A stretch of DNA of 64,000 nt, taken from positions 62,001 through 126,000 of the forward strand of contig NZ_ANBB01000022.1 of assembly GCF_000341105.1 (NCBI RefSeq). The letters are read 5' to 3'. The position numbers and the translations under genes were made by a program. Positions 1 through 64,000 of this stretch are shown one piece after another. The notes below the pieces were generated by a model. The model had not been told where the DNA came from, did not search any database, and saw only the letters and a program-made list of their open reading frames with translations. Within the stretch, counting starts at the first letter, position 1. Each line of letters starts with the position of its first letter. Origin of the DNA: Nocardiopsis potens DSM 45234 (GTDB lineage: Bacteria > Actinomycetota > Actinomycetes > Streptosporangiales > Streptosporangiaceae).

Positions 1-918
1 GACCGGGTTGCCGCCGAAGGTGGACAGCCCGTTGGCGGGCAGGCCGTCCATCAGGTCGCCGCGGGCGACCACGCCGCCGATCGCGAAGCCGTTGCCGAGG
101 CCCTTGGCGAAGGTCAGCGCGTCCGGGACCACGCCGTGGTTGCCGATGCCCCAGAACGAGGAGCCGGTCCGCCCCCAGCCGGTCTGCACCTCGTCGGAGA
201 TGAGCAGGGCGCCGTGCTCGTCCAGCACCTCCTTGTAGGCGGCGAGCAGGCCGTCGGGGGCCATGGTGAACCCGCCGACGCCCTGCACCGGCTCGGCGAT
301 CAGGCAGGCGACGTCGCCGGTGACCGCGGTGGCCAGCACCTCCCGCAGGTCGGCGACGCAGGCCTCGGTGTAGGCCGCGTCGTCCATGCCGCGGAAGGCG
401 GGCAGCTCCCGGTCGGTGCCGTGCAGGTAGTGCACGTTGAGCGGGGAGAGGGAGGAGTTCTTCCACGCCTTGTTGCCGGTGACGGCGACGGCGCCGAAGG
501 AGCGGCCGTGGTAGCTGCCGCGCATGGCCAGCACCTCGTCGGAGCGGCGCGCCGCGGTGGCCAGCAGCAGGGCGGTCTCGTTGGCCTCGGTGCCCGAGTT
601 GGTGAAGAAGACCTTGGCGTCGGGGATGCCGGAGAGCCGGGCGATCTTCTCGGCCAGCTCGACCTGGCCGCGCAGCAGGTACAGCGTGGAGGTGTGCACG
701 ACGCCCCTGGCGAGCTGCCGCTCGACGGCCTCGCGCACCTCGGCCACGTCGTAGCCGATCATGTTGGTCAGGATGCCGGCGAAGAAGTCCAGGTAGGTCT
801 CGCCGGCGGCGTCGGTGACGCGGTTCCCCTTGCCGCCGGTGATCTCGATCGGGTCGTCGTAGTAGAGGGAGAGCCACGAAGGCATGACAGCGCGGTGACG
901 CTCGTGCAGTTCCGACAT
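1..918 (-). CDS. class III PLP-dependent aminotransferase, C-terminus cut off by the window edge
   Basis: The visible 306 codons read MSELHERHRAVMPSW and continue as a fold-type I, class III (ornithine/GABA-type) aminotransferase. SGTEANETAL and the SYHGRSFGA block that helps hold the cofactor are present, followed by the acidic motif LISDEVQTGWGRTG and the PLP lysine in TFAKGLGNG (about Lys272). The protein therefore transfers an amino group from a basic or omega-amine donor to a keto acid. It is divergent from a PucR-family regulator, an arrangement used in Streptomyces for GABA or polyamine catabolism (the PucR-type EpuRI is one example). The substrate cannot be read from sequence and the polyamine link is inference. 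The stop codon and roughly the last quarter lie outside the window. Confidence 0.9.
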   Translation of the reverse strand, partial: MSELHERHRAVMPSWLSLYYDDPIEITGGKGNRVTDAAGETYLDFFAGILTNMIGYDVAEVREAVERQLARGVVHTSTLYLLRGQVELAEKIARLSGIPDAKVFFTNSGTEANETALLLATAARRSDEVLAMRGSYHGRSFGAVAVTGNKAWKNSSLSPLNVHYLHGTDRELPAFRGMDDAAYTEACVADLREVLATAVTGDVACLIAEPVQGVGGFTMAPDGLLAAYKEVLDEHGALLISDEVQTGWGRTGSSFWGIGNHGVVPDALTFAKGLGNGFAIGGVVARGDLMDGLPANGLSTFGGNPV

Positions 919-968
919 GACCTCAGTCTCACTCCGCCGCCCCTCCGCCCGCCAGCGCCACTGTGAAG

Positions 969-1034
969 TTTCCGCCGCTATGGATCTGACACTCTGTAAA
1001 GTATTTTTCTGGGTTTCCGCCATCACTCTGTAAA
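969..1034. promoter_or_regulatory. direct-repeat candidate operator between the aminotransferase and pucR
   Basis: TTTCCGCC occurs at 969-976 and 1014-1021, and CACTCTGTAAA at 990-1000 and 1024-1034. The same two-part unit thus appears twice in the divergent intergenic region, with 34 bp between the TGTAAA parts. Repeated non-coding words in the spacer beside a PucR gene are what one expects of its operator. No binding data support this. Confidence 0.45.
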
Positions 1035-1077
1035 TCGGGCGGCACTCGCGTTTGACACATAGCAGGAACCCCCGCCG

Positions 1078-1083
1078 TAGACT
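1078..1083 (+). promoter_or_regulatory. -10 element of a probable leaderless pucR transcript
   Basis: TAGACT (TAnnnT) ends six bases before the GTG at 1090, so transcription would begin at the start codon. TTGACA at 1052-1057 lies 20 bp upstream, a longer spacer than usual. No purine-rich ribosome binding site is needed on this reading. Confidence 0.5.
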
Positions 1084-1089
1084 CGGAGT

Positions 1090-2712
1090 GTGCTCCCCAC
1101 TCTCGCCGAAGTCCTCCGCATCCCCGTCGTGCAGCGGGCGCGCCCCCGCGTCGTGGTCGGCGAGGACCTGCTCGACGTCACCGTCCGCTGGGTCCACATC
1201 GCCGAGGTCACCGACCTGGCCCACCTGCTGCGCGGCGGCGAGCTGGTGCTGACCACCGGCATCGCCATGCCGGACTCCGCCGACGAGCTCCGCCGCTACG
1301 TGCAGGACCTGGCCTCGGTCGGGGTCAGCGGGATCGCCGTCGAGCTGGGCCGCAAGTACGGCGCCGAGTCGGAGCTGCCGCGCGCCCTGCTGGAGGCCGC
1401 CCGCGACGCCCGCATCCCGGTGGTCTCGCTGGAGCGGGAGACCCGCTTCGTGGAGATCACCGAGGCGGTGCACGTCCGGGTGGTCAACCGGCAGCTGGAG
1501 GAGTCCCGCGAGTCCGAGCGGCTGCACGAGGTGTTCACCCGGCTCTCGGTGGAGGGCGCCCGCCCCGAGCGGGTGCTGCACGAGGTGGCGCGGCTCTCCG
1601 GCTGCCCGGTGGTGCTGGAGAACCTCAGCCACCAGGTGCTCCTCTGCGAGCTCGGCGGGGAGGACCCGGAGGCGGTCCTGGCCTCCTGGGAGTCGCGCTC
1701 GCGCACCCTGCGCTCGGAGACCCGCACCGTGCACGACGCCTCGATGGGCTGGCTGGCCACCGTGGTCGGGGCCCGCGGGCAGGACTGGGGGCGGCTGATC
1801 CTGATCTGCGGCGCCGCGCCCTCGCCCCGGCACTCGATGCTGCTGGAGCGCGCCGCCACCACGCTGGCCCTGGGCCGGCTGCTGGAGCGGCACCAGGAGA
1901 GCCTGGAGCGCCAGACGCACCGCACCATCATCGCGGGCATCGTGGACCGCTCCTACTCCGACCCGCAGGAGGCGCTGGTGCGCGCCCGCGCCGTCGGGGT
2001 GCCGCTGGACGGCCGGTCGCTGAGCGGGCTGGTGCTGCGGCTGCCGGACGGCGGCACCGGGCTCAGCGCGGAGGCCCGGCTGGCCGACGGGGCCGAGGCG
2101 GTCGCCCGCGCCTGCCGAGAGGTCCGGCTGCCGGCGCTGGTCGGGTCGCTGGACGACGTCCGGGTCGGCGTGCTGCTGGCGCTGCCCCGCGGGCGCGACC
2201 CCGAACCCCAGCTGCAGCGGCTCGCCGAGCGGATCCGCGAGCTCACCGGGACCGGGCCGGTGCTGGCCGTCGGCTCGCCCACCGACGACATCCGCGAGGT
2301 CCGCCGCTCGTTCCTGGAGGCCCGGCAGGTGGGCGACGTGGCGCTGCGCCAGCCCGGCCGGCTGCTGTACCGCCTGCCCGACCTGCACCTGCGCGGCCTG
2401 CTGCACCTGTTCCGGGACGACGAGCGGCTGCAGACCTACGTGGAGCGGGAGCTGGGCGCGCTGCTCGCCTACGACGCCCGGCACGGCAGCGACCTGACCG
2501 AGATGCTCCGCTGCTACCTGGAGGCCGGCCGGAACAAGGCCCTGGCCGCGTCCACCGCGCACCTGTCCCGGCCCGCCTTCTACGAGCGGCTGCGCCGCAT
2601 CTCCCGGGTGCTCGGCGCCGACCTCGACTCGGTGGAGACCTGCGTGTCGCTGCACGTGGCGCTGCTCTCCCTGGACGCGGTGCGGGACCGCCTCGGCCCG
2701 GTGGACGGGTGA
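1090..2712 (+). CDS. PucR-family transcriptional regulator
   Basis: A 540-residue protein with the usual PucR layout. The N-terminal PucR domain (about 8-125) starts with LPTLAEVLRIPVVQ and contains the HLLRGGELVLTTG core. A long GGDEF-like central region follows, and a C-terminal helix-turn-helix (about 475-530) reads EAGRNKALAASTAHLSRPAF. Members of this family bind DNA through the C-terminal helices and sense nitrogen metabolites such as purines, proline or polyamines. The GTG start is chosen because a TAGACT -10 element lies six bases upstream, giving a leaderless message, and because the conserved PTLAEVL begins at residue 3. It is divergent from the aminotransferase, its likely target, across a spacer with a direct repeat. 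The effector is unknown. Confidence 0.9.
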   Translation: MLPTLAEVLRIPVVQRARPRVVVGEDLLDVTVRWVHIAEVTDLAHLLRGGELVLTTGIAMPDSADELRRYVQDLASVGVSGIAVELGRKYGAESELPRALLEAARDARIPVVSLERETRFVEITEAVHVRVVNRQLEESRESERLHEVFTRLSVEGARPERVLHEVARLSGCPVVLENLSHQVLLCELGGEDPEAVLASWESRSRTLRSETRTVHDASMGWLATVVGARGQDWGRLILICGAAPSPRHSMLLERAATTLALGRLLERHQESLERQTHRTIIAGIVDRSYSDPQEALVRARAVGVPLDGRSLSGLVLRLPDGGTGLSAEARLADGAEAVARACREVRLPALVGSLDDVRVGVLLALPRGRDPEPQLQRLAERIRELTGTGPVLAVGSPTDDIREVRRSFLEARQVGDVALRQPGRLLYRLPDLHLRGLLHLFRDDERLQTYVERELGALLAYDARHGSDLTEMLRCYLEAGRNKALAASTAHLSRPAFYERLRRISRVLGADLDSVETCVSLHVALLSLDAVRDRLGPVDG

Positions 2713-2840
2713 GCGAGCGGTTCCCGGGACGGCCGCCCGTACCGTGCAGTAGTTTTGTTTCCGTCGTCCGACCGACCCCGAACGGCCGATTCCGTGCCCG
2801 CCGCCCCGGGCACCGGCCCTCTCTCCCAGCGGAGGAGCAT

Positions 2841-3335
2841 GTGACCGAGCAGGAGGGCAAGTCCCCGGCGCCCCGGCGGAACCACGCCGCGCCGGTGCTC
2901 GACGAGACCGCCAAGCGCATCATCGAGCAGCTCCAGGAGGACGGCCGGCGCTCCTACGCCGCGATCGGCAAGGCCGTCGGGCTCTCCGAGGCCGCCGTGC
3001 GGCAGCGCGTGCAGCGGCTGCTGGAGACCGGGGTGGTGCAGGTCGTCGGGGTCACCGATCCGATGATGCTGGGCTTCAGCCGGCAGGCGATGATCGGGGT
3101 GCGCTGCGACGGCGACCTGACCGCGGTCGCCGACACCATCGCCGACCTGGACGGCTGCGAGTACGTGGTGGTCACCGCCGGCTCCTTCGACGTGCTGGTC
3201 GAGGTGGTCGCGGAGGACGACGAGCGGCTGCTGCGGATCCTCGGCTCGATCCGCGCCGTGGAGGGCGTCCGCTCCACCGAGAGCTTCCTCTACCTCAAGC
3301 TCCGCAAGCAGGCCTACGCCTGGGGAACGCGCTGA
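2841..3335 (+). CDS. Lrp/AsnC-family transcriptional regulator
   Basis: A 164-residue protein with an N-terminal AsnC-type winged helix (VLDETAKRIIEQLQEDGRRS, then AAIGKAVGLSEAAVRQRVQR) and a C-terminal RAM/AsnC ligand-binding domain ending in the typical RSTESFLYLKLRKQAYAWGTR. Such proteins form octamers and respond to amino acids. The GTG at 2841 is preferred over the upstream in-frame start at 2709 because GGAGGAG sits just before it and because homologues begin near here. It follows pucR in the same direction and probably belongs to the same catabolic cluster. TAGTTT at 2750-2755 is a possible -10 element, without a clear -35. Confidence 0.9.
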   Translation: MTEQEGKSPAPRRNHAAPVLDETAKRIIEQLQEDGRRSYAAIGKAVGLSEAAVRQRVQRLLETGVVQVVGVTDPMMLGFSRQAMIGVRCDGDLTAVADTIADLDGCEYVVVTAGSFDVLVEVVAEDDERLLRILGSIRAVEGVRSTESFLYLKLRKQAYAWGTR

Positions 3336-3337
3336 CG

Positions 3338-3373
3338 CCGGCGCCCCCGGTGCCGCGGCACCGGGGGCGCCGG
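3338..3373. terminator. perfect 36-bp palindrome between convergent genes
   Basis: CCGGCGCCCCCGGTGCCG is followed directly by its exact reverse complement. It lies between the stops of the Lrp gene and the convergent membrane-protein gene and can serve both strands. There is no T-run, as is common for actinobacterial terminators. Confidence 0.75.
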
Positions 3374-3381
3374 GGCGGTGC

Positions 3382-3870
3382 TCAGCCGGTCCGCAGGGCG
3401 GCGGAGACCGCGGCGACGGCCCCGGGCGCGTAGACCAGCACCAGGAACCGGGCGGAGCGGGTGGCCATGGTCACCGACGCGAACACGCTCAGCCGCATCC
3501 GCACCGCCCCGGCCAGCACGCAGACCACCATCAGCGGCGGGACGCTCACCAGCGAGGAGAGCGCCAGCAGCCCCGCCCCCCACCAGGGCTGCTCCTCGGC
3601 CCGGCGCCGCCACCGCCCGGCCCGCTCGGCCCACCTGCCCGGCGGCCGCTCGGCCTTCCGCTTCAGCCAGCGGACGTTCAGCACGCCCATGCCCGCGTAG
3701 TAGAACGCGATCTTGCCCAGCGTCTGCCCGGCCGCCGCGGCCAGCGCGACCGCGATCCGCAGCGCGTCGTCGCCGACGACCGCCGCGCCCAGCAGGTAGA
3801 CCTCGATGTTGATGAACGGGACGAGGCCGGCGACGGCGCCCACCGCGAAGGCGAGGAGCGTCTCCGCCAT
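3382..3870 (-). CDS. VTT (DedA/YqaA-like) domain membrane protein
   Basis: A 162-residue hydrophobic protein. An opening membrane segment (LLAFAVGAVAGLVPFINIEVY) is followed by the re-entrant-like AAAAGQTLGKIAFYYAGMG characteristic of the SNARE-associated/VTT fold. A charged loop (about 70-93) rich in Arg, Trp and Glu comes next, then two more membrane segments. Members of this superfamily act in the cytoplasmic membrane, in several cases in lipid transport or membrane homeostasis, but the role of this subfamily is not known. The gene lies 15 bp after rlmN on the same strand and probably shares its transcript. The glycine- and proline-bearing helices support the family assignment, but I cannot assign a function. 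Confidence 0.75.
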   Translation of the reverse strand: MAETLLAFAVGAVAGLVPFINIEVYLLGAAVVGDDALRIAVALAAAAGQTLGKIAFYYAGMGVLNVRWLKRKAERPPGRWAERAGRWRRRAEEQPWWGAGLLALSSLVSVPPLMVVCVLAGAVRMRLSVFASVTMATRSARFLVLVYAPGAVAAVSAALRTG

Positions 3871-3885
3871 CCGCCCCGCCCGGGA

Positions 3886-4989
3886 TCAGTTCTCGGCGGC
3901 GGCGAGCTGGCCGCAGGCGCCGTCGATCTCCTGGCCCCGGGTGTCGCGCACGGTGACCGGGACGCCGTGCGACTCCAGGCGGCGGACGAACTCCCGCTCG
4001 TCCTCGGGCCGGGAGGCGGTCCACTTCGACCCCGGGGTGGGGTTGAGCGGGATCAGGTTGACGTGCACCAGGTTCCCCTTGAGCAGCCGGCCGAGCAGGT
4101 CGGCGCGCCAGGCCTGGTCGTTGATGTCGCGGATGAGCGCGTACTCGATGGAGACCCGGCGGCCGGTGGTGTCGGCGTAGCGCCAGGCCGCGTCGAGCAC
4201 CTCGTCGATCTTCCACCGGTTGTTGACCGGGACCAGCTCGTCGCGGAGCTCGTCGTCGGGGGCGTGCAGCGAGATGGCCAGCCGGACCTGCATCCGCTCG
4301 GCGATCAGCTTGTCGATCGCGGGCACCAGGCCGACGGTGGACACGGTGACGCCGCGCTGGGAGATGCCCAGCCCGCCCGGGACCGGGTCGGTCATCCGGC
4401 GGACCGACTCCAGCACCCGCTTGTAGTTGGCCAGCGGCTCGCCCATGCCCATGAAGACGATGTTGCTGATCCGCCCGGGGCCGCCGGCGACCTCGCCGCG
4501 GGCCAGGTCGCGGGCGACCGAGACCACCTGGTCCACGATCTCGCCGGTGGACAGGTTCCGGGTCAGCCCGTTCTGGCCGGTGGCGCAGAACGGGCAGTTC
4601 ATCCCGCACCCGGCCTGCGAGGAGACGCAGAGCGTGGCGCGGTCGGGGTAGCGCATCAGCACCGACTCGAACAGCACCCCGTCGAAGGCCCGCCACAGGG
4701 TCTTGCGGGTCATCCCGTCGTCGCAGGTGATGTGCCGGACCGGGGTGAGCAGGTTCGGCAGCAGCGCCTCGCCCAGGCGCTCCCGGGAGGCCTCGGGCAG
4801 GTCCGTCATCGCGGAGGTGTCGGACTCCAGGTGGCCGAAGTAGTGCTGGGCCAGCTGCTTGGCCCGGAACGGCTTCTCACCGAGTTCGGTGACGACGGCC
4901 CGCCGCTCCTCGGGGCTGAGGTCGGCGAGGTGCCGCGGCGGCTTGGCGCGGCGGGGAGCGGCGAAGGTGAGCTCGGCAGGCATGAACAT
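3886..4989 (-). CDS. rlmN: 23S rRNA (adenine(2503)-C(2))-methyltransferase RlmN
   Basis: A 367-residue radical-SAM enzyme that methylates C2 of A2503 in 23S rRNA, and A37 of some tRNAs in bacteria where this has been tested. The [4Fe-4S] cluster motif CGMNCPFC is present at Cys128, Cys132 and Cys135. GMGEPLANY and the SAM-binding VSTVGLVP segment follow, and the C-terminal DGACGQL supplies the catalytic cysteine. A second ATG two codons in (4983, MPAELTF) is an equally good start. No strong ribosome binding site separates the two. Position next to the cdsA-rpsB region agrees with actinobacterial synteny. Confidence 0.95.
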
Positions 4990-5340
4990 CCACTAGGACG
5001 GCGGGCGGGGCTGCGGCCGGCGTGGCCGGCTGCGGACGGGAACCTTGAGGACCGATAACGCTCTTGCTCGCGCTAGTGCGGCGCAGCCGGACGGGCACTA
5101 CGGTCATACTATGCGCCCCCTGGAGGATGCGGCACGCCGAAGACCCGCGGCCGCACGCCCCGCCCCGGTCCCCTCCCCCCTCGGCGCCGGCCCGCACCGC
5201 CGGGCCGCAGGGACCCCGCGGCCTGCGGAGCGGCCGCCACCGCTCCCGGAGGGAACCGCAGGCAGCCGGGCGGCACGGCCCGGAGGAGCACCGGGCCGCG
5301 GTCGCCGGGAGGCGCCCGGAGAGCAGAGAAGGGAGCCAGG
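4990..5340. other. divergent spacer between rlmN and the SUFU gene
   Basis: A 351-bp region with no gene. ATACTA at 5106-5111 reads TAGTAT on the minus strand and could be the rlmN -10. On the plus strand CATACT at 5105-5110 could serve the next gene. Neither has a convincing -35. GGGAG at 5331-5335 is the ribosome binding site of the GTG at 5341. Confidence 0.4.
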
Positions 5341-6423
5341 GTGGCCGGAACGCGCGTGCTGCTCGACGAGTTCAGCCCCTACCGGAGCCGCCGTGTCCTC
5401 GTCGAGCACGACTTCCGCACCACCGCCGCCTACCTGATGGACGCCCGGGGCCGGATCCGGGTGCCGGTGTGGCTGGCCAACCACGAGCCGGCGCCGGAGA
5501 CCAACGACCCGGCCGGGCTGTACCGGGGCCGGGCCCCGCTGATGCCGGCCGCCTACACCCGCCACCCGCAGGGCAGGGCGCCGTTCGACGCGGCGGCGCT
5601 GCGCGCCGTCTGGTTCGAGGAGGGCGACGGGGTCGCGCTGCTGGAGGGCGAGGAGCTGCTGGCGATCATCCCGGGCTGGGCCGAGGCCGACAGCGGGCTG
5701 CCCGGCTACGCCCGCGAGGCGATCGGGCGCAGCCCCTACGCCTGGGCGCTGGAACCGGTCCGCGCGCAGCTGTGGCCGCGGGTGGTGCACGCCGAGGCGT
5801 ACTGGTCCTGGCGGGACGCGCCGAACGCCTGGCGCACCGTGCAGCGGGCCGTCTTCAACCACCTGACCGACGCCGTCGGCCCGCCGGGGCACTACTGGGA
5901 CGTCTCCGACGGCCACGCCCCGCTGATCCGGGTCACCGAGCGCCCGCCCACCGCGGACCGCCCCTACACGGTGCTGAGCACGGTGGGCATGTGCGGGCAG
6001 CGGATGCCCACCCTGGACCGCTACATGGCCGACACCTCCGACTACGCCCGGATCGAGCTGGCGCTGGCGACGACGCTGCCGGCGCACGCGGCGGCCCGGG
6101 TCTTCCGGTGGATCGGCGCCTTCCCGTGGCGGGCGGTCACCTGGTTCGGCCCGGGGCACAGCGTGAAGTGGCTGGACAACCCGGAGGACCGGCTGATGCG
6201 CGGGGACAGCTCGGCGATGCTGCTGGTCTCCGACCCCGAGGTGCTGGCGGGCGGGGGCCACCGGCCGCCGGACACCTCGGGCCTGGCCTTCCACGGCGAC
6301 CCGGTGCGCTGGCTGTGGCTGGTCCCGATCACCCGCCCCGAGCACCTGTTCGCCAAGGAGCACGACGCGGCCACCCTCATCGACAAGCTCGCCGCCGAGG
6401 GCCGCAGCTGGATCCTGGGCTGA
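5341..6423 (+). CDS. suppressor-of-fused (SUFU) domain protein
   Basis: A 360-residue soluble protein. Its C-terminal 190 residues fit the bacterial SUFU domain: YTVLSTVGMCGQRMPTL, an alpha/beta core with WFGPGHSVKWLDNP, and the final strand LWLVPITRPEHLFAKEHDA. The N-terminal half contains WSWRDAPNAWRTVQRAVFNHL. In bacteria SUFU proteins are often immunity partners of polymorphic toxins, but many stand alone. No toxin gene is adjacent here, so the role is open. Start: GTG behind GGGAG with 5 bp spacing. A large hairpin follows the stop. The family assignment rests on motif memory rather than a profile search. Confidence 0.7.
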   Translation: MAGTRVLLDEFSPYRSRRVLVEHDFRTTAAYLMDARGRIRVPVWLANHEPAPETNDPAGLYRGRAPLMPAAYTRHPQGRAPFDAAALRAVWFEEGDGVALLEGEELLAIIPGWAEADSGLPGYAREAIGRSPYAWALEPVRAQLWPRVVHAEAYWSWRDAPNAWRTVQRAVFNHLTDAVGPPGHYWDVSDGHAPLIRVTERPPTADRPYTVLSTVGMCGQRMPTLDRYMADTSDYARIELALATTLPAHAAARVFRWIGAFPWRAVTWFGPGHSVKWLDNPEDRLMRGDSSAMLLVSDPEVLAGGGHRPPDTSGLAFHGDPVRWLWLVPITRPEHLFAKEHDAATLIDKLAAEGRSWILG

Positions 6424-6449
6424 CCCGCACCCCCCTTTCCCCCTTCCCC

Positions 6450-6515
6450 GATGAGCTCGGCGCTGCGGGGGCACCGGAGCGTTCCGGTGCCCCCGCAGCG
6501 AGCGCCGAGCTCATC
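6450..6515. terminator. long hairpin after the SUFU gene
   Basis: The arms 6450-6478 and 6483-6515 are complementary over 29 bp, except for an extra AGCG at 6501-6504 in the right arm, and the loop is four bases. The stem starts GATGAGCTCGG and ends CCGAGCTCATC. Position after the stop codon suggests a terminator. Confidence 0.65.
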
Positions 6516-6671
6516 GCCCTGGGCGGCCCCTCCCGTTCGGCGACCGGCCCCCTGCGAGGACCCCGCCCGGCCACCGCCTCCTTCGGCGCCGCACGCTCAT
6601 CGCCGCGGCGCGCCAGGACGCCGCCGCAGCGACCGCTTCGGGCGCCTCGCCCACAACCCCCAAATAACCCT

Positions 6672-6700
6672 TTGACGGTCGGCGCCGGATCCGCCATGAT
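6672..6700 (+). promoter_or_regulatory. arsR-mfs promoter, leaderless
   Basis: TTGACG (6672-6677), a 17-bp spacer and CATGAT (6695-6700) form a good sigma-70-type promoter. Seven bases separate the -10 from the ATG at 6708, which places the transcription start on the start codon. Confidence 0.7.
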
Positions 6701-6707
6701 CGCGGCC

Positions 6708-7331
6708 ATGAACGATTCAGACGGGCCGCCGCCCCGCCCCGAGCGCCCCCGGGGCGCGCCCGACGAGGCCGTGCGCGGTCTGCGCGTCCTCGCCCACCCG
6801 CTGCGGCTCCGGCTGCTCTCCCTGCTCACCGGGGCCGCGATGAGCGCCGCCGAGGCCGCCCGCGAGCTCGGCGAGTCCCAGGCCAACGTCAGCTACCACC
6901 TGCGGCGGCTGCACAAGGCCGGGCTGCTGGAGCTCGCCGAGGAGGTGCCGGTCCGCGGCGGCCTGGCCCGCCGCTACCGGCACGATCCGGAGAGCGGGCG
7001 GCTCGCCCCGAGCCCGCTGGAGGACCCCGCCGCCCTGCAGGCCGCCCTGGGCGACGAGCCGCGCCGCCGCGCCGCCCTGCACGACCCCGCCCTGCGCCGG
7101 CACTTCACCGACGCCGAGGTGTGGGTGGACGCCGCCGAGTGGGACCGGATCGTCGAGCGGGCCGAGGAGCTGGGCACCGCACTGCACCGGGCGGCCCGGG
7201 CGCCGCGCTCCCCCGGCACCGTCCGGGTCAGCGCCACCATGCTGCTCTTCGGCATGTCGGACGCCGACCCGGCCGCCCCGGCCGAACCGCACGGCGGCGC
7301 GCCGGGCGCCGGCCCCGGGGAGGAGGCGTGA
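6708..7331 (+). CDS. ArsR-type winged-helix transcriptional regulator
   Basis: A 207-residue regulator. The winged helix occupies about residues 20-95: ALRLRLLSLLTG-like recognition of the family (here LAHPLRLRLLSLLT) followed by SAAEAARELGESQANVSYHL, then the wing RRYRH. A helical C-terminal region follows. No cysteine pair for metal binding is visible in the DNA-recognition helix, so metal sensing is unlikely and a small-molecule or multidrug ligand is more plausible. The gene overlaps the MFS gene by four bases (GTGA), so the pair is co-transcribed and the regulator probably controls its own exporter. Start ATG chosen because the promoter implies a leaderless message. An in-frame ATG 12 bases upstream overlaps the -10. 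Confidence 0.88.
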   Translation: MNDSDGPPPRPERPRGAPDEAVRGLRVLAHPLRLRLLSLLTGAAMSAAEAARELGESQANVSYHLRRLHKAGLLELAEEVPVRGGLARRYRHDPESGRLAPSPLEDPAALQAALGDEPRRRAALHDPALRRHFTDAEVWVDAAEWDRIVERAEELGTALHRAARAPRSPGTVRVSATMLLFGMSDADPAAPAEPHGGAPGAGPGEEA

Positions 7332-8587
7332 CCGGGACCGGCCGCGCCGGCCGCGCGGCACCGGCGCTGACCGCCCCGCTGCGCCACCGCCCGTTCCGCG
7401 CGCTGGCCGCGGGCCGCACGCTGCTCTACTTCGGCAACGGGCTGGCCACCGTCGCGCTGGCCTTCGCGGTGCTCGACGCGACCGGCTCGGTCGCCCAGCT
7501 CGGCCTGGTCGTCGGCGCCCGGAGCCTGGCCAACGTGCTGCTCCTGCTGGCCGGCGGGGTGCTGGCCGACCGGATGCCGCGCGGCCTGCTGCTCTGCGGC
7601 GCCTGCGCGGTGGCCGCCGGCTCCCAGGGCCTGCTCGCCGCCTCGCTGCTGCTCGACGCGGCGTCGCTGCCGCTGATGCTGGTGCTGGCCGCGGTGAACG
7701 GCGCGGCCTCGGCGGCCAACCTGCCGGCGGCCGCCGCCCTGGTCCCGCAGACCGTCCCGGCGGCGCTGCTGCGCCAGGCCAACGCGCTGGCGCGGATCGG
7801 CATGGAGGGCGGCCGGATCATCGGGATGTCGTTCGGCACCCTGCTGGTCGCGCTGATCGGGGCGAGCGGGGCCATCGCCGCCGACGGGGCCGCGTTCGCG
7901 CTGGCCGGGGTCTGCTTCACGGCCGTCCGGGCGGTCTCCCCGCGGCGCCCCTCCGGCCCGCCCGCCGACCCGCTGCGGGAGCTCGCCGAGGGGTGGGCCG
8001 AGTTCACCCGGCGCCGCTGGGTGTGGCTGGTCGTGGTCCAGTTCATGGTGGTCAACGCGGCGATGAGCGCGACGGTGTCGGTGCTCGGGCCGGCCATCGC
8101 CGACGCCTCGTTCGGGCGCACCGCCTGGGGGCTGCTGCTCACCGTGAACAGCCTCGGCATGCTGCTGGGCGGGCTGCTCGCGGCGCGCTGGCAGCCGCGG
8201 CGCGCGCTCTGCTACGGCGTCGCGCTGATCGCGGTGGACGCCGTCCCGCTCCTGGTCCTGGGCCTCTCCCCGGTGCTGCCGGTGCTGTTCGCGGCGATGT
8301 TCCTGGCCGGGATGGCCGTGGAGCAGTTCACCGTGGCCTGGGAGGTCTCGCTGCAGCAGAACGTCCCGCAGGAGCGGCTGGCCCGGGTCTACTCCTATGA
8401 CGCGCTCGGGTCCTTCCTGGCCATGCCGCTGGGGCAGGTCGCGGTCGGCCCGGTGGCCGAGGCGGCCGGCGCCGGCCCGGCCCTGGTCGGCGCGGCGGCG
8501 CTGATGCTGGCCGCGACGGGGGTCGCGCTGACCGACCGCGGCCTGCGCACCCTGCGCCGGGTGGACGGGCCCGCCCCCGCGGCTTGA
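7328..8587 (+). CDS. MFS transporter, probable efflux
   Basis: A 419-residue major facilitator with about 12 membrane segments in two halves. The loop between helices 2 and 3 carries the conserved GGVLADRMPRG (motif A), and the N-half ends with a charged central linker near SPRRPSGPPADPLRELAEG. Start GTG overlaps the stop of the ArsR gene and AGGAGG lies just upstream (7321-7326). The pairing with an ArsR-type regulator suggests drug or metabolite export, as in the many MFS-ArsR pairs of actinobacteria. The substrate cannot be named. The stop codon overlaps the promoter of the next gene. Confidence 0.85.
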   Translation: MTGTGRAGRAAPALTAPLRHRPFRALAAGRTLLYFGNGLATVALAFAVLDATGSVAQLGLVVGARSLANVLLLLAGGVLADRMPRGLLLCGACAVAAGSQGLLAASLLLDAASLPLMLVLAAVNGAASAANLPAAAALVPQTVPAALLRQANALARIGMEGGRIIGMSFGTLLVALIGASGAIAADGAAFALAGVCFTAVRAVSPRRPSGPPADPLRELAEGWAEFTRRRWVWLVVVQFMVVNAAMSATVSVLGPAIADASFGRTAWGLLLTVNSLGMLLGGLLAARWQPRRALCYGVALIAVDAVPLLVLGLSPVLPVLFAAMFLAGMAVEQFTVAWEVSLQQNVPQERLARVYSYDALGSFLAMPLGQVAVGPVAEAAGAGPALVGAAALMLAATGVALTDRGLRTLRRVDGPAPAA

Positions 8588-8614
8588 CTTCAACCAAGGT
8601 TGAGGTTGTTGGCT
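8584..8614 (+). promoter_or_regulatory. MerR-type promoter/operator upstream of the NmrA-like gene
   Basis: ACTTCAACC (8587-8595) and GGTTGAGGT (8598-8606) form an inverted repeat with one mismatch around AA. It lies in a 19-bp spacer between TTGACT (8584-8589) and the weak hexamer TTGGCT (8609-8614). Long spacers with such a palindrome are the mark of MerR-family activation. No merR gene is in the vicinity. Confidence 0.6.
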
Positions 8615-8675
8615 TGTCCGCGAAGCCACGCAGGGGGCGCCCCGGGCGCCCCGCGACCATGAGGAGGACCTTGCG

Positions 8676-9542
8676 ATGATCCTGGTGACGGGTGCGACCG
8701 GCAATGTCGGCGGGCAGGCGGTCCGGCAGCTGCACGCGGCCGGCGAGAGCGTCCGGGCCCTGGTCCGCACGCCCGGCAAGGCGGTCTTCCCCGACGGGGT
8801 GGAGGAGACGGTCGGGGACCTCTCCGACCCGGCCTCGCTGGAGGGCGCGTTCAACGGCGTCGACGCGGTCTTCCTGGTCTGGCCGCTGTTCGGCGCGGAG
8901 ACCGCGCCGGCCGTGCTCGAGGCCGCCGCCCGGCACACCGAGCGGGTGGTCTACCTCTCCTCCGGCGGGGTGGACGACACCGCCCTGGAGCAGGGCGACG
9001 CGATCAACGACTTCCACGGGCGGATCGAGCTGCTGCTGGCCCGGTCGGGCCTGCGCTGGACGGCGGTGCGCGGCGGCGGCTTCGCCTCCAACGACCTGGG
9101 CTGGGCCGAGCGGGTGCGGCAGGGCGCGACGTCCATCGCCACCCCGTTCCCGGGCGCCGTGCGCTCGGTGGTGCACGAGGGCGACCTGGCGGCGGCCGCC
9201 GTGCACGTGCTCACCGACCCCGACGGCGGAAAGCGGCACGACGGGATGAAGTACACGGTCACCGGCCCGGAGATGCTGACCGAGGCGGAGCGCATCGCGA
9301 TCATCGGTGAGGCCGTGGGCCGCCCGATCAGCGCCGAGCCGATGCCGCTGGACGAGGCCCGCGCCGAGCTGATCGCCTCCGGCCTGCCGCCCGAGTACGC
9401 CGACGGCATCCTGGAGGCGCATGCGGGGTTCGCCTCGCCGGACCACACCGAGGAGCTGCACCCGGTGCAGGAGCTGACCGGGGAGGCCCCGCGCACCTAC
9501 CGGCAGTGGGTCGCCGACCACCTCGCGGACTTCCGCCCCTGA
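8676..9542 (+). CDS. NmrA-like NAD(P)-binding oxidoreductase
   Basis: A 288-residue atypical short-chain dehydrogenase. The Rossmann loop TGATGNVGGQAVRQL is at residues 5-19, and YLSSGGVDDTALEQGDAINDFH marks the region where classical members keep the catalytic YxxxK, which is absent here. That places it with NmrA/SDR_a5-type proteins, which act as NAD(P)H sensors or quinone/imine reductases. RBS GAGGAGG is at 8661-8667. It is separate from the MFS operon because it has its own MerR-type promoter overlapping the mfs stop. In actinobacteria similar genes are switched by MerR regulators responding to redox or small molecules. Function remains general. Confidence 0.85.
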   Translation: MILVTGATGNVGGQAVRQLHAAGESVRALVRTPGKAVFPDGVEETVGDLSDPASLEGAFNGVDAVFLVWPLFGAETAPAVLEAAARHTERVVYLSSGGVDDTALEQGDAINDFHGRIELLLARSGLRWTAVRGGGFASNDLGWAERVRQGATSIATPFPGAVRSVVHEGDLAAAAVHVLTDPDGGKRHDGMKYTVTGPEMLTEAERIAIIGEAVGRPISAEPMPLDEARAELIASGLPPEYADGILEAHAGFASPDHTEELHPVQELTGEAPRTYRQWVADHLADFRP

Positions 9543-9603
9543 GGAACCGCCCCCTCCGCGCCGGTCTCGGCGCCGCCGCCTCGACCGACCCTGGAAGAGC
9601 GGC

Positions 9604-9621
9604 GGTGCCGGGACCGGCGCC
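9604..9621 (+). terminator. short hairpin after the NmrA-like gene
   Basis: GGTGCCGG (9604-9611) and CCGGCGCC (9614-9621) pair with one G-U wobble around a two-base loop. It is the only clear stem in the spacer and may end the NmrA-like transcript. Confidence 0.4.
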
Positions 9622-9670
9622 TTGCGGGGAGCGGGGCCGGCCGCCCCCGCGCTCTGGGTCCGCCGCCCTC

Positions 9671-9700
9671 TTGACCCGGAAAGCTAAGGGAATTAGCTTT
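9671..9700 (+). promoter_or_regulatory. promoter with TetR-type operator for the hydrolase-tetR operon
   Basis: TTGACC (9671-9676), 17 bp, TAGCTT (9694-9699). The perfect 8-bp inverted repeat AAAGCTAA/TTAGCTTT (9680-9687 and 9693-9700) covers the spacer and the -10, so a bound repressor would block RNA polymerase. The AT-rich palindrome stands out from its surroundings. Confidence 0.7.
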
Positions 9701-9737
9701 ACGGTTAATCAGGATATGCGAACTTTGCGGAGGAGCC

Positions 9738-10574
9738 ATGCACCGCCTCGACCGGCCCGGTGGACGGATCGCCTACGACCTGCACGGCCCGGCCGGCGGG
9801 CCGCTCGTGGTGTGCGTGCCGGGGATGGCCGACGTCCGGGCCACCTACCGGCACCTCGCCCCGGCGCTGGCCGGGGCCGGGTACCGGGTGGCCGTGATGG
9901 ACCTGCGCGGGCACGGCGACAGCGACGCGACCTTCACCGACTACGGCACCCTCGCCACCGCCACCGACACCGCGGCGCTCATCGAGGAGCTGGGCGGGCC
10001 CGCGATCGCGGTCGGCAACTCGCTCGGCGCCACCGCCGCCGCCTGGGTCGCCGCCACCCGCCCGGAACTGGTCTCCGGCACCGTGCTGCTCGGCGCCTTC
10101 CTCCGCGGCGACGGGCTCCGCGGGCCCCTCGCGCTGCTGCTCCGCGCGATGCTGCTCCGCCCCTGGGGGCCCGCACTGGGCACCGCCTACCTGCGCGGCC
10201 TGTTCAAGGGGCGCACCACCGAGGGGCACGCCGAGCACATCGCGGCGATCCGTGCCGGGTTCGGCCCGGCGGACCGCTACCGCGCCGTCACCGCCACCAT
10301 CGCCAACGCCTTCCGGCCGGTCCCGGCCCGGCTGGACGACGTGGCCGCGCCCGCCCTGGTGGTGATGGGCGCCGACGACCCCGACTGGCCGGACCCCGCC
10401 GCCGAGGCCGACTGGATCGCCGGCCGACTCGGCGCCCGGCGGCTCGTCGTGCCCGAGTGCGGCCACTACCCGGCGGCGCAGCGCCCCGACCTGGTGGCTC
10501 CGGCGGTGCTGGAGTTCGCCGCCGCGGTCGCCCCGGCCGCCCCGGCCGGCGCGGAGGGGGGCGCCGGTGCCTAG
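9738..10574 (+). CDS. alpha/beta-fold hydrolase
   Basis: A 278-residue alpha/beta hydrolase. The oxyanion-hole strand VVCVPGMADVRATY is near residue 25-38, and the nucleophile elbow GNSLG is at about 94-98. An acidic residue lies in VVMGADDPDWPDP, and the catalytic histidine is in VPECGHYPAAQRPD. All three catalytic positions are therefore present. It likely hydrolyses a small ester or lactone. The substrate is unknown. The ATG follows GGAGGAG with ideal spacing. Its last eight bases overlap the TetR gene, so both come from the operator-bearing promoter at 9671. The Ala/Pro-rich tail (about 258-278) is probably disordered. Confidence 0.88.
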   Translation: MHRLDRPGGRIAYDLHGPAGGPLVVCVPGMADVRATYRHLAPALAGAGYRVAVMDLRGHGDSDATFTDYGTLATATDTAALIEELGGPAIAVGNSLGATAAAWVAATRPELVSGTVLLGAFLRGDGLRGPLALLLRAMLLRPWGPALGTAYLRGLFKGRTTEGHAEHIAAIRAGFGPADRYRAVTATIANAFRPVPARLDDVAAPALVVMGADDPDWPDPAAEADWIAGRLGARRLVVPECGHYPAAQRPDLVAPAVLEFAAAVAPAAPAGAEGGAGA

Positions 10575-11139
10575 GGCCGGACTCACCCCCGCCTCGGTGG
10601 CCGGGATCGCGGCCCGCCTCGCCGACGAGGAGGGCTTCGACCGGCTCTCCCTCTCCTCGGTGGCCAAGGCCGCCGGCGTCTCGGTGCCCAGCCTGTACAA
10701 GCACGTGGCCGGGCTGAACGGGCTGCGGCGGGCGGTCGGCCTGCTCAGCGCCCGCGAGTTCGGCGCCGTGGTCGCCCGCGCCTGCCTGGGCCGCTCCGGC
10801 GAGGAGGCGCTCCGCTCGGTCGCCGCCGCCTACCGGGGCTACGCCCGGGCGCACCCCGGCCGGTACGAGTCGCTGAACCTCGCCCCCTCCCCGGAGGACG
10901 CGGAGGCCGCCGAGGCCTACCGGGTCCCGGTGGACGTGCTGGCCGCGGCGCTGCGCGGTTTCGGCGTCCCCGACGAGGAGGCGGTGGACGAGGTCCGGGC
11001 GCTGCGCAGCGCCCTGCACGGCTTCGTCGACCTGGAGGCCCGCGGCGGCTTCGGGCTCCCCCGGGACGTGGACCGCAGCTTCGAGGTGCTGGTCGACCGG
11101 TGCGTGGCCGGCCTGCGCGCCAGGTCCGGCCCGCCCTGA
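10567..11139 (+). CDS. TetR-family repressor with WHG-type C-terminal domain
   Basis: A 190-residue regulator. The N-terminal TetR helix-turn-helix reads ASVAGIAARLADEEGFDRLS, then SVAKAAGVSVPSLYKHVAGL (about residues 28-48). The C-terminal domain contains ALRSALHGFVDLEARGGFGL, the WHG-type pattern seen in a large actinobacterial subgroup. It overlaps the hydrolase gene by eight bases with a GTG start, so it is translationally coupled and probably represses the operon through the AAAGCTAA palindrome. The ligand may be the hydrolase substrate or product, which is inference. Confidence 0.88.
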   Translation: MPRAGLTPASVAGIAARLADEEGFDRLSLSSVAKAAGVSVPSLYKHVAGLNGLRRAVGLLSAREFGAVVARACLGRSGEEALRSVAAAYRGYARAHPGRYESLNLAPSPEDAEAAEAYRVPVDVLAAALRGFGVPDEEAVDEVRALRSALHGFVDLEARGGFGLPRDVDRSFEVLVDRCVAGLRARSGPP

Positions 11140-11149
11140 CCCGGAACGC

Positions 11150-11189
11150 GCGCGGGGCGGCGGCCGATCGTCCGGCCGCCGCCCCGCGC
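11150..11189. terminator. bidirectional terminator between tetR and cdsA
   Basis: A 17-bp perfect stem (GCGCGGGGCGGCGGCCG and its complement) with a six-base loop ATCGTC stands between two convergent genes. Confidence 0.8.
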
Positions 11190-11208
11190 ACTCGCCGTGC
11201 GGAGCCGC

Positions 11209-12147
11209 TCAGAGCAGCAGGGCCAGGACCACCCAGGCCACCGGCCCCGCGATGAGCAGCGAGTCGACCCGGTCCAGCAGGCCGCCGTGGCCGGGCATGA
11301 ACCGGCCCATGTCCTTCATTCCGAGATCGCGCTTGATCAGCGACTCGATCAGGTCGCCGAGGATCGCGGCGCAGACCACCGCGACGCCCAGCACCAGGCC
11401 CACCCAGACCGGCCCGCCCAGCATCAGGGACACGGTCAGCGCGCCGGCGATCATGCAGGCCAGCACCGAGCCGGCGAAGCCCTCCCAGGTCTTGTTCGGG
11501 CTGATCACCGGCGCCATCTTGTGCTTCCCGAGCAGGATTCCGGCGAAGTAGCCGCCGATGTCGCTGCTGATCGTCACCACGATGAACGCGATGAGCCGGG
11601 CCCGGCCGTCGTCCGGGTCGGCCACCAGCAGCTGCCAGGTGCCGAGCAGGAACGGCAGGTAGCAGAGGGTGAACAGGTTCGCCGCGGCATCGCGGACATA
11701 GCCCTCCGCACCGCCGCGCAGCCGCCAGCCCAGCGCCGCGATCGCGGTCAGCGCCGTGGCCCCGACCAGCCAGTCGGGGCCGCCGAAGTGGGCGCAGAAC
11801 TGCATCGCCACACCGCCGACCGCCAGCGGCGGCAGGGCCAGGCGGGCGCCCTGGCCGCCGACGGCGCGGTTCAGCTCGCGCAGTCCGATGAGCGTCGCCG
11901 CCGCCGTGATCAGGGCGAAGGCTTGGGGGAAGGGGTAGAGGGAGAGCAGGACCAGGGCACCGAGGGCGACGCCGCTGGCGATCGCCACCGGGAGGTTGCG
12001 CCCGGTGCGGACCGGCTCTCCGTTCGGTTTGTGCAGTTTGAAACGCTGGTCGGCGCCGGCCGCACCGCTCTCCGCGGCCGGCTCGGCGCTCTCACCGCCT
12101 GCCTCGGCTCTGTGGTCCGGCTCGGAACCCGAGTCAGAGTTGGCCAC
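11209..12147 (-). CDS. cdsA: phosphatidate cytidylyltransferase CdsA
   Basis: A 312-residue membrane enzyme that makes CDP-diacylglycerol from phosphatidic acid and CTP. After a hydrophilic acidic N-terminus (about 1-45, probably disordered) there are about eight membrane segments. ISPNKTWEGFAGS and the C-terminal signature KDMGRFMPGHGGLLDRVDS carry the substrate and metal-binding acids. It is the last gene of frr-cdsA, 16 bp downstream of frr, in the standard actinobacterial order rpsB-tsf-pyrH-frr-cdsA. Confidence 0.95.
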   Translation of the reverse strand: MANSDSGSEPDHRAEAGGESAEPAAESGAAGADQRFKLHKPNGEPVRTGRNLPVAIASGVALGALVLLSLYPFPQAFALITAAATLIGLRELNRAVGGQGARLALPPLAVGGVAMQFCAHFGGPDWLVGATALTAIAALGWRLRGGAEGYVRDAAANLFTLCYLPFLLGTWQLLVADPDDGRARLIAFIVVTISSDIGGYFAGILLGKHKMAPVISPNKTWEGFAGSVLACMIAGALTVSLMLGGPVWVGLVLGVAVVCAAILGDLIESLIKRDLGMKDMGRFMPGHGGLLDRVDSLLIAGPVAWVVLALLL

Positions 12148-12163
12148 CGGGTCTTGCTTCTTC

Positions 12164-12721
12164 CTAGACTTCGAGCAGCTCGGCTTCCTTGGCCTTCAGC
12201 ATCTCGTCGATCTCCGCGCTGTACTTGTGCGTGATCTCGTCGAGCTCGGCCTGGCCGCGGTGCCCCTCGTCCTCGCCGATCTCGCCGTCCTTGACGGCCT
12301 TGTCGATCAGCTCCTTGGCCCGCCGGCGCACGTTGCGGATGGAGACCTTGCCGTCCTCGGCCTTGGTCCGCACCACCTTCACGTACTCCTTGCGGCGCTC
12401 CTCGGACAGCTCGGGGAAGACCACCCGGATGATGTTGCCGTCGTTGGCGGGGTTGACCCCGAGGTCGCTCTCCCGGATGGCGCGCTCGATGGCGCTCATC
12501 GAGCTCTTGTCGAAGGGGGAGACGACCACCATGCGCGGCTCCGGGACGGAGAACGAGGCCAGCTGGTTGATCGGCGTCCTGGCCCCGTAGTACTCGGCCG
12601 TGATCTTGTTGAAGGCCGCGGGCCCCGGGCGGCCGGTGCGGACCGCGGCGAAGTCCTCCTTCGCGACCCCGACGGCCTTCTCCATCTTCTCCTCCGCTTC
12701 GAGGAGGGTCTCTTCGATCAT
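12164..12721 (-). CDS. frr: ribosome recycling factor
   Basis: A 185-residue RRF, the normal family length. It splits post-termination ribosomes together with EF-G. It starts [17 protein letters not shown] and has [14 protein letters not shown], the three-helix bundle stretches and [21 protein letters not shown] near the end. The ATG is chosen because GGGAG precedes it and because homologues begin here. The reading frame upstream of that ATG is open but does not resemble any protein. It lies between pyrH and cdsA and is likely co-transcribed with both. Confidence 0.96.
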
Positions 12722-12807
12722 TTCGGCTCCCGTGTGTCGCTGTGGTCCGTGGGGTCGTACGGCTGGGGCCGCGCGGCCGGTGCACCGCGCAGGCGGGCCG
12801 GGGCTGC

Positions 12808-13575
12808 TCAGGCGTCCGGCGGGCAGACGATGGTGCCGATCTTCTCGCCCCGCACGGCGCGGACGATGTTGCCCTCGCCCATCAGGTCGAACACCACGAT
12901 CGGCAGCCCGTTGTCCATGCACAGGCTCACCGCGGTGGCGTCCATGACCTTCAGGCCGCGGGTGAGGACCTCGTTGTAGTTGAGCCGGTCGAACTTGGCC
13001 GCGTCGCTGTTGCGCCGCGGGTCGGAGTCGTACACCCCGTCGACCTGGGTCCCCTTGAGGACCGCCTGGGCCCCGATCTCCAGGGCGCGCTGGGCCGCCG
13101 TGGTGTCGGTGGAGAAGAACGGCGCTCCGAGGCCGGCGCCGAAGATGACGACCCGGCCCTTCTCCAGGTGGCGGACGGCGCGGCGGGGGATGTAGGCCTC
13201 CGCGACCTGGCTCATGTGGATGGCGGTCTGCACCCGCGTCTCGATGCCCTGGCGCTCCAGGAAGTCCTGCAGCGCGAGGCAGTTGATGACGGTGCCGAGC
13301 ATGCCCATGTAGTCGGCGCGGCCCCGCTCGACGCCGCTGGCGGACAGCTCCGCGCCGCGCATCATGTTGCCGCCGCCGACCACGACGGCGACCTGAATGC
13401 CCTCCTTGACCGCCTGCGCGATGGCCTCGGCGACGTACTGGACGACACCCGCGTCGATACCGAGCTGCTCTCCGCCGGCGAACGCCTCGCCGGAGAGCTT
13501 CAGTACGACACGGCGCCATCCGGCATCGTGCATCTCCGGCATGTCCGCGGCGCTCTGGCCCTCGTTCTCCGGCAC
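12808..13575 (-). CDS. pyrH: UMP kinase
   Basis: A 255-residue amino-acid-kinase-fold UMP kinase that phosphorylates UMP with ATP for pyrimidine nucleotide supply. [10 protein letters not shown] near the N-terminus, [11 protein letters not shown], and [14 protein letters not shown] are the family signatures. GTG at 13575 is preferred because AAGGAGG lies about nine bases upstream. An internal ATG ([11 protein letters not shown]) closer to the conserved core is an alternative. A clear terminator separates it from tsf, so pyrH-frr-cdsA may have its own promoter. Confidence 0.94.
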
Positions 13576-13656
13576 GGCGCTCGGCCTCCTTCTGGTTCCC
13601 CCGAGTGGTACGGCGCGGGGGCACCCGTTGACCGTGTCCCCGCCTTGATCCACCGA

Positions 13657-13687
13657 AGGTGCCGGGGATCAGCGCTCCCCGGCACCT
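13657..13687 (-). terminator. terminator after tsf
   Basis: AGGTGCCGGGGA (13657-13668) pairs perfectly with TCCCCGGCACCT (13676-13687) around a seven-base loop, 24 bp beyond the tsf stop. It would end the rpsB-tsf message or reduce read-through into pyrH. Confidence 0.75.
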
Positions 13688-13710
13688 CCATCATGTCAAA
13701 GTCCTCAGGA

Positions 13711-14544
13711 CTACTGGCCGACCTTGAAGCGGACGAAGCGCTTCACGGTCACCCCGGCCTCGTCCACGACCTTCTGCACGGTCTTCTTGTTCTCCTTGAC
13801 GAACGGCTGCCCGAGCAGCGTCGCCTCCTTGAAGAACCCGTTGACCCGGCCCTCGATGATCTTCGGCAGGGCCTGCTCCGGCTTGCCCTCCTCGCGGGCG
13901 GTGGCCTCGGCGATCTCGCGCTCCTTGGCGACGACGTCCGCGGGGACCTCGTCCTTGCTCACGTACTTCGGCGCGAGCGCGGCGATCTGCTGGGCGAGGT
14001 CCTTGCCGACCTCGACGTCGGCCTTGTCCAGCTCGACCAGGACGCCCATGGTCGGCGGCAGGTCCGGGTCGGACTTGTGCATGTAGCTGGCCACGTAGGC
14101 GCCCTGCACCTTGGCGAAGCGGCGGAGCTCCAGCTTCTCGCCGATGACGGCGCTGCGCTCCTCGATGACCTGCTGGACGGACTTGCCCTCGCTGAACTCG
14201 GCGGAGAGCAGGGAGGCCACGTCGGCGTAGTCGCCGGCCGCGACGAAGGCGGCGATCTCGTCGGCGAGCTTGATGAAGCTGTCGTTCTTGGCGACGAAGT
14301 CGGTCTCGCAGTTGAGCTCGACCAGGACCGCGCTGCTGTCGTCGTCCTGCTTGAGCACGACGAGGCCGTTGGCGGCGGTGCGGTCCGCGCGCTTGGTGAC
14401 GGACTTGGCGCCCTTGATCCGGAGGAACTCGACGGCCTTGTCGAAGTCGCCGTCGTTCTCCTGCAGGGCCTTCTTGCTGTCCATCATGCCGGCGCCGGTC
14501 ATGTCGCGCAGCTTCTTGATGTCGGCGGCGCTGAAGTTCGCCAT
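13711..14544 (-). CDS. tsf: translation elongation factor Ts
   Basis: A 277-residue EF-Ts, the nucleotide-exchange factor for EF-Tu. The N-terminal UBA-like helices ([20 protein letters not shown]), the core motif [13 protein letters not shown] that contacts EF-Tu, and two dimerisation-type subdomains are all intact. It is downstream of rpsB as in nearly all bacteria, with an attenuator-like hairpin between them and a strong terminator behind it. Confidence 0.97.
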
Positions 14545-14597
14545 AGCTGTTCTCTGTTTCCCTTGACGTGGGTCGACGTGGACGCGGGGAGAAAGGG

Positions 14598-14623
14598 GCC
14601 CTCCCGCCCGGGGGCGGGAGGGC
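14598..14623 (-). terminator. rpsB-tsf intercistronic hairpin, possible attenuator
   Basis: GCCCTCCCGCCC (14598-14609) and GGGCGGGAGGGC (14612-14623) form a perfect 12-bp stem seven bases after the rpsB stop, followed on the transcript by CCCCTTTC. Partial termination here would set the S2 to EF-Ts ratio. Confidence 0.6.
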
Positions 14624-14629
14624 GCGGGC

Positions 14630-15544
14630 CTAGGCCTGCTCCTGGCCCTCGGCGGCCGGGGCCTCGGCGGCCGGGGCCTCGGCGTCGGCGGCCGGAGCGG
14701 CCTCCTCCGCCGGGGCGGCCTCAGCGGCCGGAGCCTCAGCGGCCGGAGCGGCCTCGGCGGGCTTCTCCTCGGCCTTGCCCTCCAGGAGCTCGCGCTCCCA
14801 CTCGGCCAGCGGCTCCTCGGCGGACTTCTTCTCGCCGGCGGAGGCGCCGCCGGAGCGGACCAGGAGGCCGTCGGCCACCGCGTCGGCGACCACGCGGGTC
14901 AGCAGGCTGACGCTGCGGATCGCGTCGTCGTTGCCCGGGATCGGGTAGTCGACCTCGTCCGGGTCGCAGTTGGTGTCGAGGATCGCGACGACCGGGATGT
15001 TCAGCTTCCGGGCCTCGCTGATCGCGATGTGCTCCTTCTTGGTGTCCACGACCCAGACCGCGCTGGGCACGCGGGCCATGTCGCGGATACCGCCGAGGGT
15101 GCGCTCCAGCTTCTCCTTCTCGCGGCGCAGCCCGAGCAGCTCCTTCTTGGTGAGGCCGGAGGCGGCGACGTCGTCGAAGTCGATCTCCTCCAGCTCCTTG
15201 AGGCGCTGGAGCCGCTTGTGCACGGTGGAGAAGTTGGTGAGCATGCCGCCCAGCCAGCGCTGGTTGACGTAGGGCATGCCGACCCGGCGGGCCTGCTCGT
15301 CGATGGCCTCCTGGGCCTGCTTCTTCGTGCCGACGAAGAGGATGGTGCCGCCGTGGGCGACCGTCTCCTTGACGAACTCGTAGGCGCGGTCGATGTAGGC
15401 CAGCGACTTCTGCAGGTCGATGATGTAGATGCCGTTGCGCTCGGTGAAGATGAAGCGCTTCATCTTCGGGTTCCAGCGACGGGTCTGGTGCCCGAAGTGG
15501 ACGCCGCTCTCGAGCAGCTGACGGATGGTCACGACAGTGGCCAT
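14630..15544 (-). CDS. rpsB: 30S ribosomal protein S2
   Basis: A 304-residue S2. The conserved body (1-about 245) starts [20 protein letters not shown] and includes [27 protein letters not shown] and [17 protein letters not shown]. The last 55-60 residues are an Ala/Glu/Pro-rich repeat tail, a low-complexity extension common in actinobacterial S2. The 5' leader is about 165 bases from the candidate -10 TAGAAT. The adjacent M23 peptidase gene is divergent. Confidence 0.97.
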
Positions 15545-15872
15545 GACACTTCCTCCCTGGCGCGGCGGGCGCGGCCCGCCTCGGTTGTCTCCTGACGCCC
15601 CGGCCGGACCGCCGCGCCGCCGAGTGGCGGTGCGGACCGTGGATACGACCCCTCCCTCGCGGAAGGCGCGTGGGCGTGCGAATTGGTCGGCTCACAGTGA
15701 GCCGCCCACGATTCTAACCGGCATCGGATGGCGGCGCGCCCCGTAACCGCCGACTCCGCGAGATGTCAAGCACATGCGCCCCGGAACCCGCGTGTCGCGG
15801 CGGCGGAACCGCCCGTCCACAGCCCGCGGATTCCCCCTGGAGAGACGGGCGCGTCCCGGCCACCCTGGGGAC
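15545..15872. other. divergent spacer rpsB / M23 peptidase with candidate rpsB promoter
   Basis: TAGAAT reads on the minus strand at 15716-15711 and is the best -10 for rpsB, but no -35 fits it. A consensus TTGACA at 15769-15764 (minus) lies further upstream, with only TACGGG at the matching distance. The leader between 15710 and 15545 is long enough for the autogenous S2 control seen in other bacteria. For the plus strand I see no clear promoter. Confidence 0.45.
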
Positions 15873-16814
15873 ATGAGCCCCACCCGCCTCTCCGCCCTCT
15901 GCCGCTCCGTCCTCTGCCGCCCCCTCCTCTGTCGCTCCGCCCTCTGCCGCCCGCTCCGCCTCCGCCGCCTGCTGCGCCCGGTGCCCGCCGCGGCGCTGCC
16001 GCTCCTCGCCGCGGTCCTGCTGCTCGCCTGCTGCCGCCCCCAGCCGGCCGCCGCCGACGCGCACCGCTGGCAGTGGCCGCTGGACGGCCGGCCGCGCGTG
16101 GTCCGCCCGTTCTCCCCGCCTCCCGAACCGTGGCTGCCCGGCCACCGCGGGGTGGACCTGGCCGCTCCGGCCGGCGCGGAGGTGCGCGCCGCGGGCCCCG
16201 GCCGGGTGGCGTTCGCCGGGCGCGTCGCGGGCGTCGGCGCGGTCTCGGTCCGGCACGGCGCGCTGCGCACCACCTACCTGCCGGTCAGGGCCTCGGTGGC
16301 GCGCGGGGACCCGGTCGCCGCGGGCGACCCGCTGGGCACCCTGGCCCCGGGGGCCCGGCACTGCCCGCGCGGCCCCTGCCTGCACTGGGGGCTGCGCCTG
16401 GGCCGCGACTACCTCGACCCGCTGGCCCTCCTCGGCCTGGGCGAGGTCCGGCTGCTCCCACCGGACGGCCGGTCCCCGGCCCGCGCCCCGACCGCCCGGA
16501 ACCGGCCGGGCGGCCGCCGCCGTGCTTTCCAGCCCGTGCGACCGGCCCGAACACGGCCGAGGGGCGGCACGGCGGAGGAAACGGCGGAGAAACGGGGGCC
16601 GGCGCCGCACCGGGCCGCGCCCTTCGGCCGCCCCGTTCCGGGGTCCCCCTCACCGCAGAGCGCCCCGGAGGCGGGGCCGGGCGACCGCCGCAGCGCCCTC
16701 CGGTCCGCGCGGCCGGGCCGGCGCGGTGCGGACGCGCCGCGCCGCGCCTGCGGGGCCGGTACGGCGGGCGCGCGGGTCAGGCGCGGGGGTGCGCCCGCCG
16801 GTAGACCTCCTTGA
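15873..16814 (+). CDS. M23-family (LytM) peptidase, secreted
   Basis: A 313-residue putative cell-wall endopeptidase. HRGVDLAAP (HxxxD) and CLHWGL (HxH region, following HCPRGPC) supply the zinc ligands of the LytM fold, which occupies about residues 80-190. The N-terminus has a run of LCRS/LCRP pentapeptides and then a hydrophobic stretch ending [12 protein letters not shown], probably a signal peptide. The last 100 residues are Arg/Pro/Gly-rich and look disordered. The ATG is chosen because GGGGA precedes it and because a later GTG at 15981 would remove the basic region before the membrane segment. It ends inside the 3' end of convergent xerC (38-bp overlap). An M23 gene beside rpsB is conserved in actinobacteria. 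Confidence 0.8.
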
Positions 16815-17682
16815 GGCGGTCGATGGAGACATGGGTGTAGATCTGCGTGCTGTCCAGCGAGGAGTGGCCCAGGTACTCCTGGACGCTGCGCAGGTCGGCG
16901 CCGCCGTTGAGCAGGTGGGTGGCGGCGCTGTGCCGCAGGGCGTGCGGGGAGGCCGCGGTGCCGTCCTCGCCCGGCCCCATCCGCTCGCGCACGTCCTGCC
17001 GGGCGCCCCGGACGCCCAGCCGCCCGCCGCGCGCGCCGAGGAACAGCGCCCGCCCGCCGGCCCCGGTGGCGAACGCCGGGCGGCCGTCGCGCAGCCAGGC
17101 GTCCAGGGCGTCCAGGGCCGGCGCGCCGATCGGCACCGCCCGCTCCTTGCCGCCCTTGCCGAGGACGCGCAGGGTCCCGCGCTCCCGGTCCACGTCGTCC
17201 AGGTCCAGGCCGCACAGCTCGGCCACCCGGATGCCGGTCGCGTAGAGCACCTCGACCACCGCGGTCCGGCGCAGGCCGCGCGGGCTCCCCTCGTCCTCCG
17301 CCGGGCGCTCCAGGGCGGCGGCGGCCTGCTCCTCCCCCAGCACCTTGGGCAGCCGCCGGTGCCGCGCGGGGGTGGCGAGCAGCGGGCCGGGGTCGTCGCC
17401 GAGCCGCCCGAGCCGGTGCAGGTGGGCGGTGAGCGCCCGCGCCGCCGCGATCCGCCGGGCGACGGTGGCGCGGCTCGCCCCGGCCTCGGCCATCCGGGAC
17501 AGCCAGCCGCGGAGCAGGGCGATGTCGATGCCCTCCGGCCCGGCGCCGCGGCCGGCGGCGTAGGCCAGCAGGCTCCGGGCGTCGCCCAGGTAGGCGCGGA
17601 CCGTGTGCGGGGAGCGGCCGCGCTCGGCGTCCAGGTGCCGGGCGAAGTCGTCCAGCAGCTCCCGGTGCTCCTCCGCGCTCAC
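16777..17682 (-). CDS. xerC: tyrosine recombinase XerC
   Basis: A 301-residue site-specific recombinase, the family length, that resolves chromosome dimers. The core-binding domain begins [19 protein letters not shown]. The catalytic set is complete: Arg in TGIRVAEL, Lys in LGKGGKER, HxxR in [12 protein letters not shown], His in [12 protein letters not shown] and Tyr in QIYTHV. The GTG start overlaps the stop of the RidA gene by four bases (GTGA), so the two are translationally coupled. It sits where streptomycetes carry whiG and xerC near dprA. Confidence 0.93.
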
Positions 17683-18050
17683 CGCTCCCCTCCCGGCTCC
17701 CGGGGCAGGCAGGCCACCCCGTCCACCTCCACCAGGTAGCGGGAGTCGGCCAGCCCGGTCACCTCCACCAGGGTCGCCGCGGGCCGGGGCTGGTGCACCA
17801 GGAACTCGCGCAGCACCTGCCGGACCGACTGCAGGTCGGCGATGTGCCGCAGGTAGTAGTTGACCTTGACCAGGTGGCGGATGTCCGCCCCGTGCGCGCC
17901 GAGCACCGCCTCGATGTTCCGGAAGACCTGCCGGGTCTGCGCCACGGCGTCCCCCTCGGCGACGCTGCCGTCCGGGGCCTCGGGGACCTGGCCGGAGATG
18001 AACAGCAGCGGACCGTCCGCGACGAAGCCGTCGCTGTAGTTCTTCGCCAT
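17679..18050 (-). CDS. RidA-family protein
   Basis: A 123-residue RidA/YjgF-type trimeric deaminase-like protein. The strands [31 protein letters not shown] and the C-terminal [25 protein letters not shown] fit the family. Classical RidA uses an Arg in the C-terminal part to hydrolyse reactive enamine/imine intermediates from PLP enzymes; RPAATLVEV supplies the equivalent Arg, so activity is plausible. It overlaps xerC and probably forms a two-gene operon with it. The biological link between the two is not obvious. Confidence 0.88.
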
Positions 18051-18510
18051 GCGCCAACCCTAGCCGCGCCCCGCCCCGCTCCCCTGGACGAACCGGGGCG
18101 TTTCCCGCACCGCTTCCCCGCGCTTCACCCCGCGTTCGGCAGCGGAGACCGCCCCCACCGCGCCTCACCCTCCGGATCACCGCCCCGCCGGGCCGCCGGG
18201 GCCGGCGGAAGGGCGCGAAGCGGACCACGGTCGGCGGCCGCCCCGAGGCGGGAGGCCCTCTCCGGCTCGCCGCCGGGGTAGGGGGACCGCGAGGAGGCGC
18301 ATCGCTCCCGGCGGCCGAGACGCCGGGCCCCGCGTTCTCCGTCGGCGATCCGGTGCCCCGCCCAACGGCCCGCTGGACGAGCGCGCGGAACCGCTCCCCC
18401 ACGGCGGGCGGGGAAGCGCGGGGGCTCCGCAGGGGGAGGCGGGGAAAGGCCGACGCCCCTGGTCCGGCGCAGGCCGCCGGGCGCCGGGCGCCGGACGGCG
18501 GGCGGCGGCG
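18051..18510. other. 460-bp spacer between dprA and ridA, no gene seen
   Basis: No frame here resembles a protein and no start with a ribosome binding site was found. The sequence is GC-skewed with short GGCGCCGGGCGCCGG-like self-complementary stretches (about 18478-18495), which may end dprA transcripts. Open frames on both strands are the usual consequence of high GC. Confidence 0.4.
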
Positions 18511-19662
18511 TCACGGGGGCTCGCTGTTCCTCCGGCGGCGCCAGCCGGAGGGGCAGCGTTCGATGAATCCTCCGGCCGCCAGCAGGCCCAGATGGCGCAG
18601 GGCGGTGTCCAGGCCGGTGCCGGCCTGGGCCGCGACGGCGGCCGGCCCGGCCCCGGGGCGCTCCGGGACTGCGTCCAGGATGCGGCGGGCCTCCTCGTCC
18701 AACCCGTCGCAGGCCATCACGGTGCCGCCGGAGGCGGCCAGCTCCTCCCCGATGGAGCCGAGCTGCTCGGCGACCTCCGCGGCGCCGCCGACGCAGACCG
18801 CCTGCCAGTCCCGGAGCAGCCGGTGGCAGCCGGCCGAGAGCGCCGAGGTGACCGGCCCCGGCACCGCCATCACCGTGCGGTGCAGCTCCTGGGCGTGGTG
18901 CGCGGTGTTCAGCGCACCGCTGCGCAGACCCGCCTCCACCACGACGGTGCCCGGGGTGAGCGCGGCGATCAGCCGGTTGCGCACCAGGAACCCGTACCTG
19001 GTGGGCGCGGCGCCCGGGGCGTTCTCGGTGACCAGGACCCCGTGCTCGGCGATCTCGCCGAAGAGCGCCTCGTTCCCCCTCGGGTAGAACCGGTCCGGCC
19101 CGCAGGCCAGCACGGCCACCGTGGGCGTCCCGCCGGCCAGCGCCCCGCGGTGCGCCGCGGAGTCGATGCCGTACGCCCCGCCGGAGACCACGGTCCAGGC
19201 CCGCACGGACAGCGCGTGGCCCAGTTCCGAGGCGACGTGCAGCCCGTAGGCGGTGGCGGCCCGCGACCCGACCACCGCCACCGAGCGCAGGCAGGAGTTG
19301 CGCAGGTCCTTGCGGCCGCGGACCCACAGCGCATAGGGGCGCCGGTCGCCGAGCGGGTCGAGCCGGCCGGGCCACTCGGGGTCTCCGGGCGCCACCAGCC
19401 GCGCACCGGCCTCGGCCGCCCGGTCCAGCAGCCGGTCCGCCTCGACCCGCTCGGCCCGCAGCCGCCACCGCTCCGCCCGGTCCCCGCGGCGGTCCTCCGC
19501 GGTCGCCGGGAGCAGCCGGTCCAGGGTCCCGCCGCGCAGCGCCGCCCACACCTCGGCCGCGGGCCGCTCGCGCAGCAGCCGCCCCAGCGCGGCGTCCCCT
19601 GCCTCAGCCGCCGCGGTGAGGCAGGCCCGCGCCATGCCCTCGTCCTCCACCGGCCCGGTCAC
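18511..19662 (-). CDS. dprA: DNA-processing protein DprA
   Basis: A 383-residue DprA/Smf. The Rossmann-like core has SVAVVGSRAATAYGLH, VVSGGAYGIDSAAHRGAL, ACGPDRFYPRGNEAL and VVEAGLRSGALNTA, and the C-terminal winged helix is about residues 315-375. The protein binds single-stranded DNA and loads RecA, chiefly known from transformation; its job in actinomycetes is less clear. The GTG after GGGAG is chosen, and an ATG nine codons later (MARACL) is an alternative. The frame stays open further upstream, but that stretch shows no homology and contains degenerate repeats. Confidence 0.9.
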   Translation of the reverse strand: MTGPVEDEGMARACLTAAAEAGDAALGRLLRERPAAEVWAALRGGTLDRLLPATAEDRRGDRAERWRLRAERVEADRLLDRAAEAGARLVAPGDPEWPGRLDPLGDRRPYALWVRGRKDLRNSCLRSVAVVGSRAATAYGLHVASELGHALSVRAWTVVSGGAYGIDSAAHRGALAGGTPTVAVLACGPDRFYPRGNEALFGEIAEHGVLVTENAPGAAPTRYGFLVRNRLIAALTPGTVVVEAGLRSGALNTAHHAQELHRTVMAVPGPVTSALSAGCHRLLRDWQAVCVGGAAEVAEQLGSIGEELAASGGTVMACDGLDEEARRILDAVPERPGAGPAAVAAQAGTGLDTALRHLGLLAAGGFIERCPSGWRRRRNSEPP

Positions 19663-20125
19663 CGCACGTCTCCCGCCCCGCCGCGATGAAAGGCGGGCGG
19701 CGCCCCGCACCGCCCCCTCCCCTCGCCGCCCCAGGCGGCCCCGAACACCCGGCGCGGTCCGGCGGGGACACCGGCAGAACCGAGCCCCTGGAGCATGCGA
19801 ACCGGGCCGAGCGCCCGAGACGGCCGGGCGGGCACACAGGCCGAGCCGATCACCCGGCGCAACCCGGCGGGCCGCCCTCTCCTCCGGCTGCTCCCAGCGC
19901 CGTTCCCCCGCGCCCGTGTGAGCGCGCAGGCCGGACCGGACGCCCGAGGCGCGCGGGCAGAGGCGGTCGGCGGCACCGCTGCCGTTCCTTCCGGCACGGC
20001 CTCGGGGCGATCCCTGCGGCGCCCCCTGGGGCCGTCGGCGGTTCTGTTCTCTGCGGCTCTGCTCCCCTCTGCGGCTCTGCTCCACGAGGGACGGAAGCGG
20101 GCCCTGGACCGGCCCGGGTCTCGGG
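19663..20125 (-). repeat. comM-dprA spacer with degenerate repeats
   Basis: 463 bp separate two genes that usually touch. On the minus strand four loosely related blocks begin CCCGCC/GCCCGC and continue with CGGGTGTTCGG- or CGGGCGCTCGG-like words (19736-19768, 19798-19833, 19834-19874, 19918-19957). Near the comM end CTCTGCGGCTCTGCTCC occurs twice, at 20049-20065 and 20067-20083 (plus strand). No gene or promoter was identified. Confidence 0.45.
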
Positions 20126-21649
20126 TCATGGGTGGCCTCCCGACCAGAGGGCGTAGGCGAGGGCCGCGTGGTCGCCCTCGGGGATCGGACTGCCGTCGAG
20201 GTCGGCCAGGGTCCAGGCGACGCGCAGGGTGCGGTCGACCCCGCGGGCGCTGACCTCGCCGCGCTCCATCGCCCCGGCCAGCACCCCGCGGGCGGCGTCG
20301 CCCACCGGGAAGGTGCGGCGCAGCTCGGCCCCGGGCACCTCCGCGTTGGCCCGCCAAGGGGTGCCCTTGAAGCGGCGGGCAGCGCGCTCCCTCGCCTCGG
20401 CGACCCGGGCGGCGACGGTGGCGGAGTCCTCGGTGAAGGCCCGGTCGGCGAGGAGTTCGGCGCGGGTCACCGGCTGGAGTTCGAGCTTGAGGTCGACCCG
20501 GTCGAGCAGCGGCCCGGAGAGCGTACCCAGGTAGCGACGGCGCACCGCGGCCGGGCAGATGCAGGCCGCCCCCGGGCGCGCGCAGGGGCACGGGTTGGCG
20601 GCCATCATCAGCTGGAAGCGGGCGGGGAACCGGACCGCGCCCGCCGCCCGGGAGACCAGGACCTCGCCCGTCTCCAGCGGCTGGCGGAGCGCGTCGAGGA
20701 CGCCCCGCTGGAATTCCGGGGCCTCGTCCAGGAAGAGCACGCCCCGGTGGGCGTGCGAGACGCAGCCCGGGCGGATGACACTGCTGCCGCCGCCGACCAT
20801 CGCCGCGCGGGTGGCCGAGTGGTGCGGGGCGCTGTACGGGGGCCGGGTGATCAGGGGCTCGCCCCGGGGCAGGGTGCCTGCGACCGAGTGCACCGCGGTG
20901 ACCTCCACCGCGTCCTCGGTGCACAGCTCGGGGAGGATGGTGGGCAGCCGCTCGGCGAGCAGGCTCTTCCCTGTTCCGGGCGGGCCGACCAGCAGCAGGT
21001 GGTGGCCGCCGGCCGCGGCGATCTCCAGGGCGCGGCGGGCCATCGGCTGGCCGGCGACGTCGGCGAGGTCGGGGCGGCGCCTGGGCGGCTCCGGCTCCTC
21101 GGCGATGTCCTCCTCGTCGTCGATCTCCTCGACCGGGCGACCGCGCAGCCGGGCGAACAGCTCGGGCAGCGAGCCGACCGCGATCACCTCGACGTCGGGG
21201 ACGAGGCGGGCCTCGGCGGCGTTCTCCCGGGCGACGACGAAGGTCCTCAGGCCGGCCCGCGCGGCGGCCAGCACCGCGGGGAGCACCCCGCCGACCGGGC
21301 GGGTGCGTCCGTCCAGGCCGAGTTCGGCGAGGAAGACGCTGTCGTGCACGCCCTCGGCGGGGACCGCGCCGTCGGCGCCGAGCACGGCGGCGGCGATGGC
21401 CAGGTCGAACCCGCTGCCGCGCTTGGGCAGGCTGGCCGGGGAGAGGCTCACCGTGATGCCGCAGTCGGGCCAGCTCTCCCCGGAGTTGGCCACGGCGGCG
21501 CGGATCCGGTCCCGGGCCTCGCGCAGGGCGGTGTCGGGCAGGCCGACCAGGGTGACCGCGGCCGGCCCGGTCCCCAGATGGGCCTCGACCTCGACCGGGT
21601 GCCCCTCGACACCGACCAGCGCCACCGACCGGGTGCGGGCGATCGGCAT
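20126..21649 (-). CDS. comM: YifB/ComM-family Mg-chelatase-like AAA ATPase
   Basis: A 507-residue protein with the ChlI-like N-terminal domain (MPIARTRSVALVGVEGHPVEVE to about 170, including LSPASLPKRGSGFDLAIA), an AAA core with Walker A GPPGTGKS and Walker B GVLFLDEAPEF, and a C-terminal lid. The PCPC...C cysteine cluster (NPCPCARPGAACICP) is the usual one in this family. Where studied, ComM is a hexameric helicase promoting branch migration in natural transformation. Its ATG follows the yraN stop directly (TGA ATG), so yraN-comM are coupled, and dprA is downstream. Confidence 0.93.
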   Translation of the reverse strand: MPIARTRSVALVGVEGHPVEVEAHLGTGPAAVTLVGLPDTALREARDRIRAAVANSGESWPDCGITVSLSPASLPKRGSGFDLAIAAAVLGADGAVPAEGVHDSVFLAELGLDGRTRPVGGVLPAVLAAARAGLRTFVVARENAAEARLVPDVEVIAVGSLPELFARLRGRPVEEIDDEEDIAEEPEPPRRRPDLADVAGQPMARRALEIAAAGGHHLLLVGPPGTGKSLLAERLPTILPELCTEDAVEVTAVHSVAGTLPRGEPLITRPPYSAPHHSATRAAMVGGGSSVIRPGCVSHAHRGVLFLDEAPEFQRGVLDALRQPLETGEVLVSRAAGAVRFPARFQLMMAANPCPCARPGAACICPAAVRRRYLGTLSGPLLDRVDLKLELQPVTRAELLADRAFTEDSATVAARVAEARERAARRFKGTPWRANAEVPGAELRRTFPVGDAARGVLAGAMERGEVSARGVDRTLRVAWTLADLDGSPIPEGDHAALAYALWSGGHP

Positions 21650-22033
21650 TCAGGCCACCCCCCGGTCGTGCCGGAGGTAGGCGCGGCCGTCCCTGCGGAC
21701 CAGCACGCCGATCACGTCGACCCGGGTGCGCGGCGGGGCGGTGCGCCGGTTCTCCTCCCGCCACAGCCGGGCCAGCCGCCGCAGCCGTCTGCGCTTGCCC
21801 CGGTCGACCGCCTCCAGCGGCGTGCCGAACCGCAGCCCGGTGCGGGTCTTCACCTCGACCACGATCAGGGTGCCGCCCCAGCGGGCGAGGATGTCGATCT
21901 CGCCCTCCCGGCACCGCCAGTTGCGCGCCAGGATCCGCAGCCCGGTCCGGCGCAGGTGCGCCGCGGCCAGGTCCTCCCCGTACCGGGCGAGCGCCGCCCG
22001 GCTCCAGGCCCGCTCCCGCGTCTCGAAGCCCAT
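21650..22033 (-). CDS. YraN-family (UPF0102) nuclease-like protein
   Basis: A 127-residue member of the restriction-endonuclease-like fold. GEDLAAAHLRRTGLRILARNW, then the acidic GEIDIL and IVVEVKTRTG give the D...ExK set of the fold. The cellular role is not settled in any bacterium. The ATG giving MGFETRERAWSRAALARYGE is selected from homologue starts, and GGAGG lies about 13 bases upstream. It abuts comM, as in most actinobacteria. Upstream the usual neighbour DUF2469 is separated by 1.4 kb of repeats. Confidence 0.88.
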   Translation of the reverse strand: MGFETRERAWSRAALARYGEDLAAAHLRRTGLRILARNWRCREGEIDILARWGGTLIVVEVKTRTGLRFGTPLEAVDRGKRRRLRRLARLWREENRRTAPPRTRVDVIGVLVRRDGRAYLRHDRGVA

Positions 22034-22155
22034 CTCCGACCACCTCCGCCCTCCACGGTGACCGCTCCGCCCCCACCGCGGGGAACCGATCCGCCGCCTG
22101 TGGACAGCCCCCTGTGGACGAGCGTGCTCCGGCGACGGGTGGACGGCACCATGCG

Positions 22156-22560
22156 GCGGCGACGGCAGAGGTAGGGGCGTGGCGAAGGCGATCACCCGAG
22201 CGCGGTGCCCCACGGGGTCGGGGTTCAAGCTGGCAGCGACGGCAGGGAGGGGGACCGGCCGGTCGGTCCGGCGCGGCGCATCGCGGAGTGCAGGTTCAAG
22301 CGAGCAGCGACGGTGGGGAGGGGGACCGGCCGGTCGGTCGGGCGCGGCGCCTCACCGGGTGACGGCTCAAACCGGCGGCGACGGCGGGAAGGGGCGGGGT
22401 CGGGCGCCCCGGCCGGGTGCGAGCCCCACGGAGCGAAGGTTCAAACGGGCAGCGAAGGCAGCAGTGGGGCGGGGCGAAGGTGGTCGCCCGGGCGCGGGCC
22501 CCACGGAGCGGGGGTTCGAGCAGGCGGCGACGGCGGCGGTGGGCACCGGCCGGTCGGTCG
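22156..22560 (+). repeat. left array: five to six ~71-75 bp tandem repeats
   Basis: The word GGTTCAA (or GCTCAA, GGTTCGA) recurs with its TTC anchor near 22224, 22295, 22366, 22440 and 22515, a spacing of 71, 71, 74 and 75 bp. Each copy has GGCAGCGACGG-like sequence about 12 bases later, and most have ACCGGCCGGTCGGTC before the next copy. A partial copy precedes them (GCGGCGACGGCAGAGGTAGG, 22156-22175). The units are too diverged, and indels of 3-4 bp occur, so they do not behave as a coding repeat. Confidence 0.8.
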
Positions 22561-22706
22561 GGTGCGGCAGAGCAGATGGGGGCGGTCGGAGTGAGCCGGG
22601 GCGGCGGGATCGCCGCGCCCGCGTCGCCCGGGCGCCGGGGCCGGCCGCCATCGAAACCACCACCCCTCTCCGACCTGGGCAAATACGCAGGGTGATGGTG
22701 GGATGA

Positions 22707-23012
22707 GGCGCCCTGCGCACCGCGAGAGCACCCCGGTGATTCCTGGGCGCGCATCCTGGGCCGGATCGCCCCCTGGCAGGCCCGGTTGGGGCCGATCGGG
22801 CCGGTGTTCGGGGATTCGAGCAACCCGGAAGGCCGCAAAGCAGGGGGCCGGAACCCAGGGAGGGCAGAAGTGGGGGCGGTATGACGCTTTTGTTCTCCCG
22901 AGGGAGCCCTACTTGGCCACTCTGGGTAATCGACGAGGGGGTGGTGGAGGCTTCGAGGCTTACTACTCGCTGGTAGATGCAATCGAGGTGCTGCGGAGGT
23001 GCGCAGGGCGCC
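22707..23012. repeat. lower-GC core bounded by 26-nt inverted repeats
   Basis: GGCGCCCTGCGCACC (22707-22721) plus AGCACC (22727-22732) is mirrored by GGTGCT (22987-22992) plus GGTGCGCAGGGCGCC (22998-23012). Twenty-one of 26 positions pair and both inner gaps are five bases. The 254 bp between them is richer in A and T (for example ATGACGCTTTTGTTCTCCC) than anything around it. No convincing reading frame or transposase lies inside. Confidence 0.6.
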
Positions 23013-23109
23013 CCCGCCCCCGCCCGTTCCTCGCCGCAAACCAGGCAGATAGGGATAAGGCCCCCTGACGGACCCGGGCGGCGCGGGCCGGCCCGCGCCG
23101 CCGGGGCGC

Positions 23110-23335
23110 CGCCCTGCTCCCCTCGCCGGGAGCACGCGCCGGGCCCGGCCGGTGAACGCGGCGCCCGGCCCGCTCCCCCCTCGCCGCCCGCTCGAACCTG
23201 CACTCCGCGGGGCGCCGCACCCGACCGACTGGCCGGTCCCCCTTCCCCGCCGTCGCCGCCCGTTTGGACCTTCCCCCGTGGGGCGCCGTGCTCAACCGGA
23301 GTGCCCGACCACGCCCCTACCACTGCCGTCGCCGC
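23110..23335 (-). repeat. right array: the same repeats in inverted orientation
   Basis: On the minus strand the same unit appears three times (GCGAC/GCGAG anchors at about 23328, 23252 and 23181, spacing 76 and 71-72 bp) and probably a fourth, decayed copy at about 23110. The outermost 27 bases, 23309-23335, match the complement of 22156-22182 at 26 of 27 positions, and the following 35 bases have the same length before GCCCCACGGGG in both arms. Confidence 0.78.
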
Positions 23336-23442
23336 CCCGCCCCGTCCCTTCTCCCCCCTCTGCGGTTCGGGGAGGGGCCGGGAACGGGTGAGGCGGGGGC
23401 CGCGGTGCGGCCCCCGCCTCGGGTCGGGTCGGTGTACCGGGG

Positions 23443-23769
23443 TCAGCTCTGCGGGCGGCCGCCCGGGGGGACTTCGAGGTCGGACTTGGTGATCTCTTCG
23501 ACGTTGACGTCCTTGAAGGTCACCACTCGGACGTTGCGCACGAACCGGGCCGGGCGGTACATGTCCCAGACCCAGGCGTCCTCCATCGCGACCTCGAAGT
23601 ACATCTCGCCGTTCTCGGTGCTCCTCGGCTGCAGATCCACGTGGTTGGTGAGGTAGAACCGGCGCTCGGTCTCCACCACGTAGCTGAACAGGCCGACGAC
23701 GTCGCGGTACTCCCGATAGAGCTGGAGCTCCATCTCGGCCTCGTACTTCTCCAGGTCCTCAGAACTCAT
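23443..23769 (-). CDS. DUF2469 family protein
   Basis: A 108-residue acidic protein. MSSEDLEKYEAEMELQLYRE, VGLFSYVVETERRFYLTNHV, and DAWVWDMYRPARFVRNVRV followed by FKDVNVEEITKSDLE are near-invariant blocks of an actinobacterial family found between lepB and yraN. No function is known. The short length, strong conservation and lack of membrane segments point to a cytoplasmic housekeeping role. The ATG is chosen at the conserved N-terminus. The frame is open further upstream without homology. Confidence 0.92.
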   Translation of the reverse strand: MSSEDLEKYEAEMELQLYREYRDVVGLFSYVVETERRFYLTNHVDLQPRSTENGEMYFEVAMEDAWVWDMYRPARFVRNVRVVTFKDVNVEEITKSDLEVPPGGRPQS

Positions 23770-23911
23770 CTCGCACTCGCTTCCGTCGTGCACTTCAGGT
23801 CCGCCGGCCCGGCCCCCTTCGCCCCGTTCGGCGCCTACTGGTCCCGCCATGCTCGAAAGCGGACGTCTTCCGCCCCAGGTCCATGATGCGGCATCTGTCA
23901 ACCGCGCGCTG

Positions 23912-24883
23912 TCATTCGGCGGAATCCTGCGCGTACGGGGCGCGCCGGCGGAGCCGGCGGGAGAGCAGGGGCAGCGGGAGCACGCCGACCACGCCGAGGG
24001 CGAGCGGGGACGCGTCCGGCACCGGCGCGGCGGCCGCGGCCTTCTCCCCTTCCTCCCCCTCCTCGTTCAGCGGCTCGAAGGTCTCCGGGATGGGCAGCGT
24101 GGTCATCCGGTCGAACGGCCACACCAGCACGAACGCCCGGCCGATCACGTTCTCCTCGGCGATGGTCCCCTCGCCCGGATCGTTCTGGTGCAGCCGGGAG
24201 TCGTAGGAGATCTGCCGGTGGTCGCCCATCAGCCACAGCCGGCCCTCGGGCACCTTGACCGGGCCGAACTCGGTGTGCGTCTCCTGGCTGCCCGGGTAGA
24301 GGTAGTCCTCTTCGTCCAGCGGCTCGCCGTTGACCATGACCCGGCCCTCGGCGTCGCAGCACTCCACGGTGTCGCCGCCGACGCCGATCACCCGCTTGAT
24401 GTAGTCCTTGCCGGTGGGCTGCACCCCGAGCTGCTGGCCGACCCAGGTGAACGCCCGGTTCACCGGGTTGCCGGAGGGCTCCGGCTGGACGCCCTCCTCG
24501 TCCCAGGTGCCCGCGCCGTTGAACACCACCACGTCGCCGCGCTCGATCTCGCGGACCTGGTAGACGAGCTTGTTGACCAGGACCCGGTCGCCGATCTGGA
24601 GAGTGTCCTCCATCGACTTGGACGGGATGAAGAACGGCTGGACCACCCAGGTCTTGATGACGAACGCCAAGACCAGCGCGATCACGATCAACAGGGGAAG
24701 CTCTCTCCAGAAGGAGCCCGACTTCCCGCCCGTGTCCTGTTTCTTGGCGTTCATCTCGTTCTGCGCGCTCCCCACCGGATCGTCCGGCCCATCGGCCCCT
24801 TCCGCCCCGGATACGGGTCTGGCTCCCCCGTGCTCGTGCTCGGGGGAGCCAGTCTGCTTCGGGTCGGACGCTTCGTTGCTCAT
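23912..24883 (-). CDS. lepB: signal peptidase I
   Basis: A 323-residue type I signal peptidase. After a hydrophilic, Glu/Gly-rich cytoplasmic N-terminus (about 1-52) there is one membrane anchor (LLIVIALVLAFVIKTWVV). The catalytic Ser is in PSKSMEDTLQIGD, the Lys is in KRVIGVGGDTV, and box E GDHRQISYDSR is present. A second hydrophobic segment and RRLRRR close the protein, a C-terminal anchor seen in several streptomycete enzymes. It removes signal peptides of exported proteins outside the membrane. It follows rplS by 74 bp. A 12-bp hairpin falls inside its first codons. Confidence 0.95.
   Translation of the reverse strand: MSNEASDPKQTGSPEHEHGGARPVSGAEGADGPDDPVGSAQNEMNAKKQDTGGKSGSFWRELPLLIVIALVLAFVIKTWVVQPFFIPSKSMEDTLQIGDRVLVNKLVYQVREIERGDVVVFNGAGTWDEEGVQPEPSGNPVNRAFTWVGQQLGVQPTGKDYIKRVIGVGGDTVECCDAEGRVMVNGEPLDEEDYLYPGSQETHTEFGPVKVPEGRLWLMGDHRQISYDSRLHQNDPGEGTIAEENVIGRAFVLVWPFDRMTTLPIPETFEPLNEEGEEGEKAAAAAPVPDASPLALGVVGVLPLPLLSRRLRRRAPYAQDSAE
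24819..24852 (-). other. hairpin inside the lepB start region
   Basis: CTGGCTCCCCCG (24819-24830) and CGGGGGAGCCAG (24841-24852) are perfect complements around a ten-base loop, starting about 31 bases after the lepB start codon. It encodes part of the poorly conserved N-terminal tail. It could act as an attenuator of rplS-lepB read-through or hold back early translation. Confidence 0.5.
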
Positions 24884-24957
24884 CGGGAACGAAGCTTATC
24901 CGAGCGGCGCCGCGGGCGCCGTGCAATGCGCCGGGCCCGAACCGGCGCGGCCGGAGG

Positions 24958-25317
24958 CTACTTGGCGACCGGCTCGCGGCGCTCGCGGATGCGGGCGGCC
25001 TTCCCGCGCAGGTCGCGCAGGTAGTACAGCTTGGCGCGGCGGACGCGGCCGCGGGAGGCGACCTCGATCTTCTCGATCACCGGGGTGTGCACGGGGAAGG
25101 TGCGCTCGACACCGACGCCGTAGCTGATCTTGCGGACCGTGAAGGTCTCCCGGGCGCCCGGGCCCTGCCGCCGGATCACGACGCCCTTGAAGACCTGGAC
25201 ACGGGTCCGGTTGCCCTCGGTGACCCGCACGTGCACGTTGAGCGTGTCGCCCGGGCGGAAGTCGGGAACGTCGGAGCGCAGCTGGGTCTTCTCAAGCTCC
25301 TGGATAGCGGTGTGCAT
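24958..25317 (-). CDS. rplS: 50S ribosomal protein L19
   Basis: A 119-residue L19, full length. [60 protein letters not shown] and [19 protein letters not shown] are all canonical. It sits between trmD and lepB as expected. The 164-bp spacer upstream contains several TAnnnT-like words on the minus strand but no promoter I would commit to. Confidence 0.97.
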
Positions 25318-25481
25318 CTCAGCGATTCCTCATCGGTTGCGCGCCGCGGCGACGGACATTGCGGTTCGCGCGGGCGGATTCTGCTGCCGGGGTCGAAGTG
25401 TGTGCCTCTGGCGGAATTCTCCGCGGCCGTGGGCGACAGCCGACAGCGTACGGACAAACGTCTACGGCAGGGGCAACTCGT

Positions 25482-26288
25482 CTAGTCTGCCATAGATTCG
25501 GGCCCGGCCTGTAACCGGACGCCTTCGAGGACTTCCTGGTCGTGGCGGTCGAGGCGGTCGGCCGGAATGCGGTCCAGCAGCTCCGGGCGGTTCCGCGCGG
25601 TCTTGCGCAGCGCCTGGTCCCGGCGCCACCGGTCGACCGCCCCGTGGTTGCCGGAGAGCAGCACCGGGGGCACCTCCCGGCCACGCCACACCGACGGCTT
25701 GGTGTAGACCGGCCCCTCCAGCAGGTTCTCCATCTCACCGGGGGCGAAGGAGTCCTGGGTGACCGACTCGGTGTTGCCGAGCACACCGGGGAGCAGCCGG
25801 GAGACCGTCTCGACCATGACCAGCGTGGCCGACTCCCCGCCGGCCAGCACGTAGTCGCCGATGCTCAGCTCCACCACCGGCATCCGCCCGGCGGCCTCCT
25901 CCGCGACCCGGGAGTCGATCCCCTCGTAGCGGCCGCAGGCGAACAGCAGCCACGGCTCCGCGGCCAGGTCGCCCGCCTTCGCCTGGGTGAACGGCACCCC
26001 GCTGGGGGTGGGCAGCACCAGGGTGGGCACCGCGTCCGGGCGGCCGAGCGCCGCGGCGCCGGCCGCGATGACGGCGTCCAGCGCCTCCCCCCACGGCTCG
26101 GGCTTCATCACCATGCCCGGCCCGCCGCCGTAGGGCGTGTCGTCGACGGTGCTGTGCCGGTCGTAGGTCCAGGAGCGCAGGTCGTGCAGGTGCACGTCGA
26201 GGATCCCGGCGGCCCGGGCCTTGCCGATGAGCGAGAGCTCCAGCGGCGCGAAGTAGTCCGGGAAGATGGTGACGATGTCGATGCGCAT
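25482..26288 (-). CDS. trmD: tRNA (guanine(37)-N(1))-methyltransferase TrmD
   Basis: A 268-residue SPOUT methyltransferase that methylates G37 next to the anticodon and prevents frameshifting. It opens MRIDIVTIFPDYFAPLELSL, has TVDDTPYGGGPGMVMKPEP, and the knotted SAM site CGRYEGIDSRV ... LSIGDYVLAGGESATLVMV. The C-terminal helical domain with YTKPSVWRGREVPPVLLSG is complete. It begins six bases after rimM ends, so they form one transcription unit. Confidence 0.97.
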   Translation of the reverse strand: MRIDIVTIFPDYFAPLELSLIGKARAAGILDVHLHDLRSWTYDRHSTVDDTPYGGGPGMVMKPEPWGEALDAVIAAGAAALGRPDAVPTLVLPTPSGVPFTQAKAGDLAAEPWLLFACGRYEGIDSRVAEEAAGRMPVVELSIGDYVLAGGESATLVMVETVSRLLPGVLGNTESVTQDSFAPGEMENLLEGPVYTKPSVWRGREVPPVLLSGNHGAVDRWRRDQALRKTARNRPELLDRIPADRLDRHDQEVLEGVRLQAGPESMAD

Positions 26289-26294
26289 GGGCGG

Positions 26295-26822
26295 TCAGTC
26301 GGTTCTCTCGGGGGCGCCCAGTTCGAGCAGCCCGGGGGGCGGGTCGATGGTGATCCGCCCGGCCTCGGTGTCGACCTCGGGCACGATCTCCCGGACGAAC
26401 GGCACCAGCGCCTCGGCGCCGGAGCCGCGGTCGATCACCAGCGTGTCCTGGGCGTGGTGCAGCACGTCGGCGACGGTGCCGACCTCGGCCCCGTCGGCGG
26501 TGACCGCGCGCAGCCCGATCAGCTCGTGGTCGTGGAACTCGTCCGGGTCGTCCAGCGGGGCGATCTCGGCGGAGTCCACCAGCAGCACGGTGCCGCGCAG
26601 CGCCTCGGCCGCGTCCCGGTCGCCGACCGATTCGAAGCGGACCAGCAGCCGGCCCGAGTGCCTCCGGACCGCGGCCACCGTCAGCGGCCCGGTCCGCTCG
26701 GGGTCGGTGAGCAGCCGGGCGCCGACCGCGAAGCGCAGGACGGGATCGTCGGTGCGCACGTCCACCGCGACGTCGCCGCGGATTCCGTGGGCCCGGCCGA
26801 TCCGGCCGACAACGAGGCGCAT
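26295..26822 (-). CDS. rimM: 16S rRNA maturation factor RimM
   Basis: A 175-residue RimM with an N-terminal beta-barrel (MRLVVGRIGRAHGIRGDVAV, DPVLRFAVGARL) and a C-terminal PRC-barrel (HDHELIGLRAVTADGAEVG, LVPFVREIVPEVD). It helps 30S subunit head assembly near S19. The ATG is selected because GGGAGAGGG is directly upstream and MRLVVGRIGRAHG is the family N-terminus. The open upstream frame has no similarity to known RimM sequences. Confidence 0.95.
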   Translation of the reverse strand: MRLVVGRIGRAHGIRGDVAVDVRTDDPVLRFAVGARLLTDPERTGPLTVAAVRRHSGRLLVRFESVGDRDAAEALRGTVLLVDSAEIAPLDDPDEFHDHELIGLRAVTADGAEVGTVADVLHHAQDTLVIDRGSGAEALVPFVREIVPEVDTEAGRITIDPPPGLLELGAPERTD

Positions 26823-26944
26823 CCCTCTCCCAAGTCGTCTCTCGATGGTTCCGCGCGGGCGGCGGTGTGCCGCCTTCCCCTCGGCGAGGGGTGCCGGGCG
26901 CGGTCCGGCGGGTCCGGGGCCGCTCGGCCCTCTTTCGGACATGA

Positions 26945-26982
26945 CGCCGGGGCGCCGACCCGTCAGGATCGGCGCCCCGGCG
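26945..26982 (-). terminator. hairpin between khpA and rimM
   Basis: CGCCGGGGCGCCGA (26945-26958) and TCGGCGCCCCGGCG (26969-26982) form a perfect 14-bp stem just after the khpA stop, inside a co-directional cluster. It probably terminates part of the rpsP-khpA transcripts. Confidence 0.65.
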
Positions 26983-26988
26983 CGCGGT

Positions 26989-27231
26989 TCAGCGCACTTC
27001 GTGAAGGTCCAGCAGGTCGACGCGGACGTACTTGCCGCCGGCCAGTGAGCCGATGACGGTCCGCAGCGCCTTGGCGGTGCGGCCGTTGCGGCCGATCACC
27101 TTCCCGAGGTCGTCGGGGTGGACCCGGACTTCGAGCACCTTGCCCTTGCGGAGCCTGCGGGCTCTCACCTGGACATCGTCGGCGTTGGCCACGATGCCCT
27201 TGACCAGGTGCTCAAGCGCCTCTTCCAGCAC
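26989..27231 (-). CDS. khpA: KH-domain RNA-binding protein KhpA
   Basis: An 80-residue single KH domain. EALEHLVKGIVANADDVQV, the GxxG-type loop VIGRNGRTAKALRTVI and the terminal strand YVRVDLLDL are intact. Such proteins bind RNA, often as a dimer with KhpB. In Gram-positive bacteria they affect cell-size and mRNA turnover. The GTG start follows the rpsP stop by one base, so it is coupled to S16 translation, the typical rpsP-khpA-rimM-trmD order. Confidence 0.94.
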   Translation of the reverse strand: MLEEALEHLVKGIVANADDVQVRARRLRKGKVLEVRVHPDDLGKVIGRNGRTAKALRTVIGSLAGGKYVRVDLLDLHEVR

Positions 27232-27232
27232 G

Positions 27233-27688
27233 TCAGGCCTCGCCCTCGGGCTTCTCCTCGGCCTCGGCGGGCTTCTCGGCCGCCTTGTCGGCCTTCTTCT
27301 CGGACTTCTTGGCCTTGCCCTTGCCCTCGTTGTCGGGCAGCACGAGCTCCTTGAGCACGGCCTGGAAGGCGGCCTCCTCGGCCTCCTTGTCCCGGGGCTC
27401 GGCGACCTGGAGCGGCTTCTGCGGCTTGGGCAGGCCCTTGAACTCCTGCCAGTCGCCGGTGCGCTTCAGGATGGTCTTCACCGCGTCGGTGGGCTGGGCC
27501 CCCTGCGACAGCCAGTACTGCGCCCGGTCGGACTTGACCTCGATGAAGGAGGGGTGCTCCTTCGGGTGGTACTTGCCGATCTCCTCGATGGCCTTGCCAT
27601 CGCGCTTGGTGCGGGCGTCGGCGACGACGATGCGGTACTGCGGCGTACGGATCTTCCCCATACGCTTGAGCTTGATCTTGACGGCCAC
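27233..27688 (-). CDS. rpsP: 30S ribosomal protein S16
   Basis: A 151-residue S16. The conserved part [20 protein letters not shown] to about residue 85 includes [19 protein letters not shown] and [17 protein letters not shown]. It is followed by a long Lys/Glu/Ala-rich tail typical of actinobacteria. The GTG is chosen because AGGAG lies about ten bases upstream and MAVKIKLKR-like starts are universal. The open frame above it has no homology. An extended -10 lies about 130 bases upstream. Confidence 0.96.
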
Positions 27689-27819
27689 GGAGTGGTTTCT
27701 CCTGCTATGACGATGTGAGTGCCGGAAGGCGCTCCGCGTGGGGTTGCGGGGGCCGCCCGGGCCGGACGTGGGCGCCGGGCAAGTAGAGGGCCGGCCCGGT
27801 GCCGTGAGTCGCACCGTCG

Positions 27820-27828
27820 ATTATGCCA
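27820..27828 (-). promoter_or_regulatory. extended -10 promoter for rpsP
   Basis: TGGCATAAT on the minus strand matches an extended -10 (TGnTATAAT). No matching -35 is seen. The predicted leader to the rpsP start is about 125 bases. The 302-bp spacer 27689-27990 otherwise contains only this element and the ffh terminator. Confidence 0.5.
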
Positions 27829-27957
27829 GAGCCGCGGCGGCACCGGGTGCGTCCGGGCCGCTCCGGGCGGGTCGATCCGCGCCCGCCGCCCCCCGGAGGC
27901 CGACCGCGGCGGCCGGACCGGTGCCGCGGTGCGCCCGAACTCACACCGGACGGCACC

Positions 27958-27984
27958 GCCCCGGGCCGGAGTCCGGCCCGGGGC
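27958..27984 (-). terminator. terminator after ffh
   Basis: GCCCCGGGCCGGA (27958-27970) pairs perfectly with TCCGGCCCGGGGC (27972-27984) around a single base, six bases beyond the ffh stop. Confidence 0.75.
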
Positions 27985-27990
27985 GGAGGG

Positions 27991-29577
27991 TCACTTCTCG
28001 GGGAGCTTGAACGCGGAGAGGTCGGGCATCTTGCCTCCGCCCAGGGCCGGCGGGAGCTGCCCGCCGCCCAGGCCCGGGGGCAGGTCCGGCATCTGCTGCC
28101 GGTCGCCGCCCTCTTCGCGGCGGCGCTGCCGCTCGGCGGCCTTCTCCGCCTCCTGCTGCTTGGCCTTGAGCGGGTTGCCGCTGCGCTGCTTGCCCTTCTT
28201 GGCCTTCTTCGCCTGGGCCTTGGCCTTCTTCCGGTTGCCCCCCATGCCCGGCATCCCCGGCATGCCGGGCATCCCGCCGTTCTTCATCTGGCGCATCATC
28301 TTCTGCGCCTCGAAGAACCGGGTGACCAGGCCGCTCACGTCCCCGACCTGGGTGCCGGAGCCGTTGGCGATGCGCAGCCGCCGGGAGCCGTTGATCAGCT
28401 TGGGGTTCTGCCGCTCCGCCGGAGTCATCGAGCGGATGATCGCGGTGATCCGGTCCAGGTCGCGGTCGTCGACGTTGTTGATCTGGTCCCGCATCTGCCC
28501 CATGCCGGGCATCATGCCGAGCAGGTTGCCGATCGGGCCCAGCTTGCGGACCATGCTGATCTGCTCGAGGAAGTCGTCGAGGGTGAAGTCCTCGTCGGAG
28601 GCCAGCTTGCCGGCCATCTTGTCGACTTCTTCTTGCTCGAACGTGCGCTGCGCCTGCTCGATCAGGGTCAGCACGTCACCCATGTCCAGGATGCGCGAGG
28701 CCATCCGGTCCGGGTGGAAGAGGTCGAAGTCCTCCAGCTTCTCACCGGTGGAGGCGAACATGATCGGCCGCCCGGTGATGTGCCGGATTGACAGCGCCGC
28801 GCCGCCGCGGGCGTCGCCGTCCAGCTTGGTGAGGGCGACCGCGTCGTAGCCGACGCCGTCCAGGAAGGCCTGGGCGGTGTTGACCGCGTCCTGGCCGATC
28901 ATCGCGTCGACGACGAAGAGGATCTCGTCCGGCTGCACCGCGTCGCGGATGTCCGCGGCCTGCTGCATCATCTCGGCGTCCACGCCGAGGCGGCCCGCGG
29001 TGTCGACGATGACGACGTTGTGGTTGGACCGCTTCGCGTGCTCGACGGCCTCCCGGGCGACCTCGACCGGGTCGCCCACCCCGTTGCCCGGCTGCGGCGC
29101 GAACACCGGGACCTTGGCCCGCTCGCCCACCACCTGCAGCTGGGTGACGGCGTTGGGGCGCTGCAGGTCGGCGGCGACCAGCAGCGGCGTGTTGCGCTGG
29201 GCGGCCAGCCAGCGGGCCAGCTTGCCGGCCAGCGTCGTCTTGCCCGCGCCCTGCAGGCCGGCGAGCATGATGACGGTCGGCGGGTTCTTGGCGAACCGGA
29301 TCTCGCGGGTCTCGCCGCCGAGGACCTCGACGAGCTCCTCGTTGACGATCTTGATGACCTGCTGCGCCGGGTTGAGGGCCTTGGAGACCTCCTCGCCGCG
29401 CGCACGCTCCTTGATCCGCCCGATGAACTCGCGGACCACGGGCAGCGCGACATCCGCCTCCAGCAGCGCGAGGCGGATCTCCCGCGCGGTGGCGTTGATG
29501 TCCTCCTCGGACAGCCGGCCCTTGCCGCGCAGCGAGGTGAAGACCGATGTCAGCCGGTCGGAGAGCGTCTCGAACAC
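27991..29577 (-). CDS. ffh: signal recognition particle protein Ffh
   Basis: A 528-residue SRP54 GTPase. The N domain starts MFETLSDRLTSVFTSLRGKG. G1 is GLQGAGKTTLAGKLA, followed by DTAGRLGVD, TKLDGDARGG, and the methionine-rich M domain with MMPGMGQMRDQINN and NGSRRLRIANGSG. A Lys/Gln-rich tail follows GMPGMPGMPGMGG repeats. It captures signal sequences at the ribosome and hands them to FtsY, whose gene is 3.4 kb upstream. TAACCT at 29620-29615 (minus) is a possible -10. Confidence 0.97.
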   Translation of the reverse strand: MFETLSDRLTSVFTSLRGKGRLSEEDINATAREIRLALLEADVALPVVREFIGRIKERARGEEVSKALNPAQQVIKIVNEELVEVLGGETREIRFAKNPPTVIMLAGLQGAGKTTLAGKLARWLAAQRNTPLLVAADLQRPNAVTQLQVVGERAKVPVFAPQPGNGVGDPVEVAREAVEHAKRSNHNVVIVDTAGRLGVDAEMMQQAADIRDAVQPDEILFVVDAMIGQDAVNTAQAFLDGVGYDAVALTKLDGDARGGAALSIRHITGRPIMFASTGEKLEDFDLFHPDRMASRILDMGDVLTLIEQAQRTFEQEEVDKMAGKLASDEDFTLDDFLEQISMVRKLGPIGNLLGMMPGMGQMRDQINNVDDRDLDRITAIIRSMTPAERQNPKLINGSRRLRIANGSGTQVGDVSGLVTRFFEAQKMMRQMKNGGMPGMPGMPGMGGNRKKAKAQAKKAKKGKQRSGNPLKAKQQEAEKAAERQRRREEGGDRQQMPDLPPGLGGGQLPPALGGGKMPDLSAFKLPEK

Positions 29578-29680
29578 GAGTGTGGCCAGTCCTTCGTCTC
29601 GGGATTGGCTTCCTAGGTTACCTGCCGGGGCGCCCGTCGCGCGCCCCCCGGTCGCGGCCCCTTTCGGACCGCGTGCGAGC

Positions 29681-29708
29681 GCCCCGGGCCGGTCGGCCGG
29701 CCCGGGGC
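29681..29708 (-). terminator. terminator after the lipoprotein gene
   Basis: GCCCCGGGCCGG (29681-29692) and CCGGCCCGGGGC (29697-29708) form a 12-bp perfect stem with loop TCGG. The stem sequence is almost the same as the one after ffh. Confidence 0.75.
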
Positions 29709-29722
29709 GCAGAGGGGCGGGG

Positions 29723-30949
29723 TCAGTTCCCGCCGCCCCCGGCGGGCTCCTCGGAGGCGCCCTCCTCCTCGGGGGAGGCCTCGCCGCCGGAGGCCCCGGC
29801 CTTCTTGGCCTCCTTCAGGCTCTTGGCGATCTCCTCGCCGGCCGACTTGCTCAGCCCGCGGGTGGAGAGCAGGCCGCTGGCGTTGATCTCGTACTCCTGC
29901 GGCTGCTCGGTGGGCTCCAGCGCGTAGTCGGCGCTGCACGAGATGCCCACGCTGCCGCCCGCCTCCAGCACCTCGGAGGCGTTGCACTTCTTCTCGCCGA
30001 GCTCGTCGTTCTTGAACGTCGCGTCGAGCCGGACGATGACCTTGCCCTCGCCCTTGCCCTCGGAGACGTCCTTGGCGGTGCCGGAGATGGTGCACTGGCC
30101 GCCGGTCTGGCAGTCGAGCTGGAGCTGGCCGTCCCACTGCAGCGCGATCCGGGCGTCCCGGGAGGAGGTGAGCTCCTCCTCGGTGGCGGTGATCGCGTCG
30201 TCGTAGACCTTGTCCACGTCGGCCTGCTCCGGCTGGGTCAGGTCGAGCTGGACCCGGGAGCCCTCCTCCCCCTCCGGGGCGAGGTTCTCGATCTCCATCC
30301 GGAGCAGCCGGTAGGGCTCCTCCTCGCTGATCCACACCCGGTTCTTCTCGCCGCCCTCCAGGTCGACGCGGTAGCCCGGGGTGCCGTCCAGGTCCTCCAG
30401 CTGGGCCTTGGCCGATGCGGTCCCCAGCCCCTCCAGGATGTCGGCGAGCGCGTCCGGCGCCAGCACCTCGCCGGGGTCGACCCCCAGCATCGACGGCGCG
30501 ACCCGGACCCAGGACCCGGCGTACTCGCCGGAGTCGGGGTTGGCGATGCTCTGGTCGAGCCAGAACTCGTCGGCGGCGTTCACGAAGAGGCGGCCGTCGA
30601 CCTCCAGCACCTCGGCCTCGTTCTCCCCTTCCTTGTAGGTGCCCTGCGTGGTGCCGGCACTGGTGACGGTGAGGGCGGTGTCGTTCACGCCCTCCTTGCC
30701 CTCACCTGCGGCGACCTTGCCCTGGACCGCGACGGCCGGGGCGGAGCGCAGCTGCTCCAGGGCCCCTTCGAACACCGGCGCGGCGTCGACCGGGGCGGCC
30801 TCGGTCGCGCTGGGCTCCTCCCCGCCGCCCGGGGTCAGATCGCTCAGGTCGAGGGAGCAGCCGGACGCGCCGAGCGCGACCGCAGCCGCCATCGCGGCAT
30901 AGGTGAGCGGTCCGTTCGACCGTCGTCTGCTGGACTTAACCGGCGCCAT
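29723..30949 (-). CDS. lipoprotein, LprG/LppX-like
   Basis: A 408-residue exported lipoprotein. The signal peptide runs from KSSRRRS through a hydrophobic stretch to the lipobox LGASGC (Cys about 31). The body has two similar halves resembling the LprG/LppX lipid-carrier fold: GALEQLRSAPAVAVQGKVA, VDGRLFVNAADEFWLD, YRVDLEGGEKNRVWISEEEPYRLLRM. A second half contains LQLDCQTGGQCTISGTAKDV with a probable disulphide pair. The C-terminus is acidic. It lies where streptomycetes have glnK/glnD, between amt and ffh. No function is established. The lipid-carrier suggestion comes from fold resemblance only. Confidence 0.75.
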   Translation of the reverse strand: MAPVKSSRRRSNGPLTYAAMAAAVALGASGCSLDLSDLTPGGGEEPSATEAAPVDAAPVFEGALEQLRSAPAVAVQGKVAAGEGKEGVNDTALTVTSAGTTQGTYKEGENEAEVLEVDGRLFVNAADEFWLDQSIANPDSGEYAGSWVRVAPSMLGVDPGEVLAPDALADILEGLGTASAKAQLEDLDGTPGYRVDLEGGEKNRVWISEEEPYRLLRMEIENLAPEGEEGSRVQLDLTQPEQADVDKVYDDAITATEEELTSSRDARIALQWDGQLQLDCQTGGQCTISGTAKDVSEGKGEGKVIVRLDATFKNDELGEKKCNASEVLEAGGSVGISCSADYALEPTEQPQEYEINASGLLSTRGLSKSAGEEIAKSLKEAKKAGASGGEASPEEEGASEEPAGGGGN

Positions 30950-31355
30950 CTTGCCTCCAGGCCCGTTGCGGGCGCTCCCGCGGCACGGCTCTCGTTCCGG
31001 GGTGCGCGGAGATGTCGGGCTCTCTTCAGTCGGTCACGGGACGCGCGGGAGCCTCCGAGGGCTCCGGGGCGCGGCTCGGAGGGCCGCTCCAGGCGATACC
31101 GGCCGCGGCCGAGCGGCCGCGGGCGCCTTCCGGCCCTTCCGTGCGTGCCAGGGTACCGAATCCCGCCCTCACTCCTGGCAAACGACGGCTTACGAATCCG
31201 CCGGAGTTCCGGCGCCGCCCCGGTTCCCGGCCGGTGACGCCCCCGGACACACCGCTGGGCCGGCGCGGGCTCTCGCCCGTCGTCGGCCCAGGGTCCGCCC
31301 CGCGGCGTCACCGGCCCGGCCCCGCCGCTCGGCGCTGAGCGGCGGGGGCCGGGGC
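30950..31355. other. 406-bp spacer between amt and the lipoprotein gene
   Basis: It contains the amt terminator (31321-31346) and the upstream region of the lipoprotein gene. TTGCCA followed after 20 bp by TACCCT reads on the minus strand around 31183-31152 but the spacing is poor. No gene was recognised. Open frames are GC artefacts. Confidence 0.4.
31321..31346 (-). terminator. terminator after amt
   Basis: CCCGCCGCTC (31321-31330) and GAGCGGCGGG (31337-31346) pair perfectly around GGCGCT, nine bases beyond the amt stop. Confidence 0.7.
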
Positions 31356-32660
31356 CTACCGCGAGGCCACCTCCTCGCCCGGAGGCGTCGGCGAGGAGAG
31401 CTCGTACTCGTCCAGTTCGTCGAAGGCGTAGGCGGTCTCGGCGTGCAGCTCGCCGTCGAGGCCGTTGGTCTCCACGTGGACCGGGATCCGGAAGCCCATC
31501 ACCAGGTCGATGGCCTTGCCGATGGCGTAGGTGAGGACGAAGGAGTAGAGCGCCACCCCGGCCACCGCGACCAGCTGCACCAGCAGCAGGTAGCCGTCGC
31601 CGCCGTAGAGCAGCCCGTCGATGTCGCCGGCGGCCTCGGAGGCGAGCAGCCCCAGCGCCAGGGAGCCGATGATCCCGCCGACCATGTGGATGCCGACCAC
31701 GTCCAGGGCGTCGTCGTACTTGAACCGGTACTTCCAGCTGATGGCGTAGGCGCAGACGCCGCCGGCGAGCAGGCCCAGGGCGATCGCGCCGACCGGGGTC
31801 ACGTCGGCCGCGGCCGGGGTGATGGCGACCAGGCCGGCGATGGCGCCGGAGGCGAAGCCGAGCGCGGTCACCTTGCCGTAGCGCAGCCGCTCCACCAGCA
31901 TCCAGGCGCCGGTCGCGGCGGCGGTGGCGACCTGGGTGTTGACCAGCGCCAGGGCGGCCGAGGCGTCCGCCGCGTAGGCGGAGCCGCCGTTGAAGCCGAA
32001 CCAGCCGAACCAGAGCAGGGCCGCGCCGAGCAGCACGAAGGGCAGGTTGTGCGGGCGCATCGACTCCGAGCCGAAGCCCTTGCGGCGGCCCAGCACGAAG
32101 GTGAGGGCGAGCGCGGCCGCGCCGGCGTTGATGTGCACCGCGGTGCCGCCGGCGAAGTCGATCACCTCGGCGCCGCCGATGTTCAGCATCTGCACCAGGC
32201 CGCCGCCCCAGACCCAGTGCGCCACCGGGAAGTAGACCAGCAGGGACCAGACCGGGACGAACAGCAGCCAGGCGCCGAACTTGGCCCGGTCGGCGATGGC
32301 GCCGCTGATCAGGGCGACGGTGATGACCGCGAACATCATCTGGAAGCCGGCGTCGACCAGGAGCGGGTAGCCGCCCTCCTCGTCGATCTCGCCGATCATG
32401 CTGCTCAGCCCGGCGTCGTCGAGCCCGCCGATGAACGGGCTCAGCGGGCCGGAGCCGCCGCCGTAGGTCAGCGTGTGCCCGACCAGCACCCACAGCACGC
32501 TGACCACCGCGATGCTGGCGAAGCTCATCAGCATCATGTTCAGCACGCTCTTGGCGCGGGACATGCCTCCGTAGAAGAACGCCAGCCCCGGCGTCATCAG
32601 CATCACCAGAGCGGCACTGATCAGCAGCCACGCGGTGGTGCCCGTGTCGAGCCCTTCCAT
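31356..32660 (-). CDS. amt: ammonium transporter Amt
   Basis: A 434-residue Amt/Rh channel with 11 membrane segments. Family marks: MLMTPGLAFFYGGMSRAKSV, the FDFAGGTAVHINAGAAAL-like block (here IDFAGGTAVHINAGAA) containing a pore histidine, DALDVVGIHMVGGIIGSLALG with the second, and a cytoplasmic acidic tail. It admits ammonium across the inner membrane. The ATG follows AAGGAGG. A GlnR-type box 125 bp upstream indicates induction under nitrogen limitation. The usual partners glnK (PII) and glnD are absent downstream. An upstream open frame adds about 500 residues with no homology and is rejected. Confidence 0.95.
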   Translation of the reverse strand: MEGLDTGTTAWLLISAALVMLMTPGLAFFYGGMSRAKSVLNMMLMSFASIAVVSVLWVLVGHTLTYGGGSGPLSPFIGGLDDAGLSSMIGEIDEEGGYPLLVDAGFQMMFAVITVALISGAIADRAKFGAWLLFVPVWSLLVYFPVAHWVWGGGLVQMLNIGGAEVIDFAGGTAVHINAGAAALALTFVLGRRKGFGSESMRPHNLPFVLLGAALLWFGWFGFNGGSAYAADASAALALVNTQVATAAATGAWMLVERLRYGKVTALGFASGAIAGLVAITPAAADVTPVGAIALGLLAGGVCAYAISWKYRFKYDDALDVVGIHMVGGIIGSLALGLLASEAAGDIDGLLYGGDGYLLLVQLVAVAGVALYSFVLTYAIGKAIDLVMGFRIPVHVETNGLDGELHAETAYAFDELDEYELSSPTPPGEEVASR

Positions 32661-32784
32661 GGGTCGCCTCCTTGAACGGCCTGCAGGGAAAACGGGTGGG
32701 GGATGCGGGGATCCGCCGGCGGACGGCGCGAGCACGTCGTCGGGCACCGCGTGAACGCCTCGGTGATCACTGTCCGCCCGCCGT

Positions 32785-32822
32785 GTTTCCCCACCGCTCT
32801 GGGCTTGTTGCGCGGCGGTAAA
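32785..32822 (-). promoter_or_regulatory. GlnR box upstream of amt
   Basis: Read on the minus strand: TTTAC, 6 bp, GCAAC, 6 bp, AGAGC, 6 bp, GAAAC. This reproduces the four half-sites and exact six-base spacing of the actinobacterial GlnR consensus (gTnAC-n6-GaAAC twice). The third half-site is weak. It lies 125 bp from the amt start. The rest of the spacer 32661-32962 holds the leader and, at its far end, the ftsY terminator. Confidence 0.7.
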
Positions 32823-32906
32823 ACACCTCGTCCGCGCGTTACGGGCGGGTGACGCGGGCCCGCGCGGGCCGGCCGGGGAGGGGCGCCCGGCCCCGGAGAC
32901 GGCGAA

Positions 32907-32936
32907 GGGCCGGCCCCCCTGCTGGGAGGCCGGCCC
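32907..32936 (-). terminator. terminator after ftsY
   Basis: GGGCCGGCC (32907-32915) and GGCCGGCCC (32928-32936) form a 9-bp stem, extended by weak CCC/GGG pairing inside the loop, between the ftsY stop and the amt promoter. Confidence 0.6.
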
Positions 32937-32962
32937 CGGTGCTGCGCGCCCGGTGCGGCGGG

Positions 32963-34162
32963 CTAGTCCTCCTCCGCGCCGCCGAGGATCGCGTCGACGA
33001 AGCCCTCCGGGTCGAACGGCGCCAGGTCGTCCGGGCCCTCGCCGAGGCCGACCAGCTTGACCGGGACGCCGAGCTCGCGCTGGACCTGGACGATGATGCC
33101 GCCCTTGGCGGTGCCGTCCAGCTTGGTGAGGACGATGCCGGTGATGTTGACGACCTCCGCGAAGACCCGGGCCTGGCGGAGCCCGTTCTGCCCGGTGGTG
33201 GCGTCCAGCACCAGCAGCACCTCGTCCACCTGGGACTTCTTCTCCACCACCCGCTTGACCTTGCCGAGCTCGTCCATCAGCCCGGTCTTGGTGTGCAGCC
33301 GGCCGGCGGTGTCCACGATGACGGTGTCGGCGCCCTCCTCGACGCCGCGGGAGACCGCGTCGAAGGCGACGCTGGCGGGGTCGGCGCCCTCGTCCTTGCG
33401 GACGACCGGCGCGCCGACCCGGCTCCCCCAGGTCTCCAGCTGGTCGGCGGCGGCGGCGCGGAAGGTGTCGGCGGCGCCCAGCACCACGCTGCGGCCGTCG
33501 CCGACCAGCACCCGGGCGAGCTTGCCGGTGGTGGTGGTCTTGCCGGTGCCGTTCACCCCGACGACCATCACCACGCCCGGCCGGTCGCCGTGCGGGCCGG
33601 TGTGCACGGTGCGGTCGGTCTCGGTGCCGATCTGCGCGAGCAGCTCCTCGCGGAGCAGGCCGCGCACCTCCTCGGGGGTGCGGCTGCCCAGCACCTTGAC
33701 CTTGGTGCGCAGGTTCTCGACGATCTGGGAGGCCGAGGTCACGCCGATGTCGGCGGTGATCAGGGTGTCCTCGATCTCGTCCCAGGCGTCGTCGTCCAGC
33801 TTGTCCGAGGAGAGCAGGGTGAGCAGGCCCTGGCCGAAGACGCTCTGCGAGCGGGCCAGCCGGGCGCGCAGCCGGACCAGCCGGCCGGCGGACGGCGGGG
33901 GCGTCTCGATCTCGGGCGCGGCGGGCTCCGGCTCCGCCGGCGGGGCGTGCTCGGCCCCCTCGGTCACGTCGACCCGCTCGGCCGGCTCGGCCTCCTTCTC
34001 CGGCGCCTCGGGCTCCGCGGTCGCGGTGGCGGTGGCGCTCTGCCCCTCGCCGGTGGGCTGGTCGGCTCCGCCTCCGGGGCGCCTCGGCCTGATCAGGAAG
34101 ACGCCGCCGAACACCAGGAGGGCGACGACGAATACGGCAACGGCGAAGATCGTGTAGTCCAT
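32963..34162 (-). CDS. ftsY: SRP receptor FtsY
   Basis: A 399-residue FtsY. A membrane anchor (YTIFAVAVFVVALLVFGGVF) is followed by an acidic/Pro-rich A domain (about 25-95) and the NG GTPase domain with GVNGTGKTTTTGKLA, DTFRAAAADQLETW, VDTAGRLHTKTGLMDEL, TKLDGTAKGG and GLGEGPDDLAPFDP. The membrane-spanning N-terminus is usual in actinobacteria. The ATG after AAGGAGA is chosen. It docks the Ffh-ribosome complex at the membrane. Confidence 0.96.
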   Translation of the reverse strand: MDYTIFAVAVFVVALLVFGGVFLIRPRRPGGGADQPTGEGQSATATATAEPEAPEKEAEPAERVDVTEGAEHAPPAEPEPAAPEIETPPPSAGRLVRLRARLARSQSVFGQGLLTLLSSDKLDDDAWDEIEDTLITADIGVTSASQIVENLRTKVKVLGSRTPEEVRGLLREELLAQIGTETDRTVHTGPHGDRPGVVMVVGVNGTGKTTTTGKLARVLVGDGRSVVLGAADTFRAAAADQLETWGSRVGAPVVRKDEGADPASVAFDAVSRGVEEGADTVIVDTAGRLHTKTGLMDELGKVKRVVEKKSQVDEVLLVLDATTGQNGLRQARVFAEVVNITGIVLTKLDGTAKGGIIVQVQRELGVPVKLVGLGEGPDDLAPFDPEGFVDAILGGAEED

Positions 34163-34343
34163 CAGTCTCCTTGCGAGGTCCCCCGGCCCGCGGTCGAGAA
34201 GTGGGACGCGTCGGTGGCACCGCCCCTCGTCGCGGGGCGCCGCGCCCGTTCGGCCGCAGGCCCGGCCTGGTCGGGGGCGGAAGGCGTGGCGCAGACCAGT
34301 TTCGCAGACCACCGGCCGCGATCCGGTCACGCCCGGGGCCCGG

Positions 34344-35378
34344 TCAGGTCGCGCGGTGCCGGGTGGTGCGCAGGATCACGATGAAGAACGGGGCGCCGAG
34401 GAAGGCGGTGACCACCCCCAGCGGGAGCTCCGCCGGGGCGATGACGGTGCGCGCCAGGACGTCGACCAGGACCAGGAACCCGGCCCCGCACAGCAGCGAC
34501 ATCGGCAGGATGAGCCGGTAGCCGGTGCCCACCAGGCGGCGCACCACGTGCGGCACCACGATGCCGACGAACCCGATCAGCCCGGCGACCGCGACCGCCG
34601 ACGCGGTGGCCAGCGATGCGGCGCCGATCACCACCAGCCGCACCGCGGTGGTGTTCAGGCCCAGGCTGACCGCCTTCTCGTCGCCCAGGGCCAGCAGGTC
34701 CAGCAGCGGGCCGCAGACCAGCACGACCGCGGTGCCCAGGATCGCGTAGGGGGCGACCATCGCCACGTCCTCCCAGCCGCCCTTGGACAGCCCGCCGAGC
34801 AGCCAGGCGTAGATGCGCTGCAGCTCGTCGATGCGCATCTGCTGGACCAGGGTCTGCACCGCGGACAGGAAGGAGGAGACCGCGACGCCGGCCAGCACCA
34901 GGGAGGCGGTGCCGTTCCGCCCGGCGGAGCGGCCCAGCAGGTAGGCGGCGGCCACGCCGAGCAGCGCGCCGAGGAAGGCGGCCACCGGGACCATGGCGCG
35001 GGGCCCGTCGAACCAGGCCGCGCCGAAGGCCATCACCAGGGTGGCGCCGAGCCCGGCGCCCCCGGCCGCCCCGAGCAGGTACGGGTCGGCCAGGGGGTTG
35101 CGGAAGACGCCCTGGTAGGCGGCGCCGGCGACGGCGAGCAGCGCACCCACCATCGCCCCCAGCACCACCCGGGGCAGGCGCAGTTCCACCAGCACCGCGA
35201 GCTGCCGGTCGTTCAGCGGGGGCTCCATCCCCGGCACGGCCTTGGCGACCAGCGTCCCGGCGATCTGGCCGGGGGTGATCGAGGCGTAGCCGGCCGCGAC
35301 GCCGAGCAGGAGCGCCGCCGCGAGGAAGGCGGCCGCGCCGGCGAACCAGGCCCACGCCGCCGCTCTCCGGCCCCTCAC
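34344..35378 (-). CDS. btuC: FecCD-type ABC transporter permease, probable cobalamin uptake
   Basis: A 344-residue BtuC/FecCD permease with about ten membrane segments. LPRVVLGAMVGALLAVAGAAYQGVFRNPLADPYLLG is here in full, followed by GGLSKGGWEDV and the coupling-helix GLIGFVGIVVPHVVRRLVG. It is second in an operon after the binding-protein gene, starting five bases after that stop with GTG. The cobalamin riboswitch ahead of the operon, not the permease itself, points to vitamin B12 or a corrinoid as substrate. No ABC ATPase gene follows; ftsY is next. GTG as start is inferred from spacing. No strong ribosome binding site is visible. Confidence 0.85.
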   Translation of the reverse strand: MRGRRAAAWAWFAGAAAFLAAALLLGVAAGYASITPGQIAGTLVAKAVPGMEPPLNDRQLAVLVELRLPRVVLGAMVGALLAVAGAAYQGVFRNPLADPYLLGAAGGAGLGATLVMAFGAAWFDGPRAMVPVAAFLGALLGVAAAYLLGRSAGRNGTASLVLAGVAVSSFLSAVQTLVQQMRIDELQRIYAWLLGGLSKGGWEDVAMVAPYAILGTAVVLVCGPLLDLLALGDEKAVSLGLNTTAVRLVVIGAASLATASAVAVAGLIGFVGIVVPHVVRRLVGTGYRLILPMSLLCGAGFLVLVDVLARTVIAPAELPLGVVTAFLGAPFFIVILRTTRHRAT

Positions 35379-35383
35379 CCCGA

Positions 35384-36322
35384 TCAGGCCCCCTGTGCGG
35401 CCAGGGCCGCGTCGGAGACGCTCTGCGCCAGGTCGACGATGCGCGGCCCCCACCGGGAGGCGATGTCCTCGTCGAACTGGACCACGCCGTCCTCCTTGAC
35501 CGCGGTCACGGTGTCGAAGGCGTCCCGCTTCTTCAGTTCGGAGACGGCGTCGTCGCCGGGGTAGGCGACGAAGATCAGGTCCGGGTTCTCCTCGACGATG
35601 AACTCCGGGGAGAGCTGCGGGTAGCCGCCGGACTCGGCGGCGCCCTCGGCCTGGTCGGCGATGTTGGTCAGCCCCAGCTCGGAGTAGACCTGGCCGATGA
35701 AGGTGTCGGAGGTGGCGGAGTACATCCCCTCGTCGACCTCGTGGTAGACGGTGGGCGATTCGTCGCCGAGCCTCTCCTTGGTCTCGGCGGCGATCTCCTC
35801 GATCTCGCTCTGCACCTCGCCGGCGGCTGTGTCGGCCTCTTCTGCGTTGCCGGTGGCCTCGCCGAGCAGCCGCATCTGGGCGTAGGTGTCGTCGAAGGTC
35901 TGCGCGGCGTCCAGGACCAGCACCGGGACGTCGATCTTCTCCAGCTGGTCGGCGGTCTCCTCCGCGTCCCGGGCGAGGACGACCAGGTCGGGGTCCTCCT
36001 CGGCGATCGCCTCCACGTTGGGGGTGAACCCGGACAGGTCCGTGGTGGGCGCCTCCTCCGGGTAGTTGGAGTACTCGTCGACGGCGGCGACCTGCTCGCC
36101 GGCGCCGACCGCGAACAGCATCTCGGTGGAGCTCGGGGAGAGCGAGACGATCCGCTCCGGGCGGGCGTCCAGGGTGACCTCGCCCCGGGCGTCGGTGACG
36201 GTGACCGGGAAGGCGCCGCCGCCCTCCGCCTTGTCCTCGGCGGGCTGCTCGCCGCCGCCGCAGCCGGTGAGTACGAGAACGGCGGGCAGCAGGGCCGCCG
36301 GTGCCAGGCGTGCGATGCGCAC
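35384..36322 (-). CDS. btuF: ABC transporter substrate-binding lipoprotein, probable cobalamin uptake
   Basis: A 312-residue class III binding protein. Lipobox LVLTGC after a short signal peptide starting VRIARLAPA. The two lobes begin PERIVSLSPSSTEMLFAVGA and DLIFVAYPGDDAV, joined by the long helix around EVQSEIEEIAAETKERL. The fold is shared by B12 (BtuF) and siderophore carriers. The choice of B12 rests on the riboswitch in its leader. The GTG start sits behind GAAGGAG (36333-36327), and a complementary CCTTC about ten bases upstream can mask that site. Confidence 0.88.
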   Translation of the reverse strand: MRIARLAPAALLPAVLVLTGCGGGEQPAEDKAEGGGAFPVTVTDARGEVTLDARPERIVSLSPSSTEMLFAVGAGEQVAAVDEYSNYPEEAPTTDLSGFTPNVEAIAEEDPDLVVLARDAEETADQLEKIDVPVLVLDAAQTFDDTYAQMRLLGEATGNAEEADTAAGEVQSEIEEIAAETKERLGDESPTVYHEVDEGMYSATSDTFIGQVYSELGLTNIADQAEGAAESGGYPQLSPEFIVEENPDLIFVAYPGDDAVSELKKRDAFDTVTAVKEDGVVQFDEDIASRWGPRIVDLAQSVSDAALAAQGA

Positions 36323-36394
36323 GGGACTCCTTCGTCGAGGGTGGAAGGTGCCCAGCCCGCAGGGTGCGGACCCGCCCTTTCCACGAGGACAGTG

Positions 36395-36500
36395 GTCGCG
36401 GGCACCGGCGAGGCGGCCTGGCTCGTCCCGCCTCTCGGCGGGCGTCACAGTTGCGGGACAGCGCCGGATCACCGGGCGGCGGGGCCGCCCGCCGGACTTC
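36395..36500 (-). promoter_or_regulatory. cobalamin riboswitch
   Basis: On the minus strand GGTGATCCGG is followed by CTGTCCCGCAACTGTGA (36461-36445), then the GCCCGCCGAGAGGCGGGAC hairpin (36444-36426) and the B12 box GAGCCAGGCCGCCTCGCC (36424-36407). The order and the invariant CCCGCAACTGTGA match the class RF00174 aptamer, with a slightly divergent B12 box. Downstream, CCTTC (36348-36344) can pair with the ribosome binding site of btuF, which would give translational control. TAAAGT at 36564-36559 is a possible -10. Aptamer ends are approximate. Confidence 0.88.
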
Positions 36501-36584
36501 GCTCGGTCGGTGCCGCGGCCCGGCGCCCCGCCTGCGGGGCACTCGGGCCGTGGTGTCCACTTTAGGGCAACGCGGAAAAGGGGT

Positions 36585-39500
36585 TCAGCCCGCGGCGCGG
36601 TCCAGTTTCTGGCTGATCACCTTGGAGATCCCGTCGCCCTGCATGGTGACGCCGTACAGCGCGTCGCCCGCCTCCATGGTGCGCTTCTGGTGGGTGATCA
36701 CGATCAGCTGCGAGGAGGAGCGCAGCTCCTCGAAGATGAGCAGCAGCCGCTGCAGGTTGGTGTCGTCCAGGGCCGCCTCGACCTCGTCCATCACGTAGAA
36801 CGGGGAGGGGCGCGCCTTGAAGATCGCGGCGAGGAAGGCGACCGCGGTCAGCGACCGCTCGCCGCCGGAGAGCAGGGAGAGCCGCTTGACCCGCTTGCCG
36901 GGCGGGCGGGCCTCCACCTCGACGCCGGTGGCCAGCATGTCCTCCGGCTCGGTGAGCACCAGGCGGCCGTCGCCGCCGGGGAACAGCCGGGCGAAGATCT
37001 GCTCGAACTCGCGCTGCACGTCGGTGTAGGCGGCGGAGAAGACCTCCTGCACCCGGTCGTCCACCTCCTTGACCACGGTGAGCAGGTCGCGCCGGGTCTT
37101 CTTGAGGTCCTCCAGCTGGGCGTTGAGGAAGGAGTGCCGCTCCTCCAGGGCGGCGAACTCCTCCAGCGCCAGTGGGTTGATCTTGCCCAGCCGGTTGAGC
37201 TGCCGCTCGGCCTCCTTGGCCCGCTTCTCCTGCACCTCGCGGACGTAGGGCAGCGGGACGGCGTCCTCCCCCTCGGCGCCGGGCGGCGGCGGGACCGGGA
37301 CCCGCGGGCCGTACTCGGCGACGAGCACCGGCACCTCCACGCCCATCTCCTCCAGGGCGCGGGTCTCCAGCTGCTCCAGGCGGAGCCTGCGCTCGGCCCG
37401 CGCGACCTCGCTGCCGTGCACCACGTTGACCAGCTTCTCCAGCTCGACGGAGAGCTCGCGGACCCGGGCCCGGACCGTCTTCAGCTCGGCGTCGCGCTCG
37501 GCGCGGAGCCGCTCGGCCGCGGCGCGCCGGGTGTCCGCCTCGGCCAGCGAGGAGCCGATCCGCTCCAGGGCCAGCCCGGCCGCCTGCGCGACCGCCTCGG
37601 CCACCCGGGACTGCTCGGCGCGGAGCCGGCGCCGCTCCTCGGCGCGGCGCCGCGCCTCCCGCTCCGCCTCGGCCTGGCGGAGCAGGCCGTCGGCGCGCCC
37701 GGCGATGGAGCGGGCCCGCTCCTCGGCGGTGCGCACCGCCAGCCGGGCCTCCATCTCCAGCCGCCGCGCCTCGGTCGCCTCCAGGGCCAGCTCGTCGCGG
37801 ATCCCGGTGTCCGGTTCGGCGTCCTCGGCCGGCTCGGCCTCGGCGGCGGCCAGCCGCCGCTCCTGATCGGCCAGCCGGTCCAGGTCGGCGGTGCGCCCGG
37901 CGGCGGCCTTGGCCGCGGCGGCCGCGTACCGCTCCACCTCGGCCTCGGCGGCGCGCGCCTGGCCGCCCAGCTTGCCCAGGCGCCCGGCGATCTCGTTCCG
38001 CCGCTTGTCCGCCTGGCGGCGGCGGGCGTCCAGCTCGGACAGGGCGGCCTTGGCCGCGGCGCGCCGCTCCTCGGCGCCGGCGATCCCGGCGGCGGCGCGC
38101 TCGCACTCGTCGGCGGCGGCGGCGATCCGCTCGCCGGCCTCCTCCACCGCGGCCTGCACCTCCAGCAGGCTCGGCGCCGACGCCGAGCCGCCGCGCACCA
38201 GCACCGGCCCGAACACGTCGCCGTCGGCGGTGACGCAGCTCAGCCGTGGGTCGGCGGCGCGCACCGAGCGGGCCTGGGCGGCGTCGGCCACCAGCACCAC
38301 CCGGTCCAGCAGGGCGGTGAGGGCGGCGTCCAGCGCCTCGGGGGCGGTGACCGCGTCCCGGGCGTAGCGCAGCCCCTCCGGCGGCTCCGGCCACCGCGAG
38401 CGGGGCCCGGCGCCTCCGGGGGCGTCCGCGACGACGATCCCGGCGCGGCCGGCGTCGTCCTCCCGGAGCAGGGCGAGCGCGGCCTCGGCGGTGCCGTGCC
38501 GGTCCACCGCGACCGCGTCGGAGGCGGCGCCCAGGGCGGCGGCGACCGCGGTCTCCCGGCCCGGTTCGACGTCGATCAGCGCGGCCAGCGAGCCGATCAG
38601 GCCGGGCAGCCGCTCGCCGGCGCCGAGCAGCGCGGCCGCGCCGTCCTTGCGCTCCAGCCCCATCTCCAGGGCCTCTTTCCGGGCGGTGAGCGCGGCGCGC
38701 TCCCGCTCGGCGGTGCGCTCGGCGGCGCGCAGCCCGCCCAGTTCGGCCTCGGCCGCCTCCAGTTCGGCGCGGGCGGCCTCCAGGGCCGAGTCGAGCTCGG
38801 CGTCGCCCTCCTCCAGGCCCTCGGCGGCGGCCGCGGCCTCCTCGTGCTCCAGCCGGGCGGCCTCGGCCCGCTCCCGGGCCTCCACCGCGGCGTCGTCCAG
38901 CCGGCGCACCTCGTCCTCGCTGGCGGTGAGCCTGCTGCGCAGCGCCTCGACCTTGCCGCGCAGCCGGACCAGGCCCTCCCTGCGGTCGGCGGCGGCCCGG
39001 GCCGCGGCGGCCAGCCGGCGCTCCTCGGTCTCCAGCGCCGACTCCGAGGCGGCGCGCCGCGCGACGGCCTCCTCCAGCGAGGCGCGCGCCTCGTCCAGCC
39101 GGTACTGCAGCTCCTCCTCCTGGGCGGCGGCCTCCTCGGCCTCGCGCTCCAGTTCCTCGGGGTCGCGCCCGGTGCGCTGCTCCTCCGGCTCGGCGGAGAG
39201 GTTGCGGTGCCGCTCGGCGGCCAGCCCGGCCACCGCGTCCAGCCGCTCCTTGAGCCGGGACAGGCCGTGGTAGGCCTCCTGGGCGCGGGCCAGCGCGGGC
39301 GCCGCCTCGGCGGCCGCCTCGTCCAGCACCGACTCGCGGCGCTGGGCGTCGGCGAGCGACCGCTCGGCGGCCTCCCGGCGGCCGCGCACCTCCGCCTCGT
39401 CGGCCTCCTCCTTGTCCAGGGCCTCCTTGAGGGTGACGATGTCGTCGGCGAGCAGCCGGAGCCGGGAGTCGCGCAGGTCGGCCTGGATGACGGCGGCGCG

Positions 39501-40139
39501 CCGGGCCAGCTCGGCCTGGCGGCCCAGCGGTTTGAGCCGGCGGCGCAGCTCCGCGGTGAGGTCGGTGACCCGGTCCAGGTTGCCCTGCATCGCGTCGAGC
39601 TTGCGGAGCGCCTTCTCCTTGCGCTTGCGGTGCTTGAGGATGCCGGCGGCCTCCTCGATGAGGGCGCGGCGCTCCTCCGGGCCGGCGTGCAGCACGGTGT
39701 CCAGCTGGCCCTGGCCGACGATGACGTGCATCTCGCGGCCGATGCCGGAGTCGCTGAGCAGGTCCTGGATGTCGAGGAGGCGGCAGGTGTCGCCGTTGAT
39801 GGCGTACTCCGAGCCGCCGTTGCGGAACATCGTCCGCCTGATGGTGACCTCGGTGTAGTCGATCGGCAGCGCGCCGTCGGAGTTGTCGATGGTCAGGCTG
39901 ACCTCGGCGCGCCCCAGGGGGGCGCGGGAGGACGTCCCCGCGAAGATGACGTCCTCCATCTTGCCGCCGCGCAGGCTCTTCGCCCCCTGCTCGCCCATCA
40001 CCCAGGCGAGCGCGTCCACCACGTTGGACTTGCCCGATCCGTTCGGGCCGACGACGCAGGTGATCCCGGGCTCGAAGCGGAGCGTGGTGGCGGAGGCGAA
40101 GGACTTGAAGCCGCGCAGCGTCAGGTTCTTCAGGTACAC
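36585..40139 (-). CDS. smc: chromosome segregation protein SMC
   Basis: An 1184-residue SMC, full length. The N-terminal head has MYLKNLTLRGFKSFAS and Walker A VVGPNGSGKSNVVDAL. Then a coiled coil rich in Glu/Ala/Arg, a hinge at about 490-650 (RLPGLIGSLAALIDVEPG, GAASDAVAVD), a second coiled coil, and the C-terminal head with signature LSGGERSLTAVAFL and Walker B YVMDEVEAALDD. It condenses and organises the chromosome with ScpA/ScpB. The B12 operon separates it from ftsY; in streptomycetes the two are nearly adjacent. Its first codons follow directly on the gene-free spacer 40140-40555. Confidence 0.97.
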   Translation of the reverse strand: MYLKNLTLRGFKSFASATTLRFEPGITCVVGPNGSGKSNVVDALAWVMGEQGAKSLRGGKMEDVIFAGTSSRAPLGRAEVSLTIDNSDGALPIDYTEVTIRRTMFRNGGSEYAINGDTCRLLDIQDLLSDSGIGREMHVIVGQGQLDTVLHAGPEERRALIEEAAGILKHRKRKEKALRKLDAMQGNLDRVTDLTAELRRRLKPLGRQAELARRAAVIQADLRDSRLRLLADDIVTLKEALDKEEADEAEVRGRREAAERSLADAQRRESVLDEAAAEAAPALARAQEAYHGLSRLKERLDAVAGLAAERHRNLSAEPEEQRTGRDPEELEREAEEAAAQEEELQYRLDEARASLEEAVARRAASESALETEERRLAAAARAAADRREGLVRLRGKVEALRSRLTASEDEVRRLDDAAVEARERAEAARLEHEEAAAAAEGLEEGDAELDSALEAARAELEAAEAELGGLRAAERTAERERAALTARKEALEMGLERKDGAAALLGAGERLPGLIGSLAALIDVEPGRETAVAAALGAASDAVAVDRHGTAEAALALLREDDAGRAGIVVADAPGGAGPRSRWPEPPEGLRYARDAVTAPEALDAALTALLDRVVLVADAAQARSVRAADPRLSCVTADGDVFGPVLVRGGSASAPSLLEVQAAVEEAGERIAAAADECERAAAGIAGAEERRAAAKAALSELDARRRQADKRRNEIAGRLGKLGGQARAAEAEVERYAAAAAKAAAGRTADLDRLADQERRLAAAEAEPAEDAEPDTGIRDELALEATEARRLEMEARLAVRTAEERARSIAGRADGLLRQAEAEREARRRAEERRRLRAEQSRVAEAVAQAAGLALERIGSSLAEADTRRAAAERLRAERDAELKTVRARVRELSVELEKLVNVVHGSEVARAERRLRLEQLETRALEEMGVEVPVLVAEYGPRVPVPPPPGAEGEDAVPLPYVREVQEKRAKEAERQLNRLGKINPLALEEFAALEERHSFLNAQLEDLKKTRRDLLTVVKEVDDRVQEVFSAAYTDVQREFEQIFARLFPGGDGRLVLTEPEDMLATGVEVEARPPGKRVKRLSLLSGGERSLTAVAFLAAIFKARPSPFYVMDEVEAALDDTNLQRLLLIFEELRSSSQLIVITHQKRTMEAGDALYGVTMQGDGISKVISQKLDRAAG

Positions 40140-40555
40140 CCCCGGGCCCCTTCACTCGGTCGACCTCCCCGGCCGCCCCCCGACCGGTCAGTCAAGGGTG
40201 CCACGACCGGCGGTTCGCGGTGGCCGCATCGGGTCCGAGAGTCCGCCCTCCGGGCAAGGATTGTGAGAAAAGTCCCGGGGTACACCGACCGTGAAAGGGT
40301 CGGGGTCGTCAAGAGGGTCGGAATTGCGTAGAGCGCGATCGGGCACGGCGGGGCGCCTGCACGTTCCGCCGCGCGGATGCGCCCGCGGGCCGCCGTGAGG
40401 GGGCGGTTCCGCCGTACCGGGTCTGCCGGGGGCTGCTCTGCGCGGAAGGGGGGCACCGGGGGTGTGGTGGAGCGTTCCCGGAGGTGCACCCGAGGGACGC
40501 CGGGTTCGTTCTGTTCGGGCGCCCCTTGCCGTGGTGCGTCGCGTACCGCGGGTCG
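40140..40555. other. 416-bp spacer upstream of smc
   Basis: Candidate smc promoter on the minus strand: CACAAT near 40264-40259 as -10, with only a weak -35. A small hairpin CCGACC/GGTCGG (40285-40290 and 40298-40303) is nearby. TTGACG also occurs on the minus strand near 40308. No gene was recognised. Confidence 0.35.
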
Positions 40556-40747
40556 CTAGGCGAGAGCGGGCTCGCGCTCGGTCGCGTTCACCGCGACCTC
40601 GGCCATGGCCTCGGACAGGCGATCGTTGCTGTCCTGCAGCCGCCCGATCTCGTCCTCAAGGTCGCGTACCCGCTTCTGCAGCCGTCGCATCTCCTGAACC
40701 ATACGCGGGTCAGGACCACCGACGTGGCCGAACAGAGCCTTCGCCAT
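40556..40747 (-). CDS. small conserved coiled-coil protein of unknown function
   Basis: A 63-residue protein starting MAKALFGHVGGPDPRMVQEM and continuing with a heptad-like helix (RRLQKRVRDLEDEIGRLQDS, then NDRLSEAMAEVAV). From memory, very similar small proteins with MAKALLGYVGG-type starts occur in many streptomycetes and relatives. No function is known to me. The ATG at 40747 follows GGAGG at about ten bases and matches the conserved start. An ATG six codons earlier is less likely. It has its own promoter about 120 bp upstream. The helix suggests self-association or attachment to a coiled-coil partner. Confidence 0.8.
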   Translation of the reverse strand: MAKALFGHVGGPDPRMVQEMRRLQKRVRDLEDEIGRLQDSNDRLSEAMAEVAVNATEREPALA

Positions 40748-40857
40748 GATGTGGGTCCTCCACATTGAGTGACCAGATGAGGTTCACGCGCCCATGAGCC
40801 ACGGCGGGCAGAGTCGCGCCGCCTTCCTCGTGGGTCTCGGAGCGCGGTCTGTCTTCC

Positions 40858-40886
40858 AGAGTCTCACCGCGAACGTCACCGGTCAA
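40858..40886 (-). promoter_or_regulatory. promoter of the small coiled-coil gene
   Basis: TTGACC (40886-40881), 17 bp, GACTCT (40863-40858) on the minus strand. The -35 is near-consensus and the -10 weak. The leader would be about 105 bases. Confidence 0.45.
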
Positions 40887-41023
40887 GGTTGTAAGGAACT
40901 GTACGTAACTGCGCCGTGACCAGGGCAGGAAACGGCGCACGATCCGCCTGAAAGGCGCCCCCTCCCCGCCTCGCGGAGAGTCGTGCGGGGCGGCCCGCGG
41001 ACCGCGTCACCGAACCAGGATAC

Positions 41024-41311
41024 TCACCGCTCGGCGAAACCGGTGAAGGAACCCCGGTACTCGCCCCAGCGCGGCACCACCGAATCGACCCTGCCGGGCG
41101 TCCCGCCGCCCTCCAGCAGCTCCAGCAGGCGCGCGCAGCCGTCCCGGCCGCCCTCCGCCACCACCTCGACCCTGCCGTCGGCCAGGTTGGTCGCGGCGCC
41201 GGTCAGCCCCAGTTCCAGCGCCCGGGCCCGGGTCCACCAGCGGAACCCGACCCCCTGCACCCGGCCGCGCACCCAGGCCGTCAGCCGCACCGGCTCCCCG
41301 TCGGCGCCCAT
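41024..41311 (-). CDS. acyP: acylphosphatase
   Basis: A 95-residue acylphosphatase of the normal size. [20 protein letters not shown] carries the catalytic Arg in the phosphate-binding loop, and [16 protein letters not shown] the catalytic Asn. It hydrolyses acyl phosphates such as acetyl or carbamoyl phosphate in the cytosol. It sits between mutM and smc, a conserved actinobacterial position. The ATG follows GGGGGACGAG. The spacer behind it (40748-41023) contains the promoter of the small coiled-coil gene and a weak stem near 40964-40993. Confidence 0.92.
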
Positions 41312-41430
41312 CTCGTCCCCCGTTCCCCGCGGATCCCGGATCCCGTCCCGCACTTCTCCCCGTCCTCCCCGCCCGCAGCGGTCCCCGGCGCCCCCCGGGG
41401 CCCCGGGGCCGCGCGGGGGTCCGCCGGCGG

Positions 41431-42324
41431 CTACCGCCGGGCGGCCGCCCGGGCGCCGGCCGCGGCGCCCCGCGGGCGGGGCTGGCAGCGCGGGCAGCTG
41501 TAGGAGGAGCGGTTCATGAACGGCTCGCGGCGGATCGGCGCCCCGCACCGCTCGCACGGCTCGTCCTCGCGGCCGTAGGCCTTGAGCCCGCGCTCGAAGT
41601 AGCCGCTCTCCCCGTTCACGTCGACGTAGAGGCCGTCGAAGGAGGTGCCCCCTTCGGCCAGCGCCTCGGCGAGCACCGCGCGCACGTGCCCGAGCAGCTC
41701 GGCGACCTGCGCCGGGCGCAGCCCCGAGGCGGGCCGGGCCCAGTGCAGCCGGCTGCGCCACAGCGCCTCGTCGGCGTAGATGTTGCCGACCCCGCTGATC
41801 AGGGACTGGTCCAGCAGGGCCCGCTTGATCTCGGTGCGCTTGCGGCGCAGCGCCGCGGTGAACGCCCCGTCGTCGAAGAGCGGGTCCATCGGGTCGGCGG
41901 CGATGTGCGCGATCACGTCCGGGAGCGCGCCGCCGCCGGCCGCGGGCACCAGCGGTGCGACCATCAGGTGGCCGAACGTGCGCTGGTCGACGAAGCGCAG
42001 CTCGCGGCCGTCGGCGGGCAGGCCCAGGCGCACCCTCAGGTGCCGCTCGTCGGGGCCGCCGCCCGGCTGCACCAGCAGCTGGCCGCTCATCCCCAGGTGC
42101 GCCAGGAGCGCATCGCCGGAGTCCAGGGTGAGCCACATGTACTTGCCGCGGCGGTCGGCGGAGACGGCGGTCCGCCCGGCGAGCCGGCCGGCGAAGTCGG
42201 CCGCGCCGGCCGCGTGCCGGCGGACCGAGCGCGGGTGCAGCACCTCGACCGGGCCCAGGGCGCGGCCGACCACCCAGCGCTCCAGGCCGGCCCGGACCAC
42301 CTCGACCTCGGGGAGCTCGGGCAC
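41431..42324 (-). CDS. mutM: formamidopyrimidine-DNA glycosylase
   Basis: A 297-residue Fpg/MutM. Pro2 and Glu3 in [18 protein letters not shown] are the catalytic residues. [23 protein letters not shown] supplies the conserved Lys and loop, [14 protein letters not shown] the helix-two-turn-helix, and [20 protein letters not shown] then CPRC the zinc finger. It excises 8-oxoguanine and cuts the strand. It starts one base after the rnc stop, so rnc-mutM are one transcript. The 12-residue Arg/Ala tail is not conserved. Confidence 0.96.
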
Positions 42325-42325
42325 C

Positions 42326-43069
42326 TCAGGCCCGCCCCTGCTGCCCGCCGGCCTCGGCGGCGCGCGCCTCGGCCCGCGCCTTGATCGCCTTCCACGCCGA
42401 CTCGGCGGCCTGCTGCTCGGCCTCCTTCTTGCTGCGGCCCTCGCCCGCGCCGTAGTCGTCGCCGGCGACGCGCACCGTGGCGCGGAAGGTCTTCTGGTGG
42501 TCGGGGCCGCTCTCGTCGACGTGGTACTCGGGCACCCCGAGCATCTCCGAGGCGGTCAGCTCCTGCAGCGAGGTCTTCCAGTCCAGGCCCGCGCCGAGCC
42601 CGGAGGCGGTGGCGATGAGCGGGTCGAACAGCCGGTGCACCAGCTCGGAGGCGGCGTCCAGGCCGAGGTCCAGGTAGACCGCGCCGATCAGGGCCTCCAG
42701 GGTGTCGGCGAGGATGGAGGACTTGTCCCGGCCGCCGGTGCCCTCCTCGCCCCGGCCCAGCCGGATGAACCCGCCGATGCGCAGGCCGCGGGCCACGTCG
42801 GCGAGGGCCCGCATGTTGACCACGGCCGCACGCAGCTTGGCCAGCTGCCCCTCGGGCAGGTCGGGGTGGTTGCGGAACAGCGTGTCGGTGACGATGAGGC
42901 CCAGCACCGAGTCGCCCAGGAACTCCAGGCGCTCGTTGGTGGGCAGCCCGCCCTTCTCGTAGGCGTACGAGCGGTGCGTCAGGGCCCGGCTGAGCACCTC
43001 CGGGCTGATCTCGACACCGACCGCCCGCTTGAACTCCCGCGCCTCGGCCGCGCTGATCTGAAAGGCCAC
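42326..43069 (-). CDS. rnc: ribonuclease III
   Basis: A 247-residue RNase III. The catalytic signature [14 protein letters not shown] is followed by [15 protein letters not shown] for the second metal-binding acids. The C-terminal double-stranded RNA-binding domain is about 160-235 ([27 protein letters not shown]). It processes rRNA precursors and structured RNAs; in Streptomyces the same enzyme (AbsB) affects antibiotic regulation. It follows rpmF and leads rnc-mutM. A -10-like TAAGCT reads on the minus strand at 43266-43261. Confidence 0.96.
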
Positions 43070-43320
43070 TGGTCGTCACACTCCCCTGGTCTCCGGCGGC
43101 CCCGCGGGCCCTCCCCGGGCGGGGAGCGCGGCGGCCGCGACCGCGCCGTCCAGGGTCGCTCGAAGGCGTGGTGGCCGCCGCTGCTGCGCACAGACGGCGG
43201 GAGGGCCCCGCTGCCGGCGGCCACCGCGACCTCGGGATGGCCCGGATCGGCGCGGTCCCAAGCTTATTCACATGTACTCGACGAGCCTATTGCCCGTCCC
43301 GGCCTCGGACAGCCGAAAAA

Positions 43321-43352
43321 GCGGGCCCGCCCCGGCGCCGGGGCGGGCCCGC
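43321..43352 (-). terminator. intrinsic terminator after rpmF
   Basis: A perfect 32-bp palindrome (GCGGGCCCGCCCCGGC and its complement) is followed on the minus-strand transcript by five Us (43320-43316). It is the most classical terminator in the window. The spacer 43070-43363 otherwise shows only a candidate rnc promoter. Confidence 0.85.
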
Positions 43353-43363
43353 GGGACCGCGGG

Positions 43364-43540
43364 TCAGGCCGGGTTGACGACCTGGCGGTTGTTGTAGGTG
43401 CCGCAGGTCGGGCACGCGGTGTGCGGCAGCTTGGGGTCGCGGCAGCGCGGGCAGTTCACCAGCGACGGGCGCGACGCCTTCCACTGCGAACGGCGGGTAC
43501 GGGTGTTGCTCCGCGACATCTTCCGCTTCGGGACGGCCAC
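43364..43540 (-). CDS. rpmF: 50S ribosomal protein L32
   Basis: A 58-residue L32 beginning [20 protein letters not shown]. The zinc ribbon CPRC...CPTC is present, so this is the zinc-binding (C+) form. AGGAGG stands upstream of the GTG start. It lies between yceD and rnc. The yceD-rpmF pairing is common to most bacteria. Confidence 0.96.
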
Positions 43541-43698
43541 TTCAATCCTCCTGGGTCACCCCCGCGGGCGCGGGAGCTCACTTACCGGGTCACCCCGCGG
43601 GCGCGGGGTCCACCATGCACGCTCCGACGGCGGCCCGCCTGCCCCTCCCGCGGAGCGGGAGGGGCCTCAGGCCGCCGAACGCGAACTCAAGCGCGAAC

Positions 43699-44313
43699 TC
43701 AAGCGTCGCCGGACGAGCCGCCCAGCTTCCGCAGCGCCTCCCACCGGGGATCGACGCGCTCGCCGTGGCCGTGGTCCGCACCGGCCTCGGCGAGTTTCAC
43801 CCCGCACTCGACGCACAGGCCGGGGCAGTCTTCCCGGCAGAGCGGCGAGAGCGGCAACGCGAGCACCGTCGCGTCGCGGAGCACCTGTTCGAGATCGAGC
43901 AGGTCTCCCTCAAGATAGTAGTCCTCCTCGCCCTCCTCCTCGTCCGGGACGTCCTCGGCGCGGCCGTAGGCGTCCTCCTCCGGGTACCGGAAGAGCTCCT
44001 GGTAGGAGGCCTCGAACGAGTGGGAGACGGGGTCCAGGCAGCGCGCGCACTCACCCTCGTACCTGGCCTCGGCGGTGCCGGTGACCAGGACCCCCTCCAT
44101 CACCGCCTCCAGCCGGAAGTCCAGCTCGATCTCCGACCCCTCGGGGATGGCGGAGGTCCCGGCCGCGAGCGAACCGGGGGCGGGGACCACGCGGGTGGCG
44201 GTCCTCATGGAGCCGGGCTGCCGCCCCAGTGGCCGGGTGTCGACCACGTACGGGGAGCGGGGGTCGAGTCGAGTCAGTGTGATCGCGCTTTCCGTGGAGT
44301 CGGCCCGGTGCAC
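43699..44313 (-). CDS. YceD/DUF177 family protein
   Basis: A 204-residue YceD. LDPRSPYVVDTRPLGRQPGS, RLEAVMEGVLVTGTAEARYEGECARCLDPV and the zinc-type cysteines CREDCPGLCVECG match the family, linked to 23S rRNA accumulation and assembly in other organisms. It is co-oriented with rpmF. A GTG at 44403 gives a 234-residue version, but a promoter -10 (TAGAAT) falls inside that extension, so the GTG at 44313 is preferred. It lacks a strong ribosome binding site. The choice of start is the least certain point here. Confidence 0.85.
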   Translation of the reverse strand: MHRADSTESAITLTRLDPRSPYVVDTRPLGRQPGSMRTATRVVPAPGSLAAGTSAIPEGSEIELDFRLEAVMEGVLVTGTAEARYEGECARCLDPVSHSFEASYQELFRYPEEDAYGRAEDVPDEEEGEEDYYLEGDLLDLEQVLRDATVLALPLSPLCREDCPGLCVECGVKLAEAGADHGHGERVDPRWEALRKLGGSSGDA

Positions 44314-44386
44314 CGGGGCCGAGGGGACCTTTATCTCGCCGGCCGCGGCTCCCCGTACCGGTCGGGTGTGCAGCGGCCGAACCTGG

Positions 44387-44415
44387 ATTCTAGCGATCGG
44401 CACTGGTCCTGCCCA
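44387..44415 (-). promoter_or_regulatory. promoter for yceD-rpmF
   Basis: TGGGCA (44415-44410), 17 bp, TAGAAT (44392-44387) on the minus strand. Transcription would start near 44380, downstream of the far GTG at 44403. Confidence 0.5.
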
Positions 44416-44449
44416 AATCAGCGCCGCCGCGCCCGCCCCGCGCGGCGGG

Positions 44450-44944
44450 TCAGTCCGCGGCGGACCGGCGGGCCGCGTACTTGCGCCGCAGCCGCTCCTC
44501 CACGAACGGGGTGACCAGGCTGCTCACGTCGCCGCCGTACTGGGCGACCTCCTTGACCAGGCTGGAGCTGAGGAAGGAGTACTGCGGGTTGGCCGTCATG
44601 AAGATGGTCTCCACCCCGGCCAGCTTGTAGTTCATCTGGGCGATCTGCAGCTCGTAGTCGAAGTCGCTGACCGAGCGGAGGCTGCGGACGATCATGTCCA
44701 CCCCGTTCTCCCGGCAGAAGTCGACCAGCAGCCCGTCGAAGGTGGAGACCGAGACGTTGCCGAAGCCCTTGGTCCCCTCCTCCAGCATCTCCAGCTTCTC
44801 TTCGACGCTGAACAGGCCCTTCTTGTTGACGTTGTTCAGCACCGCGGCGACGACCTCGTCGTACTGGCGCGCGGCCCGGCCGATGATGTCGATGTGCCCG
44901 TTGGTGACGGGGTCGAAGGATCCGGAACAGACGACTCGGCGCAC
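44450..44944 (-). CDS. coaD: phosphopantetheine adenylyltransferase
   Basis: A 164-residue CoaD, the normal size, catalysing the fourth step of coenzyme A synthesis (ATP plus 4'-phosphopantetheine). RRVVCSGSFDPVTNGHIDII contains the nucleotidyl-transferase (H/T)xGH signature, and MIVRSLRSVSDFDYE and SSSLVKEVAQYGGDVS complete the fold. It is a cytosolic hexamer in other bacteria. It lies 43 bp after rsmD, the standard rsmD-coaD pair. Confidence 0.96.
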   Translation of the reverse strand: MRRVVCSGSFDPVTNGHIDIIGRAARQYDEVVAAVLNNVNKKGLFSVEEKLEMLEEGTKGFGNVSVSTFDGLLVDFCRENGVDMIVRSLRSVSDFDYELQIAQMNYKLAGVETIFMTANPQYSFLSSSLVKEVAQYGGDVSSLVTPFVEERLRRKYAARRSAAD

Positions 44945-44987
44945 GGCGACCGCTCTCCTCTCCTGCGGGCGGGCGGCCGGTACCGCC

Positions 44988-45593
44988 TCACCCGGAATTG
45001 TGCCCCGCGGCCGGGGTGGATTCGTGGTGACTCGCGGCGCGACCGTACCAAAGTGCGGCTTCTCCGTATCTGCGCCCCCTGGTACCGGTGTACCCCTCCG
45101 GCCAGACCGGCTCCGGGCCGCGGGCCGAGCGCTCCAGCACCACCAGGGCGTCCTCGGCCAGCCAGCCGCCGTCGCGGAGCGCCGCCAGCACCTCGCCGAC
45201 CTCCTCCTCGGAGACGGCGTAGGGCGGGTCGGCGACCACCAGGTCGTACCCGCCGCCGGAGGGCCCGCGGGAGAGCACCCGCCGCACCCGGTCGGCGGCC
45301 AGCAGGGCGCCGGGCAGGCCGAGCGCCTCGATGTTGCGCCGGATCACCGCCGCCGCCCTGCGGTCCGCCTCCACCATCAGGGCGTGGGCGGCGCCGCGGG
45401 AGAGCGCCTCCAGCCCGATCGCCCCGGACCCGGCGTACAGGTCGAGCACCCGGGCGCCGTCCAGGCCGCCCAGTTCGGACAGGACCGAGGAGAACAGGGC
45501 CTCCCGGGCCCGGTCGCTGGTGGGGCGGGTGGTGCGCCCGTCGGGAACGGAGATCCGGCGCCCGCCCGCGGCGCCGGCGATGATGCGGCTCAT
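44988..45593 (-). CDS. rsmD: 16S rRNA (guanine(966)-N(2))-methyltransferase RsmD
   Basis: A 201-residue Rsm[55 protein letters not shown] (SAM site) and VVADPPY (catalytic DPPY) are all present. It methylates G966 of the small-subunit rRNA. ATG at 45593 is selected from the conserved MSRIIAG start. The frame runs open upstream across the recG palindrome without homology. Confidence 0.95.
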   Translation of the reverse strand: MSRIIAGAAGGRRISVPDGRTTRPTSDRAREALFSSVLSELGGLDGARVLDLYAGSGAIGLEALSRGAAHALMVEADRRAAAVIRRNIEALGLPGALLAADRVRRVLSRGPSGGGYDLVVADPPYAVSEEEVGEVLAALRDGGWLAEDALVVLERSARGPEPVWPEGYTGTRGRRYGEAALWYGRAASHHESTPAAGHNSG

Positions 45594-45652
45594 GCCCAGA
45601 ACGCTACCCGCGCCCGGACCCGGACGCCCCCGTCCGCCCGCCGCCCGCGGGC

Positions 45653-45714
45653 GGTGCTCTCGACGCCGCGGCCCTGCCAGAGCGCTCTGGCAGGGCCGCG
45701 GCGTCGAGAGCACC
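45653..45714. terminator. perfect 62-bp palindrome between recG and rsmD
   Basis: Thirty-one bases from GGTGCTCTCGACGCCGCGG to CCAGAGC are followed at once by their exact complement. No loop is left unpaired at the centre beyond what a hairpin turn needs. It begins 16 bases after the recG stop and is the longest perfect palindrome seen in the window. A terminator role is likely. Confidence 0.75.
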
Positions 45715-45729
45715 GGGACGGCACGGGCC

Positions 45730-47949
45730 TCAGGTCTTCTCCAGGTAGTCGGCGCGGTCCTCGGTGAGCATCTCCTCCAGGGCGGCGGCCAGCCCGGGGT
45801 GCTCCTTGAGCTCGGGGTCGGCGCCGATCAGCGCGCCGGCCTCCTCCCGGGCCCGGCGGATCAGCTCCTCGTCGCGGAGCAGGGTGAGCAGCCGCAGCGA
45901 GGAGCGCCGGCCGGACTGGGCCCCGCCCAGCACGTCGCCTTCGCGGCGCTGCTCCAGGTCGACCCGGGAGAGCTCGAAGCCGTCGGTGGTGGCGGCGACC
46001 GCGGCCAGGCGCTCGCGCGCCGGGCCGTCCGGTTCGGCGTCGGTCACCAGCAGGCAGAGCCCGGGCAGCGAGCCCCGGCCGACCCGGCCGCGGAGCTGGT
46101 GCAGCTGGGAGACGCCGAACCGGTCCGCGTCCAGGATCGCCATCACCGAGGCGTTGGGCACGTCCACGCCGACCTCGATCACGGTGGTGGCGACCAGCAC
46201 CTGGGTCTCCCCCGCCGCGAACCGGCCCATCACCGCCTCCTTCTCGTCCGGGGCGAGCCGGCCGTGCAGGGCCTCCACCCGCAGCCCGGAGAGCGGCCCC
46301 GCGGCCAGCTCCGCGGCGACGTCCAGCACGGCCAGCGGCGGCCGCCGGTCGGCCTGGGCCTCGGCGCCCTCGTCGGGGGCGTCGGTGCGGTCCGGCCCCT
46401 CCTCCTCGGCCCCGGCGTCGCCGCCGATCCGCGGGCAGACCACGTAGGCCTGGCGGCCCTGGGCGACCTCCTCCCGGATCCGCTCCCAGGCGCGGGCCAG
46501 GTAGTGCGGCTTCTCCCGGGCGGGCACCACGTGCGTGGAGATCGGCGCCCGGCCGCCGGGCAGCTGGGTGAGCGAGACCACGTCCAGGTCGCCGTAGACG
46601 GTCATGGCCACGGTGCGCGGGATGGGGGTGGCGGTCATCACCAGCACGTGCGGGCGGCCCTCGGCGGCCTTCTCGCGCAGGGCGTCGCGCTGCTCCACGC
46701 CGAACCGGTGCTGCTCGTCCACCACGACCAGGCCCAGGTCGGCGAAGGAGACGTGCTCCTGGAGCAGGGCGTGCGTGCCGACCACGATCCCGGCCTGGCC
46801 GGAGGCGGCCTCCAGCAGCGCCTCGCGCCGGGCGGCGGCCCCCTGCGAGCCGGTGAGCAGCGCCACCCGGGTGGCCTCCTCCGCGCCGCCGATCCGGCCC
46901 GCCTCGGCCAGCGGGCCCAGCATCTTCGTGATCGACCGGTGGTGCTGCTGGGCGAGGACCTCGGTGGGGGCGAGCAGCACCGCCTGCCCGCCGGCGTCGA
47001 CCACCTGCAGCATCGCGCGCAGCGCGACCAGGGTCTTGCCCGCCCCGACGTCGCCCTGGAGCAGGCGGTGCATGGGGTGGGCGGAGTCGAGGCCGGCCGC
47101 GACGGACTCGCCGACCTCGCGCTGGCCGTCGGTGAGCTCGAACGGGAGCCGGGCGTCGAAGGCGTCGAGCAGGCCGCCGGAGCGGCGCGGCCGGGGGCGG
47201 GCCGGGACCTCCTCGGCCGCCCGGCGCCGCTGCGCCAGGGCCAGCTGGAGCACGAACGCCTCGTCCCACTTGAGCCGCTTGCGGGCCGGGCCGATCTCGG
47301 CCATGTCGTCGGGGCGGTGGATCTTCTCCAGCGCGGCGCCCAGGCCGATCAGGCGCTGCCGGTCGCGGACCTCGGCGGGCATCGGGTCGTCGATCCCGGG
47401 GTCGCCGCCGCGCGGGCCGAGCAGCGCGGCGATGCAGCGGGTGATGTCCATCGAGGACACGCCCTTGGTCGCGGGGTAGATCGGGATCGGGCGCTCGGCG
47501 AACTCCTGGGCGCGCCCCTCGCCGGTGCCGTCGTCGGGGAGCATCTCGTAGACCGGGTGGGCCAGCTGCTTCTTGCCCCGGTAGGTGGAGACCTTGCCGG
47601 CGAACATGCCGCGCCGCCCGGGGCGGAGTTCGCGCAGGTGGTAGCCGGTGTTGTGGAAGAAGGCCAGGGTGAGCCGGCCGGTTCCGTCGGTGATGGCCGC
47701 CTCCAGCAGGCTGCGCGGCCCGCGGCCGCCGCGCAGGTCCCGGCGGGTCGCGCTGAGCACCTCGGCGACCACCGTCACCTGCTCCCCCTCGGCGAGCGAG
47801 GCCAGGTCGGTGAGCTCGCCGCGGGTGGCGTACCGGCGCGGGTAGTGGCGCAGGAGGTCGCCCGCGGTGTGCAGGTCCAACTCCGCGGCGAGCTTCTTCG
47901 CCGCCGTCCCGCCCTGCGTCGTGCGCAGCGGTTCGTCCTGAACGACCAC
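45730..47949 (-). CDS. recG: ATP-dependent DNA helicase RecG
   Basis: A 739-residue RecG. The wedge/OB domain ([20 protein letters not shown] to about 180) is followed by the SF2 motor: Walker [42 protein letters not shown], and the RecG C-terminal motif with [14 protein letters not shown] and [23 protein letters not shown]. It drives regression of stalled forks and branch migration. About 50 residues longer than the Escherichia coli enzyme because of acidic insertions ([16 protein letters not shown]). It is oriented with rsmD-coaD downstream, but the palindrome likely separates them. Confidence 0.96.
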
Positions 47950-48317
47950 CGGTTCCCCTCCCGGTCCCTGGGCGTTCCCGCGTTCGCGGACCGCCCGCGT
48001 GCCACGGCCTGTGCGGCCCCGCGGGTCCCACCGTAGGACCCCCCGCCGACTTCGCGCGACGCCCGCGGACCCGGGGCCGGGTTATACTCGTTCGAGCATT
48101 CCCGGCGGGGGAGGCACGCCGACGGCGCCCCTCCGGGGAACACGCGGACACCGACCGATCAGCGGCGACCGCTCCGTTTAGCGGACGCCCAGGTCATCGT
48201 GTACGCTTCCACGGTTGGCGCACCGCGCCGACCTGCCTTGATCATCAGACCTCTCTCGGGTCGACACAGCAACGCGTGCCGAGCGCATGCGGGCCCGAGC
48301 GCTTGAATGGAGTTACC
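47950..48317. other. 368-bp divergent spacer recG / rpmB
   Basis: TATACT at 48083-48088 (plus) overlaps TATAAC on the minus strand, so one AT-rich spot could serve as a -10 for either gene. No -35 fits in either direction. The rpmB leader contains a TTGGCG and a TTGATC near 48213-48243 without matching -10s. I see no gene in the spacer. Confidence 0.4.
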
Positions 48318-48503
48318 GTGGCTTCCGTCTGCGACGTCTGCGGCAAGGGCCCAGGGTTCGGTAACAGTGTCTCCCACTCGCACCGCCGCACCCGCCGCCG
48401 CTGGAACCCCAACATCCAGACCGTGCGCACCCAGCAGGGCGGTACGCCCAAGCGCCTGAAGGTGTGCACCTCCTGCATCAAGGCGGGCAAGGTCGACCAC
48501 TGA
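48318..48503 (+). CDS. rpmB: 50S ribosomal protein L28, zinc-binding form
   Basis: A 61-residue L28 starting [20 protein letters not shown] and ending [16 protein letters not shown]. Four cysteines in two CxxC pairs show the zinc-containing (C+) form; zinc-starved actinobacteria often keep a second, cysteine-free copy elsewhere. GGAG lies six bases upstream of the GTG. It is divergent from recG and is followed by a terminator. Confidence 0.95.
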
Positions 48504-48548
48504 TCCGGGAGCGGGCCGCACCGCCCGCCCACCGGGGCAGTACAGCAG

Positions 48549-48582
48549 AGCGCCGCACGGCCGGACACGGCCGCGCGGCGCT
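48549..48582 (+). terminator. terminator after rpmB
   Basis: AGCGCCGCaCGGCCG pairs with CGGCCGcGCGGCGCT (one mismatch) around a four-base loop, followed by TTCGTCGTT. Confidence 0.75.
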
Positions 48583-48626
48583 TTCGTCGTTCCCCGGAAC
48601 CGGTGGTCTCGACGCTGCGGGGGCCG

Positions 48627-49355
48627 CTAGGAGCAGGGGGCGCCGTTCAGCGTGCAGCTGGTCGGCTCCTGGGCGGGGCCCTCGGCGGTGAAGTTCACCG
48701 TCACCGACTCGCCGGGGGCGATGCCGCCGGACCAGGAGGGCTGCCGGGCGACGACGCCGTCGGAGGTGGCCTCCCAATCGACGTCCCAGGCCGAGGTGAC
48801 GGTGGCGTCGGAGAAGCCGAGCACCAGCTCCCAGCCGTCCATCGCGCCGTCGCCGGTGTTGGTGACGGTGACCCGGCCGGTGAAGTTGGACTCCGAGGAC
48901 TCGACCGTGGAGTAGCTGACCGCGCCGGCGCCGCCGGGCGCCTCCGCGCCGTCCTCCTCCTGGGCGGCCTGCGGGGACCGCTCCGGCTCCTCGGCGTCCT
49001 GCCCGGGCTCCTCGCCGGGCTGCTCCGCGCCGGTCTGCGAGGTGGTGTCGTCCCGCTCCCCGCCCGCGTCCGGGCTGGGCGCGGAGTCGAGCTCACCGCC
49101 GGGCGCGGGGCCGGCCCCGTGGTCGACCGGGGGTTCGCTGAACCGGAGGTAGATCTGGGTGGTGCTGTAGCCGAACAGCACCAGCCCGATCATCACCCCG
49201 GAGATGATCAGGACGCTGAGCAGCCGGGGCGGGCGGACCCGCTTGGGGACGGTGCTCTCCAGGACGTGGCCGACCGTCGCCAGGGGGCCGGAGTTCTCCG
49301 GCTCGGACCGGTGCGCGCCGCGCCGGCCCCGACCGGCTGCCTCTGACCGCCCCAT
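48627..49355 (-). CDS. membrane-anchored CBM2 (cellulose-binding family II) protein
   Basis: A 242-residue protein: basic cytoplasmic tail, one membrane segment (LLSVLIISGVMIGLVLFGY, about 45-63), a Pro/Glu/Gly-rich linker (about 75-140) and a C-terminal family-2 carbohydrate-binding module. VSYSTVESSESNFTGRVTV, NTGDGAMDGWELVLGF, SAWDVDWEA, RQPSWSGGIAPGES and the closing CTLNGAPCS with its cysteine match CBM2. The aromatic of the first binding strand (QWxxGF in cellulose binders) is replaced by ESNF, so affinity may be reduced or the ligand different. No catalytic domain is attached. It ends 120 bp after rpmB, convergent. Confidence 0.8.
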   Translation of the reverse strand: MGRSEAAGRGRRGAHRSEPENSGPLATVGHVLESTVPKRVRPPRLLSVLIISGVMIGLVLFGYSTTQIYLRFSEPPVDHGAGPAPGGELDSAPSPDAGGERDDTTSQTGAEQPGEEPGQDAEEPERSPQAAQEEDGAEAPGGAGAVSYSTVESSESNFTGRVTVTNTGDGAMDGWELVLGFSDATVTSAWDVDWEATSDGVVARQPSWSGGIAPGESVTVNFTAEGPAQEPTSCTLNGAPCS

Positions 49356-49625
49356 ACAACGCCTTCCGACCGTTTCCCGAGCCGCAGCGGAGGGCGCCCC
49401 GTCGGCGCCGTTCCCGTACCGCTCGGCCGCGCCTCGCTCCCCGGCCCGGAGGCCGGGGCGCCCTCTCGGCTCTGTTCCATGCCCGCCGGGCCCGCATGCC
49501 CTGTGGCCGCATCGGCGGCACGGGGCGACAGCTTAGCGTGATTTACCCCCTAAGCCCGACCCGGCTAACGCGCTCTGGAGAAGCCTGACGCATCGTTTGC
49601 CGTCCGCCCCGGGCACGGCGGCGCC

Positions 49626-50600
49626 TCAGCCGAAATGGTCCCATCCGGACCGGGCCGGCGGGCGGCCGTCCACGGTGACGCCCCCGCCTTCCCGGACCTC
49701 GCCGATGACCGCCCAGCCCTCGGGGACCGCCTCCGGGGGGAAGGCCGCGGCCAGGGCGTGGTCCTCTCCCCCGGCCAGCATGTAGTCGGCGGCCTCCCGG
49801 CGGTGGCCGTATCCGGCCAGCAGCGCGGCGGCCTCGGCCAGCCCCGGAGGCGGGACGAGGGCCGCGCGGCGCAGGTCGACGGCGACCCCCGAGGCCGCGG
49901 CGATGTGCCCGAGGTCCTGCAGCAGCCCGTCGCTGACGTCGAGCATGGCGGTGGCGCCGGCCCGGGCCGCGCGCGGCCCCGCGCCGTAGGGCGGGGCGGG
50001 GCGGCGGTGCTCGTCCAGGGCGGCCCGGGCCCCGGCCTTCTCCACCGCCTCCTCCTCGGCGCCCGCGATGAGCAGCGCCATCCCGGCCGCGGACAGCCCG
50101 AGCGTCCCGGCGACCGCGACCGCGTCCCCCGGCCGGGCGCCCGCGCGGGTCACCGCCCGGCCCCCGTCCAGGGAGCCGAGCGCGGTGACGGAGACCGTGA
50201 TCCGGTCGGAGCGCACGGTGTCCCCGCCGGCCACCGCGGCGCCGGCCGCCGCGCACTCGGCGCGCACCCCTTCGGCGAACCCGTCGGCCCAGTCGACCGG
50301 CAGGTCGGGGGGGACGGCCAGGCCGATGAGGAGCGCGGTGGGGCGGGCGCCCATCGCCTCGACGTCGGCGCAGTTCTGCGCGACCGCCTTGTGCCCGACG
50401 TCGCGCGCGGCCGACCAGTCCCGGCGGAAGTGGGCCCCCTCCACCAGGACGTCCATGGTCGCCACCACGCGCCGGTCGGGGGCGCCGACGACGGCGGCGT
50501 CGTCCCCGGGTCCGAGGATTACATCGTCCGTCTCGGGGAATCTGGCCGTCACGCGTGCGATCAGCCCGAATTCGCCCAGGTCCCCAATCGTGCTCGCCAC
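49626..50600 (-). CDS. thiL: thiamine-monophosphate kinase
   Basis: A 324-residue ThiL that phosphorylates thiamine monophosphate to the diphosphate cofactor. GDLGEFGLIARVTARFP, ILGPGDDAAVV, TMDVLVEGAHFRRDWS, and GGDTVRSDRI are the PurM-like ATP and metal sites, and LDVSDGLLQDLGHIA and LAGGEDHAL complete it. GTG at 50600 (VASTIGDLGE) is chosen. A TACCCT -10 ends seven bases before it, so the message may be leaderless. It is divergent from the RAM-domain gene. The 270-bp spacer behind it (49356-49625) holds nothing I recognise apart from the start region of the CBM2 gene. Confidence 0.94.
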   Translation of the reverse strand: MASTIGDLGEFGLIARVTARFPETDDVILGPGDDAAVVGAPDRRVVATMDVLVEGAHFRRDWSAARDVGHKAVAQNCADVEAMGARPTALLIGLAVPPDLPVDWADGFAEGVRAECAAAGAAVAGGDTVRSDRITVSVTALGSLDGGRAVTRAGARPGDAVAVAGTLGLSAAGMALLIAGAEEEAVEKAGARAALDEHRRPAPPYGAGPRAARAGATAMLDVSDGLLQDLGHIAAASGVAVDLRRAALVPPPGLAEAAALLAGYGHRREAADYMLAGGEDHALAAAFPPEAVPEGWAVIGEVREGGGVTVDGRPPARSGWDHFG

Positions 50601-50607
50601 GGGCAAC

Positions 50608-50613
50608 AGGGTA
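50608..50613 (-). promoter_or_regulatory. -10 element of a probable leaderless thiL transcript
   Basis: TACCCT reads on the minus strand seven bases before the thiL GTG. The matching -35 (ACCAGT) is poor. Confidence 0.4.
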
Positions 50614-50712
50614 CGGTGTCGGCCTGGCGCACTGGTCTGGACCCGCGCGCGTTCCCCCGCCGGGCGGTACCGTGCCGCCGCGGCATCCGTAGTTCCCTGG
50701 GAGGGTTCCACC

Positions 50713-50946
50713 ATGGTGCAGGCCTATGTTCTCGTGCAGACCGACGCCGGGCTCGCCGGCGACCTGGTCGACCGGATCCGCGGCATCGACGGCGTCACCC
50801 GGGCCGATGACGTGACGGGCCCCTACGATGTGATCGTGCACGCCGAGGCCGGCGACATCGACGAGCTGGGCCGCCTGGTGGTCGCCCGGATCCAGCGGCT
50901 GGACGGCATCGCGCGCACGCTGACCTGTCCGATCGTGCAGATCTGA
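50713..50946 (+). CDS. stand-alone Lrp/AsnC ligand-binding (RAM) domain protein
   Basis: A 77-residue protein, VQAYVLVQTDAGLAGDLVDR to LTCPIVQI, made only of the C-terminal RAM domain of Lrp proteins without the DNA-binding part. Such small RAM proteins form rings and may tune Lrp regulators or sense amino acids. The ATG follows GGGAGGG. It overlaps nothing but is 44 bp before the DUF3515 gene, and the two are probably co-transcribed. A counterpart beside thiL exists in streptomycetes. Confidence 0.9.
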   Translation: MVQAYVLVQTDAGLAGDLVDRIRGIDGVTRADDVTGPYDVIVHAEAGDIDELGRLVVARIQRLDGIARTLTCPIVQI

Positions 50947-50990
50947 GCCGGCCCGTGAGCCCCGGGCCGAGCCGAGGGGCTGGAGGACCG

Positions 50991-51455
50991 ATGAGACGAC
51001 GCGCCGCCGCGGGGGCATCCGCGGCGACCCTGCTGCTCCTCGCCGGCTGCACCGCGGGCGCGGTCCAGGTCCCCCTCCCCTCCCCGGAGCCGGAGGCCGA
51101 GCGGCTCTGCGGCGCGCTCGCCGAGGGCCTTCCGGACGAGATCTTCGGCCAGCGGCAGGTCCCCACCGAGCCGGAGTCGGACCTGGTCGCGGCCTGGGGT
51201 GACCCGGCCATCGCGCTGCGCTGCGGGGTGGAGCGCCCGGAGGCCTACCGGCCCGACTCCCAGCTGACCGTGGTCAACGGCGTGGCCTGGCTGCCCGAGC
51301 CCGCGGACCGGCCGACCACCTACACCGCGCTGGGCCGCGAGGCCTACGTGGAGGTGACCGTGCCGCCGTCCTACTCGCCGCCGGCCGAGGCGCTGGTGGC
51401 GGTCGGCGACGCGATCGGCGAGGCGGTCCCGGCGCTGCCCGACGGGGAGCTCTGA
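50991..51455 (+). CDS. DUF3515 family lipoprotein
   Basis: A 154-residue exported lipoprotein. Signal peptide RRRAAAGASAATLLLLAGC gives the lipobox LLAGC. ALRCGVERPEAYRPDSQLT, VNGVAWLPEP and TTYTALGREAYVEVTVPPSY belong to DUF3515, a family found throughout actinobacteria, usually next to ddl. Two cysteines (LCGAL, LRCGV) may form a disulphide. ATG at 50991 is chosen because TGGAGGACCG is directly upstream. Function unknown. In this window the usual neighbour ddl is replaced by the cyd operon. Confidence 0.85.
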   Translation: MRRRAAAGASAATLLLLAGCTAGAVQVPLPSPEPEAERLCGALAEGLPDEIFGQRQVPTEPESDLVAAWGDPAIALRCGVERPEAYRPDSQLTVVNGVAWLPEPADRPTTYTALGREAYVEVTVPPSYSPPAEALVAVGDAIGEAVPALPDGEL

Positions 51456-51675
51456 GCCGGGCGGGCCCCGCCCGCGTGTTCCCCGTCACCCCGGACCGGC
51501 CGGCGGCCGCGGCGCACCGCGCCCCGCCCTCCCGCCCCGCCTTCCCCTTTTCCCGTGTCCGCGCTGCTCGGAGCGGTCCGTGCCGGTTACGGAGGCGGCC
51601 CGGCGCCGGCCGCCGCGCTCCGGCTCCGCGCACCGCCCCGCTGTGATCTTCCACCCCGGGCTCGCTCTCCTACAC

Positions 51676-51706
51676 GCCGTAGCACTACAGTTTGTAGTAC
51701 TACGGC
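51676..51706 (+). promoter_or_regulatory. BlaI/MecI-like palindrome upstream of cydA
   Basis: GCCGTAGCACTACA and TGTAGTACTACGGC are inverted copies with one mismatch around GTT. The central ACTACA-nnn-TGTAGT closely resembles the TACTACA-nn-TGTAGTA operator of BlaI/MecI/CopY winged-helix repressors. It lies 45 bp before the cydA ATG. No Rex-type TGTGAA-n6-TTCACA site was seen. A -10/-35 pair cannot be assigned. The rest of the 296-bp spacer holds nothing recognisable. Confidence 0.6.
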
Positions 51707-51751
51707 TCGTCGACGCCGTGGCAGCACGAGATCCGGCAGCAGGAGAGGCGC

Positions 51752-53209
51752 ATGGAAGCACTGGACCTGGCGCGGTGGCAGTTCGGGATCACCACCGTCT
51801 ACCACTTCCTGTTCGTACCGCTCACGATCGGCCTCTCGGTCATCGTCGCCGTGTTCCAGACGGCCTGGTACCGGACGGGGAAGCACTCCTACCTCCAGGC
51901 CACCAAGTTCTTCGGGAAGCTCTTCCTGATCAACTTCGCCATGGGCGTGGTCACCGGGATCGTGCAGGAGTTCCAGTTCGGCATGAACTGGAGCGAGTAC
52001 TCCCGCTTCGTCGGCGACGTGTTCGGTGCCCCGCTGGCGATGGAGGCGCTGCTCGCCTTCTTCCTGGAGTCCACCTTCATCGGGCTGTGGATCTTCGGCT
52101 GGGACCGGCTCTCCCGCCGGCTGCACCTGGCCTGCATCTGGATCGTGGCGATCGGGAGCAACCTGTCCGCCTACTTCATCCTCGCCGCCAACGCCTGGAT
52201 GCGGCACCCGGTCGGCTTCGACGTCGACCCGGAGACCGGGCGCGCCCGGCTCACCGACATCTGGGCGGTGCTCTCCAACACCCAGGCCTGGTCCACCTAC
52301 CTGCACGTGGTCTCGGCGTCGTTCATCACCGCCGGGCTGTTCGTGGTCGCGGTCAGCGCCTTCAAGCTCTGGCGCGCCCGGCACCACGGCGACACCGGGA
52401 ACAAGGGCGTCGCCCCGTCCGCCGGCGAGGGCGAGCTGTTCCGCAAGGCCCTGCGCACCGGCATGGTCGTCACGCTCATCGCCGGCGCGGTCGTCGTCCT
52501 CTCCGGCGACCACCAGGCCAAGCTCGCCGCGCGGTACGAGCCGATGAAGCTCGCCGCCGCCGAGGCGCACTGGGAGACCGAGGACGGCGCCGCGTTCTCC
52601 ACCTTCGCCGTCGGCGACACCGAGGCCGGCGAGAACAGCATCGACCTCACCATCCCGCACGTGCTCAGCTTCCTGGCCACCGGGAAGATCGACGGCACGG
52701 TCGAGGGGATGAACGACCTCCAGGCGAAGTACGAGGAGCAGTACGCCGAGTACGGCGAGGTGGACTACATCCCCAACGTGTTCGTCATGTACTGGTCGTT
52801 CCGGCTGATGATCGGCCTGGGGCTGGCCGGCGTCGCGGTCTCGCTGCTGGGCCTGTGGCTGACCCGCGGCCGCCGGCTGCCGAAGAGCCGCTGGTTCTAC
52901 TACGCCGCGATCGCCGCGCTGCCCGCCGCGCTGAGCGCCAACATCTTCGGCTGGGTCCTCACCGAGATGGGCCGGCAGCCGTGGACGGTCCACGGCGAGC
53001 TGCTCACCGCGCAGAGCGTCTCCCCCGGGGTGAGCCTGGGCCAGGTCGCCTTCTCGCTCACCGTGTTCACCCTGGTCTACGGGACGCTCGCGGTCATCGA
53101 GGCGGGCCTGCTGTGGCGCTACGTCAAGGCCGGCCCCACCCACGTCGTCCCCGACCTCGACGAGGACGGCTCCGGCGACGACGCCTCCGTCCCCGCCTTC
53201 GCCTACTGA
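51752..53209 (+). CDS. cydA: cytochrome bd oxidase subunit I
   Basis: A 485-residue CydA with about nine membrane helices. The N-terminal ALDLARWQFGITTVYHFLFV carries the b595 histidine. GSNLSAYFILAANAWMRHPV and the His of HVVSASF lie in the haem core, and the short Q-loop (about 245-320) is shorter than that of Escherichia coli. GRQPWTVHGELLTAQSVSP is the family block. It reduces oxygen to water using quinol without pumping protons and has high oxygen affinity. First gene of cydABDC. GGAG precedes the ATG. Confidence 0.96.
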   Translation: MEALDLARWQFGITTVYHFLFVPLTIGLSVIVAVFQTAWYRTGKHSYLQATKFFGKLFLINFAMGVVTGIVQEFQFGMNWSEYSRFVGDVFGAPLAMEALLAFFLESTFIGLWIFGWDRLSRRLHLACIWIVAIGSNLSAYFILAANAWMRHPVGFDVDPETGRARLTDIWAVLSNTQAWSTYLHVVSASFITAGLFVVAVSAFKLWRARHHGDTGNKGVAPSAGEGELFRKALRTGMVVTLIAGAVVVLSGDHQAKLAARYEPMKLAAAEAHWETEDGAAFSTFAVGDTEAGENSIDLTIPHVLSFLATGKIDGTVEGMNDLQAKYEEQYAEYGEVDYIPNVFVMYWSFRLMIGLGLAGVAVSLLGLWLTRGRRLPKSRWFYYAAIAALPAALSANIFGWVLTEMGRQPWTVHGELLTAQSVSPGVSLGQVAFSLTVFTLVYGTLAVIEAGLLWRYVKAGPTHVVPDLDEDGSGDDASVPAFAY

Positions 53210-53222
53210 GGAGACCGCAGCA

Positions 53223-54281
53223 ATGGATCTCGCGACCATCTGGTTCATCGCCATCGCGGTCCTGTGGACCGGCTACTTCATCCTGGAGGGGTTCGACTTC
53301 GGGGTCGGGATGCTGCTGCCCTTCATCGGGCGGAAGAACGTCGACCGCCGGGTGATGATCAACGCGATCGGCCCGGTCTGGGACGGCAACGAGGTGTGGG
53401 TGATCACCGCCGGCGGCGCCATGTTCGCCGCCTTCCCCGCCTGGTACGCCACCCTGTTCAGCGGCTTCTACCTGCCACTGCTGCTCATCCTGCTGGCGCT
53501 GATCGCCCGCGGCGTCGCCTTCGAGTACCGGGCCAAGGTCGACACCGACCGCTGGCGCGCCGGCTGGGACAAGGCGATCTTCTGGGGCAGCGCGGTGCCC
53601 GCCTTCCTGTGGGGCGTCGCCTTCGCCAACATCGTCCGGGGCGTGCCGGTGGACGCCGACCAGATCCTCGCCGCCGGCCTGCTCCACCTGTTCAACCCCT
53701 ACGCGCTGCTCGGCGGGGCCACCACGGTGTCGCTGTTCGCACTGCACGGCGCGGTGTTCCTCAGCCTCAAGACCGGCGACCCGGTCCGCTCGGCGGCGCG
53801 CCGGGCCGCGGTGCGGATCTCCTTCGCGGCCCTGCCCGCCGGGGCCGCGTTCCTGCTCTGGACCCAGCTGGCCCACGGCAAGGCCTGGACCTGGCCGGTG
53901 GCGGCCATCGCCGCGGTCGCGCTGGCGCTGGGCGTGCTGCTGGCGCTGCGCGGCCGGGAAGGGCTCTCCTTCACCGCGACCGCGGTGGCCATCGGGGCCG
54001 CATCGGTGCTGCTGTTCGGGTCGCTCTTCCCGAACGTGCTGCCCTCCACCATCGACCCGGCGTACAGCCTGACCGTGCAGAACGCGTCCTCGGCGCCGTA
54101 CACCCTCACCGTGATGTCCTGGGTGGCCGTGGTCTTCCTCCCGCTGGTGCTGGGCTACCAGGCGTGGACCTACTGGGTCTTCCGCAAGCGCGTGACCCGG
54201 GAGCAGATCGAGCCGGTCCCCGCTTATGGTGGCGGTGGGGGAACCGGGAGCGGCACCGCGCCGGCCGCCCCGACCGGCTGA
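53223..54281 (+). CDS. cydB: cytochrome bd oxidase subunit II
   Basis: A 352-residue CydB with about eight membrane helices. LATIWFIAIAVLWTGYFILE, EGFDFGVGMLLPFIGR, NAIGPVWDGNEVWVITAGGA and FPAWYATLFSGFYLPLLLIL are conserved. It pairs with CydA as a structural scaffold. The start is 13 bp after cydA. A Gly/Thr/Pro-rich tail (GGGGGTGSGTAPAAPTG) is probably disordered. Confidence 0.96.
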   Translation: MDLATIWFIAIAVLWTGYFILEGFDFGVGMLLPFIGRKNVDRRVMINAIGPVWDGNEVWVITAGGAMFAAFPAWYATLFSGFYLPLLLILLALIARGVAFEYRAKVDTDRWRAGWDKAIFWGSAVPAFLWGVAFANIVRGVPVDADQILAAGLLHLFNPYALLGGATTVSLFALHGAVFLSLKTGDPVRSAARRAAVRISFAALPAGAAFLLWTQLAHGKAWTWPVAAIAAVALALGVLLALRGREGLSFTATAVAIGAASVLLFGSLFPNVLPSTIDPAYSLTVQNASSAPYTLTVMSWVAVVFLPLVLGYQAWTYWVFRKRVTREQIEPVPAYGGGGGTGSGTAPAAPTG

Positions 54282-54311
54282 ACGCACCCGGGAATCAGGG
54301 AACGGAGCCCC

Positions 54312-56072
54312 ATGCGCCCTCTCGATCCGCGCCTGGTCCGCACGGCGAGCGCCGTGCGGGTCCACCTGGCCGTGACCGCGGCCTCCGGCCTGGCCGTCAC
54401 CGGGCTGGTGCTGGCCCAGGCGTGGCTGCTCGCGCACACCATCGCCGGCGCCGCCGGCGGTGCGGGACTCGACGAACTGTCCTGGGCGATCGCGGCCGTC
54501 GCCGCGGTCGCGGTCGCCCGGGCGGCGCTGTCCTACGGCGCCGAGACGGCCGCCCTGCGCTCCGCGGCGCGCGCGAAGTCCCAACTCCGCCGCCGCCTCG
54601 TCGCCCACGTCACCGGGGTCGGCGCGGAGCCGGGCGGCTCTCCGGGGGCCTCGCCTCCCCCGGACCCGGAAGCGGTCCGATCGTCAGGGCGGACCGGTTC
54701 CGGCGGGGCGGGTACGGCCGGTGAACTGGTCACCCTCGCCACGCGTGGCCTCGATGCTCTGGATGACTACTTCGCCCGGTATCTTCCTCAGCTCGTCCTG
54801 GCCGTGCTCGTCCCGATCGCCGTGCTCGTGGTGGTGGCCGGGGCGGACTGGATCTCCGCCCTGGTCATCGCCGTCACCGTCCCGCTGATCCCGGTCTTCA
54901 TGGCGCTGGTGGGGTGGCACACCCAGGCCCGCACCGAGCGCCGGTGGCGGCTGCTCAACCGGCTGGGCGGGCACTTCCTGGACGTGGTGGAGGGGCTGCC
55001 CACGCTGGCGGTGTTCCGCCGGGCCAAGGCGCAGGCCGCGGTCATCCGCCGGATCACCGGCGAGCAGCGCCGCAGCACCATGGCGACGCTGCGCATCGCC
55101 TTCCTCTCCGCGTTCGTGCTGGAGCTGCTGGCCACCCTGGCCGTGGCCCTGGTCGCGGTGGAGATCGGCATCCGGCTGATGTACGGCGTGCTCGACTACG
55201 AGACCGCGCTGCTGGTGCTGATCCTCGCCCCGGAGGCCTACCTGCCGCTGCGCGAGGTCGGCGCCCGGTTCCACGCCAGCATGGAGGGGGTCGCCGCGGC
55301 GCAGCAGGTCTTCGAGGAGCTGGACCGCCGCCCGGCGGCCGCGCCCCGGCCCGGATCCGAGAGCCCCGCCCGCCCCCTCCCCGGCGCCGCGCTCGGCGTC
55401 CGCTTCGAGCGCGCCGGGCTGACCTACCCCGGGCGCGATGACCCCGCGCTGCACGGGATCGACCTGGAGGTCCCGGCCGGCCGCCGGGTGCTGATCACCG
55501 GCCCCAGCGGCTCCGGGAAGACCTCGCTGCTCTCCCTGCTGCTCCGGTTCAACGAGCCCACCGAGGGGCGGGTCTGCGCCCTCGCCCCGGACGGCCCGGT
55601 GCCGGCCGCCGAGGTCGCGCCGGACGAGTGGCGGCGGCGGATCGCCTGGGTGCCGCAGCACCCCTACCTCTTCGACGACACCGTCGCCGACAACATCCGG
55701 CTGGGCGCGCCCGACGCCGGCGACGAGGCGGTCCGCCGGGCCGCCGAGCTGGCCGAGGCCGACGGGTTCGTCCGGGAGCTGCCGGACGGCTACCGCACCC
55801 GGCTCGGCGAGCGCGGCACCCGGCTCTCCGCCGGCCAGCGGCAGCGGATCGCGCTGGCCCGCGCGTTCCTGCGGGACGCGCCGGTGGTGCTGCTCGACGA
55901 GCCCACCGCCCACCTGGACCCGGAGAGCGCCGCCGCGGTGCGGCGCGCGGTCCGGCGCCTGCTGCGCGACCGCACCGCCCTGGTCGTCGCGCACGACACC
56001 GGCTGGGCGTCGGTGGTCGACGAGGTGGTCGAGGTGCGCGCCGGCCGGATCGCCACGGAGGCCGCCCGATGA
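54312..56072 (+). CDS. cydD: heterodimeric ABC exporter half CydD
   Basis: A 586-residue ABC exporter half: a six-helix membrane domain (about 1-335) and a nucleotide-binding domain with Walker A TGPSGSGKTSLL, Q-loop WVPQHPYLF, signature LSAGQRQRIALARAFL and Walker [15 protein letters not shown]. Together with CydC it exports thiols (glutathione/cysteine in model bacteria; mycothiol is the actinobacterial counterpart by inference) needed to assemble cytochrome bd. A low-complexity segment (GGSPGASPPPDPEAVR) interrupts the first helices at about 105-135. GGAG stands before the ATG. Confidence 0.93.
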   Translation: MRPLDPRLVRTASAVRVHLAVTAASGLAVTGLVLAQAWLLAHTIAGAAGGAGLDELSWAIAAVAAVAVARAALSYGAETAALRSAARAKSQLRRRLVAHVTGVGAEPGGSPGASPPPDPEAVRSSGRTGSGGAGTAGELVTLATRGLDALDDYFARYLPQLVLAVLVPIAVLVVVAGADWISALVIAVTVPLIPVFMALVGWHTQARTERRWRLLNRLGGHFLDVVEGLPTLAVFRRAKAQAAVIRRITGEQRRSTMATLRIAFLSAFVLELLATLAVALVAVEIGIRLMYGVLDYETALLVLILAPEAYLPLREVGARFHASMEGVAAAQQVFEELDRRPAAAPRPGSESPARPLPGAALGVRFERAGLTYPGRDDPALHGIDLEVPAGRRVLITGPSGSGKTSLLSLLLRFNEPTEGRVCALAPDGPVPAAEVAPDEWRRRIAWVPQHPYLFDDTVADNIRLGAPDAGDEAVRRAAELAEADGFVRELPDGYRTRLGERGTRLSAGQRQRIALARAFLRDAPVVLLDEPTAHLDPESAAAVRRAVRRLLRDRTALVVAHDTGWASVVDEVVEVRAGRIATEAAR

Positions 56073-56103
56073 CCACGACCGGCCCGATCCGAACGGAGGC
56101 GCG

Positions 56104-57903
56104 ATGAGCGCGCAGGGCACCGGCCCGGCGACCCTGCCGGACGGCGCGGAGACCGGAACCGGCCCGATCCCCGCCGGCCGCGGCCGGGACCCGCTGCGGC
56201 GGATGATCATGCTGGCCTGGCCGCGCGGTTCGCGGTTCGCGCTGGGGGTGCTGCTGGGCGGCGCGGCCACCGGATCCGGGGTGGCGCTGCTCGGGGTGTC
56301 GGCCTGGCTGCTGGCCATGGCCGCCCAGCACCCGCCGATCACCGCGCTGAGCGTGGCGATCGTGGCGACCAGGGCGCTGGGCGTCACCCGCGGCCTGACC
56401 CGCTACCTGGAGCGGCTGGTCACCCACGACGCGGCGTTCCGCACCCTGGCCGACGTCCGGGTGCGGGTCTACGAGCGGCTGGCGCGGACCGAGCCGATCC
56501 GCCGGTTCCGCTCCGGCGACCTGGTCTCCCGGCTGGTCAACGACACCGAGGCCACCCAGGACCTGCTGATCCGCGGCCTCACCCCGCCGCTGGTCGCGGT
56601 GGTCACCGGCGGCGCCGCCGTCGCGGTGTGCACCGCGCTGCTGGCCCCCGGCGGCGCCCTGCTCGCCGCCGGGCTGCTGCTCGCCGGGCTCGCCGTCCCG
56701 CTGGCCGCGGCGGCCCTGGGCAAGGGGCCGGGCCGGCGCCAGGCCGAGGCCCGCGGCGCCCTGTCCACCTCGCTGGTGGACGCCCTGCACGGCGCCCCCG
56801 ACCTGATCGCCTACGGCGCCATGGACCGGGCGGTGCGCCGGGTGGAGGAGGCCGACGCGGAGCTGACCCGGGTGGCCCGCCGCGACGCCGGGCTGCTCGG
56901 CTTCGGCGCCGGGGCCACCGCGCTGATCACCGGGCTGACCGTGTGGGGCTCGCTGCTCCTGGGGGTCGCCGCGGTGCAGGGCGGGACGCTGGGCCCGGTG
57001 CCGTTCGCGGTGCTGGTGCTGACCACGCTGGCCGCGTTCGAGATCGTGGCGCCGCTGCCCGCGGTGGCGGCGCGGCTGGGGGCGATGCGCGCCTCCGGCG
57101 AGCGGCTGTTCGGGGTGCTGGACACGCCGTCCCTGGTGCGCGAGCCGGAGGAGGAGCGCTCCCTGCCCGAGGCGCTCCCCGCCGAGCTGCGGATCCGCGG
57201 CCTCAGGGTGCGCTACGGGCCGGAGGAGCCGTGGGCGCTGCACGGGATCGACATCGACGTCCGCCCCGGGGAGAAGGTCGCCGTGCTGGGCCCCAGCGGC
57301 GCGGGCAAGAGCACCCTGGCCGAGGTGCTGTTCCGGTTCCGCGACCCGGACGGGGGCACCGTGGAGCTGGGCGGCGAGGACGTCACCGGCTACCCCCGGG
57401 ACGAGGTGCGCCGGGTCGTCGGCGGGGTCCCGCAGGACCCGCACGTGTTCACCAGCACGCTGCGGGAGAACCTCCGGCTGGCCCGGCCCGAGGCCGAGGA
57501 CGGGGAGCTGTGGGAGGCGCTGCGCCGGGCCCGGCTGGACGGCGACGCGGAGGCGATGCCGGAGGGCCTGGACACCGAGGTCGGCGTGCACGGCGCCCGG
57601 CTCAGCGGCGGCATGCGGCAGCGGCTGGCGCTGGCCCGCGCCCTGCTCGCCGCGCCTCAGGTGCTCGTGCTGGACGAGCCCACCGCCCACCTGGACCCGG
57701 ACACCCGGGACGCCGTGGTGGCCGACCTGCTGGACGCCGCGGAGGGCTGCTCGACCCTGCTGATCACCCACGACCTGGCCGGCCTGGACCGAGTCGACCG
57801 GGTCTACGTCCTCTCCGAGGGCCGCGTGCTCCAGCAGGGCTCCCCGGCCGAGCTCGCCGCCCGGGACGGCTGGTACCGCAGCGCCCTGAACCCGGGGGGC
57901 TGA
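56104..57903 (+). CDS. cydC: heterodimeric ABC exporter half CydC
   Basis: A 599-residue second half of the exporter. It has six membrane helices, then Walker [33 protein letters not shown], signature [16 protein letters not shown] and Walker [18 protein letters not shown]. It ends the operon 31 bp after cydD with GGAGG before the ATG. Both nucleotide sites look complete. It forms the CydDC pair with the gene upstream; fusion of the two, seen in some actinomycetes, is not present. Confidence 0.93.
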
Positions 57904-58078
57904 GCCGGAGGGGCGGCGGACCGCTCTCCGGTCTCTCCGCATCCCCCGCCCCCGGCAGGGCGGGAGCCGCACGACCGGGCGGGTCCGGGCACCGGGCGCC
58001 CGCCTTCCGGCACCGCCGGTCCGCTCTGTTCCGCGGGGGCGGGATCGCGGCGGGCGGCGCCGGGCCGTGCGGCCGGGA

Positions 58079-58696
58079 TCAGTCGTGCAGGCCGAACATC
58101 TCTTCCAGGCGCATCTTGTAGCGGACCTTGAGCGAGCCGCCGCGCATGTCGCCGTGGACGGTGAAGTGCGGCGCCGGGGGCGCCGGGGTCTCCGGGACCC
58201 GGCTGTCGACCAGGCCGAACCAGGAGGAGTTGACCCGGATCTCGGCGGTCGCGCCGTCCGGCAGCACCAGCCGGGTCTCCCCCCAGGAGGTGGCCAGGTC
58301 GACGTCGACCGGCCCGTCGGGCAGCTCGGCCGAGCGGAAGTCCAGCACGGTGGAGCCCATCGGGTTGGAGACCCGGATCCTGCGCGGAACCGTCCAGTGC
58401 CCGCGGCGCACCACGCTGCCGACCTTGGCCCGGAGCACCAAGGGCTCCTCCTCGGGACGGGGTGCCGGGGCGGCACCGCCCCGGGAGGGGGCGCGGGAGG
58501 CGGGCTCCGCGGGCAGGTCGGCGGTGAGCGGCGCCAGGTCGTCGTAGGTGCGGGCGGCGAACGTCGCGTCCAGCCGCTCCTGGAGCTCCTCCAGGGTGAT
58601 CCGGCCGGCGGCCGCGGCCTCCCGGAGGATGCCCGCGACCCGCTCCCGGTCGGCGTCGGAGGCCCGCATCCGCCCGTTGGGTTCTCGGTACTCCAC
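58079..58696 (-). CDS. DUF1707 domain protein
   Basis: A 205-residue cytosolic protein. MRASDADRERVAGILREAAA, AGRITLEELQERLDATFAAR is the DUF1707 (SHOCT-like) module at about 12-60. A linker rich in Pro/Ala/Glu leads to a beta-rich C-terminal domain (VVRRGHWTVPRRIRVSNPMG, TVLDFRSAELPDGPVDVDL) like that of the YvqF/cell-wall antibiotic-response proteins. The GTG is chosen because GGGGAG is directly upstream; a start 12 codons earlier is possible. Such proteins sit next to membrane-stress systems, but the role is not known. No membrane segment is present. Confidence 0.8.
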   Translation of the reverse strand: MEYREPNGRMRASDADRERVAGILREAAAAGRITLEELQERLDATFAARTYDDLAPLTADLPAEPASRAPSRGGAAPAPRPEEEPLVLRAKVGSVVRRGHWTVPRRIRVSNPMGSTVLDFRSAELPDGPVDVDLATSWGETRLVLPDGATAEIRVNSSWFGLVDSRVPETPAPPAPHFTVHGDMRGGSLKVRYKMRLEEMFGLHD

Positions 58697-58786
58697 TGCT
58701 CCCCCGCCCGTGTGCGCTCTGCTGTGATTCACCCTAGCCGGAACCCCCGGAAAGGCGTATCCCCTCCGCCGCGCCGCCGGCGCCGG

Positions 58787-59158
58787 TCAGCCGCCGACCG
58801 GCGCCGCCCGCTCCTCTCCGGCCCGGGCGTCCAGCAGGCCGCGGGCGCCGGCCACCCGCTCGAACACGACGGTGCCCAGCGGGGGGACGCTCGCGGCCAG
58901 GGCGAGGAGGCCGGTCCACAGGCCCCAGCGGAGGCGGTACCAGGCGGCCGCCGCGACGACCACGTAGACGATGAACGCCACGCCGTGCAGCGGCCCGAAG
59001 ATCTTCACCCCGATCTCGTCGCCCACCACCACGTACTTGAAGAACATCCCGATCAGCAGCCCGACCCAGGTGGCCGCCTCGATGACGGCGATGATCCGGA
59101 AGGCGGTGAGCACCGGCGCGGTGCGCTGCCGCGGTGCGGCGGGGGCGGAGGAGGACAT
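58787..59158 (-). CDS. DUF3817 membrane protein
   Basis: A 123-residue protein with three or four membrane segments: TAFRIIAVIEAATWVGLLIG, KIFGPLHGVAFIVYVVVAAA and LALAASVPPLGTVVFER. The HG of GPLHG and the FxxxRI/EAxxW pattern are typical of DUF3817, a conserved membrane family of unknown function. The ATG follows AGGAG. The C-terminal ten residues are hydrophilic. Confidence 0.85.
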   Translation of the reverse strand: MSSSAPAAPRQRTAPVLTAFRIIAVIEAATWVGLLIGMFFKYVVVGDEIGVKIFGPLHGVAFIVYVVVAAAAWYRLRWGLWTGLLALAASVPPLGTVVFERVAGARGLLDARAGEERAAPVGG

Positions 59159-59785
59159 GCAGGGCTCCTGGTCGGTTCGGTCCGGAAGGGCGGCCGGCTC
59201 CGGAGGGGTGCGGACCGGCCGGGTCCAGTCTCGCCGACGCCCGCACGCGCCCCGCACCGGCCCCGGCGTGATCCGGGTCGCCCCGCGCTCCGCCCCTGTG
59301 CTCAGCCCCCGTGCTCCGCTCCGGCCCCGCTCTCCCCGGCCCCGTTCGGACCCGGGGGGGCGGACCCGGGCCGCCGCACCGAGGGCACCGCGGTCGGCGG
59401 GCGGGCGGCACCGGCCGAAACCCGTGTCGCGCGCTCCTCCCCCGCCACCTCTTCGACCAGCGGTATCGACCGGCCCACCGGCCCCGGTTCTCCGGTTTCG
59501 GACCGCTTGTTACCACGGTTTAGGACATCTATCCTCCGCGCAGAACCGCAGGTCGCAAAAGGCCCCGGAAAGATCTTCGGAGGGGGTTCGAAAACACCCC
59601 CGAAAAGACCGCCGTGACCTGCGAAGACGATGCACATCCCCAAGGTTCGGGAAAGCAGCGGAATCGCCCTCCGCACGGCGTTTGCCGGAATTCCGCCGCG
59701 AGCATGTCTCTAACGAAACCGCAGGTCGGCCCACGACCGTCCACCCCCCTTCACCTTCTCCTAGGCGACCGGAGGACAGCAGGAC
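59159..59785. other. 627-bp spacer upstream of the helicase gene
   Basis: The second half (59515-59760) is lower in GC than its surroundings. CGCAGGTC occurs at 59547-59554 and 59720-59727, and its complement GACCTGCG at 59616-59623. A hairpin with GGGGG/CCCCC arms and an A-rich loop lies at about 59582-59601. No LexA-type GAAC-n4-GTTC box and no promoter with two good hexamers were found. Short open frames here have no recognisable product. Confidence 0.4.
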
Positions 59786-61645
59786 GTGCCCAAGCTCGCG
59801 ATCTCTCCGACCTTCCTCTCCGACTTCTCCCGCCTCGACCCCGGCGTGCGCGGCGCCGCTCTGACCGTCGTGCAGGCCTTCATGGACGGCGACGAAACCC
59901 GCCTGGAGACCGTCCCGGACCTGGCCGACCACCGGGTCCGGCTGCTGCGCATCGGCCCGGAGTGGGCCGGCGTGGTCGCTCCCGGCCCGGGCGACGGCCG
60001 CTGCCTGGTGGCGATCCGGCGCAGCGACGACGCGCTGGCCCTGGCCCGCGAGGTCTCCGCGGAGCCGGGCGGCTCCGCCTTCGTCCCGCCGCAGTCCAGC
60101 GCCGAGCTGTTCTCCGGCAGCGCGCCGCCGGCCGGCGCGCCCCGGGTCACCGGCCCCGACGAGCTCTCCGCCCACCTCGGCAAGTCCTTCGACGAATGGC
60201 AGATCACCCTCCACCCCAACCAGCACCGCATCGTCGACGCGCGGTTCGCCGGATCGGCGCAGATCACCGGCGGCCCCGGCACCGGGAAGACCGTTCTCGC
60301 ACTGCACCGCGCCGCGCACCTGGCCGCCCGGGACGCCGCCGAGCACCCCGGCGACACCCGCCCGTCGGTGCTGCTCACCACCTACAACCGGCTGCTCGCC
60401 CAGACCCTCTCCGGCCACCTGGACCGGCTCGTCCCCGAGCCGGACGTGCGCTCCCGGGTGCAGGTGATCACCATCGACAGCCTGGCCCGCAGCGTGGTCT
60501 ACGAGCACACCGGGCTGATCCCGGACGCGCTCGGCAAGGAGGCGCTCAGCGAGCGCTGGCGGGAGGCGGCCTCGGCGGAGGGGCTGCCCTACTCCGGCCG
60601 CTTCCTGGTCGACGAGTGGGAGCAGGTCGTCCTGGCGCACGACTTCACCAGTGCCGCCGACTACATCCGCTGCGAGCGCAGCGGGCGCCTGCTGCACCTG
60701 GCACCGGAGCACAGGCCGCAGGTGTGGGACGCGATCCAGCGCTACACCGCGGCGATGCGGGTCTCCGGCGAGTGGTCCTACCCGCAGATCGCCGCGCACG
60801 CCGCCGAGCACCTGCGCCGCACCGGGGCGCGGTACCGGCACGTCGTGGTGGACGAGGCGCAGGACCTGCACCCGGCGCAGTGGCGGATGCTGCGCGCCGC
60901 CGTGCCCGTCGGCCCCGACGACCTGTTCATCGTCGGCGACCCGCACCAGCGCATCTCGGACAACCGGGTGTCGCTGGCCTCGCTCGGCATCAACGTGCGC
61001 GGCCGCGGCCACCGGTTGCGGATCAGCTACCGGGTCAGCCAGGAGATCCTGAGCTGGGCGATGCCCATCCTGGCCCGGCACTCCGCGGTCGGCCTCGACG
61101 ACGACGCCGACACCCTGGCCGGGTACCGCTCCCTGCTGCACGGCCCGGAGCCGGTGCTGCGCGGCTGCCGGGACCGGAACGAGGAGCGGAGCGCGCTCGG
61201 CGAGTGGGTGCGGGTCTGGCTGGAGGCCGGGGTGGCGCCGTCCTCGGTCGCCGTCGCGGCGCGCAACCAGTGGGTGGTCCGGCACGTGACCAAGGAGCTG
61301 CAGGCGCGCGGCATCCCGACGGCTCCGCTGGACGCCCCCGGTGACCGCTCCGGCGTCCGGGTGGGCACCATGCACAAGCTGAAGGGGCAGGAGTTCCGCT
61401 GCGTGGCCCTGGTCGGGATCAGCGACCCGCTGCTGCCGCCCAAGGCCGCCATCGACTCCGCGGAGGGCGACCCGGTCGCGCTGGAGCAGGTGCACCAGCA
61501 CGAGCGGAACCTGCTCTTCGTCGCCTGCACCCGGGCCCGCGACGCGCTGTACGTGTCCTACGTGGGGACGCCGAGCCGGCTGCTGCCGCAGGCCGAGCAC
61601 CCGGCCGAGGAGGCGGCCGAACCGGCCGGCTCCCCGGCCCGCTGA
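59786..61645 (+). CDS. UvrD-type SF1 helicase with a RelE-like N-terminal domain
   Basis: A 619-residue protein in two parts. Residues 1-about 90 (KLAISPTFLSDFSRLDPGVR, then DHRVRLLRIGPEWAGVVAPG and AIRRSDDALALA) follow the pattern of RelE/ParE toxins, including the R.LRIG..., strand and a closing helix. From about 130 it is a superfamily-1 helicase: Q-motif HPNQHRIV, Walker A GGPGTGKTVLALH (about 162), Walker B VVVDEAQDLHPAQW (about 355), GDPHQRI, SYRVSQEIL, and motif V/VI GTMHKLKGQEFRCVAL and ACTRARDALY. The usual 2B insertions are short. It is alone between DUF3817 and DUF6114 genes. Possible role in repair, defence or RNA metabolism. The toxin-like fold assignment is inference. Confidence 0.85.
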   Translation: MPKLAISPTFLSDFSRLDPGVRGAALTVVQAFMDGDETRLETVPDLADHRVRLLRIGPEWAGVVAPGPGDGRCLVAIRRSDDALALAREVSAEPGGSAFVPPQSSAELFSGSAPPAGAPRVTGPDELSAHLGKSFDEWQITLHPNQHRIVDARFAGSAQITGGPGTGKTVLALHRAAHLAARDAAEHPGDTRPSVLLTTYNRLLAQTLSGHLDRLVPEPDVRSRVQVITIDSLARSVVYEHTGLIPDALGKEALSERWREAASAEGLPYSGRFLVDEWEQVVLAHDFTSAADYIRCERSGRLLHLAPEHRPQVWDAIQRYTAAMRVSGEWSYPQIAAHAAEHLRRTGARYRHVVVDEAQDLHPAQWRMLRAAVPVGPDDLFIVGDPHQRISDNRVSLASLGINVRGRGHRLRISYRVSQEILSWAMPILARHSAVGLDDDADTLAGYRSLLHGPEPVLRGCRDRNEERSALGEWVRVWLEAGVAPSSVAVAARNQWVVRHVTKELQARGIPTAPLDAPGDRSGVRVGTMHKLKGQEFRCVALVGISDPLLPPKAAIDSAEGDPVALEQVHQHERNLLFVACTRARDALYVSYVGTPSRLLPQAEHPAEEAAEPAGSPAR

Positions 61646-61717
61646 CCGGCGGCCCGAAGGGCCACCGCCGAGGACGGCGGCGGGCGGAGGAACCGCGGCC
61701 CGGAGGGCTTCCGCCGA

Positions 61718-61772
61718 GGGCGGGCCCCGGCCCCGGTGCGGAGAGGTTCCGCCCGGGCGCCGGGGCCCGCCC
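61718..61772. terminator. long bidirectional hairpin
   Basis: GGGCGGGCCCCGGC (61718-61731) pairs with GCCGGGGCCCGCCC (61759-61772). Inside it CCCGG and GCGGA pair with TCCGC and CCGGG, leaving single-base bulges and a five-base loop. It separates the helicase gene from the convergent DUF6114 gene. Confidence 0.8.
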
Positions 61773-61835
61773 CGTTCCGTCCTCTCTCCCTACCGGTGCC
61801 CCGGGCCGCCGCCGGGACCATCGGGGCGGGCCGGT

Positions 61836-63170
61836 TCAGCCCTCGCTGTCGGCTCTGAGGTCGAGGCCCTCCACCGCCAGGTGGTCGGCCTCGGCCACCG
61901 GGCGGGAGACGTCGACGTTGGGCACCGGGATGTGCGAGGGCAGCAGCGGCGGCGGGAAGTCGGGGGTGAAGGTGATGGGGATGCCGAGGATGGTGATGGT
62001 CAGCGACCGGACGTGCATGACGATGTCGCCGCCGTCGGTGCCGGAGAGGTTCATCGAGGGCAGCGCCAGCGAGGCCCGGGACTCCCCGTGCCGCCACCAC
62101 AGCTCGCCGTCGGTCACGTCGCCCTCGGTCATCACGATGCGCAGGTAGCGCTCGGGGCCGCTGCTCGCGGGGTACTCCACCACGCCGCCGAACCGGGCGC
62201 CGCGCATGGTCAGCCACTCCGCGGTGAGGCCGGACTCGGCGTCGGAGGCGGTGAACGGGCCGTCCTCCCCCTGGACCACCGGTACCTCGGGGGACTCCCC
62301 GGCCTCCCGGGCCGCCTGGCAGGCCCGCACCGCGTCGAGGAGCTCCTCCTCTCCGGCGGCGACCGACTCCTCGCCGGTGCGCAGCTCGCACTCGGCGGGG
62401 TCGGCGCCGTCCGCGGGAACGTCGCCGGGCTCCTCCGACTCCTCCCGCTCCTCCCCGGGCTCTTCTCCGCCCCCTTCCTCCGGGTCCCCGCCGCCCGGCT
62501 CCTCCCCCGGTCCGCCGGGCCGCTCCGAGGCGGACGGGGAGGGCGAAGGCGACGGGCTGGGCGAGGCGCCGGGGTCGGCGGGGGCGCTCTCCTCGCCGTC
62601 ACCGCCGCCGCCGAACCAGTCGTCCCACGGCCAGCGGAAGTCGGCCGGCGCGGCCGCGGGCAGCACCAGCAGCAGCGCGATCGGCGCCGCCGCCAGGGCG
62701 CGCGGCCGGCCGCCCTCGCCGTCCGCCCCGGCCCCTTCGGCTCCGGTCCCGCGCGGGCGGCGCGCCCGGCGCCGGCCGCCCCGCGGCCGGGCCGGCTCCC
62801 AGGAGAAGACCAGCGCCCCGCCCACGATGCCGAGCAGCATCCCGATCACGAAGCCGCCGAAGTTCGCCGTGACGAACGAGGCGATCGAGAGCAGGGTGCC
62901 CACCACGCCGTAGAACATCCGCTGCTGCGGCTGCACCCAGACCAGCAGGCCCAGTGCGATCAGCAGCAGGCTGACCAGGTAGACGGAGATGCCCGCGATG
63001 CCCGCGTAGATCACCAGGTTGAGCGGGAGGATCAGGCTCTGCGCCGACGGGGCGACGAGCATCTCCACCGCGGCGATGATGAGCAGCAGGCCGCCCCAGA
63101 AGGGGCGGCTCCGCCGCCAGTCGCGGAAGGCGCGCAGCGGGCCGCGGCGCGCGGTGCTGTCATCGGCCAT
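61836..63170 (-). CDS. DUF6114 membrane protein with a long C-terminal extension
   Basis: A 444-residue protein. Four membrane segments in the first 125 residues (PFWGGLLLIIAAVEMLVAPS, LPLNLVIYAGIAGISVYLVS, NFGGFVIGMLLGIVGGALVF) form the DUF6114 core found beside DUF6230 in streptomycetes. A fifth hydrophobic stretch (APIALLLVLPAAAPAD) precedes a long Glu/Ser/Pro/Gly linker (about 185-245) and an extracellular domain of about 175 residues with two cysteines (ECELRTGEES, VRACQAAREAG). The extension has strands such as PERYLRIVMTEGDVTDGELW and SLTITILGIPITFTPDFPPP. Start three bases after the DUF6230 stop. Function unknown. Confidence 0.8.
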   Translation of the reverse strand: MADDSTARRGPLRAFRDWRRSRPFWGGLLLIIAAVEMLVAPSAQSLILPLNLVIYAGIAGISVYLVSLLLIALGLLVWVQPQQRMFYGVVGTLLSIASFVTANFGGFVIGMLLGIVGGALVFSWEPARPRGGRRRARRPRGTGAEGAGADGEGGRPRALAAAPIALLLVLPAAAPADFRWPWDDWFGGGGDGEESAPADPGASPSPSPSPSPSASERPGGPGEEPGGGDPEEGGGEEPGEEREESEEPGDVPADGADPAECELRTGEESVAAGEEELLDAVRACQAAREAGESPEVPVVQGEDGPFTASDAESGLTAEWLTMRGARFGGVVEYPASSGPERYLRIVMTEGDVTDGELWWRHGESRASLALPSMNLSGTDGGDIVMHVRSLTITILGIPITFTPDFPPPLLPSHIPVPNVDVSRPVAEADHLAVEGLDLRADSEG

Positions 63171-63173
63171 GGG

Positions 63174-63803
63174 TCAGAAGCACTCGTGGTCACCGGGCTT
63201 GAGCGCCAGGGTGAGCCCGCTGAGCTTGAGCGTGCCGGCGTTCACCGCCCAGGAGGTGATCTCCGGGTCCTGCACGCTGATGGTGTCGGCCTGCAGCCCG
63301 AAGCCGCCGGCCGGGCCGGCGCCGCCCTCGGCCTTGTCCAGGGTGCTGGCGTCGCGGCCGATCTCGATCTGGGAGAACTCGGCGTTCCCCTGCAGCTGCT
63401 CGATGTCCAGGGTGAGGTTGCTGCCCTCCACCGGCCGCTCGCCGCCGGCGTTGATCAGCAGCGTCGCCTCCCCGATGGGCAGCGGCATCAGCACCGACAT
63501 GCACATGTCGGTGAGCTCGGCGCTGTCGACCGTGGAGAGCCCGACCGGCCGGGAGCTGTCGTCCACCGAGGTGGCGACGTCGCCGTACTGGGTGAAGCCC
63601 TCGCCCTCCAGGGAGGAGGCGGACATCTTGAAGCTGTCTCCGGAGACCGCGAAGGAGGCGGCCAGCAGTCCCTGGGTGGTCATCAGTCCGAGGATCGCCG
63701 CCGCCCCGAGGCCGGGGAGGACGGCGATGCCGAACTTGCGCCACCGGGTCCCGCCGTCGGGGGCCTCCTCGGCCGGGGTCTCTTCGATCGGCTGGTCGGG
63801 CAT
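63174..63803 (-). CDS. DUF6230 family secreted/membrane-anchored protein
   Basis: A 209-residue protein. An acidic N-terminus is followed by one membrane segment (FGIAVLPGLGAAAILGLMTT). The exported part resembles DUF6230: LLAASFAVSGDSFKMSASSL, DMCMSVLMPLPIGEATLLIN, SNLTLDIEQLQGNAEFSQIE, and a final strand ending GDHECF. Two cysteines probably form a disulphide. Streptomycete relatives have sometimes been labelled cholesterol esterase without support. It starts the DUF6230-DUF6114 operon behind a promoter with an operator-like palindrome. Its partner downstream suggests a joint envelope role, which is inference. Confidence 0.85.
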   Translation of the reverse strand: MPDQPIEETPAEEAPDGGTRWRKFGIAVLPGLGAAAILGLMTTQGLLAASFAVSGDSFKMSASSLEGEGFTQYGDVATSVDDSSRPVGLSTVDSAELTDMCMSVLMPLPIGEATLLINAGGERPVEGSNLTLDIEQLQGNAEFSQIEIGRDASTLDKAEGGAGPAGGFGLQADTISVQDPEITSWAVNAGTLKLSGLTLALKPGDHECF

Positions 63804-63900
63804 GGGGGTTGCTCCTGAGTCTCTCGCCGCTCTGGGACGGCGTGGCAGGGGATCGGGGACCTTGCGCCGGACATCGCCTCGCGTGTTACATGGACCACGC

Positions 63901-63950
63901 CTACTCGGGGGTAGTGAGGAAGATTACAATAGTTAATGTCACGTTTCCAA
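63901..63950 (-). promoter_or_regulatory. promoter with operator-like palindrome for DUF6230-DUF6114
   Basis: On the minus strand TTGGAA (63950-63945), 18 bp, TAATCT (63926-63921). The predicted start point near 63914 falls at the edge of CTACTCggGGGTAG (63901-63914), a 6-2-6 inverted repeat with one mismatch. A repressor there would block initiation. The surrounding 50 bp are unusually AT-rich. Confidence 0.5.
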
Positions 63951-64000
63951 GTGGTTGATTCGCCTCCCCGTGCAACAGAGCGGTCACGCCGAGGCGACCT

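Follow-up and report, generated by a model that had tools for sequence, protein, structure and literature searches.

Many copies of a foldback-like, non-coding mobile element, some with IS30-like ends, in Nocardiopsis potens and a sister species

Between yraN and the DUF2469 gene of Nocardiopsis potens DSM 45234 lies an imperfect palindrome of about 1.2 kb, in which tandem repeats at its two ends face each other, and the question that it raises is whether such a structure is a private oddity of this spacer, a structured RNA or protein-binding array, or part of something mobile. The window analysed is the stretch of 64,000 nucleotides at positions 62,001 to 126,000 of contig NZ_ANBB01000022.1, and all coordinates refer to it. 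A sequence-only reading of the window had described two inverted repeat arrays between the two genes, and these are real (22155-22568 and 23201-23336). Genomes compared were the organism's own (G000), that of a sister species (G004), and those of the other four congeners (G001, G002, G003, G005). The features of the locus are as follows.

21650-22033, minus strand: yraN, left neighbour (start codon approximate), from the ORF list; adjoins DUF2469 in relatives
22107-23391, no strand: approximate extent of the insertion against two congeners without the element (G003, G002), from the break in homology
22155-22568, plus strand: left array, six units of ~67-76 bp (unit HMM, -536 to -123 relative to the core; TRF)
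22569-22690, plus strand: left spacer, conserved among own-genome copies (alignment of these copies)
22691-23030, plus strand: conserved non-coding core, ~340 bp (whole-genome searches; no codon periodicity, mainly 1-nt indels)
22708-22721, plus strand: 5' arm of the 14-bp stem closing the core, partner 22998-23011 (pairing over 46 copies)
22725-22742, plus strand: internal hairpin of the core with compensatory changes (alignment of copies)
22963-22976, plus strand: nearly invariant motif CTACTCGCTGGTAG, a short hairpin, used for the copy count (alignment of copies)
22998-23011, plus strand: 3' arm of the core-closing stem (pairing over 46 copies)
23031-23200, plus strand: right spacer, conserved over the ~40 bp next to the core, variable further on, and ending in a partial inner minus unit at ~23175-23200 (repeat search, alignment)
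23201-23336, minus strand: right array, two full inverted units (unit HMM, +510 to +645 relative to the core; inverted repeat)
23443-23769, minus strand: DUF2469 gene, right neighbour, from the ORF list; protein 95-97% identical in Streptomonospora, by which the genus was judged Streptomonospora-like

By repeat search, the plus-strand array appears at 22207-22568 as a 71-bp unit repeated five times (at spacings of 71, 71, 74 and 75; TRF score 223), and a unit HMM trained on the array raises this to six, in agreement with the five to six units first proposed; of the three to four units proposed on the minus strand, two full ones and a partial innermost one were found. The core-proximal unit of the left array is truncated at unit position 55, as it is in most copies. 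Inverted arms of 78 nt (83%), 84 nt (77%) and 73 nt (73%) join the two sides, and the outermost arm, 28 nt at 96% (22155-22182 / 23309-23336), bears out the near-identity noted for the outer ends. What had been missed is the conserved core of ~340 bp between the arrays. The pattern is far beyond chance, because the same anatomy is present at more than 60 other loci. The comparison of this spacer in sister species, which had been proposed as a check, revealed a shared site in G004 and no insertion in G003 and G002: homology to G003 ends at 22106 and restarts at 23392, with 257 unrelated bases in between in G003, and the yraN-DUF2469 gap measures ~370-620 bp in species without the element family. 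No tRNA, tmRNA or known RNA family was found at the locus, and the covariance models of Rfam 15 gave no match, even at E values up to 5.

The locus belongs to a large family. Searches of its own genome with the core returned, among the matches listed, at least 40 near full-length copies at 82-87% identity in addition to the query (100%), and G004 yielded at least 40 core matches by BLAST, most of them more diverged copies. A 17-base core motif occurs 126 times in G000, 18 times in G004 and in none of the other four congeners; the reversed motif pattern, searched as a control, occurs in neither G000 nor G004. Of the 343 family genomes, 2 (G000 and G004) contain a two-part motif, so that by motif search the element was found neither in the four other species of the genus nor in the 337 other family genomes. 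Collections of phage, viral and plasmid sequences contained no similar sequence. The suggestion of a repeat family related to mobile elements is thus upheld by more than 126 scattered copies in the own genome, and the view that the repeats had expanded at this place is not: the locus is one copy among these, and its conserved part is the core and not the arrays. Nor is it a private oddity, for which absence from close strains and from the rest of the genome had been named as signs; four of the five congeners do lack the element, but copies abound in the own genome.

The count of at least 126 is a minimum, since the G000 assembly is broken by the family itself; contigs C1, C18, C27 and C38 begin or end inside copies, which accounts for several of the assembly breaks. 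In 864 kb of chunks (400 kb of G004 and 464 kb of G000 including the window), 22 core-bearing copies were found, with arrays converging on the core in almost all, plus two array-only fragments; the two G000 contigs in this survey had been chosen for having hits and were not extrapolated from alone. Correcting the motif count for copies that it missed in the chunks, we estimate that G000 holds ~130-160 copies, or ~2-3% of the genome at a typical 1.3 kb per copy.

Nearly all of 69 sampled copies (42 own, 27 from G004) follow one plan of plus-strand array, spacer, core, spacer and inverted array, which is the foldback-type anatomy of long inverted termini of tandem repeats around a middle region. 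The elements are about 1.0-1.7 kb long, roughly 1.3 kb being typical, and the spacers too are conserved within G000. Several sampled copies are cut by contig ends; exceptions to the plan are L122, with no detected right array, L182, with only one right unit, and L121, with an insert of ~2 kb in the right spacer between core and right array. L121 was considered as an autonomous copy and rejected, as its insert appears to be a passenger: at the edge of the element the insert opens with GGCTCTTCG, as ISL3-type ends do, and the coding sequence within it was read as a putative ISL3-type transposase.

The core does not encode a protein. Its first, second and third codon positions vary equally and 1-nt indels predominate, leaving no codon periodicity, and neither a transposase nor any other conserved open reading frame is present in the element, so the non-coding reading stands. 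Minus-strand frames that are open in many copies were dismissed as high-GC noise on the same evidence. On its plus strand the core folds better than its shuffles (z -4.8, 0 of 100 as good), and the other strand reaches z -2.3. The closing stem is paired in 90.8% of cells over 46 copies, with two-sided changes at 4 of its 14 pairs, and the internal hairpin carries compensatory changes from GU/AU to CG/GC at two pairs and AU/GU/GC at a third. Together with a short third hairpin these elements form standard pairs in 87% of cases over the 46 copies, and their covariation exceeds that of 500 out of 500 shuffles, which ignore the relatedness of copies; the independent changes are few, and most of the two-sided changes may reflect a single subfamily difference. 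An RNAalifold consensus over the whole core was weak (-19.9 kcal/mol), and only the closing stem and one hairpin were retained from the structure. Conserved core positions are clustered beyond column permutations (4 of 2000 as clustered). The core may therefore be a structured RNA: the closing stem and one hairpin, with covariation above the 500 shuffles, speak for it, and the few independent changes and the weak global consensus against it.

Copies lie between genes, with a preference for gene 3' ends. Of 60 copies whose context a GC-frame heuristic could score, 25 lie between convergent, 32 between tandem and 3 between divergent genes. As a raw count, divergent pairs are clearly few, as would be expected if insertions into promoters were purged.

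Occupancy was compared between G000 and G004. Sites shared by both, with flank homology on at least one side, are that of the window copy (L173) and those of L137/L118, L139/L117, L159/L179, L142/L186, L149/L184 and L162/L168; L171/L201, L122/L202 and L135/L262 are additional shared sites, and arrays are shared at L169/L203. Other sites are occupied in one species. At L183, G004 carries a single insertion of ~1.5 kb where G000 has 7 bp between the matching flanks, and the G004 sites corresponding to G000 copies L163, L112, L113, L147, L161, L133 and G000:C27:174090 contain neither core nor unit. The G004 gap at L165 is long, yet has no core or unit either, and at L172 the G000 site is without an element between the flanks and has another copy just beside it. 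Calling occupancy by gap size alone was abandoned, as it misleads for L170 and L165, where long gaps hold no core or unit; the sister sites, L199 (G000) for L170 and L261 (G004) for L165, have more than 1 kb of different sequence in the element's place. Strict site conservation with concerted evolution only, which eight shared sites had suggested, is ruled out by the empty sites. Dispersed copies and insertion presence/absence between close relatives, the marks of MITE-like elements, are thus both found. The family is a genuine one of mobile, non-coding elements in many copies, foldback-like in anatomy and with ends like those of IS30 where these are preserved.

It is unlikely, though worth weighing, that these loci are today domesticated sites, that is, structured RNA or protein-binding loci at gene 3' ends (terminator-like, nucleoid or replication-related) which the host keeps and which an old mobile phase dispersed. 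Such a role would fit the strong avoidance of divergent promoters (3 of the 60 scored contexts), the better fold of the plus strand of the core (z -4.8 vs -2.3), the clustering of conserved motifs and the persistence of shared sites between species. It is opposed by the absence of the element from four congeners and the 337 other family genomes, by the many lineage-specific sites and by the lack of an Rfam match, and purifying selection against insertion would likewise deplete divergent gene pairs.

Outer modules and ends were located with seeded HMMs, an all-against-all BLAST of flanks having been swamped by GC-rich coding matches. About 25 flanks of 68 copies have a sharp edge, consisting of a ~34-bp half-site of a palindrome, here called PAL, followed by an end a, beginning GGTGGTTTCCAGTGTCCGTTGCAACACCG..., or an end b, beginning CTTGCCGTCAAGTGGCCGTTGCAACGAGG...; in four of these flanks (L166, L172, L120, L134) complete palindromes stand beside the array instead. 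At the window copy neither end a or b nor a PAL half was detected, nor was module B, an outer module beginning GAGAGRCCGCCGGGTATGCGGTCGACTC... that stands in place of the PAL/IS30-like ends in many copies of G004 (L170 right, L179 left, L183 left, L186 left and right). PAL is an abundant, near-perfect palindrome of 56-64 bp with paired variation, and its half-sites number 115-124 per genome in G000 and G004 and are at background level in the other four congeners. One solo PAL lies in the window:

45656-45711, no strand: solo PAL, 56-bp near-perfect palindrome (PAL search); PAL half-sites form the outer ends of well-preserved copies

Among the unoccupied sister sites, a solo PAL or remnant is clear at two and partial at two, and none was seen at those of L163 and L112. 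The junction at the PAL centre, GCGC, is itself palindromic, which makes any reading of a 2-bp target-site duplication there ambiguous, and outer junctions elsewhere are decayed. One element copy (L268) has a further PAL within its right spacer (947-1012), so PAL disperses on its own. L266, taken up as a possible autonomous element bounded by PALs, resolved into two distinct PALs, each almost complete, with ordinary genes between them.

The ends point to IS30. When the genomes were searched for this family, G004 (fragments), G001, G002 and G005 gave IS30 matches, whereas the IS30 transposase model (NF033563) had no match in the whole G000 genome or in G003; no IS30-type DDE transposase lies inside the element. 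An intact IS30 copy in G002 matches end a at each of its two inverted repeats (83% over 29 bases, 88% over 24), the G004 IS30 copies also match it (86% over 29), and end b aligns with sequence adjoining IS30 matches in G001 (80% over 35); for either end, 0 of 100 dinucleotide shuffles aligned as well. At L272 in G004, one unpaired PAL half borders a broken gene whose product matches the Pfam rve and HTH models below their curated cut-offs and the NCBIfam IS30 transposase model above its cut-off; at this broken IS30 copy and at a second one (L297), the junction with a PAL half is that seen in the element. Beside the L272 copy (2966-3041), a stretch of ~45 bp contains ends a and b with next to nothing between them, perhaps a minimal form of the element. 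The intact IS30 copy of G002 splits a terminator-like hairpin, whose two arms flank it. IS30 is known to use near-palindromic hot spots, inserting at the central 2 bp with a 2-bp duplication (PMC9333248). Judged from these alignments, an IS30-type transposase is most likely the mobiliser, now gone from G000 or unassembled there; with no IS30 match in G000 and only fragmented copies in G004, it has to be deduced from ends of 24-35 bp. The earlier remark that no transposase is present therefore holds for the locus and, as regards IS30, for the genome, but the ends of preserved copies point to an IS30-type enzyme all the same.

PAL might instead be the minimal form of the family, a MITE consisting of terminal repeats only, the large copies then being PALs that enclose arrays and core, moved by a transposase that recognises PAL and not inserted into it. 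The two genomes to which PAL is confined are also those of the element, the large copies begin sharply at the outer edge of PAL, and the solo PAL within L268 has dispersed by itself, all of which would suit such an origin. We nevertheless consider it improbable: the match to IS30 ends is to the sequence just inside the PAL half and not to the half itself, the IS30 copies themselves sit at PAL halves, and solo PALs are near-perfect hairpins, whereas the two halves around one element often differ.

Copies within a genome appear to have been made alike. At the window site, flanks are 92-95% identical between the species and the cores 67%, and the window core averages 83.5% identity to other own-genome copies. 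Mean core identity is 84.7% within G000 (in a sample biased toward copies like that of the window), 70.3% within G004 and 70.0% between the two, and cores cluster by genome, not by site. In near-identical core pairs at different sites, identity falls stepwise in the arrays, at points specific to each pair; at two distant G004 sites, L168 and L169, identical cores lie in a 700-bp identity tract with diverged arrays around it. Since cores resemble those of their own genome over their ortholog and identity fades into the arrays, these comparisons point to homogenisation by ectopic gene conversion, although recent transposition followed by fast array turnover may have left the same traces. At the shared site L149/L184, the right flank in one species lies left of the core in the other, and because the flank sides are swapped the core is read as inverted there; in line with such inversion, either end, a or b, may be found to the left or to the right of the core. 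An old dispersed repeat that has not moved recently, with ectopic gene conversion and array recombination as its sole means of homogenisation, would accommodate the missing IS30 transposase of G000, the broken G004 copies, the mean divergence between copies of 15% (G000) and 30% (G004) and the conversion-like tracts, but is doubtful, as sites occupied in one lineage call for insertion, or for many losses, after the species split.

We therefore favour, as the probable account, that the locus belongs, as one of many copies, to a non-autonomous, foldback-like transposable element moved by an IS30-type transposase. The element would comprise terminal IS30-type inverted repeats, inverted tandem arrays of a ~73-bp unit and the conserved structured core. 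An IS30-family transposase would act on it in trans by copy-out/paste-in, with insertion at the centre of hairpin palindromes, namely PAL and probably similar hairpins; the arrays would offer homology for ectopic gene conversion and core inversion, and would themselves grow and shrink by unequal exchange. It counts against the IS30 part of this account that ends were seen in so few flanks, that many G004 copies carry module B, that a solo PAL or remnant stands at only some unoccupied sister sites and that the window copy has no recognisable ends. That the core is kept in nearly every copy suggests that the element may require it in cis in order to propagate, perhaps in the form of a structured RNA or a protein-binding site. 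A bolder version, to which we give little credence, has the core as a functional RNA or protein-docking DNA required in cis by the IS30-type transposase itself, and the arrays as a recombination device that flips the core and spreads its variants. Were the core such a required RNA or docking site, the family would be a non-autonomous bacterial element with a non-coding cofactor. The two sister species, with some shared sites and separate homogenisation, could serve to measure how fast insertion, ectopic gene conversion and core inversion proceed.

The family is new in its combination of parts. With MITEs and other non-autonomous IS derivatives it shares non-coding sequence, IS-like inverted ends in a subset of copies, high copy number, intergenic location and a mobiliser that would act in trans; unlike typical MITEs, it is far larger (about 1.0-1.7 kb) and contains inverted tandem arrays and a conserved core, and no published IS30-derived element of array-core-inverted-array build was found in the literature searches made. 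PAL recalls REP/BIME sequences as a short intergenic palindrome that would serve as an insertion site, a likeness by description only, PAL being a simple palindrome of 56-64 bp; IS elements of several families target REPs, IS30 not being in the list of that survey (PMC1525189). The parallel with E. coli IS30 and its near-palindromic hot spots lies in ends that match the IS30-family ends of congeners, but the element has no transposase, and the match extends over 24-35 bp at about 80-88% and is to the IS30 of the congeners. In overall build it resembles the foldback and Galileo transposons of eukaryotes, in which long inverted termini carry variable numbers of tandem repeats and which undergo ectopic exchange and inversions (PMC4168063), and it has non-coding copies as they do; the likeness is of anatomy and implies no relation, for the element is bacterial and its ends are IS30-like and not of the P superfamily. 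By anatomy, then, this entirely non-coding element appears to be the counterpart, in a compact actinobacterial genome, of the eukaryotic foldback elements.

Follow-up and report, generated by a model that had tools for sequence, protein, structure and literature searches.

The cytochrome bd operon of Nocardiopsis potens DSM 45234 is preceded by an array of three CTAC-N5-GTAG sites in 15-bp phase. The array spans 43 bp (51670–51712) and lies 39 bp upstream of cydABDC in the window, that is the whole stretch of 64,000 nucleotides that was analysed. With good confidence we suggest that the BlaI-family repressor encoded on contig C71 uses this array as its operator at cydABDC, and that a protease relay induces the oxidase as well as the repressor–protease pair. 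The controller of cydA is most likely a BlaI-type repressor and not Rex. The positions of the features are compiled in Table 1.

Table 1. Positions of the array, the cyd operon and the related loci in the genome (plain numbers refer to the window)
Feature	Position	Strand	Remarks
Operator site 1, CTACACGCCGTAG	51670–51682	none	exact CTAC-N5-GTAG; among the whole-genome exact matches
Operator site 2, CTACAGTTTGTAG	51685–51697	none	exact; core of the palindrome
Operator site 3, CTACGGCTCGTCG	51700–51712	none	one mismatch to CTAC-N5-GTAG
Palindrome	51676–51706	none	middle stretch of the array, with two GTAGYRCTAC blocks at a distance of 15 bp
cydA, cytochrome bd oxidase subunit I, 485 aa	51752–53209	+	ORF; PF01654, E 7e-170
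cydB, cytochrome bd oxidase subunit II, 352 aa	53223–54281	+	ORF; TIGR00203 over cut-off
cydD, ABC exporter subunit for cytochrome bd assembly	54312–56072	+	ORF; TIGR02857 over cut-off
cydC, partner ABC exporter subunit	56104–57903	+	ORF; TIGR02868 over cut-off
blaI on C71	G000:C71:4945-5304		array upstream of its start
Membrane metalloprotease gene, 312 aa	L001:1859-2797		follows blaI on C71
Putative third-target array	G000:C15:119115-119148 (L006:1501-1525)		before the WhiB1-like paralogue
Rex-type site	G000:C23:39077-39092		before the WhiB1 orthologue
Rex-type site	C33:92325-92340		before nuoA (PF00507)
Rex-type site	C17:74210-74225		before the NDH-2-like gene (Pyr_redox_2 protein)

The preliminary description of this DNA had reported a palindrome with 14-nt arms and one mismatch 45 nt before cydA and had taken it for an operator. 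The palindrome is present as described, with 13 of 14 arm positions paired (93%), a 3-nt loop and 45 nt between its end and the ATG of cydA at 51752, but it is only the middle of the longer array, in which adjoining units fuse to the blocks GTAGCACTAC and GTAGTACTAC. By itself the palindrome says little because many others of equal arm length are found in the window (58 arm/loop rows compared to 0–4 in six Markov resamples), and palindromicity was dropped as evidence, such palindromes being too common in this GC-rich DNA. Exact copies of CTAC-N5-GTAG occur twice in the window, both in the cydA array (chance mean 0.04; none of 100 shuffles reaches two). The operon 3′ of the array was identified as cydA-cydB-cydD-cydC by profile searches.

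The genome (G000, 6.9 Mb in 133 contigs) encodes four BlaI proteins scoring over the Penicillinase_R cut-off, on contigs C71, C100, C23, and C66, and one of the four genes has the same operator upstream. A genome scan as proposed in the preliminary description yielded exact matches to CTAC-N5-GTAG-NN-CTAC at two places only, before cydA (three overlapping matches) and once upstream of blaI on C71; judged by sequence, the assignment to a BlaI-type operator is thereby strengthened. When one mismatch is allowed a cluster on C15 is added, and the other matches are mostly single and scattered. As the pattern written backwards gives 94 and 98 one-mismatch matches, single matches of this type carry no meaning. 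The array of blaI on C71 resembles that of cydA and lies directly before and into a putative −10 box (TAGACT), and the start codon ATG comes 7 nt later, as seen by eye. At the other three blaI genes no operator site is present in the 230-bp stretch around each start, and these paralogues were set aside as cydA regulators for lack of a site at their own starts.

According to its profile scores C71 BlaI is placed in the BlaI/MecI/CopY (Penicillinase_R) family (PF03965, 97.3 bits with a cut-off of 22.6), and it stays far below the cut-off of the CopY model (40 vs 122 bits). Among solved structures it is closest to that of M. tuberculosis BlaI (2g9w, E 3.5e-32), which we take to be Rv1846c. The staphylococcal bla/mec operators have the consensus TACAnnTGTA with CTAC-N4-GTAG spacing, which the preliminary description had quoted. 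This spacing does not apply here, as the array reads CTAC-N5-GTAG (TACAnnnTGTA) and is one base longer. The operator can be regarded as a variant of the BlaI type with an N5 spacer and phased arrays.

A BlaR1-like protease had been expected elsewhere in the genome. The gene following blaI on C71 in the same direction indeed codes for a membrane metalloprotease with the HExxH motif HEHAH; however, the protein ends after the catalytic region and no penicillin-binding domain was detected in it with Pfam at E 0.001. It scores over the cut-off of M48 (39.3 bits, cut-off 20.3) and under that of M56, the BlaR1 peptidase family (22.4 bits, cut-off 31). We do not class it as BlaR1 because the sensor domain is absent. 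The proposed link to beta-lactams and the cell wall is not borne out by a protease of this build.

The cluster on C15 lies before a gene coding for a WhiB1-like protein, which is probably a third target of C71 BlaI. The array is kept in all six genomes of the genus, always as one-mismatch sites, and begins a few bases past a TTGAAC-N17-CAGACT promoter (by eye), where a repressor would block transcription. This gene was rejected as the WhiB1/WblE orthologue: C23 carries the orthologue (74% identity), and the C15 gene is a paralogue (51%).

The operator is conserved well beyond this genome. Of 60 relatives, 43 gave a CydA match and 47 a BlaI match under the thresholds applied. The array of the blaI promoter is retained in each of the 13 close orthologues (L043–L055), with two sites each (≤1 mismatch) just before the start codon. 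A wider sample comprised 197 genomes of the class, 118 of which contain CydA at E ≤1e-100, giving 127 cydA promoters of 250 bp each. A site with at most one mismatch is present in 67 of these promoters (Markov resamples: mean 8.7, maximum 16) and an exact site in 39 (resamples: mean 0.43, maximum 3), counts which are not independent as the promoters share ancestry. The exact controls gave 0 promoters for N4, 1 for N6, and 1 for the motif written backwards. When the 4+4 dyads with gaps of 0–10 were all counted in 153 promoters, without bias towards any of them, CTAC-N5-GTAG came out as the commonest (61). In the same promoters the staphylococcal-type N4 spacing has 0 exact sites vs 60 for N5, and neighbouring sites follow each other most often at 15 bp (80 cases, compared to 14 for the second commonest distance).

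The array before cydA is common to many actinomycete families. Promoters with a site number 16/17 in f1, 14/14 in f6, 15/15 in f21, 9/13 in f28, and 6/8 in f38; the smaller families f39 (2/2), f5 (1/1), f41 (1/1), f35 (2/4), and f30 (1/4) follow. Outside the class sample, 21 of 24 additional f1 promoters have the site. No site was found in the cydA promoters of f20 (0/17), f19 (0/6), and 15 further small families. The site before cydA goes along with BlaI: it is present in 60 of 80 genomes with a BlaI match (E 1e-22) vs 7 of 38 without one (Fisher p 7e-9, kinship ignored), which leaves 20 of 80 genomes with a BlaI match yet no cydA site and 7 of 38 with a site yet no BlaI match. Four f19 genomes have a BlaI match of E 2.6e-30 or better and no site before cydA. 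Left out of the counts were G030, whose contig stops within cydA, CydA matches that were partial (E above 1e-100), and seven other copies or genomes, namely G035b and G019b with three exact sites each and G031b, G036, G021, G023, and G007 with none. In the counts of N4 against N5, of the additional f1 promoters, of the promoters shared with a divergent blaI, and of Rex-type sites in f20, G228 still stands as read at a contig end. The proposal that control had passed to a BlaI-type repressor in this organism is right as to the repressor and too narrow as to its range. A tree of the BlaI proteins has low resolution, with 11 of its 20 inner branches left open, and no conclusion rests on it.

Gene order connects the repressor with the oxidase as well. 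In 30 genomes (28 of the class sample, G038, and G039; neighbours read by eye) blaI adjoins cydA in divergent orientation, and every one of the 30 shared promoters contains a site (≤1 mismatch), which in 16 cases is exact. In all four divergent blaI loci that were inspected in full, the gene after blaI codes for an HExxH membrane protease, giving the same pair as on C71, with proteases of 297–331 aa by ORF length. In other genomes, the BlaI genes that bear the array and are linked to cydA are among the best matches to C71 BlaI. A scan of named genomes for two-site arrays gave at least 117 stretches, and 80 loci were examined among the matches listed. Among these, the array precedes cydA in 41 cases and blaI in 18 and is found at other places in 21, the last number speaking against the BlaI reading. 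Most of the 59 former loci belong to Streptosporangiales (Nonomuraea, Microbispora, Planotetraspora, Streptosporangium, Thermobifida, Nocardiopsis, Streptomonospora), and the nearest named CydA relatives with an array among the matches listed are from Nocardiopsis, Streptomonospora, Actinorugispora, and Thermobifida. Of the 21 arrays elsewhere one is truncated where the retrieved stretch stops, several are in unrelated phyla, where they are probably due to chance, and at least three precede genes of FAD_binding_3 monooxygenases.

We propose that dimers of C71 BlaI most likely sit side by side on the three sites in 15-bp phase and would block transcription of cydABDC. The repressor would also act on its own gene and on the co-directional gene of the M56/M48-type protease via the array over the presumed blaI promoter, and would probably repress the whiB paralogue on C15, too. 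The protease would be activated by a membrane signal, which is probably not a beta-lactam but respiratory or redox stress, and once activated it would remove or inactivate BlaI, leading to induction of the oxidase and of the repressor–protease pair. Binding to DNA and repression of cydABDC by C71 BlaI are suggested by the known behaviour of the BlaI family, and repression rather than activation at cydA is assumed. For the release of BlaI by proteolysis the model is BlaR1; here the analogy is weaker, since the C71 protease has a shorter chain and M48 fits it better than M56. Judging from the targets, one would first think of respiratory or redox stress, and a beta-lactam signal appears unlikely because the protease has no sensor domain.

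Rex, the sensor of the NADH/NAD+ ratio, could control cydA as in Streptomyces, the array then being secondary. The genome has a Rex gene, and Rex-type sites (TGTGAAN4TTCACA, ≤1 mismatch) occur at six places in it, three of which precede genes fitting Rex: nuoA, an NDH-2-like gene, and the whiB1 orthologue, presumably the counterpart of wblE. The N4 form of the pattern agrees with the published consensus. Rex of S. avermitilis is reported to bind the promoters of cydA1, nuo, atp, and wblE. Near cydA, however, no Rex-type site was found even at three mismatches, as had been noted in the preliminary description, and as far as the sequence tells no such site was missed; the whole window contains two matches with three mismatches each, both at 8–12 kb, which is below chance expectation. 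Of an S. avermitilis-type Rex regulon, nuo and whiB1/wblE still have Rex-type sites here and cydA has none, and it seems that the Rex regulon persists without cydA in this genome. In the class sample Rex-type sites at cydA are nearly confined to f20, a Streptomyces-like family (taken for Streptomycetaceae by its Rex sites), in which the cydA promoter contains a Rex-type site in 15 of 17 cases and the array in none. Just one of the 127 promoters, from G169, has both elements, so that within the sample a cydA promoter with one of them almost never has the other. We consider control by Rex very improbable.

That another factor recognizes the array, be it one of the three further BlaI paralogues or a protein of a different family, is improbable, though slightly less so. 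The site stands before the C71 gene only of the four blaI genes, the BlaI genes with an array and linked to cydA in other genomes are among its best matches, and at the 80 listed loci none of the other gene families is met beside the array with such frequency. There is somewhat more to say for beta-lactams or cell-wall damage as the signal, as in the BlaR1–BlaI system of S. aureus. The family resemblance points this way, and in M. tuberculosis cydAB and blaR-blaI are reported to rise upon treatment with a beta-lactam plus clavulanate. Nevertheless, a penicillin-binding domain was not detected in the 312-aa protease, the four cydA-linked proteases are of similar length, and M. tuberculosis BlaR likewise is without the sensor domain according to the M. 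tuberculosis paper itself; we judge this signal to be unlikely. A chance palindrome or a transcription terminator with no regulatory role can practically be dismissed: long arms are common in this GC-rich window, but the array is phased, specific within the genome, and kept at the same place in many families, and inspection of the sequence showed no T-run after it.

The BlaI-type control that we favour is of a kind already known from M. tuberculosis BlaI, for which binding at the cytochrome bd promoter has been reported. The literature drawn on in this analysis comprises PMC5473688, PMC5874750, PMC7924339, PMC4757040, PMC5355995, and PMC8765290. Both systems share, besides the closest structural relationship of the repressors (Rv1846c-Rv1845c being the M. 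tuberculosis pair), a sensor-less BlaR or protease adjoining BlaI. They differ in that no atp target is among the exact matches here. Set against the M. tuberculosis regulon, the targets comprise cydABDC, the blaI–protease pair, and probably the whiB1-like gene. With the staphylococcal-type systems (BlaI–BlaR1 of S. aureus and B. licheniformis, MecI–MecR1) the present one has in common a BlaI-family repressor, TACA...TGTA operators, and a blaI gene beside a membrane metalloprotease gene. Unlike these systems it has the N5 instead of the N4 spacer, arrays of 2–4 phased sites, no penicillin sensor domain, and an oxidase instead of a beta-lactamase or PBP as target. CopY-type copper repressors belong to the same protein family and have TACAnnTGTA operators, but no copper gene is in the target set. 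Rex control of cydABCD in Streptomyces has the target operon and the repressor–operator logic in common with the present system, whereas repressor and operator differ and the signal probably does so, too. In the literature searched, in which subscription journals are scarce, we came across no work that places BlaI at cydAB in organisms other than M. tuberculosis and nothing on the operator array, the divergent blaI–protease/cydA layout or the Rex/BlaI exchange. As far as found, the operator grammar, its breadth, the divergent layout, and the exchange are new.

Cytochrome bd is a back-up oxidase with which actinomycetes, including mycobacteria, survive a blocked main respiratory branch. BlaI and the membrane protease, encoded together at the four loci read and with blaI divergent from cydA in 30 genomes, are a concrete candidate for the sensor of such a block, and the operator pattern identifies which BlaI paralogue serves cydA. 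Probably the membrane protease and its repressor switch on the back-up oxidase. The sample also shows an exchange of two unrelated repressors, Rex and BlaI, at one operon within a single bacterial class. We further put forward, tentatively and with some doubt, that BlaI and the sensor-less protease form a dedicated, widely inherited actinomycete relay, that the streptomycetes swapped in Rex, and that the same relay is behind the induction of mycobacterial cydAB. If so, the relay would sense failure of the main respiratory branch, via the quinone pool or the membrane state, and would free cytochrome bd by proteolysis of BlaI; lineages like this one would have kept Rex for complex I and whiB1 only; and the relay would be the sensor for cydAB induction in mycobacteria under respiratory inhibitors.

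Some minor observations concern arrays at other genes and other sites at cydA. Two-site arrays lie directly before genes of FAD_binding_3 monooxygenases in Nonomuraea (L122), Thermocatellispora (L138), and Actinomadura (L150) and, read by eye, in L132 and L185; in L180 (Pseudonocardia humida) the array directly precedes a cytochrome P450 gene. In L109 and L139 (Actinomadura) it is beside a DUF3817 gene (by Pfam in L109, by eye in L139) with an MFS-like ORF on the opposite side. Upstream of the array many other genera of the family have a CRP-like site with one mismatch, TGTGACGAAGATCGCA or close variants, about 100–170 bp before cydA (L028, L030–L032, L037–L040, and others). In the window there is only a trace of it with three mismatches (51642–51657), which was set aside. 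Among cydA copies without an exact array site, L027, L035, and the G127 promoter (L234) contain palindromes of the GACCAAGGTCC type, in L027 and L035 in the form GGGACCAAGGTCC, which in our view resemble DosR/OsdR boxes. It seems that two cyd operons of one genome are under different regulators.
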